Below are positions 1 through 64,000 of a stretch of DNA of 64,000 nucleotides, piece after piece. The notes under the pieces were generated by a model. That model saw nothing but the letters and a program-made list of their open reading frames with translations, did no database searches and was not told the origin of the DNA. Made by a program: the position numbers and the translations under genes. The number at the start of each line of letters is the position of its first letter. Position 1 is the first letter of the stretch. The DNA is taken from contig NC_019703.1 in NCBI RefSeq assembly GCF_000317045.1, forward strand, positions 608,501 through 672,500, given 5' to 3'. Source of the DNA: Geitlerinema sp. PCC 7407 (lineage in GTDB: Bacteria; Cyanobacteriota; Cyanobacteriia; PCC-7407).

Positions 1-453
1 TTTGGGGCGCCGGGGCGGGACCCGCGCGATCGCGTTGTGTCGGTGGCCTACTACGCCCTGGTCAACCTGGCCGAGCATCCCGTGCAGGCCGCAACCGATG
101 CCAGCGATGCCGCCTGGTTCCCCATGGATGCTCTGCCGCCCCTGGCCTTCGACCATGCCGAGATCGTCCAGCGGGCGATCGCCCGCCTCAAAGGCAAGGT
201 GCGCTACGAGCCCATCGGCTTCGAGCTATTGCCCCAAAAGTTCACCCTCTCCCAGCTCCAGAAGCTCTACGAAACCATCCTGGGCCAGCTTTTGGACAAA
301 CGAAATTTCCGCAAAAAGATTCTTAAAATGGGTCTCCTCACCGAGCTAGATGAGACCCAGGCCAATGTGCCCCACCGGGCAGCGCGGCTCTACCAGTTTG
401 ATGAGCAGGCCTATCTAGCGCTCCGGGAGCGGGGCTTTAATTTCGAGATTTGA
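1..453 (+). CDS. Nudix hydrolase / NrtR-like protein, 3' part
   Basis: The frame is open from the left edge, so the 5' end, including the Nudix box itself, lies outside; 150 residues are visible. The visible part begins in the second half of a Nudix fold ([17 protein letters not shown], a typical ending of the Nudix sheet) and continues into a winged-helix segment from [11 protein letters not shown] to [12 protein letters not shown]. This C-terminal helix-turn-helix extension is the layout of the NrtR/ADP-ribose pyrophosphatase group, in which proteins act as NAD-metabolism repressors, as hydrolases, or as both. Whether this one hydrolyses cannot be judged without the Nudix box. It ends convergently with the small membrane protein gene and overlaps its 3' end by 17 bases. 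Confidence 0.8.
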
Positions 454-679
454 TGGTTTCTGAGGCAGCGCGATCGCCCCACCAATACAGGCGATCGAGG
501 AACAGCAGCAGCACGAAAATCAGCAGTTGCAGGCTCCAGGGCGAAAAGGCGAGGCCCAAGAAAAAGGACATCACCGCGATCGCTCCTGCCAAGGTTGTGT
601 CAATGTCGTCGGTGGCAATTTGACACAGCCAAGCACTGATCAAGGCCATCAGAAACAACCAAGCAAAAGTTGGGGGCAT
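437..679 (-). CDS. Small two-to-three-pass membrane protein
   Basis: An 80-residue hydrophobic protein that I do not recognise. Hydrophobic stretches run at about residues 5-20, 30-47 and 49-62, followed by a charged tail ([10 protein letters not shown] and on). The longer frame reaching 880 has an uncharacteristic polar N-terminus. A purine-rich AGGGGAGG lies just before two adjacent ATG codons (682 and 679), so I place the start at the second ATG. It converges on the Nudix gene. It probably sits in the plasma or thylakoid membrane; no function can be assigned. Confidence 0.55.
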
Positions 680-682
680 CAT

Positions 683-1476
683 CCTCCCCTCCCAGCGTTC
701 AGGGGGACAAGAAATCGCCGTAACGGTGGCGCAAACCTCGCCGTCAAGGCGCTGGCGATCGCCCGTGGCTAAATCTCGCAAAATCGCGCAATTTTCCACG
801 AACTTTCCAGGAATCAGAGGTCTAGATGAAGCGTTGACTCTCTGCCTGTGCTTTAAAGCTATCACCAAAGTCGCGGCCAAGACATGACAGTATGTTGCAG
901 CCTGAAGGGGGCTTTCTAGACGGCTCCAGCTCGACGAAACAGCCTTTGAGCGATTGCAGAAAGCGACGTCCCAAAGCTGCTTTTGATCGCCTAGGTCTCT
1001 TTGCGCTTTTGATCCGCTCGGCCTAGAAAACCTCCGTCACCTAGCGGAAGATTTGCAAGGGGCGATCGCCCATACTGAACTCAAGGCAATCGAGAAGACC
1101 GATCGCAATGGCGGCGGCTCTGGAGCTGGGGACGATAGCACCCTGACAACTCCGGATACAGTCTCCCGGAGTGAAAACGTCAGTCAAGCTTGCTGGACAA
1201 ATATCAAGTTTCAAGAGCTTGGACGAATGAGCCAAGCTCTTTTTATTTGGCTTAATTCTAAATTAAAGTATTGTCTTTGAAGCGATTAAAACAATCTTTG
1301 AGTTGTTTTATTTCCGGTTGTTCATACTTAAAATCGGCTCAAAAATATACTGAAATTCATCTGAACCTCAGTTCTCGCCATCCCTATCTAATAAGTTTTG
1401 TCAGTAAGCTTCCCAAAATGCGATCGCCTTCTCCTTAGAGGGAATGCTGAACATAACTTTCTGGCTTTGACTTTCT
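683..1476. other. Intergenic stretch with possible decayed coding sequence
   Basis: About 800 bases without a convincing gene. Between roughly 925 and 1130 the plus strand carries protein-like pieces in different frames, for example QLDETAFERLQKA ending in a stop near 990, then NLRHLAEDLQGAIAHTEL from about 1026. They are broken by stops and frame changes and are followed by a good terminator (1213-1243). This looks like the remains of a gene whose terminator survived. The AT-rich stretch at 1250-1470 probably holds the promoter of the hemerythrin gene. Confidence 0.35.
1213..1243 (+). terminator. Rho-independent terminator
   Basis: A perfect 10-bp stem, AAGAGCTTGG pairing with CCAAGCTCTT around a 9-base loop, is followed directly by Ts. 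It reads as a plus-strand terminator although no intact plus-strand gene lies upstream. That fits a decayed gene or a small transcript in 900-1212. Confidence 0.65.
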
Positions 1477-1875
1477 ATGCCCCTCGTAATGTGGAATGAC
1501 ACGCTCAAAATTGGTGTTCCTGAAATCGATCGCCAGCATCAGCAACTGATTGAGCAAATGAATGCTTTGGTGGATGCGATGAACACCAATCGAGGCAAAG
1601 AAGAAATTCAAAAAATCATTCAGTTTCTCGACTTATATGTGTGGCAGCACTTCGGCTTTGAAGAGAATTGCATGCAAAAACACAGCTGCCCAGTTGCCTG
1701 CCAAAACAAAGAGGCCCACGCCAAATTTTCGGCCACTTTCCGAGAAATCAAGGCCGAGTTCAATGCCAAAGGCGCTAGCTTGCCCCTGGCCATGAAAGTT
1801 AATGAGCATCTCCTCGACTGGTTTGTAAACCACATCAAGCGCATCGATCGCGAGCTCAAGGCCTCTATGAAATAG
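1477..1875 (+). CDS. Bacteriohemerythrin
   Basis: A 132-residue single-domain hemerythrin, the normal size for the family. The di-iron ligands can be followed: His in IDRQHQQL (about 21), HFGFEE with the HxxxE pair (about 58 and 62), a His in KEAHAKF (about 75), then HLLDWFVNHIKRID near the end with the last His and Asp. Family members bind O2 reversibly at a non-haem di-iron site and serve in O2 or NO sensing, storage or delivery. It is monocistronic. The qNOR at 38507 gives a possible shared NO theme, but the two are not linked by position. Confidence 0.92.
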   Translation: MPLVMWNDTLKIGVPEIDRQHQQLIEQMNALVDAMNTNRGKEEIQKIIQFLDLYVWQHFGFEENCMQKHSCPVACQNKEAHAKFSATFREIKAEFNAKGASLPLAMKVNEHLLDWFVNHIKRIDRELKASMK

Positions 1876-2009
1876 CGCCCTGAACGCGCCAAAAGTCAGC
1901 GCTGCGCCAAAAATTGCTCAGAAGCCCACGAAAAAGGCGGCGAAGTCCAGCGAGGACTCGCCGCCCGAGGGTGATAGGGAAAAGCAACCTGAAGGCAAAC
2001 AGCCGATTT

Positions 2010-4301
2010 TTAACAGTCTTCTGCTTGGCTGATCCGCCGCATATTCAGCACGTCGCTCATCTTGCGGACCTGGGTGAAGGTGCGCTCGAGCTGGGTGTGG
2101 TCGCGGATATCGATGCACAGATCGATGACCGCTGTCTGATCGGGGAAGGTTTTGACCTGGGCGTTGCGCACGTTGATGTTGTTGTCGGTGAGGCGCGAGA
2201 GGATGTCCTTGAGGACGCCGACCCGGTCGATCACCTCGATTTGAATATTGACCGGATAGGTCTGGGGACGCGATCGCGCGGGATCGCTGTTGTTCCAGCT
2301 CACCGGCACCAGGCGATCGCCCGGAATATTCTCCACGTTGTGGCAGCCCTGGCGGTGGATCGAGATGCCGCGACTGCTCATCGTGACCACCCCCAAGATG
2401 GCCTCCCCCGGCACGGGGTTGCAGCAGCCTGCCAAGTGGTACAGCAGTCCTTCCACCCCAATGATCGGAGAGTGGTTGGGGTTGCTGGCGGGCACCTCTT
2501 TGAGGTTGCGGTGGCTGGTCGGCAAAGGCAGCGTGTCGGCGTCGTGACTGGCTACCTCGATGGTCTGCGTGGCTTTGACCGCGTCGCGAATCCGGTTGAC
2601 TACCAGGTTCAGCGTCACCTCGCCGTAGCCGAGGGCCGCCAGCAGATCCTCGACGGTGTGATAGTTGCACCGATGGGCAACAGCGGCCATGGGCTCGGAC
2701 TTCAGCAAGGCTTCTAGGCCGTTCTTGCCCAGCTCTTTTTCCAGCATCGATCGGCCCCGAGCGACGTTCTCGTCATGGTGCGATCGCTTGTACCACTGCC
2801 GAATGCGGTTGCGTGCGCCCGACGTGACCGTGAAGTTCAGCCAGTCGAGGCTCGGGTGAGAGTTCTTTTGGGTAATGATCTCCACGATGTCGCCGTTCTT
2901 GAGCGGCGTGTCGAGGGTGACCATCCGGCCATCCACCCGCGCCCCCGCGCACCGGTTGCCGACCTCGGTGTGAATCCGATAGGCAAAGTCCACCGAAGTG
3001 GCTCCCCGCGCTAGGGCGACCACGTCTCCCTGGGGCGTGAAGACGTACACATCATCATCAAAGAGATTGTCTTTGATGTTGTCGAGGTATTCCTGGGCGT
3101 CCTTGAGGTCGTTTTGCCACTCCAGCAGCTGCCGCAGCCAGGTAAATTTCTCGTCGGAAGCGGTGAACTTAGAGCTGCTGTGGCCCGACTCCTTGTATTT
3201 CCAGTGGGCGGCGATCCCGTACTCAGCGATCTGGTGCATTTCGAGGGTGCGGATCTGCACCTCTAGGGGGCGGCCCATGTTGCCCACCACCACGGTGTGC
3301 AGCGACTGATAGCGGTTGGGTTTGGGCAGGCCGATGTAGTCCTTGAAGCGGCCCGGGATCGGCTTGAAAGCGTCGTGGACGATGGCGAGGGCGCGGTAGC
3401 ACTCCTCGTTGCTCTCGACGATGATGCGGATGGCGGCGATATCAAAGATCTCGTGGAATTCTTTGTGCTGCCGCTGCATCTTCTGGTAGATGCTGTAGAG
3501 GTGTTTGGGCCGGCCGCTGATGTCGACGCAGCGAATGCCAGACTGCGCCATGCGATCGCGCAAAACGTCGGTCACCTGAGCGATCCGGTCTTCGCGGCTG
3601 CCCCGCTTTTCCGACACCAGAGACTGCATTTGCCGATAGGCGTCGGGCTCTAGATATTTAAACGCCAGGTCTTCGAGCTCCCACTTCACCCGGCCGATCC
3701 CCAGGCGGTTGGCGAGGGGCGCGAAGATCTCCCGCGTCTCCATGGCAATCCGCCGCCGCTTGACGTCGGGCAGGTGCTCCAGGGTGCGCATGTTGTGCAG
3801 GCGATCGGCCAGCTTCACCACGATCACGCGAATATCTTTGGCCATCGCCAAAAACATCCGCCGGAAGTTTTCGGCTTGACGCTCGGTCTTGCTAGAAAAG
3901 TTGAATTTCGACAGTTTGGTGACGCCCTCGACCATCTGCCGCACTTCGGGGCCAAAGCGCTCTTCGATCTCGTCGGCGGTGACGTCGGTGTCTTCAACCA
4001 CGTCGTGCAAAAAGCCCGCCGCGATCATGGCCGGACTGCCGCCGAGGTCCCGCAGCAGCCCAGCCACGGCTACGGGGTGCGCGATGTAGGGTTCTCCGGA
4101 GGCGCGAAACTGACCTTCGTGCAGCTCGTAGGCAAAGCAAAAGGCTCGACAAATCAGGCTAGGCCCGCTCGATTCTTTTTCGTCTTTGTCCGTTTCAGCG
4201 TCAGTCGAACTCGCGTCAGGTTGCGGAACCTGCACCATACACTCATTCAGCCAGTCTGGAAGGATGAAGTCGGTTGGAGAGGTCAGCGTTGCTACGTTCA
4301 T
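2010..4301 (-). CDS. rel: Bifunctional (p)ppGpp synthetase/hydrolase Rel/SpoT
   Basis: A full-length RSH protein of 763 residues that makes and degrades the stringent-response alarmone (p)ppGpp. The order is standard: an HD hydrolase domain with H75 and the HD pair at 99-100 (FLHDVVEDT); the synthetase domain with RFKDYIGLPKPNRYQSLHT around 315-335, the RFKD form typical of bifunctional enzymes; a TGS domain at about 415-475 (DDVYVFTPQGDVVALARG); a zinc-finger-like CCNPVPGE segment; and a C-terminal ACT domain. Both catalytic centres look intact. The N-terminus carries an extra, partly acidic stretch of about 45 residues before the HD domain. The leader upstream contains a nested hairpin (4400-4439). 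Confidence 0.96.
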   Translation of the reverse strand: MNVATLTSPTDFILPDWLNECMVQVPQPDASSTDAETDKDEKESSGPSLICRAFCFAYELHEGQFRASGEPYIAHPVAVAGLLRDLGGSPAMIAAGFLHDVVEDTDVTADEIEERFGPEVRQMVEGVTKLSKFNFSSKTERQAENFRRMFLAMAKDIRVIVVKLADRLHNMRTLEHLPDVKRRRIAMETREIFAPLANRLGIGRVKWELEDLAFKYLEPDAYRQMQSLVSEKRGSREDRIAQVTDVLRDRMAQSGIRCVDISGRPKHLYSIYQKMQRQHKEFHEIFDIAAIRIIVESNEECYRALAIVHDAFKPIPGRFKDYIGLPKPNRYQSLHTVVVGNMGRPLEVQIRTLEMHQIAEYGIAAHWKYKESGHSSSKFTASDEKFTWLRQLLEWQNDLKDAQEYLDNIKDNLFDDDVYVFTPQGDVVALARGATSVDFAYRIHTEVGNRCAGARVDGRMVTLDTPLKNGDIVEIITQKNSHPSLDWLNFTVTSGARNRIRQWYKRSHHDENVARGRSMLEKELGKNGLEALLKSEPMAAVAHRCNYHTVEDLLAALGYGEVTLNLVVNRIRDAVKATQTIEVASHDADTLPLPTSHRNLKEVPASNPNHSPIIGVEGLLYHLAGCCNPVPGEAILGVVTMSSRGISIHRQGCHNVENIPGDRLVPVSWNNSDPARSRPQTYPVNIQIEVIDRVGVLKDILSRLTDNNINVRNAQVKTFPDQTAVIDLCIDIRDHTQLERTFTQVRKMSDVLNMRRISQAEDC

Positions 4302-4825
4302 ACAATCGGCGGGAGGTAAGGTGGCGTCGGCTTAAGAAGATATTTGGCTGGTTTTTTATAAGGGAAAATGTATTCGAGAATACAGAATGCAAATGCTAGA
4401 TTGCAAGGGATGATCTGCTGAAAAGCAGATAACTGCAATCAATTAGCGATAAAAAGACCGCTCTGTCAGTCGTTCTAAACGACGAGGAGGACTGTGCAGA
4501 GTGGATTTAAGCTTGGGGCGAGGTCTTGTCTGGGGCGCGAAACTGGCGCGAACAAGACGTTTATAAACCCTAGTTCTATTCATCATAATAGACAAGCTCT
4601 TGACTGGCCTAGGGGGCTCAGGAGGCGATCGCGCCTTTGTGGTAGAGACTGCTAGAAATCCTGATGATTTTTGAGAGAAAATCACGACTTTGTGAATCCA
4701 TGAGTTTCTTTAGCGACTCTTTGGGATCGCGCTGCAACGCTTGTTGAAAAGGCCAAATTTTGCGGCAAAAAGCGAAATGATTCGAAATAGTACAAAAGTT
4801 TTTGTGTGGTCTAGGGAGGATAGCG
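4302..4825. other. Divergent intergenic region between rel and a small gene
   Basis: This 524-base spacer separates minus-strand rel from the plus-strand 128-aa gene, so it should hold both promoters. It is AT-rich near both genes. The one clear structure is the nested hairpin at 4400-4439. Short open frames in it have no protein-like composition. I see no RNA gene. Confidence 0.5.
4400..4439. promoter_or_regulatory. Nested inverted repeat in the rel leader
   Basis: The inner arms ATCTGCT (4413-4419) and AGCAGAT (4424-4430) pair around a GAAA loop. The outer arms ATTGCA (4400-4405) and TGCAAT (4434-4439) are also complementary. It lies about 100-140 bases upstream of the rel start and is not followed by a T run in either direction, so it is more likely a leader structure or operator than a terminator. 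Confidence 0.4.
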
Positions 4826-5212
4826 ATGGGTGATTTTTGGCTGCCGCCGTCCCATCGCGATCGCTATCAGCAATGGCAAGACTTGTTGACTGCCTGCCGG
4901 ACGATTGTCCAAGGGCCTGAGAGGGATGGGCCAGCTCTCCGGGCGCAGCTGTTGCAGGTGCAGCAGTTTTTCCAAGAGCAGGTGGGGCCGCTGGATCTGG
5001 CGGAGCTGGACGGGGCGATCGCCCCTCGGGTGCAGGCGGTGCGCACGGAGATGCAAAAGGAGCTGCGACTGCTGGCGATGGATGGGATGTTTCTCCAGGC
5101 GGCGCGCCAGAGTGCGACTCAGCAGCAGCGCCAAAAGCAACTGGGCGATCGCCTGGAGAAGCTGGCGGGCTACTGCCAGGTGCTAGTGGAGGCCGAGCGA
5201 CCCGCGTCCTAG
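4826..5212 (+). CDS. Conserved cyanobacterial helical protein, possibly PatD-like
   Basis: A 128-residue, mostly helical soluble protein. The ATG at 4826 is preceded by AGGGAGGA five bases upstream, which fixes the start. The pattern of an N-terminal YQQWQDLL segment, a QVQQFFQEQV segment and a long Gln-rich C-terminal helix resembles my memory of the small PatD family (heterocyst-frequency protein), which also occurs in cyanobacteria that make no heterocysts. That assignment is from recollection and is weak. No membrane segment or catalytic motif is visible. It stands alone, divergent from rel. Confidence 0.6.
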   Translation: MGDFWLPPSHRDRYQQWQDLLTACRTIVQGPERDGPALRAQLLQVQQFFQEQVGPLDLAELDGAIAPRVQAVRTEMQKELRLLAMDGMFLQAARQSATQQQRQKQLGDRLEKLAGYCQVLVEAERPAS

Positions 5213-5397
5213 GGCGTTTTTGCGGTGCTCTGCCGTATGCTGATCAATGACAGAAGATGTGAGATCCGGCAATCCTGCGGAGCCAGCGTCAGATCACGGG
5301 AAAATAACCCTAGCGCGATCGGCCTTGGCCCAAGGCGATCGCCCATACACTGCCCAAGTGCAGCAATATTGCTTTCGTTGTGAGGGAGGTTGGACCT

Positions 5398-6000
5398 GTG
5401 CTGTGCCCGAAGGATCGCAAAACGGAACTGGTCGATGAAGTCTTGTCCCAAGATTTGCCGGTCCACGGGTGCCCGGACTGCAAGGGGACGTGGATTCCGT
5501 CGGAGAACTACTCTTCGTGGCAGTTTCGCCAGCAGGCGCGGCCCATCTCTCCTGAGACCCTCTCGCCCCGTCTGGACGTGGACTTTGTGCAGTCGCCCTA
5601 CGACATGAAGGCGGCGCTGTGTCCCGAGTGTCGCCACTACCTGGCCCGCGCCCGGGTGGGAGTCAAGACGCCTTTTTATGTTGAGCGCTGCCCCAACTGC
5701 GGCGGGATTTGGTGCGATCGCGGCGAGTGGGGCGTGCTAGAGCAGCTAGGGCTGCACGCCACCATTGAGCAGCTTTTCTCCAGCGACTGGCAGGCCCGAG
5801 TGCGCGAAAATGAGCTGTTTGAAAAAGAGCAGCAGGCCACCATTGACAAGCTGGGACCGGAGCTGGCTGCCCAAATTTTTGCGTTGGCTGAGGCCCTCGA
5901 AGGTCATCCCTACGGCGATTTTGGCGTGGCTTACCTGATGCGCCGCTTTGACAAGCCCCAGGCGGATGCGCTCACCCAGCGCGATCGCCCCCAAGGCTAG
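5398..6000 (+). CDS. Zinc-ribbon (TFIIB-type) protein
   Basis: 200 residues with two zinc-ribbon modules of the zf-TFIIB kind: CPKD followed by HGCPDCKGTWI near the N-terminus, and CPECRHYL followed by CPNCGGIWCDRGEW around residues 78-115. The first module has only one cysteine in its first knuckle. The C-terminal half is helical and charged. I chose GTG 5398 because a GAGGGAGG lies eight bases before it and the first Cys comes straight after; an upstream in-frame GTG at 5380 overlaps that ribosome site. The ligand and partner are unknown; nucleic-acid or protein contact is the usual inference for such ribbons. Confidence 0.75.
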   Translation: MLCPKDRKTELVDEVLSQDLPVHGCPDCKGTWIPSENYSSWQFRQQARPISPETLSPRLDVDFVQSPYDMKAALCPECRHYLARARVGVKTPFYVERCPNCGGIWCDRGEWGVLEQLGLHATIEQLFSSDWQARVRENELFEKEQQATIDKLGPELAAQIFALAEALEGHPYGDFGVAYLMRRFDKPQADALTQRDRPQG

Positions 6001-6041
6001 ACCTGCCCACGACTGATTACCCACGGGACCTCGACGCGATC

Positions 6042-7694
6042 ATGAGCGATGCACTGCTGACCCTAGAAAACGTGAAGGTTGCCTATCCCTACGGGGGGCG
6101 CGGCGGCATGGGCGACGAATGGGCGGTGAAGGGGGTGTCCCTGAGCCTGCGGCCGGGGGAGCGCCTGGGCTTGGTGGGCGAATCGGGCTGCGGCAAGTCG
6201 ACCCTGGGGCGGGCGGTGATGCGTCTATTGCCGGACGGCAGCCGCGTCGAGGGGCAAATCCGCTTTGAAGGGCGATCGGTGCTGGACTTTGGGCCGACGG
6301 ATTTGCGGCTCTTTCGGGGAGAGGCGGTGGCGCTGGTGTTTCAGGACCCAATGACGCGCCTCGATCCGCTGATGACCATCGGGGATCACTGCCTGGAGAC
6401 GGTGCAGGCCCACCAGCCAAATCTCTCCCGCAAGGCCGCCAAGGAGCTGGCGATCGCCACCCTGGAGGCAGTCAAGATCCCCGCCGATCGCTGGTCCCAG
6501 TATCCCCACGAGTTCAGCGGCGGCATGCGCCAGCGGGTGGCGATCGCCCTGGCCCTGCTGCTCAACCCCAAGCTGATTGTGGCCGACGAGCCCACCACCA
6601 GTCTGGACGTCACCGTCTCGGCCCAGATCCTCCAGGAGCTGACGCGCCTGTGCGCCGATCGCCAAATGGCCCTGGTGCTGATTTCCCACGATCTGGCCAT
6701 GATCGGCGAATACTGCGATCGCATCGCGGTGATGTACGGCGGCGAAATGGTCGAAATGGGGCCAACCGAGCAAATTATCCAGCAGCCCCAGCACCCCTAC
6801 ACGCGATCGCTCCTCGAAGCCGCGCTGCACCTCCAGGCGGTGGCCTCCCGCGTCCCGGCAGACTCTGCCCCGCCCCCGGATCAGGCCCCGCTGCTGCGCC
6901 TTTCCCAGCTTCAGCAGCACTACACCCTCGAAGCTACCTTCCTAGAGCGACTCTTCGCCAAATCCGACCGAGTGATCCGAGCGGTAGACGGCATTGACTT
7001 GGATCTCTATCCCGGCGAAACCCTGGGACTGGTGGGCGAATCGGGCTGCGGCAAATCCACCCTGTCGCGCACCGTGCTGCAACTCATCCGGCCCACCGCT
7101 GGCCGGGTCGAATTCCTCGGTCAGGATCTCACCACGCTGTCCCCGGCGGCCCTGCGCCAGCAGCGCCGCCAGATGCAGATGGTGTTCCAGGATCCCCACG
7201 CCTGCCTCAATCCCATGATGACCGTGGGCCAGAGCATCGCAGACCCCCTGCGCATCCACAAGCTGGCCAACCCAGCGGGAGCCAAGGCCCAGGCAGAGCA
7301 GATGCTCGAGCGCGTCGGCCTCACGCCCGCCGAAGACTTTTATAACCGCTATCCGTCGGAGCTGTCGGGCGGCCAGCAGCAGCGAGTGGCGATCGCCCGC
7401 GCGCTGATTACCCGGCCCCAGCTCCTGATTTGCGATGAGCCGGTCAGCATGCTGGACGCCACCGTCCAAACCCAGGTGCTCGACCTGATGCGAGAGCTCA
7501 AGGACGAGTTTCACCTCACCTACCTCTTCATCACCCACGATCTGTGGGTTGCGCGCTTCTTCTGCGATCGCATCGCCGTCATGCAGGCCGGCCAGATCGT
7601 CGAAATCGGCCCCACCGAGCAGCTCTTCACCCAGCCTCGCCACCCCTACACCCAGCAGCTGCTTCAGGCCGCGCCGCTGCTGGCCCGCCCCTAG
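6042..7694 (+). CDS. Fused two-domain ABC ATPase, oligopeptide/dipeptide type
   Basis: 550 residues holding two complete ATP-binding domains, equivalent to DppD plus DppF (compare YejF). Domain 1 has Walker [10 protein letters not shown] (about 47-55), signature [12 protein letters not shown] and Walker [13 protein letters not shown]. Domain 2 has GESGCGKST near 335, [15 protein letters not shown] and [12 protein letters not shown]. Each ends with the HPYT segment ([24 protein letters not shown]) of the oligopeptide-importer C-terminal region. It should energise an importer of peptides or related solutes. No permease or binding-protein gene lies beside it, so its partners must be elsewhere. 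A GNAT gene follows 18 bases downstream and may be co-transcribed. Confidence 0.92.
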
Positions 7695-7712
7695 GCCCCT
7701 ACCCCTAATGTG

Positions 7713-8234
7713 ATGGACTGGGACACCTTCCAGCTCGAAACGCCCCGCCTGGATCTGCGCCCGGTCACCCTAACCGATGCGTCGGAAATTTTTGCTGCCT
7801 TCACGCCCGACATCGCCCGCTACCTCTATCCCAAGGCGCCCGATCGCCTAGAGGAAACCCAGCACTTTATTCGTCAGGCCGTCCAGGGACGCCACCAAGG
7901 CTACGATCTGACCCTAGTGATTCGCCAAAAAAGCGATCAAAGTTTCCTCGGTATGACCGGCATTCACGATATTCATACGTCTCATCCTGAGCTGGGAATC
8001 TGGCTCAAAAGGTCTGCTCAAGGCTTGGGCGTTGGCCGCGAAACCATTCACGCTCTAAAAGACTGGATTGCCGAAAACTTAGACGCTGAATACATTGTTT
8101 ATTCCGTTGATCGGCGCAATCTTCCTAGCCGAAAAATCGCGGAGAGCTTGGGCGGAGAAATTTACCGAGAATCTCAGGTAATGAACCTCAGTGGCCAAAT
8201 CTTAGATTCTCTCGAATATCACATTCATCTGTAA
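7713..8234 (+). CDS. GNAT family N-acetyltransferase
   Basis: A 173-residue acetyltransferase of the RimJ/RimL-like group. The start of the fold is plain: LETPRLDLRPVTLTDASEIF. The acetyl-CoA region is LGIWLKRSAQGLGVGRETI, with the Q-x-x-G-x-G-type loop, and the last part is SVDRRNLPSRKIAESLGGEIYRE. It probably acetylates a protein N-terminus or a small amine. A GTG (7710) directly precedes the ATG (7713). It lies 18 bases after the ABC ATPase. Codon use becomes more AT-rich in the second half than in its GC-rich neighbour. Confidence 0.88.
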   Translation: MDWDTFQLETPRLDLRPVTLTDASEIFAAFTPDIARYLYPKAPDRLEETQHFIRQAVQGRHQGYDLTLVIRQKSDQSFLGMTGIHDIHTSHPELGIWLKRSAQGLGVGRETIHALKDWIAENLDAEYIVYSVDRRNLPSRKIAESLGGEIYRESQVMNLSGQILDSLEYHIHL

Positions 8235-8463
8235 TTCTCAAAAAGATTGATCTAAAAAATGTAAGCAAAAGCATCATTCTCTGAATGATTGATTTAAAGA
8301 ATTCTGAGCAATTCTCATGAGCTCAAACAAGGCGATTTTCTCTTTTGAAAAATGCTCAAGTTGTAATATTTCAGCTCATTAAAACTGTTTGAGAAATCGG
8401 CGAAAAAACAGACGTCTTAGGCTGTGATTGCCATGATGGAAGCATCGTTTTGGAGAAACGAAA

Positions 8464-9414
8464 ATGACTCCAAAAACTGAAGATGCTGAATCTTCTTCCA
8501 TCGGTGGCCTAAAGTCTCAGCTGGCCGATCTCAAGGCTGAGCGTGTCCAGCTTCAGCAAGCTGTGGATCACATGGAAACTGCGGAGTCCGAGAGCGGGAC
8601 TCCCGATCTTCATACACTGCAAATAAAGCTCGCTCGCCTGGAAGATAAAAGTCGAGAAATCGAAAATCAAATTCAAAATCTAGAGAATATTGGTGAGCTG
8701 CAAGCCTATCGAATCTTCGAGGATGCTCGCAACAAGATGATGCAGTGGGTTGGGGTGGCGGTCGCGGTGCTAACGCTATTTGGATTGGCAGAGCTCAATA
8801 GCATCAAGCAAGAAATTCGAGATAAGGTTGCTTCCTTGGGGGCGGCGGAGCTCGTGGCCGGAGAAGTCAAGGCGCAGCTGCCGATGATTAGTCAGCAAGT
8901 GACAAATGACATTCTGCGCGATCGCGATCGTATTGTGACGGACATTGAGAAGCAAATCTCAGGGACGCTGCTGCCGCAGGTGCAGTCCAAGGCTGAACTG
9001 TCGATCGCCGATGAGCTCAAGCGCATAAGCGCAACGATTCGCCAACAGGCAGAAAGCCCGAGCGCCCCTGGAAATGCGGCCTTGGTGGCTTCAGCCATCG
9101 ACTCGACCCTGAGCCGCGATCGCTATTTTGTGGTGGCGGGTTCTTCCAAGGAAAAGAGTGATGTGCAGGCAGAGCTTGAGCGAGTTCAGGCGCACATCGG
9201 CGATCGCGCTCTGCTACAGCAGCGCTATCCCGGGCTCCAGGTGTGCGGGCCCAAGCCTGACAATCAGTATTCTGCGCTGGTCATCGGCACCGACAAAACC
9301 TTAGCGGAGGCGCGATCGCTGGCCCAGCAGGCGATTCGGGACGGCTTCCAGACGGATACCTATCCCTTGCGCATGGACAAGGCGTTTTTTGCGTGTCCGC
9401 CAGCCCAAACCTAG
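8464..9414 (+). CDS. Coiled-coil, single-pass membrane protein with SPOR-like C-terminus
   Basis: 316 residues not belonging to a family I can name. Residues 15-80 form a charged coiled coil (SQLADLKAERVQLQQAV and following). A single membrane segment lies at about 96-112 (WVGVAVAVLTLFGLAEL). A second helical stretch follows (about 115-215). The last 95 residues, from DRYFVVAGSS to DTYPLR, have the beta-alpha-beta rhythm of a SPOR or sporulation-related repeat, but the similarity is structural guesswork. If the C-terminus is exported it could bind the cell wall. The upstream 230 bases are AT-rich, so it likely has its own promoter. It converges on the AAA ATPase gene. Confidence 0.7.
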   Translation: MTPKTEDAESSSIGGLKSQLADLKAERVQLQQAVDHMETAESESGTPDLHTLQIKLARLEDKSREIENQIQNLENIGELQAYRIFEDARNKMMQWVGVAVAVLTLFGLAELNSIKQEIRDKVASLGAAELVAGEVKAQLPMISQQVTNDILRDRDRIVTDIEKQISGTLLPQVQSKAELSIADELKRISATIRQQAESPSAPGNAALVASAIDSTLSRDRYFVVAGSSKEKSDVQAELERVQAHIGDRALLQQRYPGLQVCGPKPDNQYSALVIGTDKTLAEARSLAQQAIRDGFQTDTYPLRMDKAFFACPPAQT

Positions 9415-9493
9415 CGTATGCGGGATCCCGAAAGTGGCCTCGAATCTCGGGCCTGCTTGTCGAAAGGTGCGCAGGCCCAAGGTTGCAAGCAGG

Positions 9494-11344
9494 CTAGCGC
9501 TTTTGCAGCAGCAGCACATGGTAGGCGCTCTCAAAGTGCTGCTGCTGAATTCGCAGACTGCTGGGGTCGCTGAGGCCCTGGGTGCGGTGCTGACGGATGG
9601 CTTCGAGGGCCGCCTGATTGCTCAAAAGCGCCAGGTCAGCGCCATTCCAGCCCTCGGTTTGGGCGGCCCAGTGGTCGAGGGCGACGCCGTCTAGGGGGCG
9701 ATCGCAGTTGTGAACTTCCAGGATGGCTTGGCGGCTGGCGAGGTCGGGCAGGTCGACCATGATTTGCAGATCCAGGCGCCCCGCTCGCAAAAGCGCCGGA
9801 TCAAGGGCGTCGGGCCGGTTTGTGGCTCCCACCAGCAGGACATTGGGGCAGCCGTGGAGCCCGTCGAGCTCGGTCAGCAGCTGTCCCACCACGCGATCGC
9901 TCACCCCCGAATCTCCCAAGTTGCTGCCTCGGGCGGGGGCGAGGGTATCGAGCTCATCGACGAAGACCACGCAGGGGGCGGCCTGTCTCGCTTTGGCAAA
10001 AAGTTCACGCACGGCCTGCTCGGCTTCACCAACCCAGCGGCTCAGCAGTTCGGGGCCATTGACGGCGATGAAGTTGGCGCGCGCTTGGGAGGCGATCGCC
10101 TTGGCTAGGAGGGTTTTGCCGGTCCCCGGCGGACCCCACAGCAGGATGCCGCGGGGCGCTTTGGCCCCCGCGCGGGCGTACAGGTCTGGATAGAGCAGCG
10201 CGCCTTCAACGGACTCTTGGAGCGTCTGTTTGACCTCCTCTAGGCCGCCGATTTCCGCCCAGGTGAGGTTCGGAGACTCAACGGCGACGGAGCGCAGGAC
10301 AGAGGGCCGCACCTCCCGAATCGCCTGCAAAAAGTCTCCTTGCCCCAAGGTCATCACCTCTGGAATGGGAGCGCTCAGGGAGGGAACCTGGCGGCGCAGG
10401 GCGCTGTAGGCGGCTTTTTGGGTCAGGGCCTTGAGGTCAGCACCGACAAAACCGACGGCGAGGTCGGCGATCGCCCCCAGATCGACGCTTTCGTCGCAGG
10501 GCATCGCCCGTGTGAGGATGCGCAAAATGTCCAGGCGTCCGTCGCGATCGGGAATGGAAAAGTGAATTTCGCGATCGAAGCGTCCCGGTCGCCGCAGGGC
10601 CGGGTCCAGGTGATCGGGGCGATTGGTGGCCGCCAGCACGATCACGCCATCTTGGGCCGCGAAGCCGTCCATGAGCCCCAGCAGCTGCGCCACCAGGCGC
10701 TTTTCCACCTCCCCTTCCACCTTGCTGCGATCGGGCGCTAAGCTGTCAATCTCGTCAATGAAAACCAGGCAGGGCGCAGATTTGGCAGCTTTTTCAAAGA
10801 GGCTGCGCAGCCGTCCTTCGGCCTCGCCGTAGTATTTGCCCATGATCTCCGGCCCGACAATGGCGATGTAGCTCACCTCCAGACTGTGGGCCAGAGCGCG
10901 GGCCGTCAGGGTCTTGCCGGTGCCCGGCGGGCCGACCAGCAGGACGCCCCGCGTGGGCTCCAGTCCTAGGCGCTGCAGCAGGTCTGGCCGCTTGAGGGGA
11001 ATTTCGACCAGCTCCCGCAGCTCTTGCAGGACGGGGCCGAGGCCGCCGATTTCGCTGAGGGAGCGATCGCCCGGTTCTGAGTCCTCGCCGGGGCTCGACG
11101 CGGCGGAGGCGTCCTTGGGCGGTGGGGTGACGATGACGTCTGGATCTGAAGACGTCGGTGCGGGCGGATTTTGGCGAATTCGGCTGGTCCCCATGCCGCT
11201 GGGAATGTTGCCCTGGCGGGGAATGCTGCTCAGCGGACGAGAATTGATTTGAATATCGGTTTTTAGTTCGCCTTTTTCAGCTTTTTCTTCTAGAAGTTTG
11301 GCAATTTCGAGGAGCTGCTCAAATCCTTTGAAAAGGTCACTCAT
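9494..11344 (-). CDS. Double-AAA ATPase, CDC48/VCP-like
   Basis: 616 residues with two AAA modules and a short N-terminal region. Module 1 has Walker A GPPGTGKT (about 138-145), Walker B LVFIDEIDSLAPDR and arginine-finger region NRPDHLDPALRRPGRFD. Module 2 repeats this with WGPPGTGKTLL, VVFVDELDTLAPARG and NRPDALDPALLRAGRLD. The first 110 residues are a short helix (MSDLFKGFEQLLEIAKLLEE) and a Pro/Ser-rich linker, not the N-domain of Cdc48 or VAT. Family members thread and unfold or disassemble protein complexes; the substrate here is unknown. The last 60 residues are the helical lid. It lies downstream of clpC on the same strand, but a strong terminator separates them. Confidence 0.9.
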   Translation of the reverse strand: MSDLFKGFEQLLEIAKLLEEKAEKGELKTDIQINSRPLSSIPRQGNIPSGMGTSRIRQNPPAPTSSDPDVIVTPPPKDASAASSPGEDSEPGDRSLSEIGGLGPVLQELRELVEIPLKRPDLLQRLGLEPTRGVLLVGPPGTGKTLTARALAHSLEVSYIAIVGPEIMGKYYGEAEGRLRSLFEKAAKSAPCLVFIDEIDSLAPDRSKVEGEVEKRLVAQLLGLMDGFAAQDGVIVLAATNRPDHLDPALRRPGRFDREIHFSIPDRDGRLDILRILTRAMPCDESVDLGAIADLAVGFVGADLKALTQKAAYSALRRQVPSLSAPIPEVMTLGQGDFLQAIREVRPSVLRSVAVESPNLTWAEIGGLEEVKQTLQESVEGALLYPDLYARAGAKAPRGILLWGPPGTGKTLLAKAIASQARANFIAVNGPELLSRWVGEAEQAVRELFAKARQAAPCVVFVDELDTLAPARGSNLGDSGVSDRVVGQLLTELDGLHGCPNVLLVGATNRPDALDPALLRAGRLDLQIMVDLPDLASRQAILEVHNCDRPLDGVALDHWAAQTEGWNGADLALLSNQAALEAIRQHRTQGLSDPSSLRIQQQHFESAYHVLLLQKR

Positions 11345-11428
11345 GGGGTTCGCCTGGCGCTTGCGCTGCGTGAAGGGTGGGGCGATCGCACCGTCCCGGC
11401 TATGGTCTAGTGTTCCCTGGTGCCTCTA

Positions 11429-11480
11429 GGGGGCGATCGCCCCCAACAAAAAAGCTGTAGAGAGCGAGGCCCTCTACAGC
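11429..11480 (-). terminator. clpC terminator next to a HIP1 palindrome
   Basis: On the minus strand a 9-bp stem (GCTGTAGAG with CTCTACAGC, 11454-11480) is followed by six Ts (11448-11453), a textbook intrinsic terminator 42 bases past the clpC stop. Immediately beyond it lies the 16-base palindrome GGGGGCGATCGCCCCC (11429-11444) built on HIP1, which may form a second stem. Confidence 0.85.
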
Positions 11481-11521
11481 CAACCTAAATTAGTTCAGCA
11501 GGTACTTAGGGAAAGAGACGG

Positions 11522-13990
11522 TTATTCAACCGCGGGCGACAGCAGTTCGCGCTTCTCGCCGGGCAGAACCTTCACCTGTCCTTCCTCATCCACATCCACG
11601 ACGGCGGTGTCGCCTTCCTGAATGCGGCCCGAGAGGATTTCCTCTGCCAGAGAGTCCTCGAGCAGTCGCATGATAGCGCGACGCAGGGGACGGGCTCCGT
11701 AGCTCGGGTTGTAACCTTCTTCCACTAGGCGATCCTTGAAGCGCTCGGTGACTTCCAGAACGATGCCCTGCTCGCCGAGGCGACCAAAGACTTCGTGCAG
11801 CATGATGTCGGCGATTTCCTTGACCTCGTCCTTCTTGAGCTGGCGGAAGACGATGATCTCGTCAACCCGGTTGAGGAACTCAGGGCGGAAGTACTGCTTC
11901 AGCTCTTCGTTCACCAGCGATCGGATCCGGTTGTACTGGGAGTCGGCTTGGTCTTCTGCAAACTCGAAGCCGAGGCCGCCGCCGCCCTTCTCGATGACCT
12001 TCGAACCGATGTTGGAGGTCATGATCAGCAGCGTGTTCTTGAAGTCCACCGTGCGACCCTTGGCGTCGGTCAGGCGACCATCTTCCAGGATTTGCAGCAG
12101 CATGTTGAAGACGTCGGGGTGCGCCTTCTCGATCTCGTCGAACAGCACAACGGTGTAGGGCCGACGACGGACGGCTTCGGTGAGCTGACCGCCTTCGTTG
12201 TAGCCCACGTAGCCCGGAGGCGAACCGATGAGCTTGGAGACGGTGTGGCGCTCCATGTACTCCGACATGTCAAGGCGGATCATGGCATCTTCGGAGCCGA
12301 AGAAGTAGGACGCCAGAGCCTTGGTGAGCTCGGTCTTACCAACGCCGGTCGGACCCGAGAAGATGAAGCTGGCAATGGGGCGGTTGGGGTTTTTGAGGCC
12401 CACTCGAGCGCGGCGAATGGCGCGCGAGACCGCTTTGACGGCTTCGTCTTGGCCGATTAGGCGATTGTGGAGGGTGTCCTCCATGTGCAGCAGCTTCTCG
12501 GACTCGGACTCGGTGAGTTTGTTCACGGGGACGCCGGTCCAAGAGGCCACGATTTGGGCGATGTCCTCTTCGGTCACGAAGGGGCTGTCCTCGGTGGTGC
12601 CGCCTTCGTTCTTGCGGTTCTGGGCGATCGAGCGGATTTCAGCTTTGATTTCCATCTCGCGATCGCGCAGTTCGCCGGCCCGGTCAAAGTCCTGGGAGCG
12701 GACCGCTTCGTCCTTCTCCTTGAGGACTTGGCGCAGTTCGCGATCGAGCTCCTTGGCGGCCGGTGGCAGCTGGGAGTTGATCAGGCGAACCCGAGAGCCC
12801 GCCTCGTCGATCAAGTCGATCGCCTTGTCGGGCAGGTAGCGATCGGAGATGTAGCGATCAGACAGCTTGGCGGCTGCTTCTAGCGCTTCATCGCTGATCT
12901 TCAGCTTGTGGTGCTGCTCATAGCGATCGCGCAGGCCATGGAGAATCTCGATGGTCTCCTGCACCGAAGGCTCACCCACCATCACCGGCTGGAAGCGTCG
13001 CTCTAGAGCGGCGTCTCGCTCGATGTGCTTGCGGTACTCGTCGAGGGTCGTCGCGCCGATGCACTGCAGTTCACCCCGAGCCAGAGCTGGCTTGAGGATA
13101 TTGGCCGCGTCGATCGCGCCCTCTGCGGCACCCGCGCCGATCAGGGTGTGCACCTCGTCGATGACCAGGATGACGTTTCCGGCCGAGCGGATCTCGTCCA
13201 TGATCTTCTTGAGGCGCTCTTCAAACTCGCCTCGGTACTTGGTGCCTGCCACCAGCAGACCGATATCGAGGGTGACAACCCGCTTGTCTTCGAGGATGTC
13301 GGGCACGTCGGCGTTGGCGATGCGCTGGGCTAGCCCTTCGGCAATCGCCGTCTTACCGACCCCTGGCTCCCCGATCAAGACCGGGTTGTTCTTGGTGCGG
13401 CGACCCAAAATCTGGATCACCCGCTCAATTTCTTTTTGGCGGCCCACCACCGGATCGAGCTTGCCCTCCGCAGCCATCTGCGTCAGATTTGAGCCAAACT
13501 CATCCAGCGTTGGCGTCTTGGTCCGGCCTTGGGAGCCACCCGTCGAGACTTCGGCCGTCTCACCCAGCATCCGGATTACCTGAGTGCGCACCTTCGACAG
13601 GTCAACGCCCAGGTTTTCCAAAACGCGAGCTGCAACGCCCTCTCCTTCGCGGATCAGACCCAAGAGCAGGTGTTCAGTGCCGATGTAGTTGTGGCCAAGC
13701 TGGCGGGCCTCTTCGAGCGAGAGTTCCAAAACGCGCTTCGCTCGAGGCGTAAACGGGATCTCAACGGCAACGAAGCCAGAGCCCCGACCGATAATCTTTT
13801 CAACTTCAATGCGAGCATCCTTGAGGTTGACCCCCATGGATTTCAGCACTTTGGCGGCGACGCCGGTCCCTTCTCCAATCAGACCCAAGAGGATCTGTTC
13901 TGTACCCACAAAGTTGTGTCCCAGGCGGCGAGCTTCCTCCTGAGCCAACATGATCACTTTAATGGCTTTTTCTGTGAAGCGTTCAAACAT
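11522..13990 (-). CDS. clpC: ClpC, Hsp100 ATPase of the Clp protease
   Basis: 822 residues, the usual size of cyanobacterial and chloroplast ClpC. It has twin N-terminal Clp-N repeats ([15 protein letters not shown] and [20 protein letters not shown]), first ATPase with [13 protein letters not shown], a UVR coiled-coil middle segment ([19 protein letters not shown]), and a second ATPase with [14 protein letters not shown] and the [14 protein letters not shown] pore region. It unfolds substrates and feeds them to ClpP/ClpR in the stroma-like cytoplasm. The start is the ATG at 13990 because the family begins MFERFTEKA; an upstream in-frame start would add 16 unrelated residues. Two hairpins lie in the upstream spacer. 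Confidence 0.97.
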
Positions 13991-14049
13991 GGCGTAATTC
14001 CCATCACCTGCTGCGTGCCGGTACGCTGATTCTAACACAGGGAAATTGA

Positions 14050-14108
14050 CCCACCGGTTGCCGGTGGGACGCCAGAGAGGGGAGGATTGCCGCCCTTTGG
14101 ATGGGCGG
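14050..14108. promoter_or_regulatory. Two hairpins between rimI and clpC
   Basis: CCCACCGG/CCGGTGGG (14050-14068, 3-base loop) and CCGCCC/GGGCGG (14090-14108, 7-base loop) lie 60-120 bases upstream of the clpC start. Neither is followed by a T run on the minus strand, so they may be a leader structure or operators of clpC, or a weak end signal for rimI. Confidence 0.4.
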
Positions 14109-14145
14109 TCAGGGTGAGAAGGACAGCAACGAAAAGGCGATTACA

Positions 14146-14760
14146 TCATGGGCCAGTCAAGGGCGATGACAAGTCGCTGACGCTTTGGGGCTTGGGAAAG
14201 GGCTCTGGTAGTCGCAGTTCCCATTGATGTTGGGTAAGGCGGTGACGCACGCTCTGGTCCCAGTTCGCTAAAATCTGAGAAAACTCGGGATGATGTAAAC
14301 CACCCCGCCAGAGAATAAGCGCATCCTCACCCGTCGCTTGGTAGTAGCCGCGACGGCGGCCCGCTTCTTTGAAGCCAAATTTCTGATAAAGCGCGATGGC
14401 GGCCTGGTTGGAAACCCTCACCTCCAGCGTGGCTCGCTCCAGTCTGCGGTGCCAGGCTGATTTTAGCAGAGCATAGAGCATTCCTTGCCCTAAACCTTGT
14501 TCTTGATAGCTGGGGTTGACGGCCAGCAAGGTAATGTGGGCTTCTTCTAAGATAGCCCATAGGCAGCCGAGGGCCAGGACTGGCGGGCGATCGCTCCCCT
14601 GAACGGGCTCGGGCACCAAGACCCAAATATCGCTGTTGGGACTGTCAATTTCGCGCTGATAGCCGTCTGCATTCCACAGGCCCCCAAGACACTGTTGGTC
14701 TAGATCAAGCACCGCTGGCAGGAGGTCAGGGGTCAGCGATCGCAGCGCGATGAAATTCAC
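14146..14760 (-). CDS. rimI: RimI-like ribosomal-protein alanine N-acetyltransferase
   Basis: About 204 residues with the RimI-type GNAT core: ITLLAVNPSYQEQGLGQGML, in which QEQGLG is the acetyl-CoA pyrophosphate loop, and ATLEVRVSNQAAIALYQKFGF followed by the RRRGYY segment that ends the fold. RimI acetylates the N-terminal alanine of ribosomal protein S18. A C-terminal extension of about 50 residues is beyond the minimal domain. The start is uncertain: GTG 14760 gives an N-terminus that begins just before the fold (NFIALRSLTPDLLP); a GTG at 14808 would add 16 residues. The gene is divergent from lysA. Confidence 0.85.
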   Translation of the reverse strand: MNFIALRSLTPDLLPAVLDLDQQCLGGLWNADGYQREIDSPNSDIWVLVPEPVQGSDRPPVLALGCLWAILEEAHITLLAVNPSYQEQGLGQGMLYALLKSAWHRRLERATLEVRVSNQAAIALYQKFGFKEAGRRRGYYQATGEDALILWRGGLHHPEFSQILANWDQSVRHRLTQHQWELRLPEPFPKPQSVSDLSSPLTGP

Positions 14761-14967
14761 AAGATGAAGGTTGGAAGGGCTGAGGTTGCACAGCCTCCAA
14801 TTGTACACTGGGTAACGGGATGTCTGTGGGCCGTCAGACCCGTGCAGTCGCCATCGAAAACCGACGTCAACCCAAAGATGCTAGCTCGGGGCTCCGAGCC
14901 TAGTGGTTCTGACCCATGACCCCGCTCCTGCCTTGCACCCTCACCCAAATCTATAGATAAGGACACG

Positions 14968-16380
14968 ATGGTTTCGACTCCCCCTGCCGTGGCAACTGCC
15001 ACCGCTCGCCATTATTTGCCCGAGGTCGCGCCTACAGAGTTGGCGGGGCGATCGCCCAACCAGTTTCTGCTGCCGCTGACCGCCCGCGTCAACGATCAAG
15101 ACAGCCTGGAGATCGGCGGCTGCGACGTGCCTGACCTAGTCAAAAAGTTTGGCTCTCCTCTTTATATTGTGGATGAGCACTCCCTGCGCACCGCTTGCCA
15201 GCAATATCGCGACGGCTTTGCCCGCCACTACCCCGGAGAGTCCCAGGTTCTCTACGCCTCCAAGGCCTGGAACTGCCTGGCGATCTGCGCCATTGTGGCC
15301 AGCGAAGGGCTGGGAGTGGACGTCGTCTCGGGCGGTGAGCTGCTGACTGCGCTCAAGGCAGGGGTGAGCTCGACCAAACTCTATCTCCACGGCAACAACA
15401 AATCCCTCGAAGAGCTGCGACTCGCGGCCGATGCAGGCTGCACCATCGTCGTAGACAACTGGCATGAGCTGCGGCTGCTCACGCAGTGGCTGGGAAATGA
15501 GGGCGCGCAATACGCACCGGCCCGGGTGATGCTGCGGCTGACGCCGGGCATCGAGTGCCACACCCACGAGTACATTCGCACAGGACACCTCGACAGCAAA
15601 TTTGGCTTTGATCCAGACCAGCTGCCCGAGGTGTTTGCGTTTGTGAGCCAGCAGTCTTCCCTCAACTGCGTTGGCCTCCATGCCCACATCGGCTCTCAGA
15701 TTTTTGAGCTGCAGCCCCACGAGGATTTGGGGAGCGTCATGGTGCAGTGGCTGGAGTTGGCTGCGACCTACGGCATCGAGGTAAAAGAGCTCAATATTGG
15801 CGGTGGTCTGGGGATCCGCTACACCGAGAGCGATGATCCCCCTAGCATCGAGGCGTGGGTGAAGGTCGTGGCTGATGCGGTGGCGAAGGCCTGCCAGCAA
15901 AGCCAGCGATCGCTTCCCAAGCTGCTGTGCGAACCCGGGCGATCGCTCATTGGCTCCACCTGCGTCACCGCCTACACCGTCGGCAGCCAAAAAGAAATTC
16001 CCGGCATTCGTACCTACCTTTCTGTCGATGGCGGTATGTCCGACAACCCCCGCCCCATCACCTATCAGTCGCTCTACCGCGCCCTGATCGCTAACCGCAT
16101 GTCCGCCCCCCTGAGCGAAACGGTCACCGTCGCCGGTAAGCACTGCGAATCTGGCGATATCCTCATCAAGGCGGCCTCGCTACCGCCCGCAGAGGCTGGA
16201 GACATCCTCGTCGTCAATGCCACAGGTGCCTACAATTACAGCATGGCGTCGAACTACAACCGCGTGCCCCGGCCTGCCGCAGTCTTGGTCTGTGATGGCG
16301 AAGCAAATCTCATTGTGCAGCGAGAAACCTACGAAGATCTCCTCCGTCAAGACTGTCTACCCGATCGCTTGGTGCCGTAG
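14968..16380 (+). CDS. lysA: Diaminopimelate decarboxylase
   Basis: 470 residues, a PLP enzyme of the alanine-racemase/ODC fold that turns meso-diaminopimelate into lysine and CO2. The PLP lysine is in VLYASKAWNCLAI (about 98). Further markers are the His of LHAHIGSQIFE, the glycine-rich phosphate loop LNIGGGLGIRY, CEPGRSLIG, and the C-terminal active-site segment KHCESGDIL and ATGAYNYSMASNYN. About 45 extra N-terminal residues precede the conserved start, common in cyanobacterial forms. It begins a run of envelope-related genes (lysA, cdaA, uppS) with a 170-base gap before cdaA. Confidence 0.97.
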   Translation: MVSTPPAVATATARHYLPEVAPTELAGRSPNQFLLPLTARVNDQDSLEIGGCDVPDLVKKFGSPLYIVDEHSLRTACQQYRDGFARHYPGESQVLYASKAWNCLAICAIVASEGLGVDVVSGGELLTALKAGVSSTKLYLHGNNKSLEELRLAADAGCTIVVDNWHELRLLTQWLGNEGAQYAPARVMLRLTPGIECHTHEYIRTGHLDSKFGFDPDQLPEVFAFVSQQSSLNCVGLHAHIGSQIFELQPHEDLGSVMVQWLELAATYGIEVKELNIGGGLGIRYTESDDPPSIEAWVKVVADAVAKACQQSQRSLPKLLCEPGRSLIGSTCVTAYTVGSQKEIPGIRTYLSVDGGMSDNPRPITYQSLYRALIANRMSAPLSETVTVAGKHCESGDILIKAASLPPAEAGDILVVNATGAYNYSMASNYNRVPRPAAVLVCDGEANLIVQRETYEDLLRQDCLPDRLVP

Positions 16381-16550
16381 ATCGAGCCTGGTTGAGAGGT
16401 TGCCTAGAGCCATTACCGCTCTTCGCCTAGCTGCAATCTTCTCCAGGGCTGTCTTCCGCAGCGGGTATCGCCTTGTCGGTTGCGCCAGCCGCCCCAAGCG
16501 ATACCTGCTGGATAAGTCCCTCGTCAAAGTGCAAGGTTGATCCAGTTCCA

Positions 16551-17519
16551 ATGGGATATATGAAGCAATGGCTGATAGACCCTTCCTGGACTCACCCCTT
16601 GCTATTTTTTTCGATCCAGTTGCCCCCTTGGCTGTTTTCTATCGCTAGTCTTGGGTTTCTCGTAGATGTGGGCCTCGTTCTGCTTCTGACGTACTTTGTT
16701 CTAGTCATCATTGGCGAACGAAGAACGCTCTGGATGGTGCGAGGCTTTTTGGTGCTGATGCTGGCGGCGGCGCTCAGTAGTCGCTTGGGGCTGATGCTGC
16801 TCAGCTTTGTGCTGACCAATTTGGTCGTTGGTTCGGCAGTGGCAATGGCGGTAATTTTGCAGTCGGAGTTCCGGCGGTTTCTAGAGCAGCTAGGGCGAGG
16901 GGAAATCTTGCAGCTGTTTCAGCCGTCTCGGGAAACGATGCCCAAGGCCGATAGCGTGATCGATGAGATCGTGGACGCGGTCAAAGAGCTCTCGCAAAAT
17001 CGAACTGGGGCTTTGTTGATCTTGGAGACCGATCGCCCGATTGATGAGCGCGATTTTTCGGTGCCGGGGGTCAAGCTCAATGCCGATGTTTCTAAGGAGC
17101 TGCTGCAAACGCTGTTTCAGACGACGACCCTGCTGCACGATGGGGCAGTGTTGATTCGGGGATCGCGGATTGTGGCGGCGAGCGTGATTTTGCCGATTTC
17201 GGACCGCACGGCGTCTCGGCGACTGGGTACTCGGCACCGTGCCGCAATGGGGATTACAGAGCGGGTCGAAAACTGTATTTGTGTGGTTGTATCCGAAGAG
17301 ACTGGGTCTATTTCGCTAGCGGAGCGAGGCACGCTGAACCGCCCTTTGACGAGCAGTAAACTGAAGGAATTGCTGGAGACTCGCTTTTCTCCGTCTGTAG
17401 ATCGTGAGGCAGTGGCCACTGATTTGCGGAGTTTAGGTCGTCAGATTGGTGCTCAGGGCTGGGCCCTCGTTTCGCGCATACTCCGTCTTCCTTCTTCAGC
17501 TTCTCGGGAGAAACAATGA
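16551..17519 (+). CDS. cdaA: Diadenylate cyclase CdaA
   Basis: 322 residues. Three membrane helices lie in about residues 20-100 (starting [20 protein letters not shown]), followed by the DAC domain that condenses two ATP into c-di-AMP. The catalytic motifs are visible: [19 protein letters not shown] (DGA) and [13 protein letters not shown] (RHR). The C-terminal tail after ELLETRF is longer than in Firmicutes CdaA. I set the start at ATG 16551 (MGYMKQWL); 16560 is an alternative. The stop overlaps the uppS start by 4 bases (ATGA), so the two are translationally coupled. In cyanobacteria c-di-AMP has been tied to osmotic balance and night survival. Confidence 0.95.
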
Positions 17520-18265
17520 CTACAAAGCCGACTGTCTTGAAAGAGTTACCTGCTGATTTGAAGCGCGATCGCCTGCCGAGACACGTCGCTGTCATCATGG
17601 ATGGCAATGGACGCTGGGCGAAACGGCGCGGCCTGCCGCGGATCATGGGGCATCCTCGGGGGGTAGACTCTCTGCGAGAAGCGGTGCGCTGCTGTGATGA
17701 CTGGGGCATTCAGGCGCTGACGGTGTATGCGTTCTCGACGGAGAACTGGAACCGCCCGCAGCAAGAGGTGATGCTGATCATGACGCTCATCGAGCAGTTT
17801 CTGCGCCGAGAGCTGCCGGAGATGATGGAGCGGGACATTCGCCTGAAGCTGATGGGGAATCTCAGTGCGCTGCCGGCGTCGCTGCAAGCGGCGATGGAGC
17901 AGTCGATGAATGCGACGAGCAACAATCGCGGGATGCAGTTTACGGTGGCGACGAACTATGGCGGTCGCCAGGAGATTCTCCAGGCCTGCCGGACGATCGC
18001 CCATCAGGTGCAGCAAGGGGCCTTGAGCCCCGATGAGATTGATGAGTCGGTGTTTGAGCGCCACTTGTACACTGCTAGCATCTGCGACCCGGATCTGCTG
18101 ATTCGCACGAGTGGCGAGATGCGCATCAGTAATTTTCTGCTGTGGCAGGTCGCCTATTCCGAGATTTACATCACGGAGACGCTGTGGCCGGATTTCAATC
18201 GTGATGAGCTGCGACGCGCCTTGCTGGCGTACCAGCAGCGGGAGCGTCGCTTTGGCAAGGTCTAG
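17516..18265 (+). CDS. uppS: Isoprenyl (undecaprenyl) diphosphate synthase
   Basis: 249 residues, full-length cis-prenyltransferase that elongates FPP with IPP to make the C55 lipid carrier for peptidoglycan and glycans. The signature runs [20 protein letters not shown] (the catalytic Asp is in the DGN), then [10 protein letters not shown] and the C-terminal [19 protein letters not shown] plus WPDF. It overlaps cdaA by four bases. Together with lysA the three genes link cell-wall supply and c-di-AMP. The coding end converges with, and overlaps by four bases, the DUF3143 gene on the other strand. Confidence 0.97.
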
Positions 18266-18534
18266 GGACCGGAAAAGATAGCCGCTTCGATGTCCTGGCG
18301 GTTGAGGGAGTATTTGAAGGCGCGCTGAATGTCTTCGCCGCTTTCGCCTGCTTTGAGGTAGCGGACGGCGATCTGATCGATGTCGAGGCAAATCTCGGCG
18401 CTCCAGGCGGCTTGCTGGATGTGCCAGCAGTGGAGATCGGTTCGATCCTGTTCGCAGCCTTGATCGCGGAGCCACTGCTCGATGTGGGGCAGGGGATGGT
18501 TGTAGAGGGGGGTGTCGGCGGAAGGCAGGGTCAT
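18262..18534 (-). CDS. DUF3143 protein
   Basis: 90 residues. The start at 18534 ([19 protein letters not shown]) matches the usual beginning of the family, whose conserved core here is [18 protein letters not shown] and [20 protein letters not shown]. The function is unknown. The protein is small and soluble, probably alpha/beta. A J-domain gene lies just upstream on the same strand (18648-19214), and the two could form an operon with a 113-base gap. I recall the same pairing in other cyanobacteria. Confidence 0.8.
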
Positions 18535-18647
18535 GGTGATGATGGGGTGAAGGGGTCGGGATGCGTCAGGGCGATCGCCCTTGAATGGTTGAATTCTTGA
18601 ACTTTGGCGTTTTTGAGCGCTGGAGCGCTGGAGCGTGTCCCTTGGGC

Positions 18648-19214
18648 CTAGGGGGTGAGGGGCGGGGCGGGGCTGGCCGAGGACCAAAGCGGGGGCTCGG
18701 CGATCGCCGCGGAGGACTGCTGGAGACCTTCGCGGGGCTGCTCGGCCTGGAGGGGCTCGAAGGCGGCATCGCCCCGAGCAAATCCGATGGCGATCGCCAA
18801 AATCAGGCAGCCCAAGATCGTCAGGCCCATCAAAAACAGGGCAAAGATTTCGCCGGGGGAGAGGGGCCGGTCAGTGGGATCGAGGTAGGCCGAGGAGGAG
18901 GCGTAGCGCTGCGGAGTGGCTGGGCGGTTGTAGGCTGGGGGCACCTGTATCACGGGAACCCGGGAGTAGCCGATTTTCTGGTCATAGGTGGTTCGGCGAT
19001 CGGGGTTACTGAGGGTTGCGTAGGCTTCGTTGAGCTGCTGAAACTTGGCAGTGGCGATCGCTGGCGGCAGCAAGGTTGTGTCTGGGTGATACTGCTTGCT
19101 CAAGTCGCGGTAGGCCTGGCGAATATCCCGCACGGAAGCCGACGGATGGAGCCCGAGCAGGGCGTAGTGGTTGGGGGGCGCGTACTGCTGATCCGACATT
19201 CTCTGATCCGACAT
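18648..19214 (-). CDS. J-domain membrane-anchored co-chaperone
   Basis: 188 residues. The J domain occupies about 14-78: NHYALLGLHPSASVRDIRQA, the invariant HPD in KQYHPDTTLLPP, and FQQLNEAYATLSNPDRRTTY. One membrane segment follows at about 142-163 (LFLMGLTILGCLILAIAIGF), with a short Pro/Ser-rich tail. It should recruit and stimulate an Hsp70 at a membrane surface. There is no G/F or zinc-finger region, so it is a class III J protein. The ATG at 19214 has an AGGGA seven bases upstream. Confidence 0.88.
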   Translation of the reverse strand: MSDQRMSDQQYAPPNHYALLGLHPSASVRDIRQAYRDLSKQYHPDTTLLPPAIATAKFQQLNEAYATLSNPDRRTTYDQKIGYSRVPVIQVPPAYNRPATPQRYASSSAYLDPTDRPLSPGEIFALFLMGLTILGCLILAIAIGFARGDAAFEPLQAEQPREGLQQSSAAIAEPPLWSSASPAPPLTP

Positions 19215-19271
19215 TTTCGGTCCCTGACGATTGGCGCTGGCCGGGAGAAATGCCCTGGCAAAAATCTCTTG

Positions 19272-20609
19272 CTATTTTAACGAGCCTGGGGTCTCCAGAG
19301 AATCCCTGGCGATCGCCCGCTGTCGCAAAACCAAGCCATTGAGGCAGGCCAGCAGCAGCCAGCCCACCAGATTCATCCGCAGGTCAAACAGGGTGACATC
19401 CAGCAAGTTGAACAGGGCGATCGCCCCAAAGCCCACGCCGTAGGCGAACAGCACCGCGCGATCGCCCCCGTCCAGATTCGACAGCCAGTGCTCCGGGGCC
19501 AGTAGATAGCGGCCCACCTGGGCCAAGGGCCACGCCACCAGAGCGCAAAACGCCAGCGTTGCCGGAATGCCTGTCTCAGCGCTCAGCATCAGCAGCAAAT
19601 TGTGGGGATGCCCCAGCCAAAACCCAGTTTTGGCCTCGTACAGCGGCGTGAAATTTCGCAGGCCCCAGCCCAGCCAGGGCCGCTCCGCCGTCAGCTGGCG
19701 CGCAAACAGCCACTGAGTGCTGCGCAGCGTCGCCGACGGGCGATTGGGAAAAGACTGGTCCGTCAGGCGACCCCACACGAACACCGGCACAATCCAGCGC
19801 AGCCACGTGCGCAGCGGCAAAGGCCCAAAGGCCGCTAAACCCACCGCGCCGCCGATGGCCCCCACCACTCCTACGACCCAGCGCCAGCCGCAGTACACCG
19901 AGAAGACGATCGCCTCCAAAAGGGCGATCGCCCAGGCATTGCGAGAGCTGGTCAGCAGCAGTGTGACCACGCCAAAAAACAGCAGCACCCCCAGAAAAAT
20001 CTGGCGTCCTCGGTGTCCGCCGCGCCGCCGCTCATCGATCAGCAGCCCCACACACAGACTGATCAGCACCAGCAAATAGGCCGCCAGGATATTGGCGTAC
20101 ATAAACACCGACGCCGCTCGCGTGACCGGGTTGCCCCCCGCATGCAGTCGCCAGCCGAGAATTTGGGTCATCGTCTCCGAGGTGGACAGGCCCACCAGCT
20201 GCCCCAGGCCCAGAGCCACCACCACCACGCCCCCCGCCGCCAAAATCCAGGCCAGATGCCGCAGCTGAGCCGCGGTCTGGAGCAGGCGACTGTAGGTGGC
20301 AAAGAAGATGAAAAACGGCAAAAAATTGGCCAGACCTAGCCACGCGTCCACCGGGCGATAGGCCGTGATGCAGGTCAGGGCCAGCCAGAGGCCCAGGCCC
20401 AGCCAGCCCCACATCATCGGCTGGCGCACAATCCTGCCCAAATGGCGCCACCACGTGGCCAGCAGGGAAAATCCCAGCAGGACGCCTCCCGGCGCAGGCC
20501 ACAAGAAGAACACAAACAGGCCAACTTGCGCCGTTGCCCAGGCCAAGTTGAGGCTCGGGTCTGAATGGCGCTGGATCAGAGGGGATTTGGTCAAAGAGAG
20601 AGCGTTCAC
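19272..20609 (-). CDS. O-antigen ligase family membrane protein
   Basis: 445 residues, about ten to twelve membrane helices and a large polar loop in the second half holding GWGLRNFTPLYEAK and LGHPHNLLLMLSAETGIPA, the Wzy_C signature with its conserved His. Members ligate or polymerise glycans. The cyanobacterial IctB group shares this fold and was once called a bicarbonate transporter; this protein does not look close enough for me to use that name. The gene is monocistronic on the minus strand. Confidence 0.8.
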   Translation of the reverse strand: MNALSLTKSPLIQRHSDPSLNLAWATAQVGLFVFFLWPAPGGVLLGFSLLATWWRHLGRIVRQPMMWGWLGLGLWLALTCITAYRPVDAWLGLANFLPFFIFFATYSRLLQTAAQLRHLAWILAAGGVVVVALGLGQLVGLSTSETMTQILGWRLHAGGNPVTRAASVFMYANILAAYLLVLISLCVGLLIDERRRGGHRGRQIFLGVLLFFGVVTLLLTSSRNAWAIALLEAIVFSVYCGWRWVVGVVGAIGGAVGLAAFGPLPLRTWLRWIVPVFVWGRLTDQSFPNRPSATLRSTQWLFARQLTAERPWLGWGLRNFTPLYEAKTGFWLGHPHNLLLMLSAETGIPATLAFCALVAWPLAQVGRYLLAPEHWLSNLDGGDRAVLFAYGVGFGAIALFNLLDVTLFDLRMNLVGWLLLACLNGLVLRQRAIARDSLETPGSLK

Positions 20610-20711
20610 CGGAGACGTTGATCCGTGAGAGGGAGCAGCCAGTGACGGCGTTGGCGCATCAGAGACGCCGGAGCCATCAGTGCCGCAATTCTAGACCCTC
20701 TATCCACAGAA

Positions 20712-21569
20712 TCAAACTGCGCCCAGGAATTCTGCGCGGGTCAGACGAATCTGAGCCAGGGCAAACACGGTGGGAATGATGCGGCTGTAGTTGGTGGCGA
20801 TCGCCCGCCAGCCCAGATCCGCCAAGAACCACGCCCACAGCGCAGGACCCAAAACCGTAAACACGCTGCGCGCTGCCGAATAGCGCGCCACGCTCAGGGC
20901 CATGCCGCGCTTGGCCATGTGCATCGCGACGTAGCCCTGGAACTGGGCGGCGGCGGCCGCACCGCCCTGGACGATCGCCTGCTTGGCCATCTGGTAGCTC
21001 GCAAAATGAATCGCAAACTGGCGCGCCAGCTGCTGTAGCAGGAACGGCTGAATCAAAGAACTAACGGCGATCGCGCTGCCCCCCTTGATCAGCAGCCCCA
21101 TGGGGTCTCGCTGGAGCGATCGCGGCAGCTGCTGAGCGAGCTCTGCCTGGGTGAGCGATCGCTGGAGGGCCGCATTCAGCACGCTGCGCTCCTGGGCGGG
21201 CAGCTGCCGCCACGCTCGGCCCAGCAAATGCAAAAACACCTCTGCCTCCAGGTCAACGGTCGAAAGGGACGCTGAGTAGGGCAGCTTTAGGTAGCGGCAC
21301 ACCTGAACCAGGGCCTGCCGGTACGTGACCCGCTGGGTGCGTCCCTGGAGCACTGTCACGCCGTCGGCCGCCAAAAACCGAAAGCGCTGCTCTAGGCGAT
21401 CGATCCAGGCTTGACGAGACTGGCTTTGGAGGTCAACGGGGTTGGGCGTCTGGACATAGTCCAGCGGATTAAACTTGGGACGAAATAAAACGTCTGTCAG
21501 CTGAACCAACTCCTCGGTGGTTGCCAACTCCAGCCCTGTTCTGAGTTCGTCCACGGCGTTTGCCTCCAA
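20712..21569 (-). CDS. YaaW family protein (UPF0174-like)
   Basis: 285 residues. The N-terminal part (DELRTGLELATTEELVQLTD, then LFRPKFNPLDYVQTP) and the following helical region match the cyanobacterial YaaW-type family. The C-terminal half is hydrophobic and Ala-rich with one or two possible membrane segments (around 175-190 and 240-265). Function unknown; in E. coli the related YaaW is uncharacterised. A DUF-like stretch EVFLHLLGRAWRQLP sits in the middle. It is divergent from the FAD oxidoreductase gene. Confidence 0.8.
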   Translation of the reverse strand: MEANAVDELRTGLELATTEELVQLTDVLFRPKFNPLDYVQTPNPVDLQSQSRQAWIDRLEQRFRFLAADGVTVLQGRTQRVTYRQALVQVCRYLKLPYSASLSTVDLEAEVFLHLLGRAWRQLPAQERSVLNAALQRSLTQAELAQQLPRSLQRDPMGLLIKGGSAIAVSSLIQPFLLQQLARQFAIHFASYQMAKQAIVQGGAAAAAQFQGYVAMHMAKRGMALSVARYSAARSVFTVLGPALWAWFLADLGWRAIATNYSRIIPTVFALAQIRLTRAEFLGAV

Positions 21570-21814
21570 ACCACTGGCTTGCCAAGATCTTGCGGCGATC
21601 GCCTGCTAAAACTTCTGACAGTCTCACAAAGGGCGATCGCTGTAGCTATTCTATCGGCAGCCGACCAGTCCCTCGCGTCTAGCGCCCCAAGTCCCCAAGC
21701 TGCTAGCATCGAGGCCTGGAGAGGTCAGCATGGCTCAAAAAGCTGGCCCCGTGCCTCGTTCCCAAGAAAGCCTCGCCGCTTTCGCGGGCCGCAGGCCCCT
21801 ACCAAGTCCTGGGT

Positions 21815-22927
21815 ATGCAGACGGAGTGCAGCTTGATTGAAATTGCGATCGTAGGAGCCGGTATGGCTGGGCTGACCTGTGCCCAGCAGCTCCATCAGGC
21901 AGGCTATGACGTGGTGGTTTTTGACAAATCTCGGGGCGTGGGTGGACGGATGGCCACGCGGCGCGCCCAGGGCACCTGGGCCGATCACGGGCTGCGCTAC
22001 TTCGAGGATTCCCCCGAGGGCGATCTGACGGCTTTGCTTTCGCTGCTGCGCGATCGCGGCTTGATTCATCCCTGGACCGACCACGTGCAGGAGCTCGGTC
22101 CCGATGGCCAGCTTCGTCCGTCGCGCGATCGCCATCCCCGCTACGTCGCCGCCCTGGGCATCAACTCTGTCGCTAAGTTTCTGGCGACGGGCCTGACGCT
22201 GCACCGCGAACACCGCGTGAGCGCGATCGCGCCGACCCCAGCTGGTCAGTGGCACCTCACCTTCGCACCTCCTACCCCCGACGTCCAAGCCCCCGATCCT
22301 GTCCTGGCCAAGATCTTGGTTTTGGCAATTCCGGCGGCCCAAGCCCTGGATTTGCTAGCCCCTGTGCCCCAAATTCCTGGAGAGTCCCTAGCAGCGCTAG
22401 AAGCGGTCACCTTTGACCCCTGCATGACCGTCATGGCAGGCTACCGGCCCCACCCAACGCTCGAAAATCTTGATTGGCAGGCGATCGCCCTGCCCCAGGA
22501 TCCGCTCCTGAGCTGGATTAGCCTCGAGAGCAGCAAGCGATCGCTGCCGGCTGCGCCGGTGCTGGTGCTGCACAGCAGCCCGAGCTTTGCCGCCGAAAAT
22601 TTTGATGCCCCAAACCTAACAGAGGCTGCCCACGCTTTACTTCAGCGGGCAGCCTCTGTCCTGCAAATCTCTTATTGGCAGCAACCGGACTGGTTGCAGG
22701 TGCACCGTTGGCGCTATGCCATTCCTCAACAGTCCCACCACGATCGCGCTTTAGCCGCGACCCAACCTGCACCGTGGATTTGTGGGGGAGATTGGTGTGG
22801 CGGCGAGGGGCTCAGCAGCGCTTACCGCTCTGGCTTCGCCATGGCCCATCAAGTCAATCAGTGGCTAGAGGGTCGCCCGCTCAAAGGCGAACAAGCCTGG
22901 ATGGATCTGGTTTCTGAAAAGCTTTAA
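21815..22927 (+). CDS. FAD-dependent oxidoreductase, renalase-like
   Basis: 370 residues. A Rossmann FAD-binding motif opens the protein (IAIVGAGMAGLTCAQQLHQA, GxGxxG with an E/D at the end of beta-2 in VVVFDKSRGVGGRMATRR, the GG-doublet typical of amine-oxidase-like flavoproteins). The C-terminal FAD contact is PWICGGDWCGGEGLSSAYRS. This is the renalase / NAD(P)-binding amine-oxidase-like group, whose substrates in bacteria are often oddly reduced nicotinamides. The actual substrate is not known. The start may be the ATG at 21815; the conserved part begins only eight residues later. Confidence 0.88.
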   Translation: MQTECSLIEIAIVGAGMAGLTCAQQLHQAGYDVVVFDKSRGVGGRMATRRAQGTWADHGLRYFEDSPEGDLTALLSLLRDRGLIHPWTDHVQELGPDGQLRPSRDRHPRYVAALGINSVAKFLATGLTLHREHRVSAIAPTPAGQWHLTFAPPTPDVQAPDPVLAKILVLAIPAAQALDLLAPVPQIPGESLAALEAVTFDPCMTVMAGYRPHPTLENLDWQAIALPQDPLLSWISLESSKRSLPAAPVLVLHSSPSFAAENFDAPNLTEAAHALLQRAASVLQISYWQQPDWLQVHRWRYAIPQQSHHDRALAATQPAPWICGGDWCGGEGLSSAYRSGFAMAHQVNQWLEGRPLKGEQAWMDLVSEKL

Positions 22928-22949
22928 AAGAAAGAGCCTAGCGAGGCTC
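22926..22949 (-). terminator. Terminator of the 59-aa gene
   Basis: On the minus strand a 6-bp stem (GAGCCT with AGGCTC, 4-base loop) is followed by TTTCTTTT. It lies 15 bases past the stop of the 59-aa gene and directly abuts the end of the convergent oxidoreductase gene. Confidence 0.6.
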
Positions 22950-22963
22950 CTCAAGCAACAGAC

Positions 22964-23143
22964 TTAGCGATCAACAGCGCCTTCGTCTTGCTCTTCTTTA
23001 TTCTCGCTACCTTCCTCTTCGGGACGGCTGCCCATCGGACGACGACGGTTCATGCGGTTGCGGCTGGTCCGCTTCCGGAACTTCCGCGCGTATGCTTCGT
23101 TACGCAGCGCTTTTTCTTTCTTTAAATTGCGGCGTTTAGCCAT
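22964..23143 (-). CDS. Small charge-segregated conserved protein
   Basis: 59 residues. The start is the ATG at 23143 (MAKRRNLKKEKALRNEAYAR). The first 40 residues are extremely basic (Lys/Arg-rich, RKFRKRTSRNRMNRRR) and the last 20 strongly acidic (RPEEEGSENKEEQDEGAVD). The composition of the first part is like that of ribosomal or RNA-binding tails. I recall similar short proteins in many cyanobacteria but not a name. It has its own terminator, which supports that it is real. Nucleic-acid binding is an inference. Confidence 0.75.
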   Translation of the reverse strand: MAKRRNLKKEKALRNEAYARKFRKRTSRNRMNRRRPMGSRPEEEGSENKEEQDEGAVDR

Positions 23144-23269
23144 GTTATTGAATGCCTCTCCGAAACCATTTACCAGCACTTAAGCTGAGCACTAGGCCCT
23201 GTTCCTTTTGCCAAGACATCGGAAAAGGACAACCAAGGCTTCCCTTGCTCGAGGGGTGGAATAGCCACT

Positions 23270-24613
23270 CTAACATAATTTTTTGGACGAACCCAACCCT
23301 TCCGCCTGGGGAATCGGGGCTTCCCAGGGTGAGGGCGGAGCCGCCAAATAGGCCCGAATCCAGTCCAAGGCGTCGGCTTGGGTGGTGATCAGCCCCTCGG
23401 CTTGGGCGACCTGAACGTGGGTCAGCAACTGGCCGATCTGGGGACCGGGGGGCAGCTTGAGGGTGGTCATGAGGTCGCGGCCGCTGAGGAGGGCCTGGGG
23501 GTGGGCGACGGGATCGGTGGGATCGAAGTAGTGGTCGAGCAGAGGAGCGATCGCGTCGATGGGCGTGCCGCTGGCGATCGCCAGCATGGCCAAGGCGGCA
23601 AAGGCAGGCCCCACCGCCTGGAAGAAAAAGAAGCGATCGCGCCGGGTGGGCAGTCCTGCTTTGAGCGTGGGCAAAAACTGCTGAAACAGCAGCGCCGCGC
23701 GGACTTCGGCCCGGCTCATCTTGAGGCGCAGCAGCTCGGCTTCGGCGGCGTCGGCCTCGGGGGCGAGCAGGCAGGTCAATTTGGCGATCGCCAGCCAGGT
23801 GCGATGGCTCGGAACCAGCTCCTTTTTGCTGCTCTGGGCATTGCTAAAGCTGACTTCTTGGTTGAGGGCCGGGGCGAGGGCGGGCCAGCGATCGCCCAGC
23901 TCGGCCAGCAGCTGCTCAAAGGTTTCGACCTGGGTCAGGCCTGCCTCGGTGCTGTGGGGCAGCCAGTGCTCCAGCAGCCCGTCCTGCCAGGCCGCCCGTA
24001 GCCAGGGAGCGCCGCCCACCGTGCGCAAGAGATAGTTCAGCTCCGTCTGCACCCGCTCCGCGGCAATGTCAGCTAGCAGCGGCGCGAGGGTTTTCAGGGC
24101 GACGCGGGTTTCGGGCTCTACCCGAAAGCCTAGCTGGGCTGCCTGACGGTAGGCCCGCAAGAGCCGCAGGGGATCTTCGCGCAGATTGCTGGAGGACACC
24201 ATTCGGATAATGCCTTCCTGCAAATCGGCGTGGCCCTGGAGCGGGTCGATCAGCTCGTCTTGGTGCGGGCTGTAGGCGATCGCATTCACCGTGAAATCCC
24301 GCCGCTTCAGGTCCGTCTCCAGATTCACGCCCTCCTGGAGCGCAAAATCCGCAGTGGCCCGGGGAAAGACTAGCCGAGCAATCTGGCGCTCAGCATCGAG
24401 CACCACAAAGCCTGCCCGGTAGTGACGGGCAATGGCCTGGGCCGTTTGCACCGCTTGCTCGGGCAGCACGAAATCGAGATCGAGGGTCTCGGCTTGGCGT
24501 CCGAGCAAGGCATCACGAACTGCGCCGCCCACCAAGCAAGCGCTGGACGGCAGCCATTCTAGAGAAAACGGCCAAGATTGGGGAGATAAGGCAGAGGAAA
24601 GCACCAACAGCAA
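23270..24613 (-). CDS. CCA tRNA nucleotidyltransferase / poly(A) polymerase family
   Basis: 447 residues, class II nucleotidyltransferase. The head has the G-loop and catalytic acids: CLVGGAVRDALLGRQ and TLDLDFVLP (DxD). Motif B follows at RRDFTVNAIAYSPHQDELID, then DPLQGHADLQEG and the RNA/ATP-contacting EDPLRLLRAYRQAAQLGF. The C-terminal third is helical. It adds or repairs the tRNA 3' CCA; in some cyanobacteria the A- and CC-adding jobs are split between two proteins and this sequence alone does not say which this is. The start at 24613 leaves about 25 residues before the G-loop. Confidence 0.92.
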   Translation of the reverse strand: MLLVLSSALSPQSWPFSLEWLPSSACLVGGAVRDALLGRQAETLDLDFVLPEQAVQTAQAIARHYRAGFVVLDAERQIARLVFPRATADFALQEGVNLETDLKRRDFTVNAIAYSPHQDELIDPLQGHADLQEGIIRMVSSSNLREDPLRLLRAYRQAAQLGFRVEPETRVALKTLAPLLADIAAERVQTELNYLLRTVGGAPWLRAAWQDGLLEHWLPHSTEAGLTQVETFEQLLAELGDRWPALAPALNQEVSFSNAQSSKKELVPSHRTWLAIAKLTCLLAPEADAAEAELLRLKMSRAEVRAALLFQQFLPTLKAGLPTRRDRFFFFQAVGPAFAALAMLAIASGTPIDAIAPLLDHYFDPTDPVAHPQALLSGRDLMTTLKLPPGPQIGQLLTHVQVAQAEGLITTQADALDWIRAYLAAPPSPWEAPIPQAEGLGSSKKLC

Positions 24614-24844
24614 TCAAACAGCGAAAGATAAATAATGAAGCGAGCCAAGACTCAATTAGACCCATTTTCCCTGGGGTTGGCGCAGAGACTGATCAGAAAA
24701 TCTGCGGAACCCAGGTGACGTCTGCCGAGGAGATAGCCCCGCGCCTTGTCCAAACCGCGATCGCCCGGCCGTCTGAGCTAGAGTAGCAGAAAGCCCCAGG
24801 CTCTCGATGCGAACGAGCCTGCCAATCCTTGGGAGGGAGCCACC

Positions 24845-25129
24845 ATGTGCATTTGCGTTAACTGCTACTACGTCGACCGTTGCACAACCTACCACGCAGT
24901 GGAGGCCAATCACCAGCAGCCCCACCTCACTGACACCCCCACCTTCGAGCCCGAAAATCCCACCATCAACGCCAACATGATGCTGCCAGAGGTCGTGATT
25001 ACCGACGATGGCCGGGTGACCCAGGAGGGAGACTTTGGCTTTGAGTATGACGTGGTGGGGTGCGACAGCTTTCGCGCCGATCAAGGGAAATGGGCTCGCC
25101 TGCGCCCCGGCGAAGCGGTGCCGACCTAG
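24845..25129 (+). CDS. ycf34: Ycf34 family protein
   Basis: 94 residues, the family's normal size. Markers are the start MCICVNCYYVDRCTTYHAVE with four cysteines in the first 13 residues, the HQQPHLT segment, FEPENPTINAN, and YDVVGCDSFRADQGKW with a further Cys. Ycf34 is encoded in cyanobacteria and some algal plastids; work on the Synechocystis protein described it as an Fe-S protein important for photosynthetic electron transport. The upstream GGGAGG at five bases fixes the start. The stop lies two bases from the convergent pgsA stop. Confidence 0.93.
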   Translation: MCICVNCYYVDRCTTYHAVEANHQQPHLTDTPTFEPENPTINANMMLPEVVITDDGRVTQEGDFGFEYDVVGCDSFRADQGKWARLRPGEAVPT

Positions 25130-25131
25130 GT

Positions 25132-25674
25132 TTAGGAGGTCGCGCTGGTTGATTTGGCGCTCGGCCAGATGTAGATCACGCCGGAAATGACCGTGAGCAC
25201 CACGGAGAGCCAGAAAGCGGCGATCGCCACCGGCTGCCAGGTGGGCAGCGGCGCAATCAAAAGGGCGATCGCGACGATCTGGCTCACGGTCTTGAGCTTG
25301 CCCCAGAGATTGGCACCCGAAATGCTGCTGCTGCCCGTAAACAGCAGCGGATTGACCCGCCACCCTGCGATCGTCAGCTCGCGGGCCAAAATAATGAACA
25401 CGCCCCACGCCGGGACCTGCCCTAGGCCAATCAGCGCCATCAGCGGCGCAAGGACCAGCAGCTTGTCGACCAAGGGATCAAGAAACTTCCCCAGGTCGGT
25501 CACCTGGTTGAGCCGTCGGGCCAGGTAGCCGTCGAGCCAGTCGGTGCCCGCCGCCAGCACAAACACGCCGCAGCCGACCCAGCGGATCGCCTCGCTGGGC
25601 TCACCGCGCAGCCACAGCAGCAGCAGCGGCACCGCAATCAACCGAGAAACCGTAATCCAGGGGGGCAAATTCAT
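25132..25674 (-). CDS. pgsA: CDP-diacylglycerol-glycerol-3-phosphate phosphatidyltransferase
   Basis: 180 residues with four or five membrane helices. The CDP-alcohol phosphotransferase motif is complete: DWLDGYLARRLNQ followed by GKFLDPLVD, matching D-x2-D-G-x2-A-R-x8-G-x3-D-x3-D. It makes phosphatidylglycerol phosphate, needed for PG, a lipid essential for photosystem function. It is converged on by ycf34, with two bases between the stop codons. Confidence 0.95.
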   Translation of the reverse strand: MNLPPWITVSRLIAVPLLLLWLRGEPSEAIRWVGCGVFVLAAGTDWLDGYLARRLNQVTDLGKFLDPLVDKLLVLAPLMALIGLGQVPAWGVFIILARELTIAGWRVNPLLFTGSSSISGANLWGKLKTVSQIVAIALLIAPLPTWQPVAIAAFWLSVVLTVISGVIYIWPSAKSTSATS

Positions 25675-25944
25675 GGGTGCGTCTCCGAAGGACGTGATAG
25701 CCGGCAGTCTGGGCTCAAAGATCTAACTTGATCTTAAATCTCTCGGGCAATTTGCCTCGATCCATTCCAGGGCAGGCTGTCAAACGAATTTCTGTGACAA
25801 AATGAGGGCACTTCAGGCCAAGGCACAAACCCTCCACCAAACGAGTCCCAGTGCCAGGAATCTCAAAATGTGGGGGATGGACCCAGAGGCCAAAAACCCT
25901 CGATCCTTCCCAAAGCGAGAGGTTGTTCTGATTTGGAGCCGTCT

Positions 25945-27531
25945 ATGCGTGTCCTGTTGCTGTATCCTCGGTTTCCCAAGAGTTTTTGGTCCTTCGAGAA
26001 AACCCTGGCCCTCCTCGATCGCAAGGCCATGCTGCCGCCCCTGGGGCTGGTGACCGTCGCCGCGATTTTGCCCCAAGAGTGGGAATTCAAGCTGGTCGAT
26101 CGCAACATACGCGAGGTGACCCAAGCGGAGTGGGACTGGGCCGAGCTGGTCATCCTCTCCGCCATGATCGTGCAAAAAGAGGATTTGCTTGAGCAGATTC
26201 GGGTCGCCAAGGGGCAGGGCAAACGCGTTGCGGTGGGCGGTCCCTACGCCACCGCCCTGCCCGATGAGGTCAGCGATGTCGGCGCAGACTACCTGATTTT
26301 GGACGAGGGCGAGATTACCTTGCCGATGTTCATCGAGGCGATCGCCCAGGGCCAGACCTCCGGCGTTTTCCGCGCCAATGGCGAAAAGCCAGACGTCACC
26401 GGCACGCCGATTCCCCGCTTCGACTTGCTAGAATTCGACGCCTACTCAGAAATGTCGGTGCAGTTCTCCCGGGGCTGCCCGTTCCAGTGCGAATTTTGCG
26501 ACATCATCGTCCTCTACGGCCGCAAACCCCGCACCAAAACCCCCGCCCAGCTGCTGGCGGAGCTCGAGCGGCTCTACGAGCTGGGCTGGCGACGCAGCAT
26601 TTTCATGGTCGATGACAACTTCATCGGCAACAAGCGCAACGTCAAGCTCTTTCTCAAAGATCTCCAGCCCTGGATGGTCGAGCACGGCTATCCGTTCTCC
26701 TTCGCCACCGAAGCGTCGGTCGACCTGGCCCAGGACCAAGAGCTAATGGACGCCATGGTCCAGTGCAACTTCGGCGCGGTGTTCCTCGGTATCGAGACGC
26801 CGGACGAGTCCAGCTTGACCCTGACCCAAAAGCACCAAAACACCCGCGACTCCCTCAGCGAGGCCGTCCTGGCCATTACTCGCTCGGGGCTGCGAGTGAT
26901 GGCTGGCTTCATCATCGGCTTCGACGGCGAAAAGTCGGGGGCAGGCCAGCGCATCGTCCAGTTCGTGGAAAAAACTGCCATCCCGACGGCCCTGTTCAGC
27001 ATGCTGCAAGCGCTGCCGGATACCGCGCTGTGGCATCGACTCAACAAGGAAGGGCGGCTGCGCGAAAAGTCGGCCAACATCAACCAGACAACCCTGATGA
27101 ACTACGTGCCGACTCGGCCCCTGGAGGAGATCGCCCAGGAGTACGTGGACGCGTTTTATCAGCTCTACGATCCCGTGCGCTTCCTCGATCGCGCGTACCG
27201 GCACTATCGCCTCCTGGGAGAAGCGACCTATCCCAAGAAAGGCAAGCGGGCCAGAAAGCCGATCAACTGGGTGACGATTCGCGCCTTGCTGACGATCGCC
27301 TGGCGCCAGGGGGTGGTGCGAGAAACCCGCTGGCAGTTCTGGCGCAACCTGTGGAACATGTGGCGTCACAATCCGGGCGGGATCAGCAGCTACCTGTCGG
27401 TCTGTGCGCAGATTGAGCACTTCGTGGAGTACCGCGAAATCGTCAAGCGCGAGATCGAGCAGCAGGTCAGCCAGTTCCTGGCGGAGGAGGCTCGCCTGAA
27501 GGCGCAGGAGGTCTCCCAAACCGCGGCCTAG
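25945..27531 (+). CDS. B12-binding-domain radical SAM protein
   Basis: 528 residues. The N-terminal half has the cobalamin-binding-type fold (MRVLLLYPRFPKSFW, PPLGLVTVAAILP, VAVGGPYATALPDEV, ILDEGEITLP). It is followed by the radical SAM core with the cluster motif in RGCPFQCEFCDIIVLYGR (CxxxCxxC), then FMVDDNFIGNKR and FFLGIETP-like GAVFLGIETPDES. A C-terminal helical domain (from about 385) matches the DUF4070 architecture. The B12 His motif (DxHxxG) is not obvious. Such proteins do methylations or ring modifications in lipid or tetrapyrrole pathways. The start at 25945 is chosen because the fold begins there. A DMT transporter gene follows after 83 bases. Confidence 0.88.
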   Translation: MRVLLLYPRFPKSFWSFEKTLALLDRKAMLPPLGLVTVAAILPQEWEFKLVDRNIREVTQAEWDWAELVILSAMIVQKEDLLEQIRVAKGQGKRVAVGGPYATALPDEVSDVGADYLILDEGEITLPMFIEAIAQGQTSGVFRANGEKPDVTGTPIPRFDLLEFDAYSEMSVQFSRGCPFQCEFCDIIVLYGRKPRTKTPAQLLAELERLYELGWRRSIFMVDDNFIGNKRNVKLFLKDLQPWMVEHGYPFSFATEASVDLAQDQELMDAMVQCNFGAVFLGIETPDESSLTLTQKHQNTRDSLSEAVLAITRSGLRVMAGFIIGFDGEKSGAGQRIVQFVEKTAIPTALFSMLQALPDTALWHRLNKEGRLREKSANINQTTLMNYVPTRPLEEIAQEYVDAFYQLYDPVRFLDRAYRHYRLLGEATYPKKGKRARKPINWVTIRALLTIAWRQGVVRETRWQFWRNLWNMWRHNPGGISSYLSVCAQIEHFVEYREIVKREIEQQVSQFLAEEARLKAQEVSQTAA

Positions 27532-27614
27532 GCCCGGGCGACAGTCTGCTTTTCCAGAGGTTCAAGACCGGTCTTCACTAGAATCAGAATGCTGGTTCGT
27601 TTGCGATCGCGCCT

Positions 27615-28568
27615 GTGGCTGGATTTCTGATTGTTTTGCTGTCGTCGGTCTTTTTCTGCCTGCAAAATATTGTGGTGCGGGTGCTGTTCCAGGAACAGAC
27701 GATTTTGGGCGCGTTTCAGACGGGGGGGTTTGTCGCCCCCACCTTCCAAAACTCGTTCTTGCTGATGTTTCTGCGGATGGTGGTGGTGGTCCCGCTGATG
27801 GCGGCGATCATGCCGACGCTCCACGCTGACACCTGGCAGGATTTTCGGCGGCTCCGGCAGCAGGCGAGCCGGCCCGCGCTGCTGCGGGCGATCGCCGGGG
27901 GCGGGCTGATGTTTCTTTATCTGGCCCTGCTGTACGTCTCCATTGGCCTGATTCCCACCGGCATCGCTCTGACGCTGTTTTTCACCTATCCGGTGTTTAC
28001 GGCGCTGTTTGCCTGGGGCTGGTTTGGCGCGCGCCCGAGCCCCTTTCGCTGGGGCGTCATGGGCCTGATTTTGCTGGGCAGCGTCTTGACCATGCCCCAC
28101 AGTCAGCCCGACGCCGACAGCTCTCTGTGGCTGGGGGTGGCTCTGGGCATCGCCTCCGGCGTGGTCTACGCCCTCTACACCGTCAACGCCCAAAAAAGCT
28201 TTGAAACCCTGCACCCAGTGCCTTTCACGTGGATGAGCTTCGCGGTGGCGCTGGTGCTGTCGGCGGGCAGCCTGGGGGTCTGGCCGGTCCAGGGGGCGGG
28301 GCTGGCGTGGCCCGAGCTCTGGATCGGCAGCCTAATATCGGCGATCGCCACCCTCACGGGCCACCTGCTAAACAACTTCGGCATTCGACTGGTGGGCGCT
28401 ACCACCGCTTCGATGGTCGGGGCGACCAATCCGGCGCTCACGGTGCTGGTGGCCTGGTTCGCGATCCAGGAAACCCTCAACGGGCTGCAAGTGCTGGGCA
28501 TCATCGTGGTTACTTTCAGCGTGGCGCTGCTCAGCCGCGATCGCAGCCTGCACAAGCAAACCTCTTGA
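27615..28568 (+). CDS. EamA/DMT family transporter
   Basis: 317 residues with about ten hydrophobic helices arranged as two EamA repeats. The first repeat starts AGFLIVLLSSVFFCLQNIVV and the second from about residue 175 (LWLGVALGIASGVVYALYTV). The end of repeat 1 has YVSIGLIPTGIALTLFFTYP and of repeat 2 LVGATTASMVGATNPALTVL. Exporters of metabolites or amino acids are typical. An insertion of about 20 residues between helices 1 and 2 (QTILGAFQTGGFVAPTFQNS) is unusual. The start is GTG 27615. It might be expressed with the radical SAM gene just upstream. Confidence 0.88.
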   Translation: MAGFLIVLLSSVFFCLQNIVVRVLFQEQTILGAFQTGGFVAPTFQNSFLLMFLRMVVVVPLMAAIMPTLHADTWQDFRRLRQQASRPALLRAIAGGGLMFLYLALLYVSIGLIPTGIALTLFFTYPVFTALFAWGWFGARPSPFRWGVMGLILLGSVLTMPHSQPDADSSLWLGVALGIASGVVYALYTVNAQKSFETLHPVPFTWMSFAVALVLSAGSLGVWPVQGAGLAWPELWIGSLISAIATLTGHLLNNFGIRLVGATTASMVGATNPALTVLVAWFAIQETLNGLQVLGIIVVTFSVALLSRDRSLHKQTS

Positions 28569-28599
28569 GGCCGAGGGGCGAGTTTTTCTCAAGCGCTGA

Positions 28600-29268
28600 T
28601 CAGAGATTAAACACCGGCAGAATAAACGCCAGGGCGATGCCGCCGATCACCAGCACTTCGAGCACTTTCAAGATCGAACTGGCGGGACGAAGCTGTAAGC
28701 GCTGGAGCCACGTGCTCGGCTCGTCGCCCTCCCGCAGGCCCCAGCGAAACATCGACGCCAGCAGCGGCACGCCCCCGACCTTGGCCCCCAGCAGCAGATG
28801 CAGGGCCAAGCTGACAAACACGCCGCCCCAGGCCAGCAGATGGGCGAGGTACCACGGACGATCGATTTCTCCCGCTGGCAGCCACTCTTCTTTCATCATC
28901 CGGCCCGTCACCACCGACGCCGTCACCGCCACCAGCATCAGGGTGTTGGCCAGCCGCTGCAGCGTCACCCACCAAATGGGCTTGCCGACCTGCCGCAGCG
29001 CCGCGAGCGATCGCCCCTGGACCAGCCGCTGAGCCCCCAAATGGAAGCTGTACAGCGCAAAAATCGGCAGCAGCAGCAAAAACGTCAGCGCGATCGTGCC
29101 GTGGATGCCCTGGATATCCCCCAGGCTCGGCAGGCCCAGGCTCCCCCAGCGCTTGTCGTAGGTGTCATACACCCAGAACCCCGAAATCAGCGCCAAAATC
29201 ACCAGCACCGCCGCCCCACCGTGGAGAATCCGCAGCAGCGCGGGCTGATACATACGAGACTCGGACAT
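28600..29268 (-). CDS. Cytochrome b561-like membrane protein
   Basis: 222 residues with four to five membrane helices and well-placed histidines for haem: LRILHGGAAVLVI (helix 1), IQGIHGTIALTFL and YSFHLGAQ (helix 2 region), and WYLAHLLAWGGVFVSLALHLLLG (helix 4). This is the pattern of prokaryotic cytochrome b/b6-domain or b561-type electron carriers. The start is ATG 29268, with AGAGGAG six bases upstream. No redox partner gene is adjacent. It converges with the DMT transporter gene, 31 bases apart. Confidence 0.85.
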   Translation of the reverse strand: MSESRMYQPALLRILHGGAAVLVILALISGFWVYDTYDKRWGSLGLPSLGDIQGIHGTIALTFLLLLPIFALYSFHLGAQRLVQGRSLAALRQVGKPIWWVTLQRLANTLMLVAVTASVVTGRMMKEEWLPAGEIDRPWYLAHLLAWGGVFVSLALHLLLGAKVGGVPLLASMFRWGLREGDEPSTWLQRLQLRPASSILKVLEVLVIGGIALAFILPVFNL

Positions 29269-29628
29269 AACAGCTCCTCTCAAAACAGCAAACCCTTCTT
29301 GATCCCAAGAATGGATGCCGAAAACTTCTATTTCTCAGGCAATTTTCACACGGCTTCTAAGAGAAAAAGCTGTTTTGAAGTCAAAATTTTTCGCTCCAAT
29401 ATGCCCACAAGAAAAGATCTCAAACTGCAAATTGGCAAGATGACTTTCAGTGCTTTGACAACAGAACTACTCTTGAATTTTTTATGATTTTCAAAGGAAT
29501 TTCACTCTTGATGGACAAACAGAAATCAGGCTGTATTTGCCCCTCTCAAATCAACGCTTTATCGTCGTTAATTCTGTTAGCTCGGCTCTGTTAGCTCGGC
29601 TCTGTTAGCTCGGCCATGAATTTTAGGC
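29269..29628. other. Intergenic, AT-rich, ends in triple 14-bp repeat
   Basis: This 360-base stretch is clearly AT-richer than the genes around it and holds the promoter region of the cytochrome gene at its left end. Its right end carries three tandem copies of a 14-base unit (29573-29614). No gene or RNA is apparent. Confidence 0.5.
29573..29614. repeat. Three tandem 14-bp repeats
   Basis: TCTGTTAGCTCGGC occurs three times head to tail without a mismatch (29573-29586, 29587-29600, 29601-29614), 15 bases past the stop of the FemAB-like gene. A 14-base unit changes frame each copy, so it is not a coding repeat. Replication slippage is the simple explanation. Confidence 0.9.
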
Positions 29629-30807
29629 TTAGGCTTGCTTGAAGGGGAGTTCTTGGTTGATGGCGTCCATTTCTTGGGCTTCGAGGTCGTTGACCTCGGC
29701 GATGTACTGCTGGAGGATTTTGCGGAAGCGGGCGTTGTAGAAGCGGTGGAGGCTGTAGTTGGGGGCGGCGGGGAAGCCTCGGCGCTTTTTGTGGCGGCCA
29801 CCGGCTCCGGGGTCGAAGGTGCGGATATTGTGGGCGATCGCCCACTCGATGGGGGCGTAGTAGCAAGCGTTGAAGTGGAGGCAGTCGATCTCCTCAAAGC
29901 TGCCCCAGTAGCGGCCATAGAGCTGATCGCCCTTGGTGATGCAAAAAGACATGCCCAGGGGATGGCGATCGTCCGCTCCCTCCCGATAAGCCCCAAAAAA
30001 CACCACTTGCTCCCGGTGGGTGGCGTGGAGCTGCTCAAAAAAGTGACGGGTCAAGTACTTGCTGCCCCACCAGCCAAACTTGTCGCAGGTGTCGCTGTAG
30101 AAGTCGTACATCAGCGAAAACAGGGGCTTGGGGATTTGGTCGCCGGTGAGAGCGCGCAGCTCTAGGCCCGCTGTGGCGATCGCCTTCCGTTCGCGTTTGA
30201 TGTTGCGGCGCTGATTGGCATTGAAGCGGGCCAGATAGTCATCGAAGGTTTGGTAGCCCTGGTTTTCCCACAAAAAGCTGTGGTGCAGCCACGGGGTGAA
30301 GCCGTGGCGCTCCAGGACCGGCTGCCAGTCGGGGTCCACGTAGAGGAAGTGGCAGCCCGAAATGCGATTGCGATCGCAAAAATGGTCAATTTCCGACACC
30401 ATCAGCTCGGTGAGCAGGTCTTCGTCCTCACCGGGAGCAATCAAAAAGCGGTAGCCCGTGGCAGGGGTGAAGGGCGTCATGCCCAGGAGCTTCGGGTAGT
30501 ACTGGATGCCCAGGCGCTGGGCCAGCTCAGCCCACTGCTGATCAAAGACAAACTCGCCGTAGCTGTGGCCCTTCAGGTAGAGCGGCGCGGCGGCCACCAG
30601 GGTGCGATCGCGCCACAGCGTCAGGTGGTTGGGGAGCCAGCCCGCGTTGGGGACGGCGCTGCCCGAGGTCTCAAGGTGATCGAGCCAGTCCCACTCCAGA
30701 AAGGGCGTGGCCAAGGGCTTGGCAAAGGCATCCCAGGCAGCCTGGGGAATGTCGGCTATGCGGTTGACCCAGGCCACGGAATAGCGAGCGGTAAGAGATT
30801 CCAGCAT
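29629..30807 (-). CDS. GNAT/FemAB-like protein (DUF482, COG3146 type)
   Basis: 392 residues. The stretch from SGCHFLYVDPDWQPVLERHG through FDDYLARFNANQRRNIKRER to the C-terminal CYYAPIEWAIAHNIRTFDPG, GGRHKKRRGF is characteristic of the DUF482 peptidogalycan-biosynthesis-like family, two GNAT-type lobes akin to FemAB aminoacyltransferases. The enzymatic role is unproven. No membrane helix or signal is seen, so it is cytoplasmic. The start at ATG 30807 (MLESLTARYSVAWV) is where similarity to the family should begin; a TTG at 30831 would add eight residues. Confidence 0.85.
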   Translation of the reverse strand: MLESLTARYSVAWVNRIADIPQAAWDAFAKPLATPFLEWDWLDHLETSGSAVPNAGWLPNHLTLWRDRTLVAAAPLYLKGHSYGEFVFDQQWAELAQRLGIQYYPKLLGMTPFTPATGYRFLIAPGEDEDLLTELMVSEIDHFCDRNRISGCHFLYVDPDWQPVLERHGFTPWLHHSFLWENQGYQTFDDYLARFNANQRRNIKRERKAIATAGLELRALTGDQIPKPLFSLMYDFYSDTCDKFGWWGSKYLTRHFFEQLHATHREQVVFFGAYREGADDRHPLGMSFCITKGDQLYGRYWGSFEEIDCLHFNACYYAPIEWAIAHNIRTFDPGAGGRHKKRRGFPAAPNYSLHRFYNARFRKILQQYIAEVNDLEAQEMDAINQELPFKQA

Positions 30808-30875
30808 GACTCGCGCAGGAGAAGGACACAACGGAGGATTGCGGCACAGGCCGCTTCACTTAGCCTAATGCAAAG

Positions 30876-31589
30876 TCAAGAAGCTGGGCGGGCAGGGCCT
30901 TCGGGCGATCGCCGTCGGTAGTGCAAGAACACCTCGTCGCCGACCACCTCCGCGCTCAGGAGCTGAAGCTGGGGCGCGTGGGCCGCCGCGAAGCCCGACC
31001 CTTCTAGGGGGGTGGGGGCAGCGGCCCCGCCCAGCAGCAGCGGACACAGGGTCAAGTGCAGCTCGTCAATCAGGTCCGCCGCTGCCAAGCTGGCCACCAG
31101 CTCACCGCCGCCGAGCACCGCGATCCGGCTCAGCCCCCGCCGATAGAAATCTGCCCAAATCGCCGCCCAGTCGAAATCGGCCCCCGCCAGCGGCGCCCCC
31201 AGGACTTCAGCAAAGTCGGGGCTCGATCGCCAGCGATCGCGCTGATGGGCCTCCGTCAGGAGCCAGCGGGGCACCGGCTGCCGAAAAAATCGCCACTGGG
31301 GATCAAAGACTGCTCGACGGGACACCACGATCTGCACGGGCTGGGGCGGCTGGCCTCGCTGGGCGCGATCGCCCAGCAACGCCGGATCGCGGACCGACAT
31401 CGTGGTGCCATAGGCCCGCAGGGTCCCCGCTCCGAAGATCACGCCGTCGGCCAGAGCCACCTGGGCCTCTAGGTGCTGGCGATCGCGCTCGGAGCCAAAG
31501 CGGGCGGGCGATCGCGCAGCATCGGCGATCTTGCCGTCGGCGCTCATGGCGAGGACGACCGTGGTGTGGGGACGCAGTTGGGCAGCCAT
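30876..31589 (-). CDS. RibD C-terminal-domain reductase
   Basis: 237 residues with the dihydrofolate-reductase-like RibD C-terminal fold: TTVVLAMSADGKIADAA at the start, FGSERDRQHLEAQVALADGVIFGAGTLRAY in two parts, VLGGGELVASLAAADLIDELHLTLCPLLLGG near the end. In riboflavin synthesis this domain reduces the ribosyl side chain of the pyrimidine intermediate. There is no N-terminal deaminase domain, so this may be a stand-alone reductase, or a relative with a different substrate. The start at 31589 (MAAQLRPHTTVVL) fits the fold. Confidence 0.87.
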   Translation of the reverse strand: MAAQLRPHTTVVLAMSADGKIADAARSPARFGSERDRQHLEAQVALADGVIFGAGTLRAYGTTMSVRDPALLGDRAQRGQPPQPVQIVVSRRAVFDPQWRFFRQPVPRWLLTEAHQRDRWRSSPDFAEVLGAPLAGADFDWAAIWADFYRRGLSRIAVLGGGELVASLAAADLIDELHLTLCPLLLGGAAAPTPLEGSGFAAAHAPQLQLLSAEVVGDEVFLHYRRRSPEGPARPAS

Positions 31590-31723
31590 AGGCAAACAAT
31601 CCAGCGATCGCACAGCAAGACGCTCCCATCATCGGCGATCGCCCGTCCCAACTCCAGCCTGCTCTGAGGCCGCTCTGCTCTTTGCATAATAGAAAAATCG
31701 CCGTACCGATTTTTTGGCCAATC

Positions 31724-32341
31724 ATGCAAGCTGATTCCTCCGCTCCGACGGTCCAAGACAGCCACTTTTGGGAAGAGCGCTACCAGACGGGCAGTAGCCG
31801 CTGGGACTTGGGCCAGCCCGCCCCCGCCTTTCTCCAGCTCCTCGAGAGCCCCGAGGCCCCCGCCCCGGGCCGCCTGCTCGTGCTGGGCTGTGGCCGGGGC
31901 CATGACGCCCTGGCCTTTGCTGAGCGGGGCTTTCAGGTAGTGGGGGTCGACTTTGCGCCGTCGGCGATCGCCGCTGCCCAGGAGGCCGCCCAGGCCCGCG
32001 GGCTCACGGTCGAGTTTCGGCAGCAGGACATCTTTGGCCTGCCCGAAGCCTTCACGGGGGCCTTTGACTACGTGGCGGAGCATACCTGCCTGTGCGCCCT
32101 CGATCCGAGCCAGCGTCCCGCCTACGTGGACCTCGTGCGATCGCTGCTGAAGCCGGGCGGCGAGCTGTTGGCCGTCTTCTTTACCCACGGTCGTCCCGGC
32201 GGCCCGCCCTTCGACATTACCCGCGCCGAAATTTGCGATCGCTTTGCACCTGCTTTTGAGATTGTGCGACTAGAGCCCGTGATCGGCTCTGTGGCCGAGC
32301 GAGCGGGTGAGGAGCACTGGGGACGGCTGCGGCGGCGCTAG
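31724..32341 (+). CDS. SAM-dependent methyltransferase, thiopurine-methyltransferase-like
   Basis: 205 residues. The class I methyltransferase motif I is LLVLGCGRGHDALAFAERG and post-I VVGVDFAPSAIAAAQ. The opening FWEERYQTGSSRWDLGQPAP and the segment CLCALDPSQRPAYV are typical of the TPMT/TehB-like small-molecule methyltransferases that act on thiols, selenium, tellurium or halides. The natural substrate is unknown. The start at ATG 31724 is chosen because the homologous region begins there; a 135-base gap to the divergent RibD-like gene contains both promoters. Confidence 0.88.
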   Translation: MQADSSAPTVQDSHFWEERYQTGSSRWDLGQPAPAFLQLLESPEAPAPGRLLVLGCGRGHDALAFAERGFQVVGVDFAPSAIAAAQEAAQARGLTVEFRQQDIFGLPEAFTGAFDYVAEHTCLCALDPSQRPAYVDLVRSLLKPGGELLAVFFTHGRPGGPPFDITRAEICDRFAPAFEIVRLEPVIGSVAERAGEEHWGRLRRR

Positions 32342-32513
32342 GGGCGCGGTGCGCGCGGTGGGGAATTTTTTGCTGGGAATGCCACAATGGTTTCCAGCGA
32401 AAGCATTTGGGTGCATTGACCGATCGTTTCAGAGAGGCCGGGGGCGATCATGCCGCTGGATTCGGGGTTGATTTCGTGCGTTGATCCTCATCAGGTTGAG
32501 ATTAGGGGCACCG

Positions 32514-34484
32514 ATGGTTCAGTTTGGTCAGTCGTCCTTCCGTCGAATTTTGCTATCGCGCATTCTGTTGCTCAGTGTGCCGGTGCTGCTCATCGGCGAG
32601 GCCGTCACCTACCGCAAAGCCCGAACGAGCCTGCTGGAAACCGCCCGCAAGACGATGACTGAAAGCGCCGCTCGCAAAGCCGAGGGCATCCAAACGTCGG
32701 TGCGATCGCTCCAGGCCAATCTCCTCACCGCCAGCGAAACCAGCGTCCTGCAAAGTGGCCCCCCTGCTCAGGTCAATCAGTTTGTCACCCAGCTGCAAGA
32801 TCGCCTCCAGAACCGAGTCGACTGCTTGCAGCTGCGCGACGCCCAGTCTGGCGTCCTGGTTAGCAGCACCTGCGGCAATCAGGCCCTGCAGCCGCTCAAG
32901 GGGCTCCCCTGGCCCAAAAACTCCCAGCGCATGGGCGATCGCCCCGCGATCGTCCCGGCCGCTCCCTCCAGCACCACGCCCCAAACCAACAGCGATCAGG
33001 GCAAGCTGCACCTGATCCTCAGCACGCCGGTCTACAGCCCTAATGACCAGCTGCGCTACGTGCTGTCAGTCCGAGCTGTGCTGCACCAGTGGGACAACGC
33101 CGACCCCAAGTCCCTAGTGGGCTACACCATGATCGTCGATGCCCAGGGCCGGATCTTGGCGCACCCAAACGCCAGCCGAGTCGGCGGCAACATCTACCAA
33201 GAAGGCGGCGACGCCGATCGCTTCCGCAGCGCCATGCGCAACGCCCAGGCCAATCAGCGCTCCTTTGTGCACTTGTTTTCTTTTCAGGATGACGGCCGCG
33301 AGTGGCTGGCGGGCTACAGCCTAGCAACGGTCTGGAGCAGCGGCGATCGCCCCGAGCGCTGGACCGTTCTCGCCGTTACCAGCCTGGATGATGCGCTCTC
33401 GGGCCTCCAGGACATCCAGGCAGTCTTGGTGATGCTCACCCTGGGCCTGGTGGCTGCCAGCCTCGCCGCCACCCTCTACATCGCCCGCGACCTCGCCCGC
33501 CCCGTGGAGAAGCTGCGCGACTACGCCCTCAGCGTCCAGCAAGACATTCGCAGCGAGCCGCCCCGCTTCAGCATCCGCGAGTTTAGTCAGCTGTCCGCCG
33601 CTCTCCAGCGAATGGTCAAGGGCCTCGAAGATCGAGCCCATGAGCTAGAGGCCGCCTGGCAAGAAGCCCAGTCTGCGAACCGGCTGAAAAATCAGTTCCT
33701 CGCCAACACGTCCCACGAGCTGCGCACGCCCCTAAACGCCATCATTGGCTGCGTGCGCCTGGTTCGCGATGACTGCTGCGACAGCCGCGAGGAAGAGCTG
33801 GAGTTTTTGCAGCGGGCCGACGACGCGGCCATTCACCTGCTGCGGATCATCAACGATCTGCTGGACATCGCCAAAATCGAGGCGGGCACCCTTTCGGTCA
33901 ACCTGGAACCTGTGGACCTGCGGCAAATCCTGCGGGAGGTGGTGGACTTGCAGAGCATCCACATCGACAACAAGGGCCTGAATCTGACGATGCCAGCGCT
34001 GCCGGAGCCGGTGATGGTGCAGGCGGATCCGGCCAAGCTCAAGCAGGTGCTGATCAATGTGCTCTACAACGCCATCAAGTTCACCGAGCAGGGCGGCATT
34101 CACATCGATTTGCACATTGAGATGCCGCAGAATGCCGCAGGTGCTGATCCTGAGACGGCTTCGGCGGCGATCGCCCGCGGCACGTGGGCGCTGCTGCACA
34201 TTCAGGACACCGGCATCGGCATCGATCCCACCGACCAGCACAAGCTGTTTCGGCCCTTTGTCATGGTGGACGGCTCGACCACCCGCCGTTTTGAGGGGGC
34301 AGGGCTGGGGCTGGCGATTTCTCGCAATCTGATGGAGCTGATGGGCGGCGCGATCGCCCTGCGCAGCGAGGGTCAGGGCCTGGGCACGACGGTGGAAATT
34401 GCCCTGCCGATGACGGCGATCGCCGACAGCGAGGTCACTCCCGACCCCGCCGAAGCCCCTCGGGCAGAATCGCGGGAACGCTGA
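32514..34484 (+). CDS. Orphan hybrid-free sensor histidine kinase (Cache-HAMP-HisKA)
   Basis: 656 residues. A signal-anchor helix at about 10-30 (ILLLSVPVLLIGEAV) and a second helix near 298-320 (AVLVMLTLGLVAASLAATLY) bracket a periplasmic Cache-type sensor of about 260 residues. Then come HAMP, a short coiled coil and HisKA with the phospho-acceptor His in FLANTSHELRTPLNAIIG, and HATPase_c with NVLYNAIKFTEQGG (N box), DTGIGIDP (G1) and GAGLGLAISRNLMELMGG (G2). No receiver domain is present and no response-regulator gene is adjacent. The periplasmic ligand is unknown. The last 50 bases overlap the convergent dehydrogenase gene. Confidence 0.93.
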   Translation: MVQFGQSSFRRILLSRILLLSVPVLLIGEAVTYRKARTSLLETARKTMTESAARKAEGIQTSVRSLQANLLTASETSVLQSGPPAQVNQFVTQLQDRLQNRVDCLQLRDAQSGVLVSSTCGNQALQPLKGLPWPKNSQRMGDRPAIVPAAPSSTTPQTNSDQGKLHLILSTPVYSPNDQLRYVLSVRAVLHQWDNADPKSLVGYTMIVDAQGRILAHPNASRVGGNIYQEGGDADRFRSAMRNAQANQRSFVHLFSFQDDGREWLAGYSLATVWSSGDRPERWTVLAVTSLDDALSGLQDIQAVLVMLTLGLVAASLAATLYIARDLARPVEKLRDYALSVQQDIRSEPPRFSIREFSQLSAALQRMVKGLEDRAHELEAAWQEAQSANRLKNQFLANTSHELRTPLNAIIGCVRLVRDDCCDSREEELEFLQRADDAAIHLLRIINDLLDIAKIEAGTLSVNLEPVDLRQILREVVDLQSIHIDNKGLNLTMPALPEPVMVQADPAKLKQVLINVLYNAIKFTEQGGIHIDLHIEMPQNAAGADPETASAAIARGTWALLHIQDTGIGIDPTDQHKLFRPFVMVDGSTTRRFEGAGLGLAISRNLMELMGGAIALRSEGQGLGTTVEIALPMTAIADSEVTPDPAEAPRAESRER

Positions 34485-35508
34485 CGGTCTGGCCCTCCCG
34501 GTGGAGAGAGTCGCTCAGGGAGCGCAGAACCGCCACCAGCTGGGCTCCTAGCCAGCCGGAGGACACCGCCGATGGGACATTGTGGCGGGCGCAGTGGAGA
34601 AAGTGGTCGCACACCTGGTACAGCGGCTCGCTCGGCGAAACGGCGATCGCCTCGGTACTCTGCTGCGCCGGGACAAACTGCGCGCCTCGCGGCTCTAGCC
34701 GACCGCGCTGCAGCACCAGGGGCGCGTCCGTCCGCAGCTCATCAAAAATCAGGCTGCCCTGGCTGCCCACCAGCACCAGCCGGCGCTGCTTGTCAGGATT
34801 CAGCCAGCTCAGGTGCAGGGTCACCACCAAGCCGCTGGCATACTCCAGGGTGGCCTGCACCCAGTCCGCTAGGCCCGCCGGCGAGCCCAGGGGATTCTCG
34901 GGGCGGGGCTGGAGCCACGTGCGCCCCTCCGCCCGGACCCGCACCGGCATCTCCCCCAGCCAGCTATAGAAAATGGCCAAGTCATGAATGGCCAGGTCCC
35001 ACAGGGCATCGACGTCCTGGCGCACCGGGCCGAGGTGGGTGCGGGCCGCATAGCCGTAGCGCAGCTCCCCCAAGACCCCCGTCTCGACCGTGGCCTGCCC
35101 CTGGCGCACCGCCCCGTTAAACAAGTAGGTGTGGTCCAGCACGAGCTGGCGCTGCTGGGCTTCGGCGAGCTGGCAGAGGGCGACCGACGCCTCGGGCTCC
35201 AGGGTAAGGGGCTTCTCGGCCAGGACGTGGCAGCCCCGCTCCAGGGCTGCCCGGATCAGGTCAAAGTGGGTGACAGCGGGGGTCGCGACGATGACGGCCT
35301 CTAGGTCGGGGTACTGGAGGGCGCTGGCGGGGTCCGGGCTGAGGCGAATGCCGGTCAGGTCGTAGCGATCGGCGAGGCTGTGCAGCATCGTCGTCTGGGG
35401 ATCGGCGATCGCCACGAGCTCGGCCTCCGGGTGGGCCAAGACATTGCGCACCAGGTGATTTCCCCAGCGCCCCGCCCCAAAAATTGCCAGCTTGACCGGT
35501 TTAGGCAT
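34435..35508 (-). CDS. Gfo/Idh/MocA family dehydrogenase
   Basis: 357 residues. The NAD(P)-binding N-terminal motif is LAIFGAGRWGNHLVRNVLAHP. The family's EKP motif is in HVLAEKPLTLEPEASVAL, with the downstream LVLDHTYLFNGAV segment. A C-terminal alpha/beta domain follows (YGYAARTHLGPV, WDLAIHDLAIFYSWLG with the Asp-His pair). It oxidises or reduces a sugar-like or biliverdin-like substrate that cannot be named here. It overlaps the 3' end of the sensor kinase gene by 50 bases and lies 3 bases from the RNase III stop, likely one transcript with rnc. Confidence 0.9.
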   Translation of the reverse strand: MPKPVKLAIFGAGRWGNHLVRNVLAHPEAELVAIADPQTTMLHSLADRYDLTGIRLSPDPASALQYPDLEAVIVATPAVTHFDLIRAALERGCHVLAEKPLTLEPEASVALCQLAEAQQRQLVLDHTYLFNGAVRQGQATVETGVLGELRYGYAARTHLGPVRQDVDALWDLAIHDLAIFYSWLGEMPVRVRAEGRTWLQPRPENPLGSPAGLADWVQATLEYASGLVVTLHLSWLNPDKQRRLVLVGSQGSLIFDELRTDAPLVLQRGRLEPRGAQFVPAQQSTEAIAVSPSEPLYQVCDHFLHCARHNVPSAVSSGWLGAQLVAVLRSLSDSLHREGQTVSVPAILPEGLRRGRE

Positions 35509-35511
35509 GGT

Positions 35512-36252
35512 TCAGGCTAGATGAGAATCTAGATCAGGATTGGAACTTTGGGAGAGCAGCAAAAACGCCTCCTGAGCAGCAGCCTGCTCAGCGGCCTTGA
35601 TCGAGCGACCGCTGCCGCTGCCGACGTGGCGATCGCGCACCCACACCTCCGCCCGAAAGCGCTTGGTGTCGTTATAAATCTGGCTCACCTCCTGGACCTG
35701 ATATTCGGGGCGGCACTGGTAGCGCGCCTGGGTCCATTCCTGGAGGGCCGCCTTGTAGTTTTGGCGGGCGGGGTCGCTGCGAATTTCTTCGGCAAACTCT
35801 TGCAGATGGGTATCCAGCCAGGGCCGCACCAGCGAGAGGTCATGAGTGCTCAGGTACAGCGCCCCCAGCACCGCCTCAAAGGACTCCGCCAGCCGGGTTT
35901 CCTGGCCCGCTCGGTTCCCCGCCACGCTGCTGCCCACCAGCAAGAAGCGATCGAAGCCGTAGCGATCGGCAATCTGGGCCAGGCGGCGATCGCTCACCAA
36001 AATCGATCGCAGGGCCGCAAACTCGCCCACCGGCCAGTCTGGGTAGGTCTCCATCAAAAACTCTGCTGTGGCCAGACGCACCACTGCGTCCCCCATAAAC
36101 TCCAGCTGCTCGTAGTTCTCGGTGGGGGAGACCGTGGAGTGGGTGAGGGCCAAATCCAGCAGATCCCAGCGGACAGAAACATCCGGCGGCAGTTCCAGAC
36201 GCTCCAGCAGCTTCATGAGTTGTTTTTGGCGGCGTGGGTCTGGCAGAGACAT
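35512..36252 (-). CDS. rnc: Ribonuclease III
   Basis: 246 residues. The catalytic signature is complete: NYEQLEFMGDAVVRLATAEF with the acidic E-x3-D, and later ETRLAESFEAVLGALYLS with the second acidic pair. The C-terminal dsRNA-binding domain runs from about 165 (NYKAALQEWTQAR) to SGRSIKAAEQAAAQEAFLLL. It cuts double-stranded RNA, including rRNA precursors. The start at 36252 (MSLPDPRRQKQL) lacks the seven extra residues of the longer frame. The gene leads a possible operon with the Gfo/Idh/MocA gene. Confidence 0.94.
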   Translation of the reverse strand: MSLPDPRRQKQLMKLLERLELPPDVSVRWDLLDLALTHSTVSPTENYEQLEFMGDAVVRLATAEFLMETYPDWPVGEFAALRSILVSDRRLAQIADRYGFDRFLLVGSSVAGNRAGQETRLAESFEAVLGALYLSTHDLSLVRPWLDTHLQEFAEEIRSDPARQNYKAALQEWTQARYQCRPEYQVQEVSQIYNDTKRFRAEVWVRDRHVGSGSGRSIKAAEQAAAQEAFLLLSQSSNPDLDSHLA

Positions 36253-36420
36253 GGGCAAAGGAATGGAGTGCACAGAGATAGAAAACGGGGGCGCGCGAAA
36301 GGTTACCAGCCCTAGGGGCGCAGCACCCTTTTCAATAGCCTACAGGCTTGGGAATTGGCCGGCTCACTTTCCTGGGCGGATCTGCCCGAAAATCGGCCTT
36401 GGACCCATTTTCGCCGCGAT

Positions 36421-36438
36421 GAGCGCCCTGGGGCGCTC
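36421..36438. promoter_or_regulatory. GC-rich hairpin upstream of the NO cluster
   Basis: GAGCGCCC and GGGCGCTC are perfectly complementary with only TG between them. It sits 24 bases before the FNR-like box. There is no T run, so it is probably not a terminator. Confidence 0.4.
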
Positions 36439-36461
36439 ACCCCCTCTCGCTCAGACAAGAA

Positions 36462-36475
36462 TTGACCCCAATCAA
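36462..36475 (+). promoter_or_regulatory. FNR/DNR-like operator TTGAC-N4-ATCAA
   Basis: TTGACCCCAATCAA matches the FNR/DNR/NnrR consensus TTGAT-N4-ATCAA at nine of ten positions. It lies 100 bases before the first gene of the cluster and about 25 bases before an AT-rich run, a placement compatible with class II activation. DNR/NnrR-type regulators sense NO in other bacteria. Confidence 0.55.
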
Positions 36476-36575
36476 TGCCTCGCAGCAAATTAAATTTTTG
36501 GCTCTATGAGCTACCTCATAGAAGCGGCCGCCCAACTTTGCCAGAGTGGGGATAGCTCAAATTCAGGTCACGGCT

Positions 36576-37367
36576 ATGACCGACACCACGCTTCAACGGC
36601 AAACAGGACACCAGGTTTTGGCGGCGGCGGGCAAGCGCATCTTGCGTCCCGGCGGCCGCACCGCCACCGAAGCGCTGTTTCGCTGGGCTGAGTTTCAGCC
36701 GGGGGACACAGTGCTGGAGCTGGCCTCCAGCTTTGGCGAAAGCGCGATCGCCCTGGCCCAGCGCTTTGGGGTGCGGGTGGTCGGCGTCGAGAAGAACCCC
36801 GAGAGCGTCGCCCGAGCCCGAGCAGCGGTGGCAGCGGCGGGGCTGAGCGATCGCGTTGAGATCCTCGAAGGCGACATCTTTCGCCTCGACCAGATTCCGG
36901 GCACCTACGACTACGTGCTGGCCGAGGCGATCTTGAGCATGCAGTCTTCGGCGGGCAAGGCCCAGATCCTGCGGTCTGTGGGCGATCGCCTGAAGCCGGG
37001 AGGCCGTTTCCTGAGTCACGAGCTGCTGGCCCGCGATCGCGCTGACGAGATTCATCGCGACCTCGCCCAGGCCATTCGCTCCAACGTCACGCCGATCTCA
37101 GAGGCCGACTGGCGCGCTGCCTGTGCCCAAGCGGGCCTCGCCGTGGAGCGATCGCAAACCGGCCCCATGGGCCTGCTCGATCCGCGCCAAATGCTGCGAG
37201 ATGAGGGCCTCTTGGGGATGCTGCGCATCGCCTGGAATCTCCTGACCCGCCCCGCCATCCGCGATCGCGTTTTGACCATGCGCCGCCTTTTCCGGCGCTA
37301 CCAGGCCGAGCTCGGCCACATCATCCTCTGCGCCCGGCGCAGCACCGACCCAGAGAGTCTGCTATGA
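36576..37367 (+). CDS. SAM methyltransferase heading the NO-reductase cluster
   Basis: 263 residues, class I methyltransferase with motif I VLELASSFGESAIALAQRFG (a Ser-Ser-Phe variant of the usual DxGxG loop) and VVGVEKNPESVARARAAV. The following acidic segment EGDIFRLDQIPGTYDYVL and RLKPGGRFLSHELLARDRAD fit the UbiE/arsenite-methyltransferase type. The C-terminal 90 residues are Arg-rich and helical. The substrate is unknown. It overlaps the cupin gene by four bases (ATGA), so it belongs to the same transcript as the cupin, the 163-aa protein and probably qNOR. The start at 36576 excludes ten weak upstream residues. Confidence 0.85.
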   Translation: MTDTTLQRQTGHQVLAAAGKRILRPGGRTATEALFRWAEFQPGDTVLELASSFGESAIALAQRFGVRVVGVEKNPESVARARAAVAAAGLSDRVEILEGDIFRLDQIPGTYDYVLAEAILSMQSSAGKAQILRSVGDRLKPGGRFLSHELLARDRADEIHRDLAQAIRSNVTPISEADWRAACAQAGLAVERSQTGPMGLLDPRQMLRDEGLLGMLRIAWNLLTRPAIRDRVLTMRRLFRRYQAELGHIILCARRSTDPESLL

Positions 37368-37693
37368 CGACCACCCTCCTGTCTGCTGATACGCTGACCC
37401 TACATCTGCGGGATCATGTTCTTTATCCCGAGGCCGGAGTTCTGAGCACCGTGCTCTTCAAGGACACCCACTGTCAGTTCACGCTCTTCTGTCTGGCTGC
37501 GGGCACCGAGATCTCTGAGCACACCTCCACCCGCAATGCTTTGGTGCAGGTAGTCGAAGGGCGGGGCACCCTCACCCTGAACGGTTCAGATATTGCCCTC
37601 GAACCAGGCCGCCTGATCTTCATGCCGGCCCACGCGCCCCACGCCCTCAGCGCCTCAGAAAATCTGTCGTTTTTACTCACGTTATCGAATTAA
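37364..37693 (+). CDS. Cupin-domain protein
   Basis: 109 residues, a single beta-barrel cupin. Motif 1 is visible as LAAGTEISEHTSTRNALVQV and VEGRGTLTLNG, motif 2 as LEPGRLIFMPAHAPHALSA. Metal-site candidates are His and Glu in EISEHTS and the late His in PHAL; the motif 1 second His seems to be replaced by Thr-Ser. It may bind a metal and a small ligand. It is coupled by overlap to the methyltransferase and is six bases before the next gene. Small cupins are found beside NO-related genes in other bacteria, in my recollection. Confidence 0.87.
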   Translation: MTTTLLSADTLTLHLRDHVLYPEAGVLSTVLFKDTHCQFTLFCLAAGTEISEHTSTRNALVQVVEGRGTLTLNGSDIALEPGRLIFMPAHAPHALSASENLSFLLTLSN

Positions 37694-37699
37694 TTACCG

Positions 37700-38191
37700 A
37701 TGAACACTCCTATGTTGGACACCTTTGCAGCTCACTTGCCCCTGTCTCCTGAAGAAATCCAGTCTCTGCTGGATCTCCGCCTCGAAGAGCTGCTGGCCCA
37801 TCCCACCCTCAAAGCCGAACTCGGGCAGCTCAATGTGCCCCTGCTCCAGGAAACGCTGCCCACCGCAGGCGCAATTTTGGCCACCCAGCTTCCGCCGTTC
37901 TACGTCTGGCTGAAGCAAGAGCTGGGTCTACGCCGGGTGCCCGACGGCCCGGACCACACCACGCGCTGGGTGGTGCGCTTCTTGCAAAACGAGGAGAGCC
38001 TGATCCGCCTGGTGGAGCTCCATCGTCCGGTGCCCCTGCCGGCCCTCGAGCGATCGGTGCCGCGCTTGGTGAGCCTGTTTGACGGGGTCGAGGAAGCCGC
38101 AGTGCGAGAAGCCTGGCAGCGGGCGATCGCCCTGCTGTGCCTGGTGCTGGTGGCAGCTGCCCGCGAGGACGCGCGATCGTCTGTGGTTTAG
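37700..38191 (+). CDS. Uncharacterised 163-aa helical protein in the NO-reductase cluster
   Basis: I do not recognise this protein. It is mostly helical, with Leu/Glu-rich segments (LSPEEIQSLLDLRLEELLAH, GQLNVPLLQETLPTAGAILA), a conserved-looking centre RWVVRFLQNEESLIRLVELH, and a hydrophobic last helix (ALLCLVLVAAARE) that might touch a membrane or a partner. It contains one Cys in that helix. It lies six bases after the cupin gene and 315 bases before qNOR. Its position suggests an accessory role in NO handling. Codon use is like its neighbours, so it is not obviously a recent arrival. Confidence 0.75.
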   Translation: MNTPMLDTFAAHLPLSPEEIQSLLDLRLEELLAHPTLKAELGQLNVPLLQETLPTAGAILATQLPPFYVWLKQELGLRRVPDGPDHTTRWVVRFLQNEESLIRLVELHRPVPLPALERSVPRLVSLFDGVEEAAVREAWQRAIALLCLVLVAAAREDARSSVV

Positions 38192-38506
38192 CTGCGGATT
38201 CTGGTCGTTTTTTACCGATTTTTGGCAGTTTTTCTCGACAGCCAAAAAAGATTGCTAAATGTCACAGCTTGCTGAAGAAAGTCTGCAAACTCATCGCTTC
38301 ACAAAATCTATCTAGCATCCTAGGGAATAGATTCTCTAGATGTTTGCAGCCGCTTCGACGCAGCAGCTTTGACCGTGATCTGGGCGATCGTCCCTCAACT
38401 TTTGACTAGGGGCGATCGCCCCTGATTTCTCCCAACGACAACCTGCGAGGCTCAGATTTCTGGGCCTTGTTTATTTCGCTGGATTCAGCACTTTAAGGAT
38501 TTTGGT
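38192..38506. other. Gap before qNOR: HIP1 palindrome and weak FNR-like site
   Basis: The 315-base gap contains a T-rich start after the 163-aa gene, a weak FNR-like sequence TTGAC-N4-ATCTG (38369-38382), and the palindrome AGGGGCGATCGCCCCT (38408-38423). It may hold a second promoter for qNOR. No gene is seen. Confidence 0.4.
38408..38423. repeat. HIP1 palindrome AGGGGCGATCGCCCCT
   Basis: A 16-base perfect palindrome with GCGATCGC at its centre, upstream of qNOR. The extended forms GGGCGATCGCCC recur widely in this window. As RNA it could form a small stem only with difficulty (no loop), so it is more likely a DNA-level repeat. Confidence 0.8.
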
Positions 38507-40810
38507 ATGGCAAATTCCACCCTCGGTATTGCCACTCCCGCCTCTCCAAGTCGGCGATCGCTGAGTTTGCCCGCTTGGCTAGTTTTGGTGTGTGTCATTA
38601 CCTTCACCGTCCTGATCGGGGCGGGAGCGGCCATCTGGAAAAATGCGCCCCCCATCCCCGCCACCGTCCAGTCGTCCCAGCAAGAAATCGTGCTGCGGGC
38701 CGAGGATATCGAGCGGGGCCAAGTGACCTACCTGGGGCGGGGCGGCCAGCACATTGGCAGCATTTGGGGCCACGGCAGCTATCTCGCGCCTGACTGGACC
38801 GCTGACGTCCTGCACCGCTGGGGCCTGGCCACCGCCGGAGTTCTCTACGCCAACGATACTCACTTTTCCCAGGCCGACCTCGAGGCGCTGCCCGCACCGG
38901 AGCGCGCCAAGCTCCAGGCCGAAGTGAGCCAAGAATTTAAGATCAACCGCTATGACGCCAACACTCGAGCCCTGACGCTGACCGCCGCCCAAACGCGCGG
39001 TCTTCAGCAGGTCTTTGAGGATTATCAAGTGCTTTTGGCCCACGGGTCGCGAATTCACTCGATTCCCGATGGCTGGTTTACCGACAACCAGCAAATCCAC
39101 GACGTGACCGCCTTTTTTAGCTGGACAGCCTGGGCCGCCGCCGCCAATCGGCCCAACGCGCCTTTTTCCTATACGGCCAACTGGCCCCACGATGACCTGA
39201 TCGGCAATCAGCCGCCGGGGCAGTTTTTGGTGTGGTCCATTGTGTCGGTGATTGTCCTCATTGCGGCGATCGCCCTTTTCCTGTTCGTTTACCTAGAGCA
39301 AGAAAGCAGCGACGAAGTGCAGACGGTTCCTCTGCAGCCCGCCCTGCGCCTGGCTACCCCCAGCCAAAAGGTTTCGAGCCTGTTTTTTGGGGTGGCGATG
39401 GCGCTGTTTTTGGTCCAGATCATCATGGGCATGGTGACGGCCCACTACGCTGTGGAGGGCGACAGCTTCTACGGCGTCCCGATCCAGCAGTTCATGCCCT
39501 ACGCTGCTTCGCGCACCTGGCACTTGCAGCTGGCGGTGTTTTGGATTGCGACCTGCTGGCTGGCGGCGGGGCTCTACTTCGGGCCGCGCTTTGGCAAGCA
39601 GGAGCCCAAGGGCCAAGCCTGGGGCAATGGCGGCCTGCTGATTGCTCTAACAGTGGTAGTGGTAGGCTCCCTGATCGGCTCCTGGGCTAGCGTCCAGGGC
39701 TTTTTGACGGGAGACGCTAGCTTCCTGTTTGGCCACCAGGGCTATGAGTATGTCGAGCTGGGTCGCCTGTGGCAGGTGCTGCTGATCGGCGGCATGGTGT
39801 TTTGGCTGTGGCTGATGTACCGGGCGCTGCAGCCGGCCCTCAAGACCGACGGCAACCGCACGGGCCTAAACCATTTCTTTCTCTACAGCGCGATCACGAT
39901 TCCGCTCTTTTATGCGGCGGGGCTGATGTACACCAATCACACTCACCTGAGCGTGGCGGAGTATTGGCGCTGGTGGGTGGTGCACCTGTGGGTGGAGGGC
40001 TTCTTTGAGGTCTTCGCGACGGTGACGATCGCCTACTTGTGCAGCGAGCTGGGCTTCCTCAAGAAGTCCTCGGCCCTGCGAGCGACCTATCTCACGGCGA
40101 TTTTGTACCTTGGTAGCGGTGTGATTGGCACGCTGCACCACCTGTATTTTGCCGGGACGCCCTCCTTTATTGCGGCTATGGGCGCGGTGGCGTCAGCCCT
40201 GGAGGTGGTGCCCCTGACGCTGATTGGCTTTGAGGTGGTGAAGACGCTGCGCCTGTCCCAGGAAGCCGAGGGCTTCTATCGCTGGCCCCTGCGCTTCTTC
40301 TTGGCGACCTGCTTCTGGAATCTGGTAGGTGCTGGGGTGTTTGGCTTTTTGATCAACCCGCCCATCGTTTTGTACTACTCCCAGGGCCTCAATACGACGC
40401 CCATTCACGCCCACTCGGCTCTGTTTGGGGTGTATGGCTCTCTGGCCCTGGCGCTGATGCTGTTTGCGCTGCGGGAGATCGTGCCGGAGCGGGCCTGGAA
40501 TGAGAAGCTCTTGCGCTTTTCTTTCTGGAGCCTGAATGGCGGCCTGGTGATCATGATGGTCTTTGGCCTGATCCCCAATGGCTTCTATCAGCTGGTGCAG
40601 TCGGTCAATCACGGGACGTGGTACGCCCGCAGTGCGGAGGTGGTGGGCAGCCCGTGGATGCAGTGGACGGTGTGGCTGCGCATTCCGGGGGATATTGTGT
40701 TCTCTCTGGGGGCGATCGCCATTGTGCTGTTCACGGTGCAGGCGATCGCGGCCTTGCTGCGACAGCCGACCCAGACCGAACCCAAGACTATGACTTCCAG
40801 TAAGGTCTAA
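38507..40810 (+). CDS. norB: Quinol-dependent nitric oxide reductase (qNOR)
   Basis: 767 residues, about 14 membrane helices, the single-subunit quinol-type NO reductase (NorZ) that reduces 2 NO to N2O. The N-terminal helix and the periplasmic cytochrome-c-like domain without a haem-binding CxxCH (residues about 60-235) are the qNOR extension. The catalytic part has haem and metal ligands: the His in RTWHLQLAVFW, WVVHLWVEGFFEVFATV (His plus the non-haem-iron Glu), GTLHHLYFAGTP (the HH pair) and TTPIHAHSALFGVYG. In cyanobacteria such as Synechocystis the enzyme protects against NO or links to nitrate metabolism. It ends the four-gene cluster. Confidence 0.96.
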   Translation: MANSTLGIATPASPSRRSLSLPAWLVLVCVITFTVLIGAGAAIWKNAPPIPATVQSSQQEIVLRAEDIERGQVTYLGRGGQHIGSIWGHGSYLAPDWTADVLHRWGLATAGVLYANDTHFSQADLEALPAPERAKLQAEVSQEFKINRYDANTRALTLTAAQTRGLQQVFEDYQVLLAHGSRIHSIPDGWFTDNQQIHDVTAFFSWTAWAAAANRPNAPFSYTANWPHDDLIGNQPPGQFLVWSIVSVIVLIAAIALFLFVYLEQESSDEVQTVPLQPALRLATPSQKVSSLFFGVAMALFLVQIIMGMVTAHYAVEGDSFYGVPIQQFMPYAASRTWHLQLAVFWIATCWLAAGLYFGPRFGKQEPKGQAWGNGGLLIALTVVVVGSLIGSWASVQGFLTGDASFLFGHQGYEYVELGRLWQVLLIGGMVFWLWLMYRALQPALKTDGNRTGLNHFFLYSAITIPLFYAAGLMYTNHTHLSVAEYWRWWVVHLWVEGFFEVFATVTIAYLCSELGFLKKSSALRATYLTAILYLGSGVIGTLHHLYFAGTPSFIAAMGAVASALEVVPLTLIGFEVVKTLRLSQEAEGFYRWPLRFFLATCFWNLVGAGVFGFLINPPIVLYYSQGLNTTPIHAHSALFGVYGSLALALMLFALREIVPERAWNEKLLRFSFWSLNGGLVIMMVFGLIPNGFYQLVQSVNHGTWYARSAEVVGSPWMQWTVWLRIPGDIVFSLGAIAIVLFTVQAIAALLRQPTQTEPKTMTSSKV

Positions 40811-40865
40811 GTCTAGAATTTCTGGCCACAGCGGCCTGATTCAAAGACTCAATTGATTGTGCCAA

Positions 40866-40893
40866 AGCCCCGCCCCTCCTTGGGGGTGGGGCT
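40866..40893. terminator. Shared hairpin between convergent qNOR and regulator genes
   Basis: AGCCCCGCCCC pairs with GGGGTGGGGCT (11 bp, one G-T pair) around a short loop. It lies 55 bases past qNOR and 12 bases past the regulator stop. T runs are weak on both sides, but it is probably a bidirectional terminator. Confidence 0.65.
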
Positions 40894-40904
40894 CTGGCTA
40901 TGGA

Positions 40905-41606
40905 TCAGGGCTCGAGGTCTCCCCGGGCGATCGCCTCCAGCACCGCCAAGTCCAAAATCTGGATCTTGCCGCCCCGCTGGTAGCGCACCACGGCCTGGAG
41001 GCGCTTGATCAGGCGGACGCACTCTTCGTAGGTGATGCCGATGCTGCGGGCGATCTGGTAGTAGGGCCGGCGATCGCCCAGGAACCCCCCATTCGCCTGG
41101 AGCTGCGCCCCCTCTTCGAGGGCCGCATAGTGCAGGAGCCGCGCCAAACGGACGATCGCCCGCTCCGACACCAGGCCGTGGACCGTTTCGTGGAGCTGCT
41201 GTAGCCGCTGATTGAACACCGTCATCATCCGCAGCGCCACCTCGGGCTTTTGCTGAATCACGGCCAGCAGGGCTTCGCGGCTCACCGTCAGCACGCTACA
41301 GTCCGTCAGCGCGAGCACCGTCGCCGGGGCGATCCCGTCCCCAAACAGGGCCGGAGCCGCAAAGATTTCGCCCGCTCCCAGCAACCGCAGAATGGTCTCT
41401 TTGCCGGTGGTGGCCAGTTTGGTGATCTGCACGGTGCCCTCGGCGATCGCGTACAGGCAGCTCGGCAGGCGATCGCCCTCCTGCATCACGCGATCGCCCG
41501 CTTCGTAGCGCCACAGCTTCGTCTGAGCCTGGAGCGCCTCCAGTTCCGTCTCCTCCAAAGCAGCAAAAATTTGCACACTTTGCAGCTGCTCAATGGTTGC
41601 AAACAT
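40905..41606 (-). CDS. Crp/Fnr family regulator convergent with qNOR
   Basis: 233 residues with a cNMP-type beta-roll (LWRYEAGDRVMQEGDRLPSC, ILRLLGAGEIFAAPALFGDG), a long dimerisation helix (REALLAVIQQKPEVALRMMT) and a winged helix from about 150. The recognition helix is ITYEECVRLIKRL, which keeps the Glu and Arg that contact the TTGA/TGTGA half-site. The effector pocket lacks the RS pair used for cAMP, and there is no N-terminal Cys cluster as in FNR, so it is not a plain CRP or FNR. A DNR-like NO sensor is a possibility. The start at 41606 is the ATG MFATIEQLQ. It is the natural candidate to act on the box at 36462. Confidence 0.9.
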   Translation of the reverse strand: MFATIEQLQSVQIFAALEETELEALQAQTKLWRYEAGDRVMQEGDRLPSCLYAIAEGTVQITKLATTGKETILRLLGAGEIFAAPALFGDGIAPATVLALTDCSVLTVSREALLAVIQQKPEVALRMMTVFNQRLQQLHETVHGLVSERAIVRLARLLHYAALEEGAQLQANGGFLGDRRPYYQIARSIGITYEECVRLIKRLQAVVRYQRGGKIQILDLAVLEAIARGDLEP

Positions 41607-42090
41607 AGCCGCTCGCCAGCCAACCTCCTCACCATACCGCCCTGGGGCGAGACGCACTGCCTCCCAGCCAGCCTAGAGCCCCCATTGCGCCTTTGGAGAC
41701 CCTCAGCTTTGCCCAAAAGTACGCTTGCCAAGATTTAGGGTTTTGGCGTAAATCTCAAGGTCTAGTGGCAGGAAAGCCCTTCAGTTTTCAGGTTTTTTCC
41801 TTGGGCGATCGCGAAAATTTGGCATTCTGCGACTTTCTCAGGGAATTCTAAGAGCAATCTTCAACGTCTGCGTCTCTGAGGCGCTCCTGTTTGCGTGAGC
41901 GCTGTGTCCTAGCGGATTCCTGGGCTGGAGGGTGATAGCAGCTGCCAAAGCCTTGAGGTCGTGGCCCTCGAAGGGCGATCGCCCAGATTCAGCCCTAGAG
42001 CAGCACCTTGGCACCTGTCCTCCCATCCACCCATACAGACACCCTTGGTATTTATCCATTTCAGCGATGACACCTCCAAGGAAGTTCTAC

Positions 42091-42106
42091 GCATTCTTCG
42101 GAATGC
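42091..42106. promoter_or_regulatory. Hairpin with UUCG tetraloop
   Basis: GCATTC-TTCG-GAATGC forms a perfect 6-bp stem closed by a C-G pair over UUCG, one of the most stable tetraloops in RNA. It lies nine bases before the next hairpin. Confidence 0.45.
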
Positions 42107-42114
42107 CTGAGAAG

Positions 42115-42143
42115 CCTACACCATACCGTTAGGTTGGTGTAGG
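42115..42143. promoter_or_regulatory. 8-bp inverted repeat
   Basis: CCTACACC (42115-42122) and GGTGTAGG (42136-42143) are perfectly complementary with a 13-base spacer. Its right arm touches the first in-frame stop before the chemoreceptor fragment, so the hairpin may mark the breakpoint of the deletion. Confidence 0.4.
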
Positions 42144-42286
42144 AGCGTCACCAAGTGGTCGAAGCCATGAACGCCCTCAACCAAGGCGTGGCCCAGACTG
42201 CCGCTGGCATCTCCCAAACCAAGCAAAGCGTCCAGAGCCTCAACCAGTCTGCCCAAAATCTACAGGCGCTGGTTGTCCAAGGCTAG
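42143..42286 (+). pseudogene. C-terminal tail of a methyl-accepting chemotaxis protein
   Basis: A short open frame of 47 residues ends with a stop at 42284. It reads VVEAMNALNQGVAQTAAGI then SQTKQSVQSLNQSAQNLQAL, the end of the antiparallel coiled-coil stalk of cyanobacterial chemoreceptors. An in-frame stop (42140-42142) cuts it at the left and no receptor sequence precedes it. A strong terminator follows. It is therefore most likely the leftover 3' end of a deleted receptor gene. A 39-residue protein from ATG 42167 cannot be excluded. Confidence 0.6.
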
Positions 42287-42304
42287 AGAGACGCTTCAAC
42301 GCCC

Positions 42305-42329
42305 AAAGCCCGGCGATCGCCGGGCTTTT
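42305..42329 (+). terminator. Terminator built around HIP1
   Basis: AAAGCCCGGC and GCCGGGCTTT flank GATC, giving a 24-base perfect palindrome (10-bp stem, GATC loop) followed by Ts. It follows the chemoreceptor fragment by 18 bases on the plus strand and lies 26 bases from the convergent sugar-transferase stop, so it may serve both. Confidence 0.8.
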
Positions 42330-42354
42330 GAGCATCAGGCACCCACAGCAGGGA

Positions 42355-43053
42355 TTAATAAGCCCCGTCTTTTTTCAGCACAACCTGGAAAGTCTTGAAC
42401 AGCAGCTTGAGGTCGTAGGTCACCGACCACTTGCGCTGATAGTCCAAGTCCATCTGCACAATATCTTCAAAATCCTTGACCGATGAGCGGCCATTCACCT
42501 GCCACTCGCCCGTGATACCGGGCTTCACATCGAGGCGCTGCCAGTGATAGCCGTCGTAGCGCATCACCTCATCCACCGTCGGCGGTCGCGTCCCCACCAG
42601 GCTCATATCTCCCATCAAGACATTCCAAAACTGGGGCAGCTCATCCAGGCTTGTCCGCCGCAGAAATCGACCGACTCGGGTCACTCGCGGGTCGTTCTGG
42701 TTTTTGAAGACGAGCCCTTTGGCCTCATTTTGAACCAGGTGCTTGAGGTCATCGGCATTGGCCACCATGGAGCGAAACTTCCAGATGCGGAAGGGCCGAC
42801 CTTTGAGGCCGCAGCGCTCCTGGCCGAAGAAGATGGGGCCTGGATTGTCGAGGTAAATGGCGATCGCCACGGGCACCGCTACCACCGCCGTAATCGCCAA
42901 ACCGGCGATCGCCCCCAGCACATCAATCAGCCGCTTGGCTCGGCTCCGTGCCGACGGATGGGCAGTCTGCAAATGTTGATCCGGTGACGTCAAGGCAGCC
43001 GGAGTCAAGGAGAGATCAGAACCAGGCGGGAGAGAACGAGAAGTCGTAATCAC
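42355..43053 (-). CDS. Sugar transferase (polyprenyl glycosylphosphotransferase)
   Basis: 232 residues, the catalytic half of the WbaP/RfbP-like family. It starts with a disordered Ser/Pro-rich stretch (about 1-35), then a membrane-associated helix ([20 protein letters not shown]), and the conserved core: [48 protein letters not shown] and the TRPPT segment. It moves a sugar phosphate from UDP-sugar to the undecaprenyl carrier, the first step in exopolysaccharide or O-antigen assembly. The long N-terminal four-helix domain of WbaP is missing, so it is of the short monotopic type. No other polysaccharide genes lie beside it. Confidence 0.92.
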
Positions 43054-43538
43054 GATGCCTAACCTACAGGGCGACGATAGGAACCTTCGATGCCACTATA
43101 GAAACTTCCAATCTGACCCACCTAGCGATCGCGTCGCGATTCGCCCAATCTTTGAAGTGAAGACTCACTTTTTAAAGATCTAATGTGTTTTCGTGCCCAA
43201 GCCCTGTAATTTTGATGACCTTCTCACCGTAAAATTCCGGTACAAAGTCGCAAAAGATACATTTAGCTCCCTCGCCTCTCCAAACGCTTTTTGGCAGGCT
43301 CTGAGGGAGTTTCCCAAAATTCCGTTGCTTCGGGCGTCGTGAAAGCTCGTAGATTTTTTGTACTAACTTCTGATCCGCACGGCCATAGCTACCGCGAGGG
43401 AAGTTTGAACTCTTTATAGGTCTTCCTTGCCCGACACCGGCAAATCTCCATGCCTTTCGAGGTCTGTGGATTGACTGGGACCCGATTTTTGCAGATGGTC
43501 GGGCCGCCGAGCCCGCAAAAGCGCTGAGGGCGTCGTCC
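43054..43538. other. Gap between sugar transferase and the 1668-aa gene
   Basis: These 485 bases are AT-richer than the flanks near 43130-43330. They should hold the sugar-transferase promoter (right of 43053 on the minus strand) and the end signal of the large gene. I see no gene, hairpin with T run, or RNA signature. Confidence 0.4.
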
Positions 43539-46500
43539 CTAGCGCCCTCGCGGAACCGTCAAATTTGCTGTCAGTGGGTCTTCCAGCTTCTGGACAGAGG
43601 CGACTAGGAGCGTCTCAAGGTACTGCTGGAGCTGGCGGCACTGCTCGAGGCTGGGCCGGTAGCCCTGGCTGTCTTTTTCAAACAGCGGCGCGGTGGCCAG
43701 AGACGCCAAATCGGGGTGCTGGGCGGACGCCGTGGCGAGGGGCTCTAGGCCCTCCGTCGGCACCAGACCGAGGGGCAAGTTGCCTTCTAGCAGGGACAAA
43801 ATGCGGTTTTGGCAGGCCTGGGTATTGATGCCCTGGCGCTCCAAAAGCTGCAAGATGCTGCCGACGGAAAAAGACTGCTGGGGCACGACGCGCAGCAGCT
43901 CTCGCAGCAGGAAGTAGTCGCTGTACTGCTGACGCATGCCGTTGAGCACCTGGGGATGGAGGGGCACCGCGGCTAGGCCGTAGGCAACGCGGCTGCAGGG
44001 CGGGAAGGGCTCGCTGGCGTAGGTGTCCTGGATGATGGTGGCGTTGGGGAGTTTTTGCTGGAGCCAGCGGGCGATCGCCGGAATGGTGGCCGTTCCTCCG
44101 GTGCAGACTGCTTGGTTGACCGCCTGCACCGCAATGCCGGTCCGGCTCAGCAGCGCATTTAGCTCCCGGTTGAGGCGCTGAATATAGGGCAAAAACACCA
44201 GCTTTTCTAGGTCGCGCCGCAGCACCACCCACTGCTGATTGCCCAGCTCGAAGGTAAAGCGGTCTTGGTGACGCAGGATGAGCTTGAGGTGCTGGGCCAC
44301 GTCCAGAAGCGCCTGGCCCAGAGAGGAGCCCTTGAGGCGCTGGCTCAGGTGCTGGCGCGCGATGGGGTCCGGATCGCCAGGAATGGGCAGATCAAGATCG
44401 TTGAGGTTGAGACTCTCCCAGGGCAGGGGCTCCGTCGCGGGGAAGGTTGACTGCCAATCCCAGTCGGGCAGCAGCGCTAGGGCGCCTTCGGCTGGAGCGT
44501 CCGGCGTGTGGGGCTGTCTGGCCCACTCCGGCAGCAGCAGCTGACAGACGATGTCCTGGTCTAGGAGCGTGCCGGCTCCCGGAAAGCTGCGGCAAGTAAA
44601 GTCCTGGTGGGCCAGGGGCTGGCCGTTGCTGGGCAGGGTGATCAGGGCCATTTCGGTGGTGGCAGCGCCCGCGTCGATGACCAGGGTCGCGCCCCGCCAG
44701 TCGGTGTTGAAGAGGGTGCGTTTTTGGGAGGGAATGCCCGGAATGCTCAGGGCCTGCTCGAGGGTGCCTCGCAGGCCGGACAGGACCGTGGCGATCGCGT
44801 CTTCAACGAAGAAAACGCGGGCTGGGTGAGCCACCAAACCCGCCTGGAGAATTGCCTCGCGCACGTTGAAGGCGTAGGTGTCCGAGGCGCTGGCCGAGTC
44901 GCCGACGATGATGCCATCGAGGTGGGCGATCGCCGTCTGGAAGCGATCGGGGTCTAGGCCCACCGCCACGCAGCGATCGCCCGGCTGGGTCAGGGTCGCC
45001 AGCAGGTCTTGGAGCGATCGCCGCACCCACACCAGCGGCAGCGTCTGCTCACTCGACCATTGCAGCACCGGCTCCCAGGTCGCCGTACTGGCGTAGAAGG
45101 GCACCCCCACCGACAGCAGCGGCTTGAGACCCTGGAGCAGGGAGCCCTGAAGCGCCGACTCCCGCAGGGAGGCCAAAGCCGCCGTCGCCACTACCAAGGG
45201 ACTGGTCAAGGGATTCTGGTGCTCGGGCTGCTGATCCTCTAGAAAGGCGATCGCAGGCAGGCGGAAGCAGGGAGCCGTCACCTCGGGCTCATCTGCGTTG
45301 CGCGGCTCATACCAATAAATCGGGTACAGCTCCCCGGTGGGACGATGGAGCAGCACCGCAGACAGCCCCGTCGTTCCGATGTCTAGGCCCAGGTACCACG
45401 TGTGCTGGCTTTCGAGATCTGGCGGCGCTGCTGGCACCGGCAGCATCGGCGCTTGAGGCGTCTGGGCCTCAACTAAATTTTTTTTTTCGCTCGAATCTGA
45501 GTCGAGCAGGATCGTCTCGTCTTCCCCAAAACCCCCGAAGGCGTCCTCCAGGATAAAGCTCTCTGCTGAATCGAGCTCGGGGACCGGATTTGCCTCACTG
45601 GACTCCCCAAACACCGGCGGCAGGTCGCCAAACAGCGTGTCCAGGTTTTCGAGGGTGAGGGCGTTGGCTTCGCTTGCCGTCTCCTCTGGCGCTGCTGCAA
45701 AGGTGCCAAACAAATCGCTGCCCAGCAGGCGTGAGGCGGTTGTCGTCTCCTCAGACGGTTCTGGGGGCAGCGGCTCTTCGGCTGCTGGGGCCACCTCGGG
45801 AGTCTCTGCACTCTCCCCAAACCCTGTGAATAGGTCTCCCTCTAGAACGCTTGGCGCTTCAGACCCCAAGAAAAGATCCTCATCTAGCAGGGGCTCGGTC
45901 GATTCCAGGAGGTCAGCCTCAGAGACTGTCTCAATGCTCTCCGGGACTTCTGGCAGCCCATCATCCGTCGGCACGTCTAGCGTCGGAACTTCTAGGGGAG
46001 CAGGCTCTACGAACCCCGTAAACAGATCTTCGAGCACCTCCAGGGACGCTGGTGGCTCTGGAGGCTCCCCGTCGGTTTCTGGGAACGGGTCTAGCAGATC
46101 CGGCACCTCGATGGCCATGGGTTCCACATCAATATCTGGTTCTGGAAGCAGCTCTTCTTCGAGGCCCCAGTCCATCAGATCTTCGAGCAGGGGCTCCGAG
46201 GGGGCAGGTCCGGGGGCTGCCTTCTCCGGTGGAGCCGGGGGTAGGTCTGCCAGGCTCATGCCGGTCTCATCGAGGTCCAGCAGGCCTGCTTCGAGCTGTG
46301 CCTCCCCTTCGAGGGACTCTAGGCTAGAGAGATCTGCATCCAGCTGCAGCAGCACATCCTCGTCGATCTGGATTTCGGGGCTGCGGCCTTCTCGCAGATC
46401 AGCTTCGGAGATGAGGAGGTTTTCGGTGGGAGCAGCGGGAATATAGTCTTCTTCGCTGCTCTCAGGGCTGGGAGCGGCGGGGCTGCCTTCCCACGGGGTT

Positions 46501-48545
46501 TCGTCGATCAGCTCACCCAGGGTGGCCACTGCGTCGATGGCCTCTTCTGGCGGCGTCGCCTCCGCAGCGGGCTCTAGCAGCTCTAAACCGTCAGCGATCG
46601 GGGGCGTGGAGGCGCGGGCGGACTGGGACGGCGTCAGTTCTTCGCCAAACAAAAAGGCATCTAGGGTCGGGGAGGCGATCGCCTCTTCCTCGATGGGCGG
46701 CGGGCTCGACGGCTCTTCTGGAACCTCGAAGCCCTCAAAAAGGACCTCTTCGACCGAGGACGCGATCGCCGCTCGATCGTCCGTTAGGGCGCTGGCCGCC
46801 AAGATTTCGGACTGCTCGGGCAGCGTCACCTCCGGCAGCGTCGACTCGCCGGGGAAGGCGATCGCCTCTGGCGCACTCGTCGGCTCATCCAGAGCCGTCA
46901 GCTCAGTCTGGCCAAAGAGGCTCTGATAAAACTCGTCTAGCTCCTCGTACTGGCTCGTCAGGTCCTCGGGCGGCACCTCTTCCGCGGCTGCGGGCGTCTC
47001 CGGAACCTGTGGGCTCGCTGGCGCCTCGGGGGCCGCCAACTCCGCCGCAGGCGACGGCGTCTCCTCCCAGTCAAGGGGCTCCGGGGCAAAGGGCTCTTGC
47101 AGCTCGCCGCTCAGGCGCTCTAGCAGCTCCAAAGCCGAGTCTAGGTTGACGTCTGTCTCTTCCTCCGGCAGCAGCGGCTCGATCACCGTTGCGTCATCCG
47201 CTGGTGCGCTCCAATCCAGCGCATTTTGCTCAAACTCATCCACCTGATACAGCGGCGACTCGAAGGCAGCGGACTCCAGCGGCAAAATCGGCTCGCTCTC
47301 GAGGTCAACCGCTTCGATCGCAGCGCTGAGGCCGCCGTCGTCACCAAGGCCCACGGGCTCTGCCACCTCAATCGGAGGGGCGATCGCCTCAGACTCTTCT
47401 CCCAGCAGCAAGTTCGCCAGCAGATTTTCTGCGGCCTCCGGTGACATCTGGCCCAGCTCTTGGGTCAGCTCCGTTCCGGGATAGGGGAACCCGACCCCGA
47501 GGCCCGCGGGCGGCTCCTCGGTTTCCTCCTCATCCAGCAGGTCGAGCAGGGGCTCATTGGGCGAAAAGGGCTGCTCCGCCTCAGTGCCCAGCGGCCCCAG
47601 TAGGCTCCCCACCGACAGCGACGGCGGACCCGATTCCTCTAGGCTGGGCATCTGGAGCGATGCCTGAAAGTACGAGGACGCTTCTTGGCCCAGGCGCTGG
47701 GCCAAGTGGTTGATCAAGGCCGTGAACATCACTTCTCCCTGCTGGCCCAGACCGTGCATCCGATCGAGGCCTTGGCTGAGGGAGTCCTGGTAGGCCTGGA
47801 GATTGCGCTGAATCGCCTCGAAAACCACGCTGATGGTCGAGTCTAGGCTCATCAGGAGCTGGTCGGACTGGACCTGGAGCGATCGCAGCTGCTCGAGACG
47901 CTGGGCCGGCTCGAGAGGCAGGGCTCCCCCTTCGAGGCCCTCGACCGGTAGCCCGCTCCCGTAGCGGAAGGACTGCTGCTCAAGATTGGCAATGGACTGG
48001 CTGACCTGCTGCGCCAAGCTCTCCTGTACCCGGCCCATCAAGGACTGCAAGAAATCGTTGATCAGCTGCTGCTGATTGATCTGCTGCTGCGCCAGGGAGT
48101 AGGTTTGGCGCTGAGACTCCAGCTGCTGAATGTCGCGCGCCAAGTTATCGCGCTGCTGGCGCAAAATCTCGAGGTCGGTTTGCAGGGTCTGCATCACGCC
48201 CGATCGCAGGAGGTTCATTTCCTGCACCATCGACTGCAAGACCTGCTGGGCATCGCCACTCCCAGATATCTCAGGGCGCGGCAGGGGCGCACCTTCCTCC
48301 CTCGCAGAGGTGGGGGGCTGATACTGGATATCGTGGGCGAGCAGTTGTTGCTGGGTTCTCGCCAGGTCGGAGGGATCGGCAGCCTGCTGCTGAAGCGCAA
48401 TGAGGTAGGTGCGGACACGCTCCAAAATGCGACGCTGCTGGGTCGCATCCCCGGACACCACCCAGGGCAGGCGCGGACTGGCTTTGCGGAGTGCGCCGTC
48501 AATCTCAGTGATCAGGGCTTGGATCTGGTCCTTCTGAGAAGTCAC
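43539..48545 (-). CDS. Giant coiled-coil / acidic-linker / actin-Hsp70-like ATPase protein
   Basis: 1668 residues, start GTG 48545 with AGAGG seven bases upstream. Three parts: (1) about 1-330, Gln-rich coiled coils (QQRDNLARDIQQLESQRQTY); (2) about 330-1035, a long, highly acidic, Pro/Glu/Ala/Ser-rich region with many short Leu-Asp-Leu/Leu-Phe islets and no fold; (3) about 1045-1668, an actin/Hsp70-like ATPase with phosphate-1 LGLDIGTTGLSAVLLHR, phosphate-2 LVIDAGAATTEMALITL (about 1287) and adenosine motif VCTGGTATIPAIARWLQ (about 1484). There is no Hsp70 substrate domain. I recall Hsp70-family proteins of this sort annotated in cyanobacteria, but no known function. Confidence 0.85.
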   Translation of the reverse strand: MTSQKDQIQALITEIDGALRKASPRLPWVVSGDATQQRRILERVRTYLIALQQQAADPSDLARTQQQLLAHDIQYQPPTSAREEGAPLPRPEISGSGDAQQVLQSMVQEMNLLRSGVMQTLQTDLEILRQQRDNLARDIQQLESQRQTYSLAQQQINQQQLINDFLQSLMGRVQESLAQQVSQSIANLEQQSFRYGSGLPVEGLEGGALPLEPAQRLEQLRSLQVQSDQLLMSLDSTISVVFEAIQRNLQAYQDSLSQGLDRMHGLGQQGEVMFTALINHLAQRLGQEASSYFQASLQMPSLEESGPPSLSVGSLLGPLGTEAEQPFSPNEPLLDLLDEEETEEPPAGLGVGFPYPGTELTQELGQMSPEAAENLLANLLLGEESEAIAPPIEVAEPVGLGDDGGLSAAIEAVDLESEPILPLESAAFESPLYQVDEFEQNALDWSAPADDATVIEPLLPEEETDVNLDSALELLERLSGELQEPFAPEPLDWEETPSPAAELAAPEAPASPQVPETPAAAEEVPPEDLTSQYEELDEFYQSLFGQTELTALDEPTSAPEAIAFPGESTLPEVTLPEQSEILAASALTDDRAAIASSVEEVLFEGFEVPEEPSSPPPIEEEAIASPTLDAFLFGEELTPSQSARASTPPIADGLELLEPAAEATPPEEAIDAVATLGELIDETPWEGSPAAPSPESSEEDYIPAAPTENLLISEADLREGRSPEIQIDEDVLLQLDADLSSLESLEGEAQLEAGLLDLDETGMSLADLPPAPPEKAAPGPAPSEPLLEDLMDWGLEEELLPEPDIDVEPMAIEVPDLLDPFPETDGEPPEPPASLEVLEDLFTGFVEPAPLEVPTLDVPTDDGLPEVPESIETVSEADLLESTEPLLDEDLFLGSEAPSVLEGDLFTGFGESAETPEVAPAAEEPLPPEPSEETTTASRLLGSDLFGTFAAAPEETASEANALTLENLDTLFGDLPPVFGESSEANPVPELDSAESFILEDAFGGFGEDETILLDSDSSEKKNLVEAQTPQAPMLPVPAAPPDLESQHTWYLGLDIGTTGLSAVLLHRPTGELYPIYWYEPRNADEPEVTAPCFRLPAIAFLEDQQPEHQNPLTSPLVVATAALASLRESALQGSLLQGLKPLLSVGVPFYASTATWEPVLQWSSEQTLPLVWVRRSLQDLLATLTQPGDRCVAVGLDPDRFQTAIAHLDGIIVGDSASASDTYAFNVREAILQAGLVAHPARVFFVEDAIATVLSGLRGTLEQALSIPGIPSQKRTLFNTDWRGATLVIDAGAATTEMALITLPSNGQPLAHQDFTCRSFPGAGTLLDQDIVCQLLLPEWARQPHTPDAPAEGALALLPDWDWQSTFPATEPLPWESLNLNDLDLPIPGDPDPIARQHLSQRLKGSSLGQALLDVAQHLKLILRHQDRFTFELGNQQWVVLRRDLEKLVFLPYIQRLNRELNALLSRTGIAVQAVNQAVCTGGTATIPAIARWLQQKLPNATIIQDTYASEPFPPCSRVAYGLAAVPLHPQVLNGMRQQYSDYFLLRELLRVVPQQSFSVGSILQLLERQGINTQACQNRILSLLEGNLPLGLVPTEGLEPLATASAQHPDLASLATAPLFEKDSQGYRPSLEQCRQLQQYLETLLVASVQKLEDPLTANLTVPRGR

Positions 48546-49375
48546 GGTAGAACCTCTGACGAAAACTTGGGCAGGGCGATCGCGGCCAGATGGAATGCGG
48601 CGCTGCGACAGGAGGAGCAATTTTCTTGACGGGCCTGGGTCACCCAGATACTCCACCGAAAGCGGCTTGCTAGGGCCCAGGGCGTCGTGAAAAACGCTGG
48701 GGGGTTAGGTTGCTCCCAAAAGGTCACCTGCCATTTGCTTTGAGCTTTAGGAGAGCACCATTGCAAGGAGAGCATAGCAAACGTTGCAGAGGTTTGGCGA
48801 AGATGGACAAAACAGGCCCAGGGTGAGGCTTTAGCGAGGTAAGCTTCCTTGCCTTGGCTGGGAGTGACTCAGGGGGCGATCGCCCCAGGACAAAGCCACA
48901 TTATTTTCCCCGGAAGCAAGACAGCAGAGGACCTCCAGCCCTTGGGAGCACCGATGCACAAAGTGTAAGCGAAGGAAAACGCAAAGTTGCGCTCAGGGGA
49001 GGAGCTGTATTGAAAAATTAACCTTCTACAGATCTCTAAAGCGATCGGGCTTCAGGATGCCCTAGCATAGAGACCCAGGGCACAGCGACAGTGCGATAAT
49101 TGGTGAGCTAAGGCGCATTTTCCTCCGGACTCGCAAGATATAAACCTTGGCGAAAGCGTTTATGGAATTTGCGGGCACAGCTTCCTTCCCTAGAGCTTGC
49201 CTTTGCGGCGATCGCCCCTCTGGGTGCAGCATGGCTTGATTTCAGGCTGCCTCGCTGCCCCTCCCCTGCCCCTTGTGTTTTCCGGGTGCCAAACGCTGTA
49301 CCCTGAATGCACAACCTGTAGCTAGACTATAGAATCTTGCCTTCTTCTTCCCGTCAGCGTATAGCCGATGCCTCC
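48546..49375. other. Long divergent spacer between the giant gene and the Crp regulator
   Basis: 830 bases separating two divergent genes. It contains several HIP1 copies, including one inside a GGGGGCGATCGCCCC string (about 48874-48888), and the crp promoter at its right end. Short minus-strand frames around 49108-49314 lack protein-like character. No RNA gene is recognised, although the length leaves room for one. Confidence 0.4.
49328..49335 (+). promoter_or_regulatory. Possible -10 element of the Crp regulator gene
   Basis: TATAGAAT contains TAGAAT (49330-49335), five of six matches to the -10 consensus, 40 bases before the ATG. No -35 match lies 17 bases upstream, common for activator-dependent cyanobacterial promoters. 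Confidence 0.35.
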
Positions 49376-50080
49376 ATGGACGACCGCCACAGCCAACGCG
49401 ACGCACAATCTGGCAGCGTACTCATCCGATCTGCCCCCTTCTTTGAAGGGATTCCCGAGGCAGCCGTAGAGAAGTCGACGGCCCATGTGGTCGTTCGCAA
49501 CCACCCCGCTAACCAAGTCATCTTGCTAGAAAATGACTGGGGCAGCTCGGTTTATTTCATCCTAGATGGCTGGGTCAAAATTCGGACTTACAACCTCGAT
49601 GGCAAGGAAGTCACGCTGAACATTTTGGGAAAGGGCGAGATTTTTGGGGAGATGGCGGCGCTCGACGAGGTGCCCCGCTCCACGGACGTGATTACCCTGG
49701 CAGCGACCACCATCGGCAACATTCCGGCCCAGGACTTCGTGCAGCTCATCAATACGGAGCCGATCGCCGGTATTCGGCTGGCTCAGCTAATGGGCCGTCG
49801 CCTGCGCCAGGTCAACCGCCGCCTGCGCCTGCGCGAATCGGACAGCACGTCGCGGGTGGTTGATATTTTGCTGTTTTTGGCAGATGGCCAGGGCAAAAAA
49901 ACCTCGGAAGGGGTGAGCATCCCCAACTTGCCCCACCGGGAGCTGAGCAGCCTGAGCGGTCTGGCGCGCGAAACCGTCACCCGCGTCCTGAGCAAGCTGG
50001 AGAAGAAGGGCTTGATTTATCGTGAGCGGGATGTGCTGTGTATTCCCGACACCTACGCCATGGAGCGGCTGTTGGTCTAG
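49376..50080 (+). CDS. Crp family transcriptional regulator (cAMP-receptor type)
   Basis: 234 residues. The beta-roll has SSVYFILDGWVKIRTYNLDG and GEIFGEMAALDEVPRSTDV; the Glu of GEM and the Arg-Ser of PRST match the cAMP-binding residues of CRP. The winged helix has LSSLSGLARETVTRVLSKLE, with the R-E-x-x-x-R recognition pattern. It resembles the cyanobacterial cAMP receptors (SyCRP1/AnCrpA) far more than NtcA, whose effector region differs. A TTG at 49337 could extend it by 13 residues; I use the ATG at 49376. It is divergent from the giant gene and its hairpin (50150-50177) may end the transcript. Confidence 0.9.
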   Translation: MDDRHSQRDAQSGSVLIRSAPFFEGIPEAAVEKSTAHVVVRNHPANQVILLENDWGSSVYFILDGWVKIRTYNLDGKEVTLNILGKGEIFGEMAALDEVPRSTDVITLAATTIGNIPAQDFVQLINTEPIAGIRLAQLMGRRLRQVNRRLRLRESDSTSRVVDILLFLADGQGKKTSEGVSIPNLPHRELSSLSGLARETVTRVLSKLEKKGLIYRERDVLCIPDTYAMERLLV

Positions 50081-50391
50081 TCGGTTCGCTGGGATGGGGC
50101 CGCTCCGGACCTTGCAAAGCATATTTCCAGAGGAATTCTTCTGTTGGGGCCTCTTCACTGTCAATCGTGAAGAGGCTTCAAAGTCTTTGAACCAAGGCGA
50201 TCGCCGAAGCAACTATCCAACTATCAAGGATTGCTGCAATGTCGCGGCGGGACTAAAGATGTGCGGTAGCGTGAGAGTAGACAGCCTAAGGCGCTGTCGG
50301 GTGCGCCTGGAAGATTTCCCTTCACCCCTTCGGAGCACTCACGACCGGGCAGGTTGCTCGAAACCCCAATCAGTCGCCACAGGAGCAAGCC
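50081..50391. other. Spacer with a terminator-like hairpin
   Basis: 311 bases between the Crp regulator and the USP gene. The hairpin at 50150-50177 is the only clear structure. The rest must hold the USP promoter. No gene is seen. Confidence 0.45.
50150..50177 (+). terminator. Hairpin after the Crp regulator gene
   Basis: GCCTCTTCAC and GTGAAGAGGC form a perfect 10-bp stem with an 8-base loop, 70 bases past the stop. It is followed by CTTCAAAGTCTTTG, a poor T run, so termination is probable but not certain. Confidence 0.5.
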
Positions 50392-50922
50392 ATGAGCTTC
50401 CACAAGATTCTGGTTGCGCTTGATTTCGCCGCTTTTGACACGGCAGTTTTTGAGGAGGCGGTGGCGATCGCCCAGGCAATGCAGGCTCGCCTCATGCTGC
50501 TGCACTGTCTGACCCCTGATACCCTGACGCCGCCGCGGATGCCCATTCCGATGGAGGTGGGGCTGCGGCCTTCGCTGATGGACAGCGCCTACGAGGCCTA
50601 TCAGCACCAAACTCAAGAACGGATGGAGGGCGATCGCCACTTGCTCCAGAGCTACTGCGATCGCGCCCTGCAAGCTGGCATCGCCACCGAGTTTGACCAG
50701 CGCATCGGCGACCCTGGCCCCACCATCTGCGAAGCCGCTCGCATGTGGGACGCAGACCTCGTCATCGTGGGCCGCCGGGGTCGCAGCGGCTTGGCTGAGG
50801 TCCTGCTGGGCAGCGTCAGCAACTACGTCGTTCACCACGCCCAGCGATCGGTGCTGGTGGTCCAGATGCTCGAGTCCACCCAGGAGACTCCTGCGTCCCA
50901 GGCCGCGCCTGGAACTCCCTAG
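50392..50922 (+). CDS. Universal stress protein (UspA family)
   Basis: 176 residues, a single Usp fold with an insertion. It begins FHKILVALDFAAFDTAVFEE and has RLMLLHCLTP after the first helix. The ATP-binding type signature is present near the end: LVIVGRRGRSGLAEVLLGSVSNYV (G-x2-G-x9-G-S/T). The extra 25 residues around PPRMPIPMEVGLRPSLMDSA are common in cyanobacterial versions. It binds nucleotide and supports survival under stress. A GTPxS tail of about 17 residues follows. The DUF2232 gene begins 45 bases downstream. Confidence 0.93.
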   Translation: MSFHKILVALDFAAFDTAVFEEAVAIAQAMQARLMLLHCLTPDTLTPPRMPIPMEVGLRPSLMDSAYEAYQHQTQERMEGDRHLLQSYCDRALQAGIATEFDQRIGDPGPTICEAARMWDADLVIVGRRGRSGLAEVLLGSVSNYVVHHAQRSVLVVQMLESTQETPASQAAPGTP

Positions 50923-50967
50923 ACGCGCTAGAGTAGATTCTGCGATGGCGGCAAATTGAAAGACTAA

Positions 50968-51762
50968 ATGAGCGATTCTCCCGACCCAGTCAACGGTGCA
51001 GCCGATCCCCAGCAGTCTCCTGGCGCAGCGTCGCCGGAGGAGCCGACCTACAGCACCTCAGAAGAGTACCTTCGGCTCAAAGCAGCCACCGTTGCGGCCC
51101 AGTCGTGGTCAGGAAGTCGCGCCCGCTCTGGCGACCCAGCCCTAGCCCCGCTGCGCCTGGTCGAAACTGCTTTTTTGGCCAGCACGGCCAGCTTGATCTG
51201 GCTGGTGAACTATTACTTTCCCCTCGGGCCGCTGCTGCGGATTTTTTTCCCGACGCCCATTGCCCTGGTCTATCTGCGCTGGGGCGGCCGTGCGGCCTGG
51301 ATGTCAGCGTTGGTGTCGGGGCTGCTGCTGTCGGTGCTGATGGGGCCAACGCGCAGCGTTTTGTTTGTGATGCCCTACGGGCTTTTGGGGGTGCTGCTGG
51401 GCTTTTTGTGGCAGCGGGCAGCAACCTGGACCACGGCGATCGCCCTGGGCTCGATTTTGGGCACCTTCGGGATTTTCTTTCGCCTGTGGCTCCTGTCGGT
51501 GCTGCTGGGAGACGACTTGTGGATTTATTTGACCACCCAGATCACGAGCCTGCTGGACTGGATCTTGCTGAAGCTGGGGCTACTGCTGCAGCCGAGCCTC
51601 TCGCTGGTTCAGAGCGTGGCGGTGGTGGCGATCGTGCTCAATAGCCTGCTGTATTTACTCGTCGTCCACATTGCGGCGTGGTGGCTGCTGGAGCGCTTGG
51701 GCAACCCGATCCCGGCCCCGCCCAAGTGGGTGCAGATCCTGCTGGACTATGAAGCGGACTGA
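50968..51762 (+). CDS. DUF2232 membrane protein
   Basis: 264 residues. After a polar N-terminus of about 65 residues come five or six membrane helices: LVETAFLASTASLIWLVNYY, WMSALVSGLLLSVLMG, VMPYGLLGVLLGFLW, AIALGSILGTFGIFFRLWLL, and two near the end. The family is uncharacterised and overlaps in shape with ECF-type S components and YybS, so a transport role is only a guess. Its 3' end overlaps the CobT-like gene by 14 bases. A cobalamin or nicotinate transport link is an attractive inference from that overlap. Confidence 0.85.
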   Translation: MSDSPDPVNGAADPQQSPGAASPEEPTYSTSEEYLRLKAATVAAQSWSGSRARSGDPALAPLRLVETAFLASTASLIWLVNYYFPLGPLLRIFFPTPIALVYLRWGGRAAWMSALVSGLLLSVLMGPTRSVLFVMPYGLLGVLLGFLWQRAATWTTAIALGSILGTFGIFFRLWLLSVLLGDDLWIYLTTQITSLLDWILLKLGLLLQPSLSLVQSVAVVAIVLNSLLYLLVVHIAAWWLLERLGNPIPAPPKWVQILLDYEAD

Positions 51763-52891
51763 GGTGAGGACGCCGCGCGTCTATACCCAGCCCGAACGAG
51801 GAGCGCAGTGGCTAAGACGCTTTCAGGGTAAGAGGCCGCTGTTTGCCTGTGTTTTGGGCTTTACGGCGACGGGGCTGGTGCCGGGGATTTCGGCGGCGGG
51901 CAAGACGCCGCGCGATCGCGAGCGAACGGCGATCGCCGATGCAGAGTTTCTCCACAGCGGGCCTCAGCCTTCGCCGCGCTACCCGCTGCCGCCCTTGACG
52001 GCCGGGGCGTCCCCAGTGCTGATTTCCCGCGCCATCCTCGAGGGCCAGGGAATTCCTTTAGCGCTTTTCCATGCGGGTCTGCCCCTGGCTCCCGCCGTCC
52101 CCAGCATTGACCTGGGCGGACAGCCAGCGGCGTGTCTGAGCACCGGTCAGGCCATGCCTCTCGATCAGGCTCAGCGCCTGTGGCAGCAGGGTCTGGAGTG
52201 GGGGGAGCGGCTGGCCACCAGGGCCGAGGTTGACTATCTCATCTTGGGAGAGTGCGTCGTGGGGGGCACCTCCACAGCGCTGGCGGTCCTGCTGGGCCTG
52301 GGCGTTCAGGCTGCCGACAAGGTCAACAGCAGCCACGTCGTTTGCAATCACGCCCAGAAGCTGGCGCTGGTCCAGGAGGGCTTGGGGCGCTTGCCCCGGG
52401 GGCTGCTCCATCCGCTGGCGATCGCGGCGGCGGTGGGCGATCCGATGCAGGTTGTGGTCGCGGCCATGGCGATCGCGGCTAGCCGGCACGGAGGCGTCTT
52501 GTTGGCAGGCGGTACCCAAATGCTGGCGGTCTTCGCGCTGGCTCGGGCGATCGCCCAAGCTGAAGCGCTGGCTTGGGAACCCGAGCAAATAGTGGTCGGC
52601 ACGACTCGCTGGGTCATCGAAGACCCCACCGGGGACACTGTGGGCCTAGCGGCTGAAGTGGGGGACGTGCCGCTGGTGGCCACACCGCTGAGTTTCGCTC
52701 AGTCTCGCTATCCACAGCTGCGAGCTTATGAGCAGGGTTTTGTTAAAGAGGGCGTCGGCGCGGGAGGCTGCGCGATCGCCGCTCAGCTGTATCGAGGCTG
52801 GTCTCCGGAGCAAATTCTGCAAGCAGTGGACGCGATCGCGCATCGTCATGCCCACCTCAGCAATCCTTCTTCGGAAACCGCACCCGCCTAG
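51749..52891 (+). CDS. CobT-like nicotinate-nucleotide phosphoribosyltransferase family protein
   Basis: 380 residues. It contains ACVLGFTATGLVPGISAAGKTP, DYLILGECVVGGTSTALAVL, LGVQAADKVNSSH and the ending QGFVKEGVGAGGCAIAA, features of the distinct archaeal/cyanobacterial CobT-like family (TIGR00303 type), which transfers phosphoribosyl to 5,6-dimethylbenzimidazole or related bases in lower-ligand synthesis for cobalamin. Cyanobacteria mostly use adenine as lower ligand, so the substrate is open. The ATG at 51749 overlaps the DUF2232 stop; a GTG at 51764 directly after it is also possible. Confidence 0.87.
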   Translation: MKRTEVRTPRVYTQPERGAQWLRRFQGKRPLFACVLGFTATGLVPGISAAGKTPRDRERTAIADAEFLHSGPQPSPRYPLPPLTAGASPVLISRAILEGQGIPLALFHAGLPLAPAVPSIDLGGQPAACLSTGQAMPLDQAQRLWQQGLEWGERLATRAEVDYLILGECVVGGTSTALAVLLGLGVQAADKVNSSHVVCNHAQKLALVQEGLGRLPRGLLHPLAIAAAVGDPMQVVVAAMAIAASRHGGVLLAGGTQMLAVFALARAIAQAEALAWEPEQIVVGTTRWVIEDPTGDTVGLAAEVGDVPLVATPLSFAQSRYPQLRAYEQGFVKEGVGAGGCAIAAQLYRGWSPEQILQAVDAIAHRHAHLSNPSSETAPA

Positions 52892-52940
52892 TCCAGGCTA
52901 GAAACTCGAGGGCAACCCCTCAGAACAAAGCTGAGACAGC

Positions 52941-53306
52941 TTAAAAAACGCGTTTGGCCAGCAGCTGCTCTTCGAGGGCTGCGATGCGGTTGTAAGCCGC
53001 CGTGAGCTGAGCCGTCAGCCGCTGAATCTGAATCTCAGGGGCCAACTTGCGATCGCCCTGGGGCGTCTCCATCGCTGGGTAGCCGCTGTCCACCAAAATG
53101 TCTTTGTGCTCCAGACCCATGCGGAGATTGCGCAGCTCAGAGTGGATGTAGGGGTCAATGGGCAGGCTTGTTGCGGGCTCATTGTCAGACTGGACACGGA
53201 GGTCCGTCAGCAGCTCCGAAAACTTGCAGCTCAACTGCTCAGTCAAGTGATGGAGCGTATCCACTTTGCCATTGAGGGTGTTGATCTGGTGCTGGAGTGA
53301 ATCCAT
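52941..53306 (-). CDS. Coiled-coil protein of unknown function
   Basis: 121 residues. Two helical segments, SLQHQINTLNGKVDTLHHL at the start and IQRLTAQLTAAYNRIAALEE at the end, each with heptad leucines, flank a Pro-containing linker (SDNEPATSLPIDPYIHSEL). It has no membrane helix. It has the look of a small structural or scaffolding protein; I do not know a family name. The start is ATG 53306; the preceding in-frame TTG (53363) has a poor ribosome site. Confidence 0.65.
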   Translation of the reverse strand: MDSLQHQINTLNGKVDTLHHLTEQLSCKFSELLTDLRVQSDNEPATSLPIDPYIHSELRNLRMGLEHKDILVDSGYPAMETPQGDRKLAPEIQIQRLTAQLTAAYNRIAALEEQLLAKRVF

Positions 53307-54193
53307 GAGGTGTTTTGAGATAGTTTTAAGTCCGCTGAGTCTATCGTAGGGAAGTTTTTTCAAAGGGGCTTTTTACTTATCAATCATTTAACTTTTAGTG
53401 AGCCTTCTCCCCAGAGAACATTACATTTCTTGTGGTCAAAAATTGACGCAAACCCTTGCTCAAACCCTCTCTCATTCAAAATCTGTTCACCTAATTTTTA
53501 ACTGCTAATTTAAATGAAATCTAAATAAAATCTAAAGATATTTTGTAATCAGAATCTCCAGGAGTGCAGCTATTTCTGAACAACCAAAAGCCTGGAACCT
53601 TTTCAGGTAGGCGATCGCCAGCGATCTTGATCTATCGATTTCTCTAGGATCCTCACCAATTTTCAACCCCAGGCGCGACTCGCCACACCGGATCGTCCTC
53701 GCCACTGATTTTGATTTTTGGGGCGATCGCTGCACCCAGATTTTGGGAGATTTTCCTGGCTTACGCGCTCAAAATCGATGAAGCAAAAGCTCATGCCTAA
53801 TAGCGTTTACTCAAAAGAACTAAACTACTTTTTGAAGGTTTTGACGAAATTTATTGATTAAAAGTCAATGACCATTTTTTGCCTGTCGATCGCCAGAAAG
53901 CCTTGGAGATCAAAGCGATCGGCACAAAGTCAATTTTTTCGATACTTTTTGCAGATGAAATCAACTCCAAAAAAGGGCTTTTGCAGCCTTGCTGAGTCTA
54001 AATACTTATTAAGAAATCAGCCCATGGATTCTGAAGCCTTTTCAGCTGCGCGATCGCCCCTTTAGCGCCAAAAGCTTTCGCGTCCCCTAGAGCTGAATCC
54101 TCCCCAGGCGCTAGGCTGGATAGGTGGCATTCGGCGCGCTCTCGGCTCGCAATTCCACCCTTTGCTGTTCTTCGGTTTGCCCTGCCAAGACCT
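53307..54193. other. Long AT-rich gap
   Basis: 887 bases between divergent genes, distinctly AT-rich at 53385-53560 and 53800-54010. It contains two HIP1 copies and near-direct AT repeats (AAATCTAAATAAAATCTAAA around 53517-53537). No convincing gene or structured RNA is visible. It probably contains the promoter of the phycobiliprotein-lyase gene. Confidence 0.5.
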
Positions 54194-54874
54194 ATGCTGA
54201 GTTTTCGCGACTTTTTTACCGCTTGCGCCGGAACCTGGACCACCGAGCGCACCTACCACTACATGCCCGGTGGCGAAGTCGAGCGATCGTTCACCCAATA
54301 CGAGGTCGCTCCCCTCACGTGGTCCGACAAAGCCCCAATTCTGGAGAAGGCCCAGCAGGCAGCGTCCGTCTTGGCCAAAGTCCAGGTCAACAGCGCCAAG
54401 GCCGAAGCAGGCGGCCAGGAATGGCCGGGCTTCTCCATTGCCTTTGACACGGTGTCCGAAACGGGCGATCGCGTTTCGATGAAGCTGAAGGCGCTGTTTG
54501 TCCCCGATGGCGACGTGATCGAGGCGCCCAATCCGGCGGACCTGCCGCCGCTGCCCGTGGCGGCTCAGGTGACCGACAGCAGCGACGCTGAGGCGGGCAT
54601 TATTCGCGGCTATTACTTGCGGGATGAGGGCTACTCCGAGTCCGGGGCGATCGCGGGCCGGTTTACCTATCAACCGGCGCGGCAAGTCCTCGAAATGACT
54701 ACCTACTACCGCCGCTCCGTGGCGGTGGACCAAATGCGCTTTGTCGCGCCCAATCTGCGGCTGCGGACCATCGTGACCTACCAGCGCCCCGAGGATCCGG
54801 CCCAGCCGCCCACCGAGGTGACCCTGATCGGCTTTGGGGCCGAAAACCGTCAGCCCGCTGACTCCCAGGCGTAG
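54194..54874 (+). CDS. Phycobiliprotein lyase, CpcS/CpeS family
   Basis: 226 residues. The opening FRDFFTACAGTWTTERTYHY with MPGGEVERSFTQYEVAPL is the CpcS/CpeS lipocalin-like barrel that carries a phycobilin and attaches it to a Cys of phycobiliproteins. The later IIRGYYLRDEGYSESGAIAG and MTTYYRRSVAVDQMRF complete the barrel. It is longer than typical CpcS (about 170-200) because of an insertion around residues 95-130. The bilin specificity cannot be read. It is followed 66 bases later by a Tat lipoprotein gene of unrelated type. Confidence 0.85.
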   Translation: MLSFRDFFTACAGTWTTERTYHYMPGGEVERSFTQYEVAPLTWSDKAPILEKAQQAASVLAKVQVNSAKAEAGGQEWPGFSIAFDTVSETGDRVSMKLKALFVPDGDVIEAPNPADLPPLPVAAQVTDSSDAEAGIIRGYYLRDEGYSESGAIAGRFTYQPARQVLEMTTYYRRSVAVDQMRFVAPNLRLRTIVTYQRPEDPAQPPTEVTLIGFGAENRQPADSQA

Positions 54875-54940
54875 CCTGTCCTCGACTCCCAGGCGATCGC
54901 AGCTCGGGCAGCCACTTCTCAAACCCTTTCAGCAACAGTT

Positions 54941-56107
54941 ATGAAGCGTCGGTCTTTTTTGGTTGGGGGAGTCGCCCTGGGGGCCAGTCAGTGGCTCACA
55001 GGCTGCGCCCAAAATCCGGTCAGCCTTTCGGTCCGCTCTCTCAAGCGATCGATTCCGGCCCAGCTACCGGGCAAATTTCGCAAGACGCTGCCGCGATCGG
55101 CTGCCTTTAGCGTCGAGGCCGAAGCCCAGATTGCGGATATCTTTCGCCTGCTCCAGCGCTGGAAAACCCCCCAAGCTTCGCAGCGGCGGCGCTGGCTCCC
55201 GATTCCCGCCTTTGGAGGCAGCGCAGAGCAGCCCGCCCAGGCTAACCTGGTGACCCTGGGAGACGCCTGGCTGCAACCGGCGATCCAGCAGGGGCTAATC
55301 CAGCCGCTGCGGCCGGAGACCTGGCAAAACTGGGCCTCGATTCCCGAGGCGTGGCGGCGCATCAGCCAGCGCAACGAGCAGGGGCTGGTGTCGCCCGCCG
55401 GTTCGGTGTGGGGCGCGCCCTACCGCTGGGGCACGACGGTGATCGCCTACCGCAAGGACAAGTTCGAGCGCAACGGCCTCCGGCCACCCCAGGACTGGGC
55501 GGATCTGTGGCAGCCCGGCCTGCGAGGGCGACTGTCGCTGCTGGACCAAGAGCGAGAGGTGATCGGCCTGGTGCTCAAAAAACTGGGCCAGTCCTACAAC
55601 GTGGCGGACCCGACGACGGTGACGGGCCTGGTGGAGGAGGCGCGATCGCTCCATCAGCAGGTCAAGTTCTACAACTCCACGGCCTATCTGGAGCCCCTGC
55701 TGCTGGGAGATACCTGGGCGGCGGTGGGCTGGTCGACCGATGTGCTGCCCCTGCTGGAGAGCCAGCGCCATCTGGCGGTGGTGGTGCCCCAGTCCGGCAC
55801 GGCCCTGTGGGCGGATGTGTGGGTCCAGGCCGCAGCGCCTGCCTCGGAGGCGGTACAGGACCTGATGAATGAATGGATTGATTTTTGCTGGAATCCGGCG
55901 ATCGCTGGCCAATTTTCCCTGGTCAGTCGGGCCGTGTCGCCCATCGTGCCCAGCCTCGATCGATCAACGCTGCCCCAGTCGCTCCAGGACAACTCGATCT
56001 TGCTGCCGCCCCCCGAGGTCTTGGAGCGCTGCGAATTTTTGGAGCCGCTGCCGGAGGCTGCGAAGCAGACCTACACCCAGCTCTGGCGATCGCTGCGGAC
56101 CGCCTAG
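54941..56107 (+). CDS. Tat-exported lipoprotein, extracellular solute-binding protein
   Basis: 388 residues. The N-terminus MKRRSFLVGGVALGASQWL is a twin-arginine signal, directly followed by the lipobox LTGC with the Cys at 22. The mature part has the periplasmic binding protein fold of the spermidine/putrescine (family 1/8) type: VSPAGSVWGAPYRWGTTVIA, YRKDKFERNGLRPPQDWADL, LVEPLLLGDTWAAVGWSTDV-like, and WNPAIAGQF. It likely binds a small cationic or iron-like ligand outside the membrane. No permease or ATPase is adjacent, so it is orphaned like many cyanobacterial homologues. It ends two bases from the next convergent gene. Confidence 0.88.
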   Translation: MKRRSFLVGGVALGASQWLTGCAQNPVSLSVRSLKRSIPAQLPGKFRKTLPRSAAFSVEAEAQIADIFRLLQRWKTPQASQRRRWLPIPAFGGSAEQPAQANLVTLGDAWLQPAIQQGLIQPLRPETWQNWASIPEAWRRISQRNEQGLVSPAGSVWGAPYRWGTTVIAYRKDKFERNGLRPPQDWADLWQPGLRGRLSLLDQEREVIGLVLKKLGQSYNVADPTTVTGLVEEARSLHQQVKFYNSTAYLEPLLLGDTWAAVGWSTDVLPLLESQRHLAVVVPQSGTALWADVWVQAAAPASEAVQDLMNEWIDFCWNPAIAGQFSLVSRAVSPIVPSLDRSTLPQSLQDNSILLPPPEVLERCEFLEPLPEAAKQTYTQLWRSLRTA

Positions 56108-56109
56108 CC

Positions 56110-56673
56110 CTAAGGCTGGAAGCCATTGCCTCCGCTGCCGCGCACTGCATCCCGCAGCAGCCCGTCGATAAACACGCCGCAGCGGGCCGGAGCCGCCTGG
56201 AAGTTGCAGGTGTAGGACGCCACGACGGCATTGGGGTTGATCGGGTCAAAAACCCGAATGTTGTAGCCAAAGTCTCGGGCCACGGCGCCGAAGTGATTCA
56301 CGAACTCGTAGCGCTCTAGATAGTCGTACAGGCTCCACAGCTGCCGGTTCACCGCGATGTCAATCCACGGCGACACTCCCGCCATGCCCTCGGGATAGGC
56401 CAGCCAGTCGGACACCAGCTTGTTGCTAAACTGCTCCTCGGCCCACCAAAGGCTGGGGGGCGTCAGGGACGTCTGGCAGATCGTGCGCTCTGTGACCACC
56501 ATGGGTTCTGGCGTGGCCGTTTCGCTGGGGCAGGGCTGTACCTGGGCGATTTCGTCGGCCTGCAGCCGCTCAACATCCAAAGGGAACTGCTCTGCGGGCG
56601 GCAGCGCCTGGGCCAGCACCGGTTCCCCCGTCACCCCCAATCCCATTGCGAACCAAAACGCGATCGCCCTCAT
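56110..56673 (-). CDS. Secreted protein of unknown function
   Basis: 187 residues. A signal peptide with an AxA-type site is plain (MRAIAFWFAMGLGVTGEPVLA, cleaved near 22). The mature protein contains four Cys (at AQVQPCPS, ERTICQTS, VASYTCNF, AARCGVF), probably two disulfides, so it is likely periplasmic. It has conserved-looking aromatic stretches (SPWIDIAVNRQLWSLYDYLE and VARDFGYNIRVFDP). I do not recognise the family. It converges with the lipoprotein gene with only two bases between stops. Confidence 0.75.
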   Translation of the reverse strand: MRAIAFWFAMGLGVTGEPVLAQALPPAEQFPLDVERLQADEIAQVQPCPSETATPEPMVVTERTICQTSLTPPSLWWAEEQFSNKLVSDWLAYPEGMAGVSPWIDIAVNRQLWSLYDYLERYEFVNHFGAVARDFGYNIRVFDPINPNAVVASYTCNFQAAPARCGVFIDGLLRDAVRGSGGNGFQP

Positions 56674-56747
56674 CGTGATTTACCTGCCGATAGTGTTATA
56701 GATTGCTGCTGGTGTGGCAGGACTGTAGAAAGGGGATCCTGGGTTCC

Positions 56748-57863
56748 CTATCCCCACAGCCGACGCCGCGCCGGTCCCTGGAGGCGATCGTGGGCGTCTC
56801 GCAGCAGCTTCGGAATGTCGAGCTGCTCGGGGCACCGGGGCAGGCAGTCGCCGCAGTCCGTGCAGCGATCGCCCCGGCGGCCCGGAAACCAGTGTCCTGC
56901 GTTCTCCAGCATCTGGTAGCGATACTGGCCAAAGCGGTCCATGTCGTAGGCGATCGCCAGATTGCGCAGGCGCAGCACCTCCGGAATCGGGATCTCCTCG
57001 GGGCAGGGCAGACAAGCAAAGCACTGGCTGCACCGATCGGCCCCCAAGCGCTCTTGCAGCTGGGCTTCGAGGCGATCGCCGATCGCCCCCACGTCCCCAG
57101 CCTCCGCCATCGCGCTCAGGGGCCACGCCAGCTCCTCCGGCGACGCTGGCCCCACGCTCAGGGTGGTGATCCGGGGGTCACTGAGCAAAAAGCGGTAGCC
57201 AAAGGCCAAGGGCGACAGCGGCGCACACAGCGCTTCGAGGGCCGGTGGCGGCGTGTAGAGCTGGCCCCCTTTGTCCGCCGGAGAAATGATAAATACCCCC
57301 ATATCCTGGGCTGCCGCCGCCGCGATCGCCGCCGCGTTGCGCTGGAAAAAGTAGTTGTAGTGCAGGCTGACAAAGGAAAACTGCTCCGTGGCGATCGCTG
57401 CCAAAATCAGCTCCAGCGGTCCATGGGTCGAAAACCCCACATGGCCCACGCGCCCCGCCGCGATCGCCGCCCGCACCGCCGCCATACAGCCCTCGGAATC
57501 GGTCACCCAGGCCAGGTGCTCCGGCGTATTCAGGCCGTGGATGGCCAAGCAGTCGATGTAGTCCAGCCCGAGGCGCTCCAGCGAGACTGCGATCGCCCGC
57601 TCCATGGTCGCCCTCTCAGGCGTTGGTGAAACTTTCGTCGTGACGTAGAGCTGCGATCGCGCCTCCGGCCTCTGGGCCAAGGCTGCTCCCAGATAGCGCT
57701 CGCTCTCGCCGTAGCCCTGGGCCGTCTCTAGGTGATTCACCCCCGCTGCGATCGCTGCTCCCACGGTCTCCGCCGCCACCTCCGGCGACGCCAAGCAGCG
57801 CATCGTCCCCAAAGACAGCACCGACAGCCGCAAATTCGTCTTGCCAAAGCGGCGGTAGCGCAT
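56748..57863 (-). CDS. Aldo/keto reductase with C-terminal ferredoxin-like 4Fe-4S domain
   Basis: 371 residues. The AKR barrel starts RYRRFGKTNLRLSVLSLGTM and has the catalytic-type NHLETAQGYGESERYLG, the Lys in VTTKVSPTP, and GFSTHGPLELILAA. The last 100 residues are helical with two cysteine clusters, CSQCFACLPCP and CTDCGDCLPRCP, each able to hold a 4Fe-4S centre. It is therefore an electron-bifurcation-like or ferredoxin-coupled reductase of the family seen in many bacteria. The substrate is unknown. The start ATG at 57863 removes 21 weak residues. AAAGGG lies a few bases upstream. Confidence 0.93.
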   Translation of the reverse strand: MRYRRFGKTNLRLSVLSLGTMRCLASPEVAAETVGAAIAAGVNHLETAQGYGESERYLGAALAQRPEARSQLYVTTKVSPTPERATMERAIAVSLERLGLDYIDCLAIHGLNTPEHLAWVTDSEGCMAAVRAAIAAGRVGHVGFSTHGPLELILAAIATEQFSFVSLHYNYFFQRNAAAIAAAAAQDMGVFIISPADKGGQLYTPPPALEALCAPLSPLAFGYRFLLSDPRITTLSVGPASPEELAWPLSAMAEAGDVGAIGDRLEAQLQERLGADRCSQCFACLPCPEEIPIPEVLRLRNLAIAYDMDRFGQYRYQMLENAGHWFPGRRGDRCTDCGDCLPRCPEQLDIPKLLRDAHDRLQGPARRRLWG

Positions 57864-57935
57864 GGCCCTTTCCCTTTTCTTTCCTAATCCAGCTCCCGAG
57901 GCGATCGCCCCTAGGCCAGCCTCCACCGCAGGATT

Positions 57936-58442
57936 CTACTGCGCTTCGCCGCTGCTCGAGCGGCCCCGCTCACTAAAATCTTCTGGCCGCAGATTCGACA
58001 GAAACTCGCGAAACGCTCGCCGCTCCGCCTCGTCCGCGTCCTGATCCACCGGAATCGACGCGTCCGCAATCACCTCTTCCATCACCCAAATCGGGCTGCC
58101 CGTTCGCAGCGCCAAGGCGATCGCATCGCTCGGGCGCGCATCGATCTCCTTCTTGGCCTCCCCTTGGCGCACTGTCAAAATCGCGTAAAACGTATTGTCC
58201 TTGAGAGAGTGAATAATCACCCGCTCCAGCGTCATATCCCACTCCTCAAGAATATTCACCATGAGGTCGTGGGTCAGCGGCCGCGGCGGCACCTGGTCTT
58301 CTAGCGCACTGATAATGGCCCGTGCCTGATCCTGCCCCACGTAGATTGGCAGAGCACGCCGGTCATCGGAGTCCCTCAGCAGCACAATCGGGCTACGAGT
58401 AACCGCATCGAGCGCTATACCGGCAACTTTCATTTCAATCAT
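57936..58442 (-). CDS. Bifunctional nuclease family protein (DUF151)
   Basis: 168 residues. The core is plain: LDAVTRSPIVLLRDSDDRRA, LPIYVGQDQARAIISALEDQ, and KKEIDARPSDAIALALRTGSP with the conserved DARPSDAIALA. Plant homologues have both RNase and DNase activity and are stress-linked; bacterial ones are uncharacterised. The tail after residue 140 is charged (FSERGRSSSGEAQ). The gene is divergent from riboflavin synthase and 72 bases upstream of the AKR gene on the same strand, so they may form one transcript. Confidence 0.92.
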   Translation of the reverse strand: MIEMKVAGIALDAVTRSPIVLLRDSDDRRALPIYVGQDQARAIISALEDQVPPRPLTHDLMVNILEEWDMTLERVIIHSLKDNTFYAILTVRQGEAKKEIDARPSDAIALALRTGSPIWVMEEVIADASIPVDQDADEAERRAFREFLSNLRPEDFSERGRSSSGEAQ

Positions 58443-58811
58443 TGGCTTGGCCTCTCAGATCCTTGAAGCAAAGGAGATGCAGTCCCCCAAAATGAGTCAA
58501 ACCTCAATGGCCCTCAGAAACGATAGGGACACTGGGTATCAGAAGTCAGTCCAAGGTGCAAACGTAGCGTCAGAAGAATAATTTAAAGTTAAATAACAGA
58601 ACCCTAAGGGAGCCTAGGCCTCTATACGTTGCGTCAAAGTCAGGTTACTTGAACTCAAGTATGCCCCGATTCGTGCTCTGATCCTAAAGGGTTTCCTAGC
58701 AAATTCACTGAAAAATATACTTTGCTCAGGTCCGCCTAGACTGCGCCTTTGGACTACCTTACAGACCCCTTTGGCAGGTCTACCCCAATCTTACAAATCT
58801 TCGGAAAAGCC
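58443..58811. other. Divergent spacer between DUF151 and riboflavin synthase genes
   Basis: 369 bases. I looked for an FMN riboswitch upstream of the riboflavin synthase gene and did not see its conserved core. The spacer is moderately AT-rich and should hold both promoters. Confidence 0.45.
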
Positions 58812-59504
58812 GTGTTTACCGGACTGATTCAATCCCTCGGAACCTATCAGCACATCGGCGAAGACGCCCTAAAAATTTCGTGTGCGCCAGAAACTGCTGA
58901 TCTGATTTTGCAAGATTTGGCCATCGGCGATAGTGTCGCTGTGGATGGGGCCTGCTTGACGGTTGAGACGATTTTGTCCCAGGGGTTTGTGGCGTCGATT
59001 TCGCCGGAGACGATCCAGCGCACGACCTTTGGGGCACCGGCGGAGGAGCGCTGGGTCAACCTAGAAACGTCGCTGCGGGTGGGCAGCAAGCTGGGCGGCC
59101 ACTTTGTGACGGGGCACGTGGATGGGCTGGGCCAGCTGGAGGCGGCGGTCCAGACGGCGCGATCGTGGGAGCTGAGCTTCAGGACGCACAGCTCGGCGAT
59201 CGCCTGCTACGTCCTGCCCAAGGGCAGCATTGCGGTCAACGGGGTCAGCCTGACCATTGCGGAGTGCGATCGCGCCGGTAGCTGGTTCAAGGTAGCGGTG
59301 ATTCCCCACACCTACGCCGAAACCAACTTACGGTATTTGACCCCCGGGAGCTGGGTCAATTTGGAGGGAGACATCCTGGGGAAATACGTAGAGAAATTCT
59401 TGCGATCGCGCTTTAGCGGCGAGGATGCCTCAGAGGGCGATCGCCCAGAGGCTCCGTGGGCTGACCTGACTCCCGAGTTTTTGGCAGAGCACGGCTATCT
59501 CTAG
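58812..59504 (+). CDS. ribE: Riboflavin synthase (alpha subunit)
   Basis: 230 residues. The true start is GTG 58812, which gives the invariant N-terminus MFTGLIQSLG; the frame open further upstream adds unrelated residues. Two homologous lumazine-binding barrels follow: the first through GDSVAVDGACLTVETIL and the second from SKLGGHFVTGHVDGLG to KGSIAVNGVSLTIAECD, each with the family's GxSLT or ACLT loop. The C-terminal helix is present (DILGKYVEKFLRSR). The enzyme dismutates two lumazines to riboflavin. No other rib gene lies next to it. Confidence 0.96.
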   Translation: MFTGLIQSLGTYQHIGEDALKISCAPETADLILQDLAIGDSVAVDGACLTVETILSQGFVASISPETIQRTTFGAPAEERWVNLETSLRVGSKLGGHFVTGHVDGLGQLEAAVQTARSWELSFRTHSSAIACYVLPKGSIAVNGVSLTIAECDRAGSWFKVAVIPHTYAETNLRYLTPGSWVNLEGDILGKYVEKFLRSRFSGEDASEGDRPEAPWADLTPEFLAEHGYL

Positions 59505-60247
59505 AAACCTGTCTAGCGAACGTTTCAGCCCGTCAAGGTGTCGTCTCTAGTAGCGGTAGAGCTGGGCGATCGCGAGCTGGGCTCAGCCCCTTCGCTCTGC
59601 CCAAGGGCGTAATTTATCTGTCTACGTAAATCTCTCCAGGCGAGAGAGTGTATATTTTCAATAAAGATTCAGTGTAACTACTATTCACGGCGAAGATAGA
59701 TATGTGAGTATTGCCTCTACAACAAAATCTTCCTGAGACGCCTCAAGCCCTTTTATTCCTGTAGGCGATCGCCCATTGAGATCGCCGATTTGTGTGTTTC
59801 CTGCATCGAAGTTTTGACCTGTTTCTAGGCTACAGTGGTTGCCCCCTAGCGCTAGTCTCCTAGAACTCTACAGCAGCACTCAGTCCGTCTGGAGTTCCCC
59901 AAGCAAGTGCTGTACCGGTTTAGGCATTGACGACTCGGCTTGTCGCAGCAGAAGGGTGTTTCTAGCAAAGCTCAAGGCCAGCGCAGCAGCTTCAGGCTGC
60001 GGGTTTTGGGTCTGGGCTTTGAGTGGCTCGGGGCTGCGACCGTTTTTCGTAGAGGTCACAGGCCACTCTTGCTGATTCTGATTGGCAATGTGAAAGAGCG
60101 GCTGAGTGGCCGACTTCGTCCGTATTTTGCCGGACGCATCCAACTTTTAAAATTACAAGGCAATTTTTCGTGAAAACGTTTTATCGCTGTTGTAGATCTG
60201 GATGCGCCAAGATCCGTTGGCATCGATGATTGGTGGGGATTCGAGAT
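59505..60247. other. Spacer of 740 bases with a possible small minus-strand gene
   Basis: The first 350 bases are AT-rich and structureless. Around 59880-60059 lies a short minus-strand frame of possible coding character (listed separately). The 60060-60247 part should hold the promoter of the 69-aa gene. Confidence 0.4.
59880..60059 (-). CDS. Possible 59-aa protein
   Basis: From GTG 60059 the frame encodes a protein that starts TSTKNGRSPEPLKAQTQN and ends with an amphipathic helix (ALSFARNTLLLRQAESSMPK) and PVQHLLGELQTD. The helical end looks protein-like and ends in a stop at the edge of a structureless stretch. The ribosome site is weak and I know no homologue. It may be noise. Confidence 0.3.
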   Translation of the reverse strand: MTSTKNGRSPEPLKAQTQNPQPEAAALALSFARNTLLLRQAESSMPKPVQHLLGELQTD

Positions 60248-60457
60248 ATGACGCTAATTCGGGACATTGCGCGTGGAGCCATGGCGACGGGATACCTGAG
60301 CCTAGAGGCTGAAAATCAGCTCCGACGCCTGCTGAAGGCGCACTATGAGCTAGAAGACTTTAATGCATTTATGGCGCTGCAATCTGCGGTGATGGTGGGA
60401 CAGGTCCGTCAGGAGTCCCGAGAGCGGCAGGGTGCACAACTGGTTCAGGCTTCTTAG
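60248..60457 (+). CDS. Small conserved helical protein
   Basis: 69 residues from ATG 60248 (MTLIRDIARGAMATGYLSLE). It is helical and mostly soluble, with AENQLRRLLKAHYELEDFNA and FMALQSAVMVGQVRQESRER as its conserved-looking core. I recall similar short proteins in many cyanobacteria with no known function. The first 18 bases of the longer frame add nothing protein-like. It stands alone; its convergent neighbour is the Vipp1/PspA gene. Confidence 0.6.
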   Translation: MTLIRDIARGAMATGYLSLEAENQLRRLLKAHYELEDFNAFMALQSAVMVGQVRQESRERQGAQLVQAS

Positions 60458-60606
60458 AACTGCCCGTCAAAGCTGAGACGGGCGATCGCCCCCTAGGATG
60501 GCTATCAGGGACTCTTCGCGGGAAGGGTCCCTGACGCGTTTTAAAGCTTTTTCAAAGCGTTCTGTTGGGCGCTTTTTCGAGACGGCTGTCCCTACCAGAC
60601 CTGCAT

Positions 60607-60645
60607 AAAAAAATAGGGGTGGTGGCGACGATCGCCACCACCCCT
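60607..60645 (-). terminator. Strong terminator of the first Vipp1/PspA gene
   Basis: A 14-bp perfect stem (AGGGGTGGTGGCGA with its complement, 3-base loop, 60615-60645) is followed on the minus strand by ATTTTTTT. It lies 30 bases past the stop of the gene at 60675. Confidence 0.9.
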
Positions 60646-60674
60646 AACCACACTTTCAGTGGAGTTCAGCCAGG

Positions 60675-61451
60675 TTAGAGCTGGTCAAGCTGATTTTTCA
60701 GCGCCTCTAGCTCAGCATCCACATACCGTTGATTATCCTTCGGCGGGGTCGCAGAAGATCCAGCCGCTGGCAGTTGAGCAGCCGCTTCCGGCTCCCCGGT
60801 GAGCTGGCGCTTGAGGGAGGCGAGCTCATCATCGACATCGCTCGAGGCCTCGAGGGCCGCAAACTTGCCTTCGAGGTCAGAGGAGGCGATTTCAGCGGCG
60901 GCCTGAGAGCGCGCTTCCATTTGCAGCACCTTTTCCTCCATGCGCTCGAAGGCGGCCATGGAGCTGTTGGTGTTGAGGGAGTTGATGGTGCTCTGGAGGC
61001 GCTCGTTGGCCTTGGCCGCGCTGGCGCGAGCCTTGAGCATGTCTTTCTTGGTCTTGGCCTCAGAAATCTTGCTCTCTAGGGCAATCAGGCTGCGCTTGAG
61101 AGAGTCCACCTGGGTAGCCTGCGTGTCAAGCTGAGTCTTGAGGGTGGTCGCAGTTTCGGTGTGGGTTTTCCTGCGCACGAGGGCTTCGCGCGCCAGGTTC
61201 TCATCGCCCTTTTGCAGAGCTAGCTGTGCCCGCTGCTGCCAGTTGTTGGCTTCGGTCTGGGCCTGGTTGTGTTGCTGTTGAGTCCGCTTTTGACTGGCGA
61301 TCGCACTGGCCACGGCCTGACGGAGCTGCATCAGGTCTTCCTGCATGTCAATGATGGACTGCTCCAGCATCTTCTCCGGGTCTTCTGCCTTGCTCACCAT
61401 GTCGTTGAGGTTGGCTCGAAACACGCGGCTAACTCGATCGAATAGTCCCAT
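60675..61451 (-). CDS. vipp1: Vipp1/IM30 (PspA family) protein, copy 1
   Basis: 258 residues. It begins MGLFDRVSRVFRANLNDMVS, the amphipathic membrane-binding helix, followed by long coiled coils (QEDLMQLRQAVASAIASQKR, LIALESKISEAKTKKDMLKA, SSMAAFERMEEKVLQMEARS). A linker (PEAAAQLPAAGSSATPPK) leads to a C-terminal helix (YVDAELEALKNQLDQL). That extra helix distinguishes Vipp1 from plain PspA. Vipp1 forms ESCRT-III-like rings that maintain thylakoids and protect membranes. A second paralogue lies 368 bases upstream on the same strand. Confidence 0.92.
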   Translation of the reverse strand: MGLFDRVSRVFRANLNDMVSKAEDPEKMLEQSIIDMQEDLMQLRQAVASAIASQKRTQQQHNQAQTEANNWQQRAQLALQKGDENLAREALVRRKTHTETATTLKTQLDTQATQVDSLKRSLIALESKISEAKTKKDMLKARASAAKANERLQSTINSLNTNSSMAAFERMEEKVLQMEARSQAAAEIASSDLEGKFAALEASSDVDDELASLKRQLTGEPEAAAQLPAAGSSATPPKDNQRYVDAELEALKNQLDQL

Positions 61452-61819
61452 GACTCTGTTCTTCCTTAACTGGCGTTGTTGATATTCTCCCTAGGCCGCT
61501 GGCGTAGAAAAGCCCAAACTTCGCGGTCTGAGTTTCTGCGCGATTGACTAGTGACCCGTGACGCCCAGGGTGTGAGGATGATCCTGCTTGGTCCCGCGAG
61601 TTCCGCGGCCCTTTGCTCAATTCTACTGACCCATTCAGAGTGGCGTCACTCTCAACAGGGTTTCTTTCACATCAGCGGGGTTCAAGACAGACCAATTTGG
61701 CAAAAGTCTGCTCTCCTTCGAGGAGCTTACCCTCGGGTCCGCTCTTTTCACGCTAGCGTCTGTATCCAAATTCAGAGAGGTGAGGGCACATTCCGCAGAG
61801 CTCGCGACGTTGAGACGTT
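61452..61819. other. Gap between the two Vipp1/PspA genes
   Basis: 368 bases. The part right of 61451 must hold the copy 1 promoter. No terminator for copy 2 is obvious, so read-through is possible. No gene is seen. Confidence 0.4.
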
Positions 61820-62578
61820 CTAAGACCCTTCGATTTGCGATCGCAGGTCTTCGAGTTCCCGGTCTACAGCGGCCTTGGTGCTCTCGGAGGCGGCGGGCAA
61901 AGAGGCGCCGCTGCCCTGACCCGACAGCATCTGCTTTTTGAGCGCTTGTAGCTCGTCCTCTACCGGAGTGCTGCTCTCGAGGGCCGCAAAGCGCTTGTCC
62001 ACATCATCGGTGCCTAGCTCTGCGATCGCCTCGGAGCGGGCCTCTAGCTGTAAGACTTTTTCCTCCATCCGCTCAAAGGCCGCCATGGAGCCAGCGGTAT
62101 TGGTGCGATCGAGCATCGAGTTGAGGCGCTCTGAGGCCTTGGCCGATCGCGCCCGGGCAATGTACAGATCTTTCTTGGTTTTCGCCTCAGAGATTTTGCT
62201 CTCTAGGGCCAGCATGTCCTTTTTGAGCTTGTCGATGACGCCTATCTGCTGGCCGAGCTGGGCCTGGAGGGAGTCCGCCGTCTGCTTGTAGGTTTGGCGC
62301 CGCGTCAGGGCCTCGCGGGCCAGGTTGTCGTCGCCCTGCTGTAGGGCGAGCTGGGCGCGGCGGTACCATTCGTCGGCGGTGGCGTTGGCCTGGGACTGCT
62401 GGCGCTCGGTGCGCTTTTGGGTGGCGATCGCCTGGGCCACCGCCTGCCGCAAGTGAATCAGATCCTCCTGCATGTCCGAGACGATCTGCTCCAGCATCTT
62501 CTCTGGATCTTCGGCTTGATTCACTAGGCTGTTGAGATTGGCGCGAATCACGCGCATGACCCGGTCAAAGAGTCCCAT
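61820..62578 (-). CDS. Vipp1/IM30 (PspA family) protein, copy 2
   Basis: 252 residues from ATG 62578 (MGLFDRVMRVIRANLNSLVN). Same architecture as copy 1: amphipathic helix, coiled coils (LIHLRQAVAQAIATQKR, LALESKISEAKTKKDLYIAR, GSMAAFERMEEKVLQLEARS), linker (SGQGSGASLPAASES) and a short C-terminal helix (VDRELEDLRSQIEGS). Both copies therefore carry the Vipp1-type tail. It could be a PspA-like partner with stress duties or a second Vipp1. The Thr-for-Lys and other changes are spread along the protein, so the duplication is old. Confidence 0.9.
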   Translation of the reverse strand: MGLFDRVMRVIRANLNSLVNQAEDPEKMLEQIVSDMQEDLIHLRQAVAQAIATQKRTERQQSQANATADEWYRRAQLALQQGDDNLAREALTRRQTYKQTADSLQAQLGQQIGVIDKLKKDMLALESKISEAKTKKDLYIARARSAKASERLNSMLDRTNTAGSMAAFERMEEKVLQLEARSEAIAELGTDDVDKRFAALESSTPVEDELQALKKQMLSGQGSGASLPAASESTKAAVDRELEDLRSQIEGS

Positions 62579-62737
62579 ACTGGAGTCTCTCCTTGCGTCG
62601 AACAATCAAGCGTTAGCAGGCGGTCAGCCGTCTAATTTCATCTGCTGAGGCCCAAAATTGGGCACGCTAATGAAACTCAGACTTTAGTCTTATCGTACCG
62701 TACCGACCTACCATGCCCCTCTGTCCCAGGGGTATCA

Positions 62738-64000
62738 CTAGGGCTGGTACACCTCAGCGGAGAGTCCCTGCTGCTGCAAGCGCTCTGCGAGCTCCTCGGC
62801 CCCAGCCGCATCGGTAAAGGCTCCGTACTGAATCTGGGCGCCGCTGTCGAAGTTGCGAACGTAGGCGCTGGGTACTGCGCCTTGGGCCTCTTCGAGGCTG
62901 CGATCGCCGCTGTAGTTACCGACCACGTAGTAGTAGTCGGTATCGGGGGCCGTGGGCGCTGCGGCCACCTCAGCGGGCGGCTCGGGCGGCGCAGGCTCAG
63001 CGGCCTGAGGCTCGACACTCGGCGGCTCGGGGGCCTGGGGCGGAGCGGGGGGCTGGTAGGCAGGGGCCTGGGGCACCGACACCACGGGCGGCGGATTGTA
63101 GGCGGCGGGGGGCTGGGCCGGTGCGGGCTGGACTGGCGCAGGCTGAACCGGCGCTGGCGCCACAGCGGGAGTTCGAGGCCGGATGCCCACCGCCGAGGCC
63201 AAAGAAGACAGCACGCCCGATCCGGTAGCGGGCCGCGAGGGCGATCGCCCAGCAGCCGGAGTCGTGGCCGTCTGGGGCGGCGTCAGGGCAGACGGCACTG
63301 GCACCGTCGAGCCTGCGGCTGGCGCAGTAGGCTTGCCTTTGGTGTCTAGGGTGCTCAGGCTGCCCAGCTGAAGATCGACAAATTCTTGGGACGCCAAGTT
63401 GGGCGACTGGGGCAGGCTCTTGGGATCGACGGTCTCGGGCTGGGTCTCGGCCGTCGAGGTGGCTGGAGCCGATCGCCGCGCCAAAATCGACGGATTGACA
63501 ATCACGACCCCAAAGCTGACGCAAGCTAGAAGAAACAGCACCATGGAGCCGATGCCCAGGGGCGTCATCACCTTGGCGGCCCACGAGGCATCAGCGGGCG
63601 AGAGTTCTGTCTGGTCCTCCAGGCTACGGAGCAGCTCTTCTGAGGACTCCAGGTAGTCATCCAGCGGTGCTGCCACCGACGGGTCCACCAGCTGACCCCC
63701 CGCTGCGGGGGGCTCGGGAGCGGCCTGGGCTTGGGGCTCTTCGGTGGGCAGGGCCACTAGGGCACCGCCCGTGAAAGTTTGGGCTTCGGCCTCGGTCCCC
63801 AGACCGGGCGTCAGCGGCAAGACGACGGTCGACACATCGGGGGAGGCTTCGGCTGCTGGGGCCGGCTGCTGCGGCTGAGTCCGGCCGCCCACGGCCTTGA
63901 TGTTGATCAGATCTAGGGATTTACGGGCAGGCGATCGCGGCACAGTCCGGCGAGGCGCCGAGGGCTTACCAGCGCGCGATCGCCGGTAGCGAGTCAGCTC
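62738..64000 (-). CDS. SPOR-domain membrane protein, 5' end outside the window
   Basis: The frame stays open to the right edge, so the N-terminus is not seen; at least 420 residues are here. A basic cytoplasmic stretch (RSPARKSLDLINIKAVGG) is followed by a Pro/Ala/Glu-rich region, one membrane helix (SMVLFLLACVSFGVVIVNPS), a long Pro/Ala-rich spacer with repeated PVQPAPVQPAPAQPPA, and a C-terminal SPOR-type domain from YYYVVGNYSGDRS to AEVYQP. SPOR domains bind denuded peptidoglycan at division sites. A 160-base gap separates it from the Vipp1 pair, which could be co-regulated. Confidence 0.85.
   Translation of the reverse strand, partial: ELTRYRRSRAGKPSAPRRTVPRSPARKSLDLINIKAVGGRTQPQQPAPAAEASPDVSTVVLPLTPGLGTEAEAQTFTGGALVALPTEEPQAQAAPEPPAAGGQLVDPSVAAPLDDYLESSEELLRSLEDQTELSPADASWAAKVMTPLGIGSMVLFLLACVSFGVVIVNPSILARRSAPATSTAETQPETVDPKSLPQSPNLASQEFVDLQLGSLSTLDTKGKPTAPAAGSTVPVPSALTPPQTATTPAAGRSPSRPATGSGVLSSLASAVGIRPRTPAVAPAPVQPAPVQPAPAQPPAAYNPPPVVSVPQAPAYQPPAPPQAPEPPSVEPQAAEPAPPEPPAEVAAAPTAPDTDYYYVVGNYSGDRSLEEAQGAVPSAYVRNFDSGAQIQYGAFTDAAGAEELAERLQQQGLSAEVYQP

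Follow-up and report, generated by a model that had tools for sequence, protein, structure and literature searches.

The window, a stretch of 64,000 nucleotides from a 4.68 Mb single-contig chromosome whose host, by gene content and relatives, is a cyanobacterium, carries on its minus strand a gene for a protein of 1668 aa. This open reading frame is a real gene, and its GTG start falls on the same residue as in the relatives, M(T/A/N)SQxDQIQALIxEIDxVL. The protein consists of a head (residues 1-296), a linker (297-1049) and a nucleotide-binding domain (NBD) with a C-terminal extension (1050-1668), with the following features:

43539..48545, minus strand: fused scaffold-NBD gene, 1668 aa, GTG start
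47658..48545, minus strand: coiled-coil head, residues 1-296 (AF2 helices and conservation in the family)
47691..48278, minus strand: head segment matching the SepJ coiled coil (33% identity to L002, pairwise E 4e-22; HHalign 99.6%)
45399..47657, minus strand: acidic disordered linker, residues 297-1049 (composition, charge-hydropathy; 249-1713 aa in relatives)
46911..46940, minus strand: conserved single-copy islet A, LDEFYQSLFG, residues 536-545 (strict form in 74/85 linkers)
46002..46046, minus strand: islet B copy, SLEVLEDLFTGFVEP, residues 834-848 (pattern match)
45612..45656, minus strand: islet B copy, TLENLDTLFGDLPPV, residues 964-978 (same form in L034, TLENLDDLFGDLPAV)
43926..45398, minus strand: Hsp70/PilM-type nucleotide-binding domain, residues 1050-1540 (AF2 and Foldseek)
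45366..45392, minus strand: phosphate-1 motif LGLDIGTTG with D1055, invariant in the alignment
44643..44687, minus strand: phosphate-2 motif TLVIDAGAATTEMAL including LVIDAGAATTE, with D1291, for which most relatives have Asn or Ser
44061..44108, minus strand: adenosine motif VCTGGTATIPAIARWL including CTGGTA (motif alignment)
43542..43925, minus strand: C-terminal helical extension, residues 1541-1668, absent in L051 and L052

The 1668-aa protein is a member of a widespread cyanobacterial family that is apparently undescribed; we found no published description of it in the open-licence literature, and an earlier description elsewhere is possible. Where a genus was given, the named genera among the 80 best relatives are filamentous in growth form. 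The fused form occurs in the window, in Nostocales, in Nodosilinea and in many Leptolyngbya, and in many other relatives the head with its linker and the NBD are two adjacent genes in the same direction, head-tail first (71 fused and 14 split cases in the set of 85 linkers). An assembly or frameshift artefact was rejected as the origin of the fusion, because dozens of species show the fused reading frame uninterrupted, and as the origin of the split form, because the two-gene arrangement stands in single-contig genomes (e.g., those of L037, L041 and L044). On a quick NBD tree, fused and split states changed at least seven times, or six or five times should one or both of L126 and L073 be frameshifts from assembly; L126 resembles a frameshift within a fused gene, and L073 possibly likewise. 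By the Rosetta-stone argument, such recurrent fusion and splitting suggests that the head-tail and the NBD work together.

Reduced forms occur as well. One genus has a minimal fused form of 561-589 aa (L200:5168-6850, L202:6717-8483 and L206:4924-6687), in which a degenerate NBD follows a short head with almost nothing in between, without the acidic linker and without the islet; the phosphate-1 Asp is lost in L200, and no SepJ-like gene was seen in the genomes of L200, L202 and L206. A 401-aa form found in one genus (L201:5930-7132) has a vestigial head start, a shortened NBD and no linker. In a reduced genus of a Nostocaceae-like family, the fused gene of one genome contains an in-frame TAA inside the NBD match (L207:5797-9417), and a sister genome (L229) has kept SepJ, with no scaffold gene seen. 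A viral origin was rejected because no relative was found among viral contigs, and a role in anti-phage defence because PADLOC yielded just a weak coiled-coil match.

In most loci with enough flank, the scaffold gene is divergent from ntcA, a DUF2232-type gene and cobT, all named by resemblance. This arrangement might point to a role in regulation connected with NtcA and nitrogen status, the gene being kept beside ntcA for shared control, a reading we regard as very unlikely: the shared intergenic region of the window lacks the NtcA site GTAN8TAC, so that regulation via a shared site was rejected, the scaffold gene and ntcA are separated in several lineages, and synteny alone says little on function. 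Downstream of the scaffold gene, in the window (42355-43053, minus strand) and in many relatives, lies a gene for a bacterial sugar transferase of the exopolysaccharide priming type. The window also holds two adjoining PspA/Vipp1-like genes (60675-61451 and 61820-62605, minus strand) and a gene for a nitric-oxide-reductase-like protein (38507-40810, plus strand; NorB/NorZ type by eye) that adjoins a Crp/Fnr-type regulator (40905-41657, minus strand).

The AF2 models bore out the coiled-coil head and the Hsp70/actin-type NBD that a sequence-only reading of this DNA had proposed. The head shows long helices at 98-196 and 213-297 (mean pLDDT 75), the 128-aa C-terminal extension is mostly helical, and the NBD, modelled from a 51-sequence alignment, reached a pLDDT of 87 and a pTM of 0.91; its best PDB matches in Foldseek were the NBDs of Hsp70/DnaK (E 4e-13, prob 1.00), and FtsA, MreB and ParM were not among the best 50 matches listed. 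Against the DnaK NBD, the TM score was 0.66 by target and 0.42 by query with an rmsd of about 7, and the lobes therefore superpose loosely. Solved structures searched by sequence, single and profile, gave no match. Nothing in Pfam or NCBIfam was above cut-off for the window protein, in which PilM_2 (17.1 bits against a gathering score of 27) and HSP70 fell below it; among 51 members of the family, PilM_2 was the best Pfam match in 16 and HSP70 in 10, and the best PilM_2 E value was 0.00078. The Hsp70 substrate-binding domain, rightly described as absent, was not found in the window protein, the sub-cut-off HSP70 match covering the NBD only.

The three nucleotide-site motifs are intact in the window protein (LGLDIGTTG, LVIDAGAATTE and CTGGTA), as that reading had also stated. 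It had further made its case depend on the catalytic residues in relatives, and among the 51 nearer relatives this holds for the phosphate-1 Asp and the adenosine GG (51/51 each), with the connect-1 Glu at 48/51, but not for the phosphate-2 Asp (D1291 in the window protein), which is Asn in 31, Ser in 16 and Asp in 2; more distant members have lost further NBD motifs. The equivalent residue in Hsp70 (D199 in Hsc70) takes part in Mg-ATP hydrolysis. As the phosphate-2 Asp is mostly replaced by Asn or Ser, binding with little turnover is to be expected in most members; judged from these residues, nucleotide binding by the NBD is likely and fast hydrolysis doubtful. The proposed ATP-dependent switch is thus not weakened with respect to predicted nucleotide binding, but it is weakened as a hydrolysis switch.

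What had been described as about 700 acidic residues is a region of 753 aa in which only about one residue in four is acidic (24.7% D+E, 1.2% K+R, 13.3% P) and which the charge-hydropathy plot classes as disordered. In the 85 linkers, acidic residues make up ~22% and basic residues 3%; linker-versus-linker BLAST coverage was uninformative owing to composition. The expectation of a disordered linker with short, binding-like islets was supported by charge-hydropathy and by the enrichment of DLF and LFG, each with four copies in the window linker (0.26 and 0.21 expected, respectively) and 7-fold and 19-fold above shuffles in the 85 linkers, where the LFG count rises with linker length (r 0.76). 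The recurring DLFTGF/LFGD islets are enriched as a class, but they are not conserved in position, and islet B, likewise an enriched class, had a strict match in just 13/85 linkers.

Islet A is neither of the two examples named in that reading. It is a 10-residue motif, [VIL]DxLYxSLFG, or in extended form [DE][DE][VLI]Dx[LF]Yx[SN]LFG, present once per protein in 74/85 linkers, a count of sequences that are mutually related and not of independent events, against 0.12/85 in shuffles; with near variants it is found in 77/85 linkers, and in 5/15 of the more distant scaffold proteins. When the linkers were aligned on it, the core columns were conserved and the flanks on both sides were not. In the genome of the window, the islet A of the scaffold protein is the only match of the pattern in an acidic ORF; islet A as a genome-wide motif was rejected, the other DNA-pattern matches lying outside acidic ORFs and not exceeding the reversed-pattern control. 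Free variation in linker length together with unconserved islets had been named in that reading as an argument that would refute it: the length does vary freely, yet islet A is strictly conserved, and the argument does not reach it.

Islet A is missing in 18/100 NBD-bearing scaffold proteins, whole divergent lineages included, and in all four of the genomes that have the head but no NBD (G033, G218, G249 and G307, the first and last belonging to one genus); head-plus-tail genes without an NBD gene are L185:4740-5993, L203:3999-5297, L204:3248-5299 and L205:3959-6712. DLF islets are retained in G307 and G249 despite the absence of islet A, and L205 carries the sequence IDEHVYESLLL, which looks decayed. 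The association between islet A and the NBD has p=0.0016 by sequence and p=0.085 by lineage, and a loss of islet A along with the NBD is suggestive only. An ATP-driven scaffold or phase-separating cytoskeletal protein, in which the NBD hydrolyses ATP and the tail is multivalent through many DLF/LFG islets, would be in line with the intact motifs of the window protein, with the 7-fold and 19-fold enrichments and with the rise of LFG number with linker length (r 0.76); we consider it unlikely, because the phosphate-2 Asp is lost in 49/51 relatives, one islet only is conserved in position, and the linker is nearly absent in the minimal form.

By profile comparison, the head is homologous to the coiled coil of SepJ: HHalign gave 99.6% (E 2.3e-24), collinear over both coils, versus 0.3% for the control, a Vipp1-like coiled coil encoded elsewhere in the window. 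The genome of the window encodes one other protein with the head's coiled coil, a 602-aa EamA/DMT protein, and EamA/DMT proteins sharing it are present in nearly all scaffold-bearing genomes. We identify these paralogues with SepJ, known to consist of two coils, a linker and a permease (PMC5623728, PMC12096826), because coils, linker and membrane part, EamA (matched by Pfam in three of them), size and the MGRFEK start agree: most Nostocaceae copies measure 760-804 aa with the N-terminus MGRFEK, and their DNA start, e.g., ATGGGGCGATTTGAGAAGCGA, is identical to the published alr2338 (sepJ) primer except for one T. A search with the head profile found no third member of the coiled-coil family in most genomes.

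Head, NBD and SepJ are co-inherited, which is partly shared ancestry. In 291 genomes, tallied from the match lists using position and ORF size, with kinship left out of account, head and NBD occurred together in 62, the NBD only in 8, the head only in 4 and neither in 217, and head and SepJ occurred together in 58, the head only in 8, SepJ only in 2 and neither in 223. Within genus g43, G232 has head, NBD and SepJ, and G088 and G112 have none of them. A SepJ-like gene lies ~3-12 kb from the scaffold gene in G005, G008 and G160 (near L044, L049 and L186), nearer than chance placement suggests. These relations to SepJ bear on the possibility that the protein is an adaptor of chaperone or PilM type that has nothing to do with septa, acting for example in type IV pili or polysaccharide export, with its partner outside the operon and the head only a dimeriser. 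PilM_2 and HSP70 as best Pfam matches (16/51 and 10/51, below the gathering score in the window protein), the sugar-transferase gene often found downstream and the link of the DnaK system to both pili and polysaccharide in cyanobacteria (PMC9239167) would fit such an adaptor, but the homology of the head to SepJ and the strong SepJ co-inheritance make it improbable, and pil genes were not recognised adjoining the scaffold gene in an unsystematic scan of its neighbours.

The sequence-only reading did not include the head-SepJ relation, the split into two genes, the shared ntcA neighbourhood or the one motif kept in the linker. We tentatively favour, at somewhat less than even confidence, a SepJ-class scaffold whose NBD clamps islet A in a nucleotide-dependent manner, probably at cell septa. 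In this view cyanobacteria conserve a system of two modules, which the window protein carries fused into one chain. In the scaffold module, a SepJ-type coiled-coil head would form homo- or hetero-oligomers and be followed by the long acidic disordered tail; the NBD module would most likely bind nucleotide, with slow hydrolysis or none, and recognise islet A (LDEFYQSLFG here) on its own or a neighbouring chain, much as PilM, its nearest relative at sequence level, does with the N-terminal peptide of PilN, and the nucleotide state might open or close the scaffold. Such docking would most simply account for three observations: one motif is strictly kept in an otherwise free linker, genomes that have lost the NBD lack that motif too, and fusion has recurred; the minimal form, which has head and NBD yet almost no linker and no islet, speaks against the clamp. 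The head could also co-assemble with the SepJ coiled coil and so be placed at the membrane or septum between the cells of the filament, a location suggested by the relation to SepJ and the co-inheritance. The window protein has no EamA match in Pfam, the NBD standing in place of the permease, and no signal or membrane segment was seen in it; since a periplasmic position has been argued for the SepJ coiled coil (PMC12096826), direct co-assembly is not assured, and two coiled coils may be homologous without pairing with each other.

If the favoured reading is true, a 10-residue motif has been strictly kept while the linker around it came to differ seven-fold in length between relatives, and a domain of the Hsp70 fold has probably been turned from a chaperone engine into a nucleotide-dependent clamp. 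A more far-reaching version, which we hold to be doubtful, would see in it an unrecognised ancient component of the cell-cell junction, a cytoplasmic SepJ-class scaffold in which the NBD replacing the permease clamps the motif depending on nucleotide and so opens, closes or matures the septal complex. The role of SepJ has been called elusive (PMC12096826), and its working and its cytoplasmic partners are an open question in bacterial multicellularity for which the scaffold-NBD protein is a candidate; possibly it supplies a part still missing from the machinery by which filament cells stay joined.

Among known systems, SepJ (FraG, alr2338), a septal protein of filamentous cyanobacteria, shares with the scaffold a homologous two-part coiled coil and a subsequent linker that varies in length and sequence while its composition is kept. 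However, SepJ ends in a DME/EamA permease and the scaffold in an NBD, the scaffold has about 70-85 extra residues before the coiled coil, its linker is acidic whereas that of SepJ is rich in Pro/Ser/Thr, and islet A, found in 0/23 SepJ-like proteins, is a feature of the scaffold. SepI (Alr3364) is reported to have a coiled coil and a linker-like region but no permease and to interact with SepJ (PMC12096826); it is set apart from the scaffold by description, its locus differing by locus tag (ntcA is alr4392) and no NBD being reported. PilM, which binds ATP as well as the N-terminal end of PilN (PMC6325625), is related through PilM_2, the best sequence-level Pfam match of the NBD, and has the GAxxT form of phosphate-2 in common with it, but the score of the window protein is below gathering, the NBD has an extra C-terminal domain and is fused to a scaffold module, and its neighbours are ntcA, DUF2232, cobT and the sugar transferase, not a pilMNOPQ operon. 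The NBDs of Hsp70/DnaK are the best fold matches and share the phosphate-1, connect-1 and adenosine motifs; the scaffold differs in having no substrate-binding domain, in the mostly lost phosphate-2 Asp and in an identity of about 11-16% to the matched structures. Within the Hsp70s, Ssz1 binds ATP without hydrolysing it (PMC7083937).
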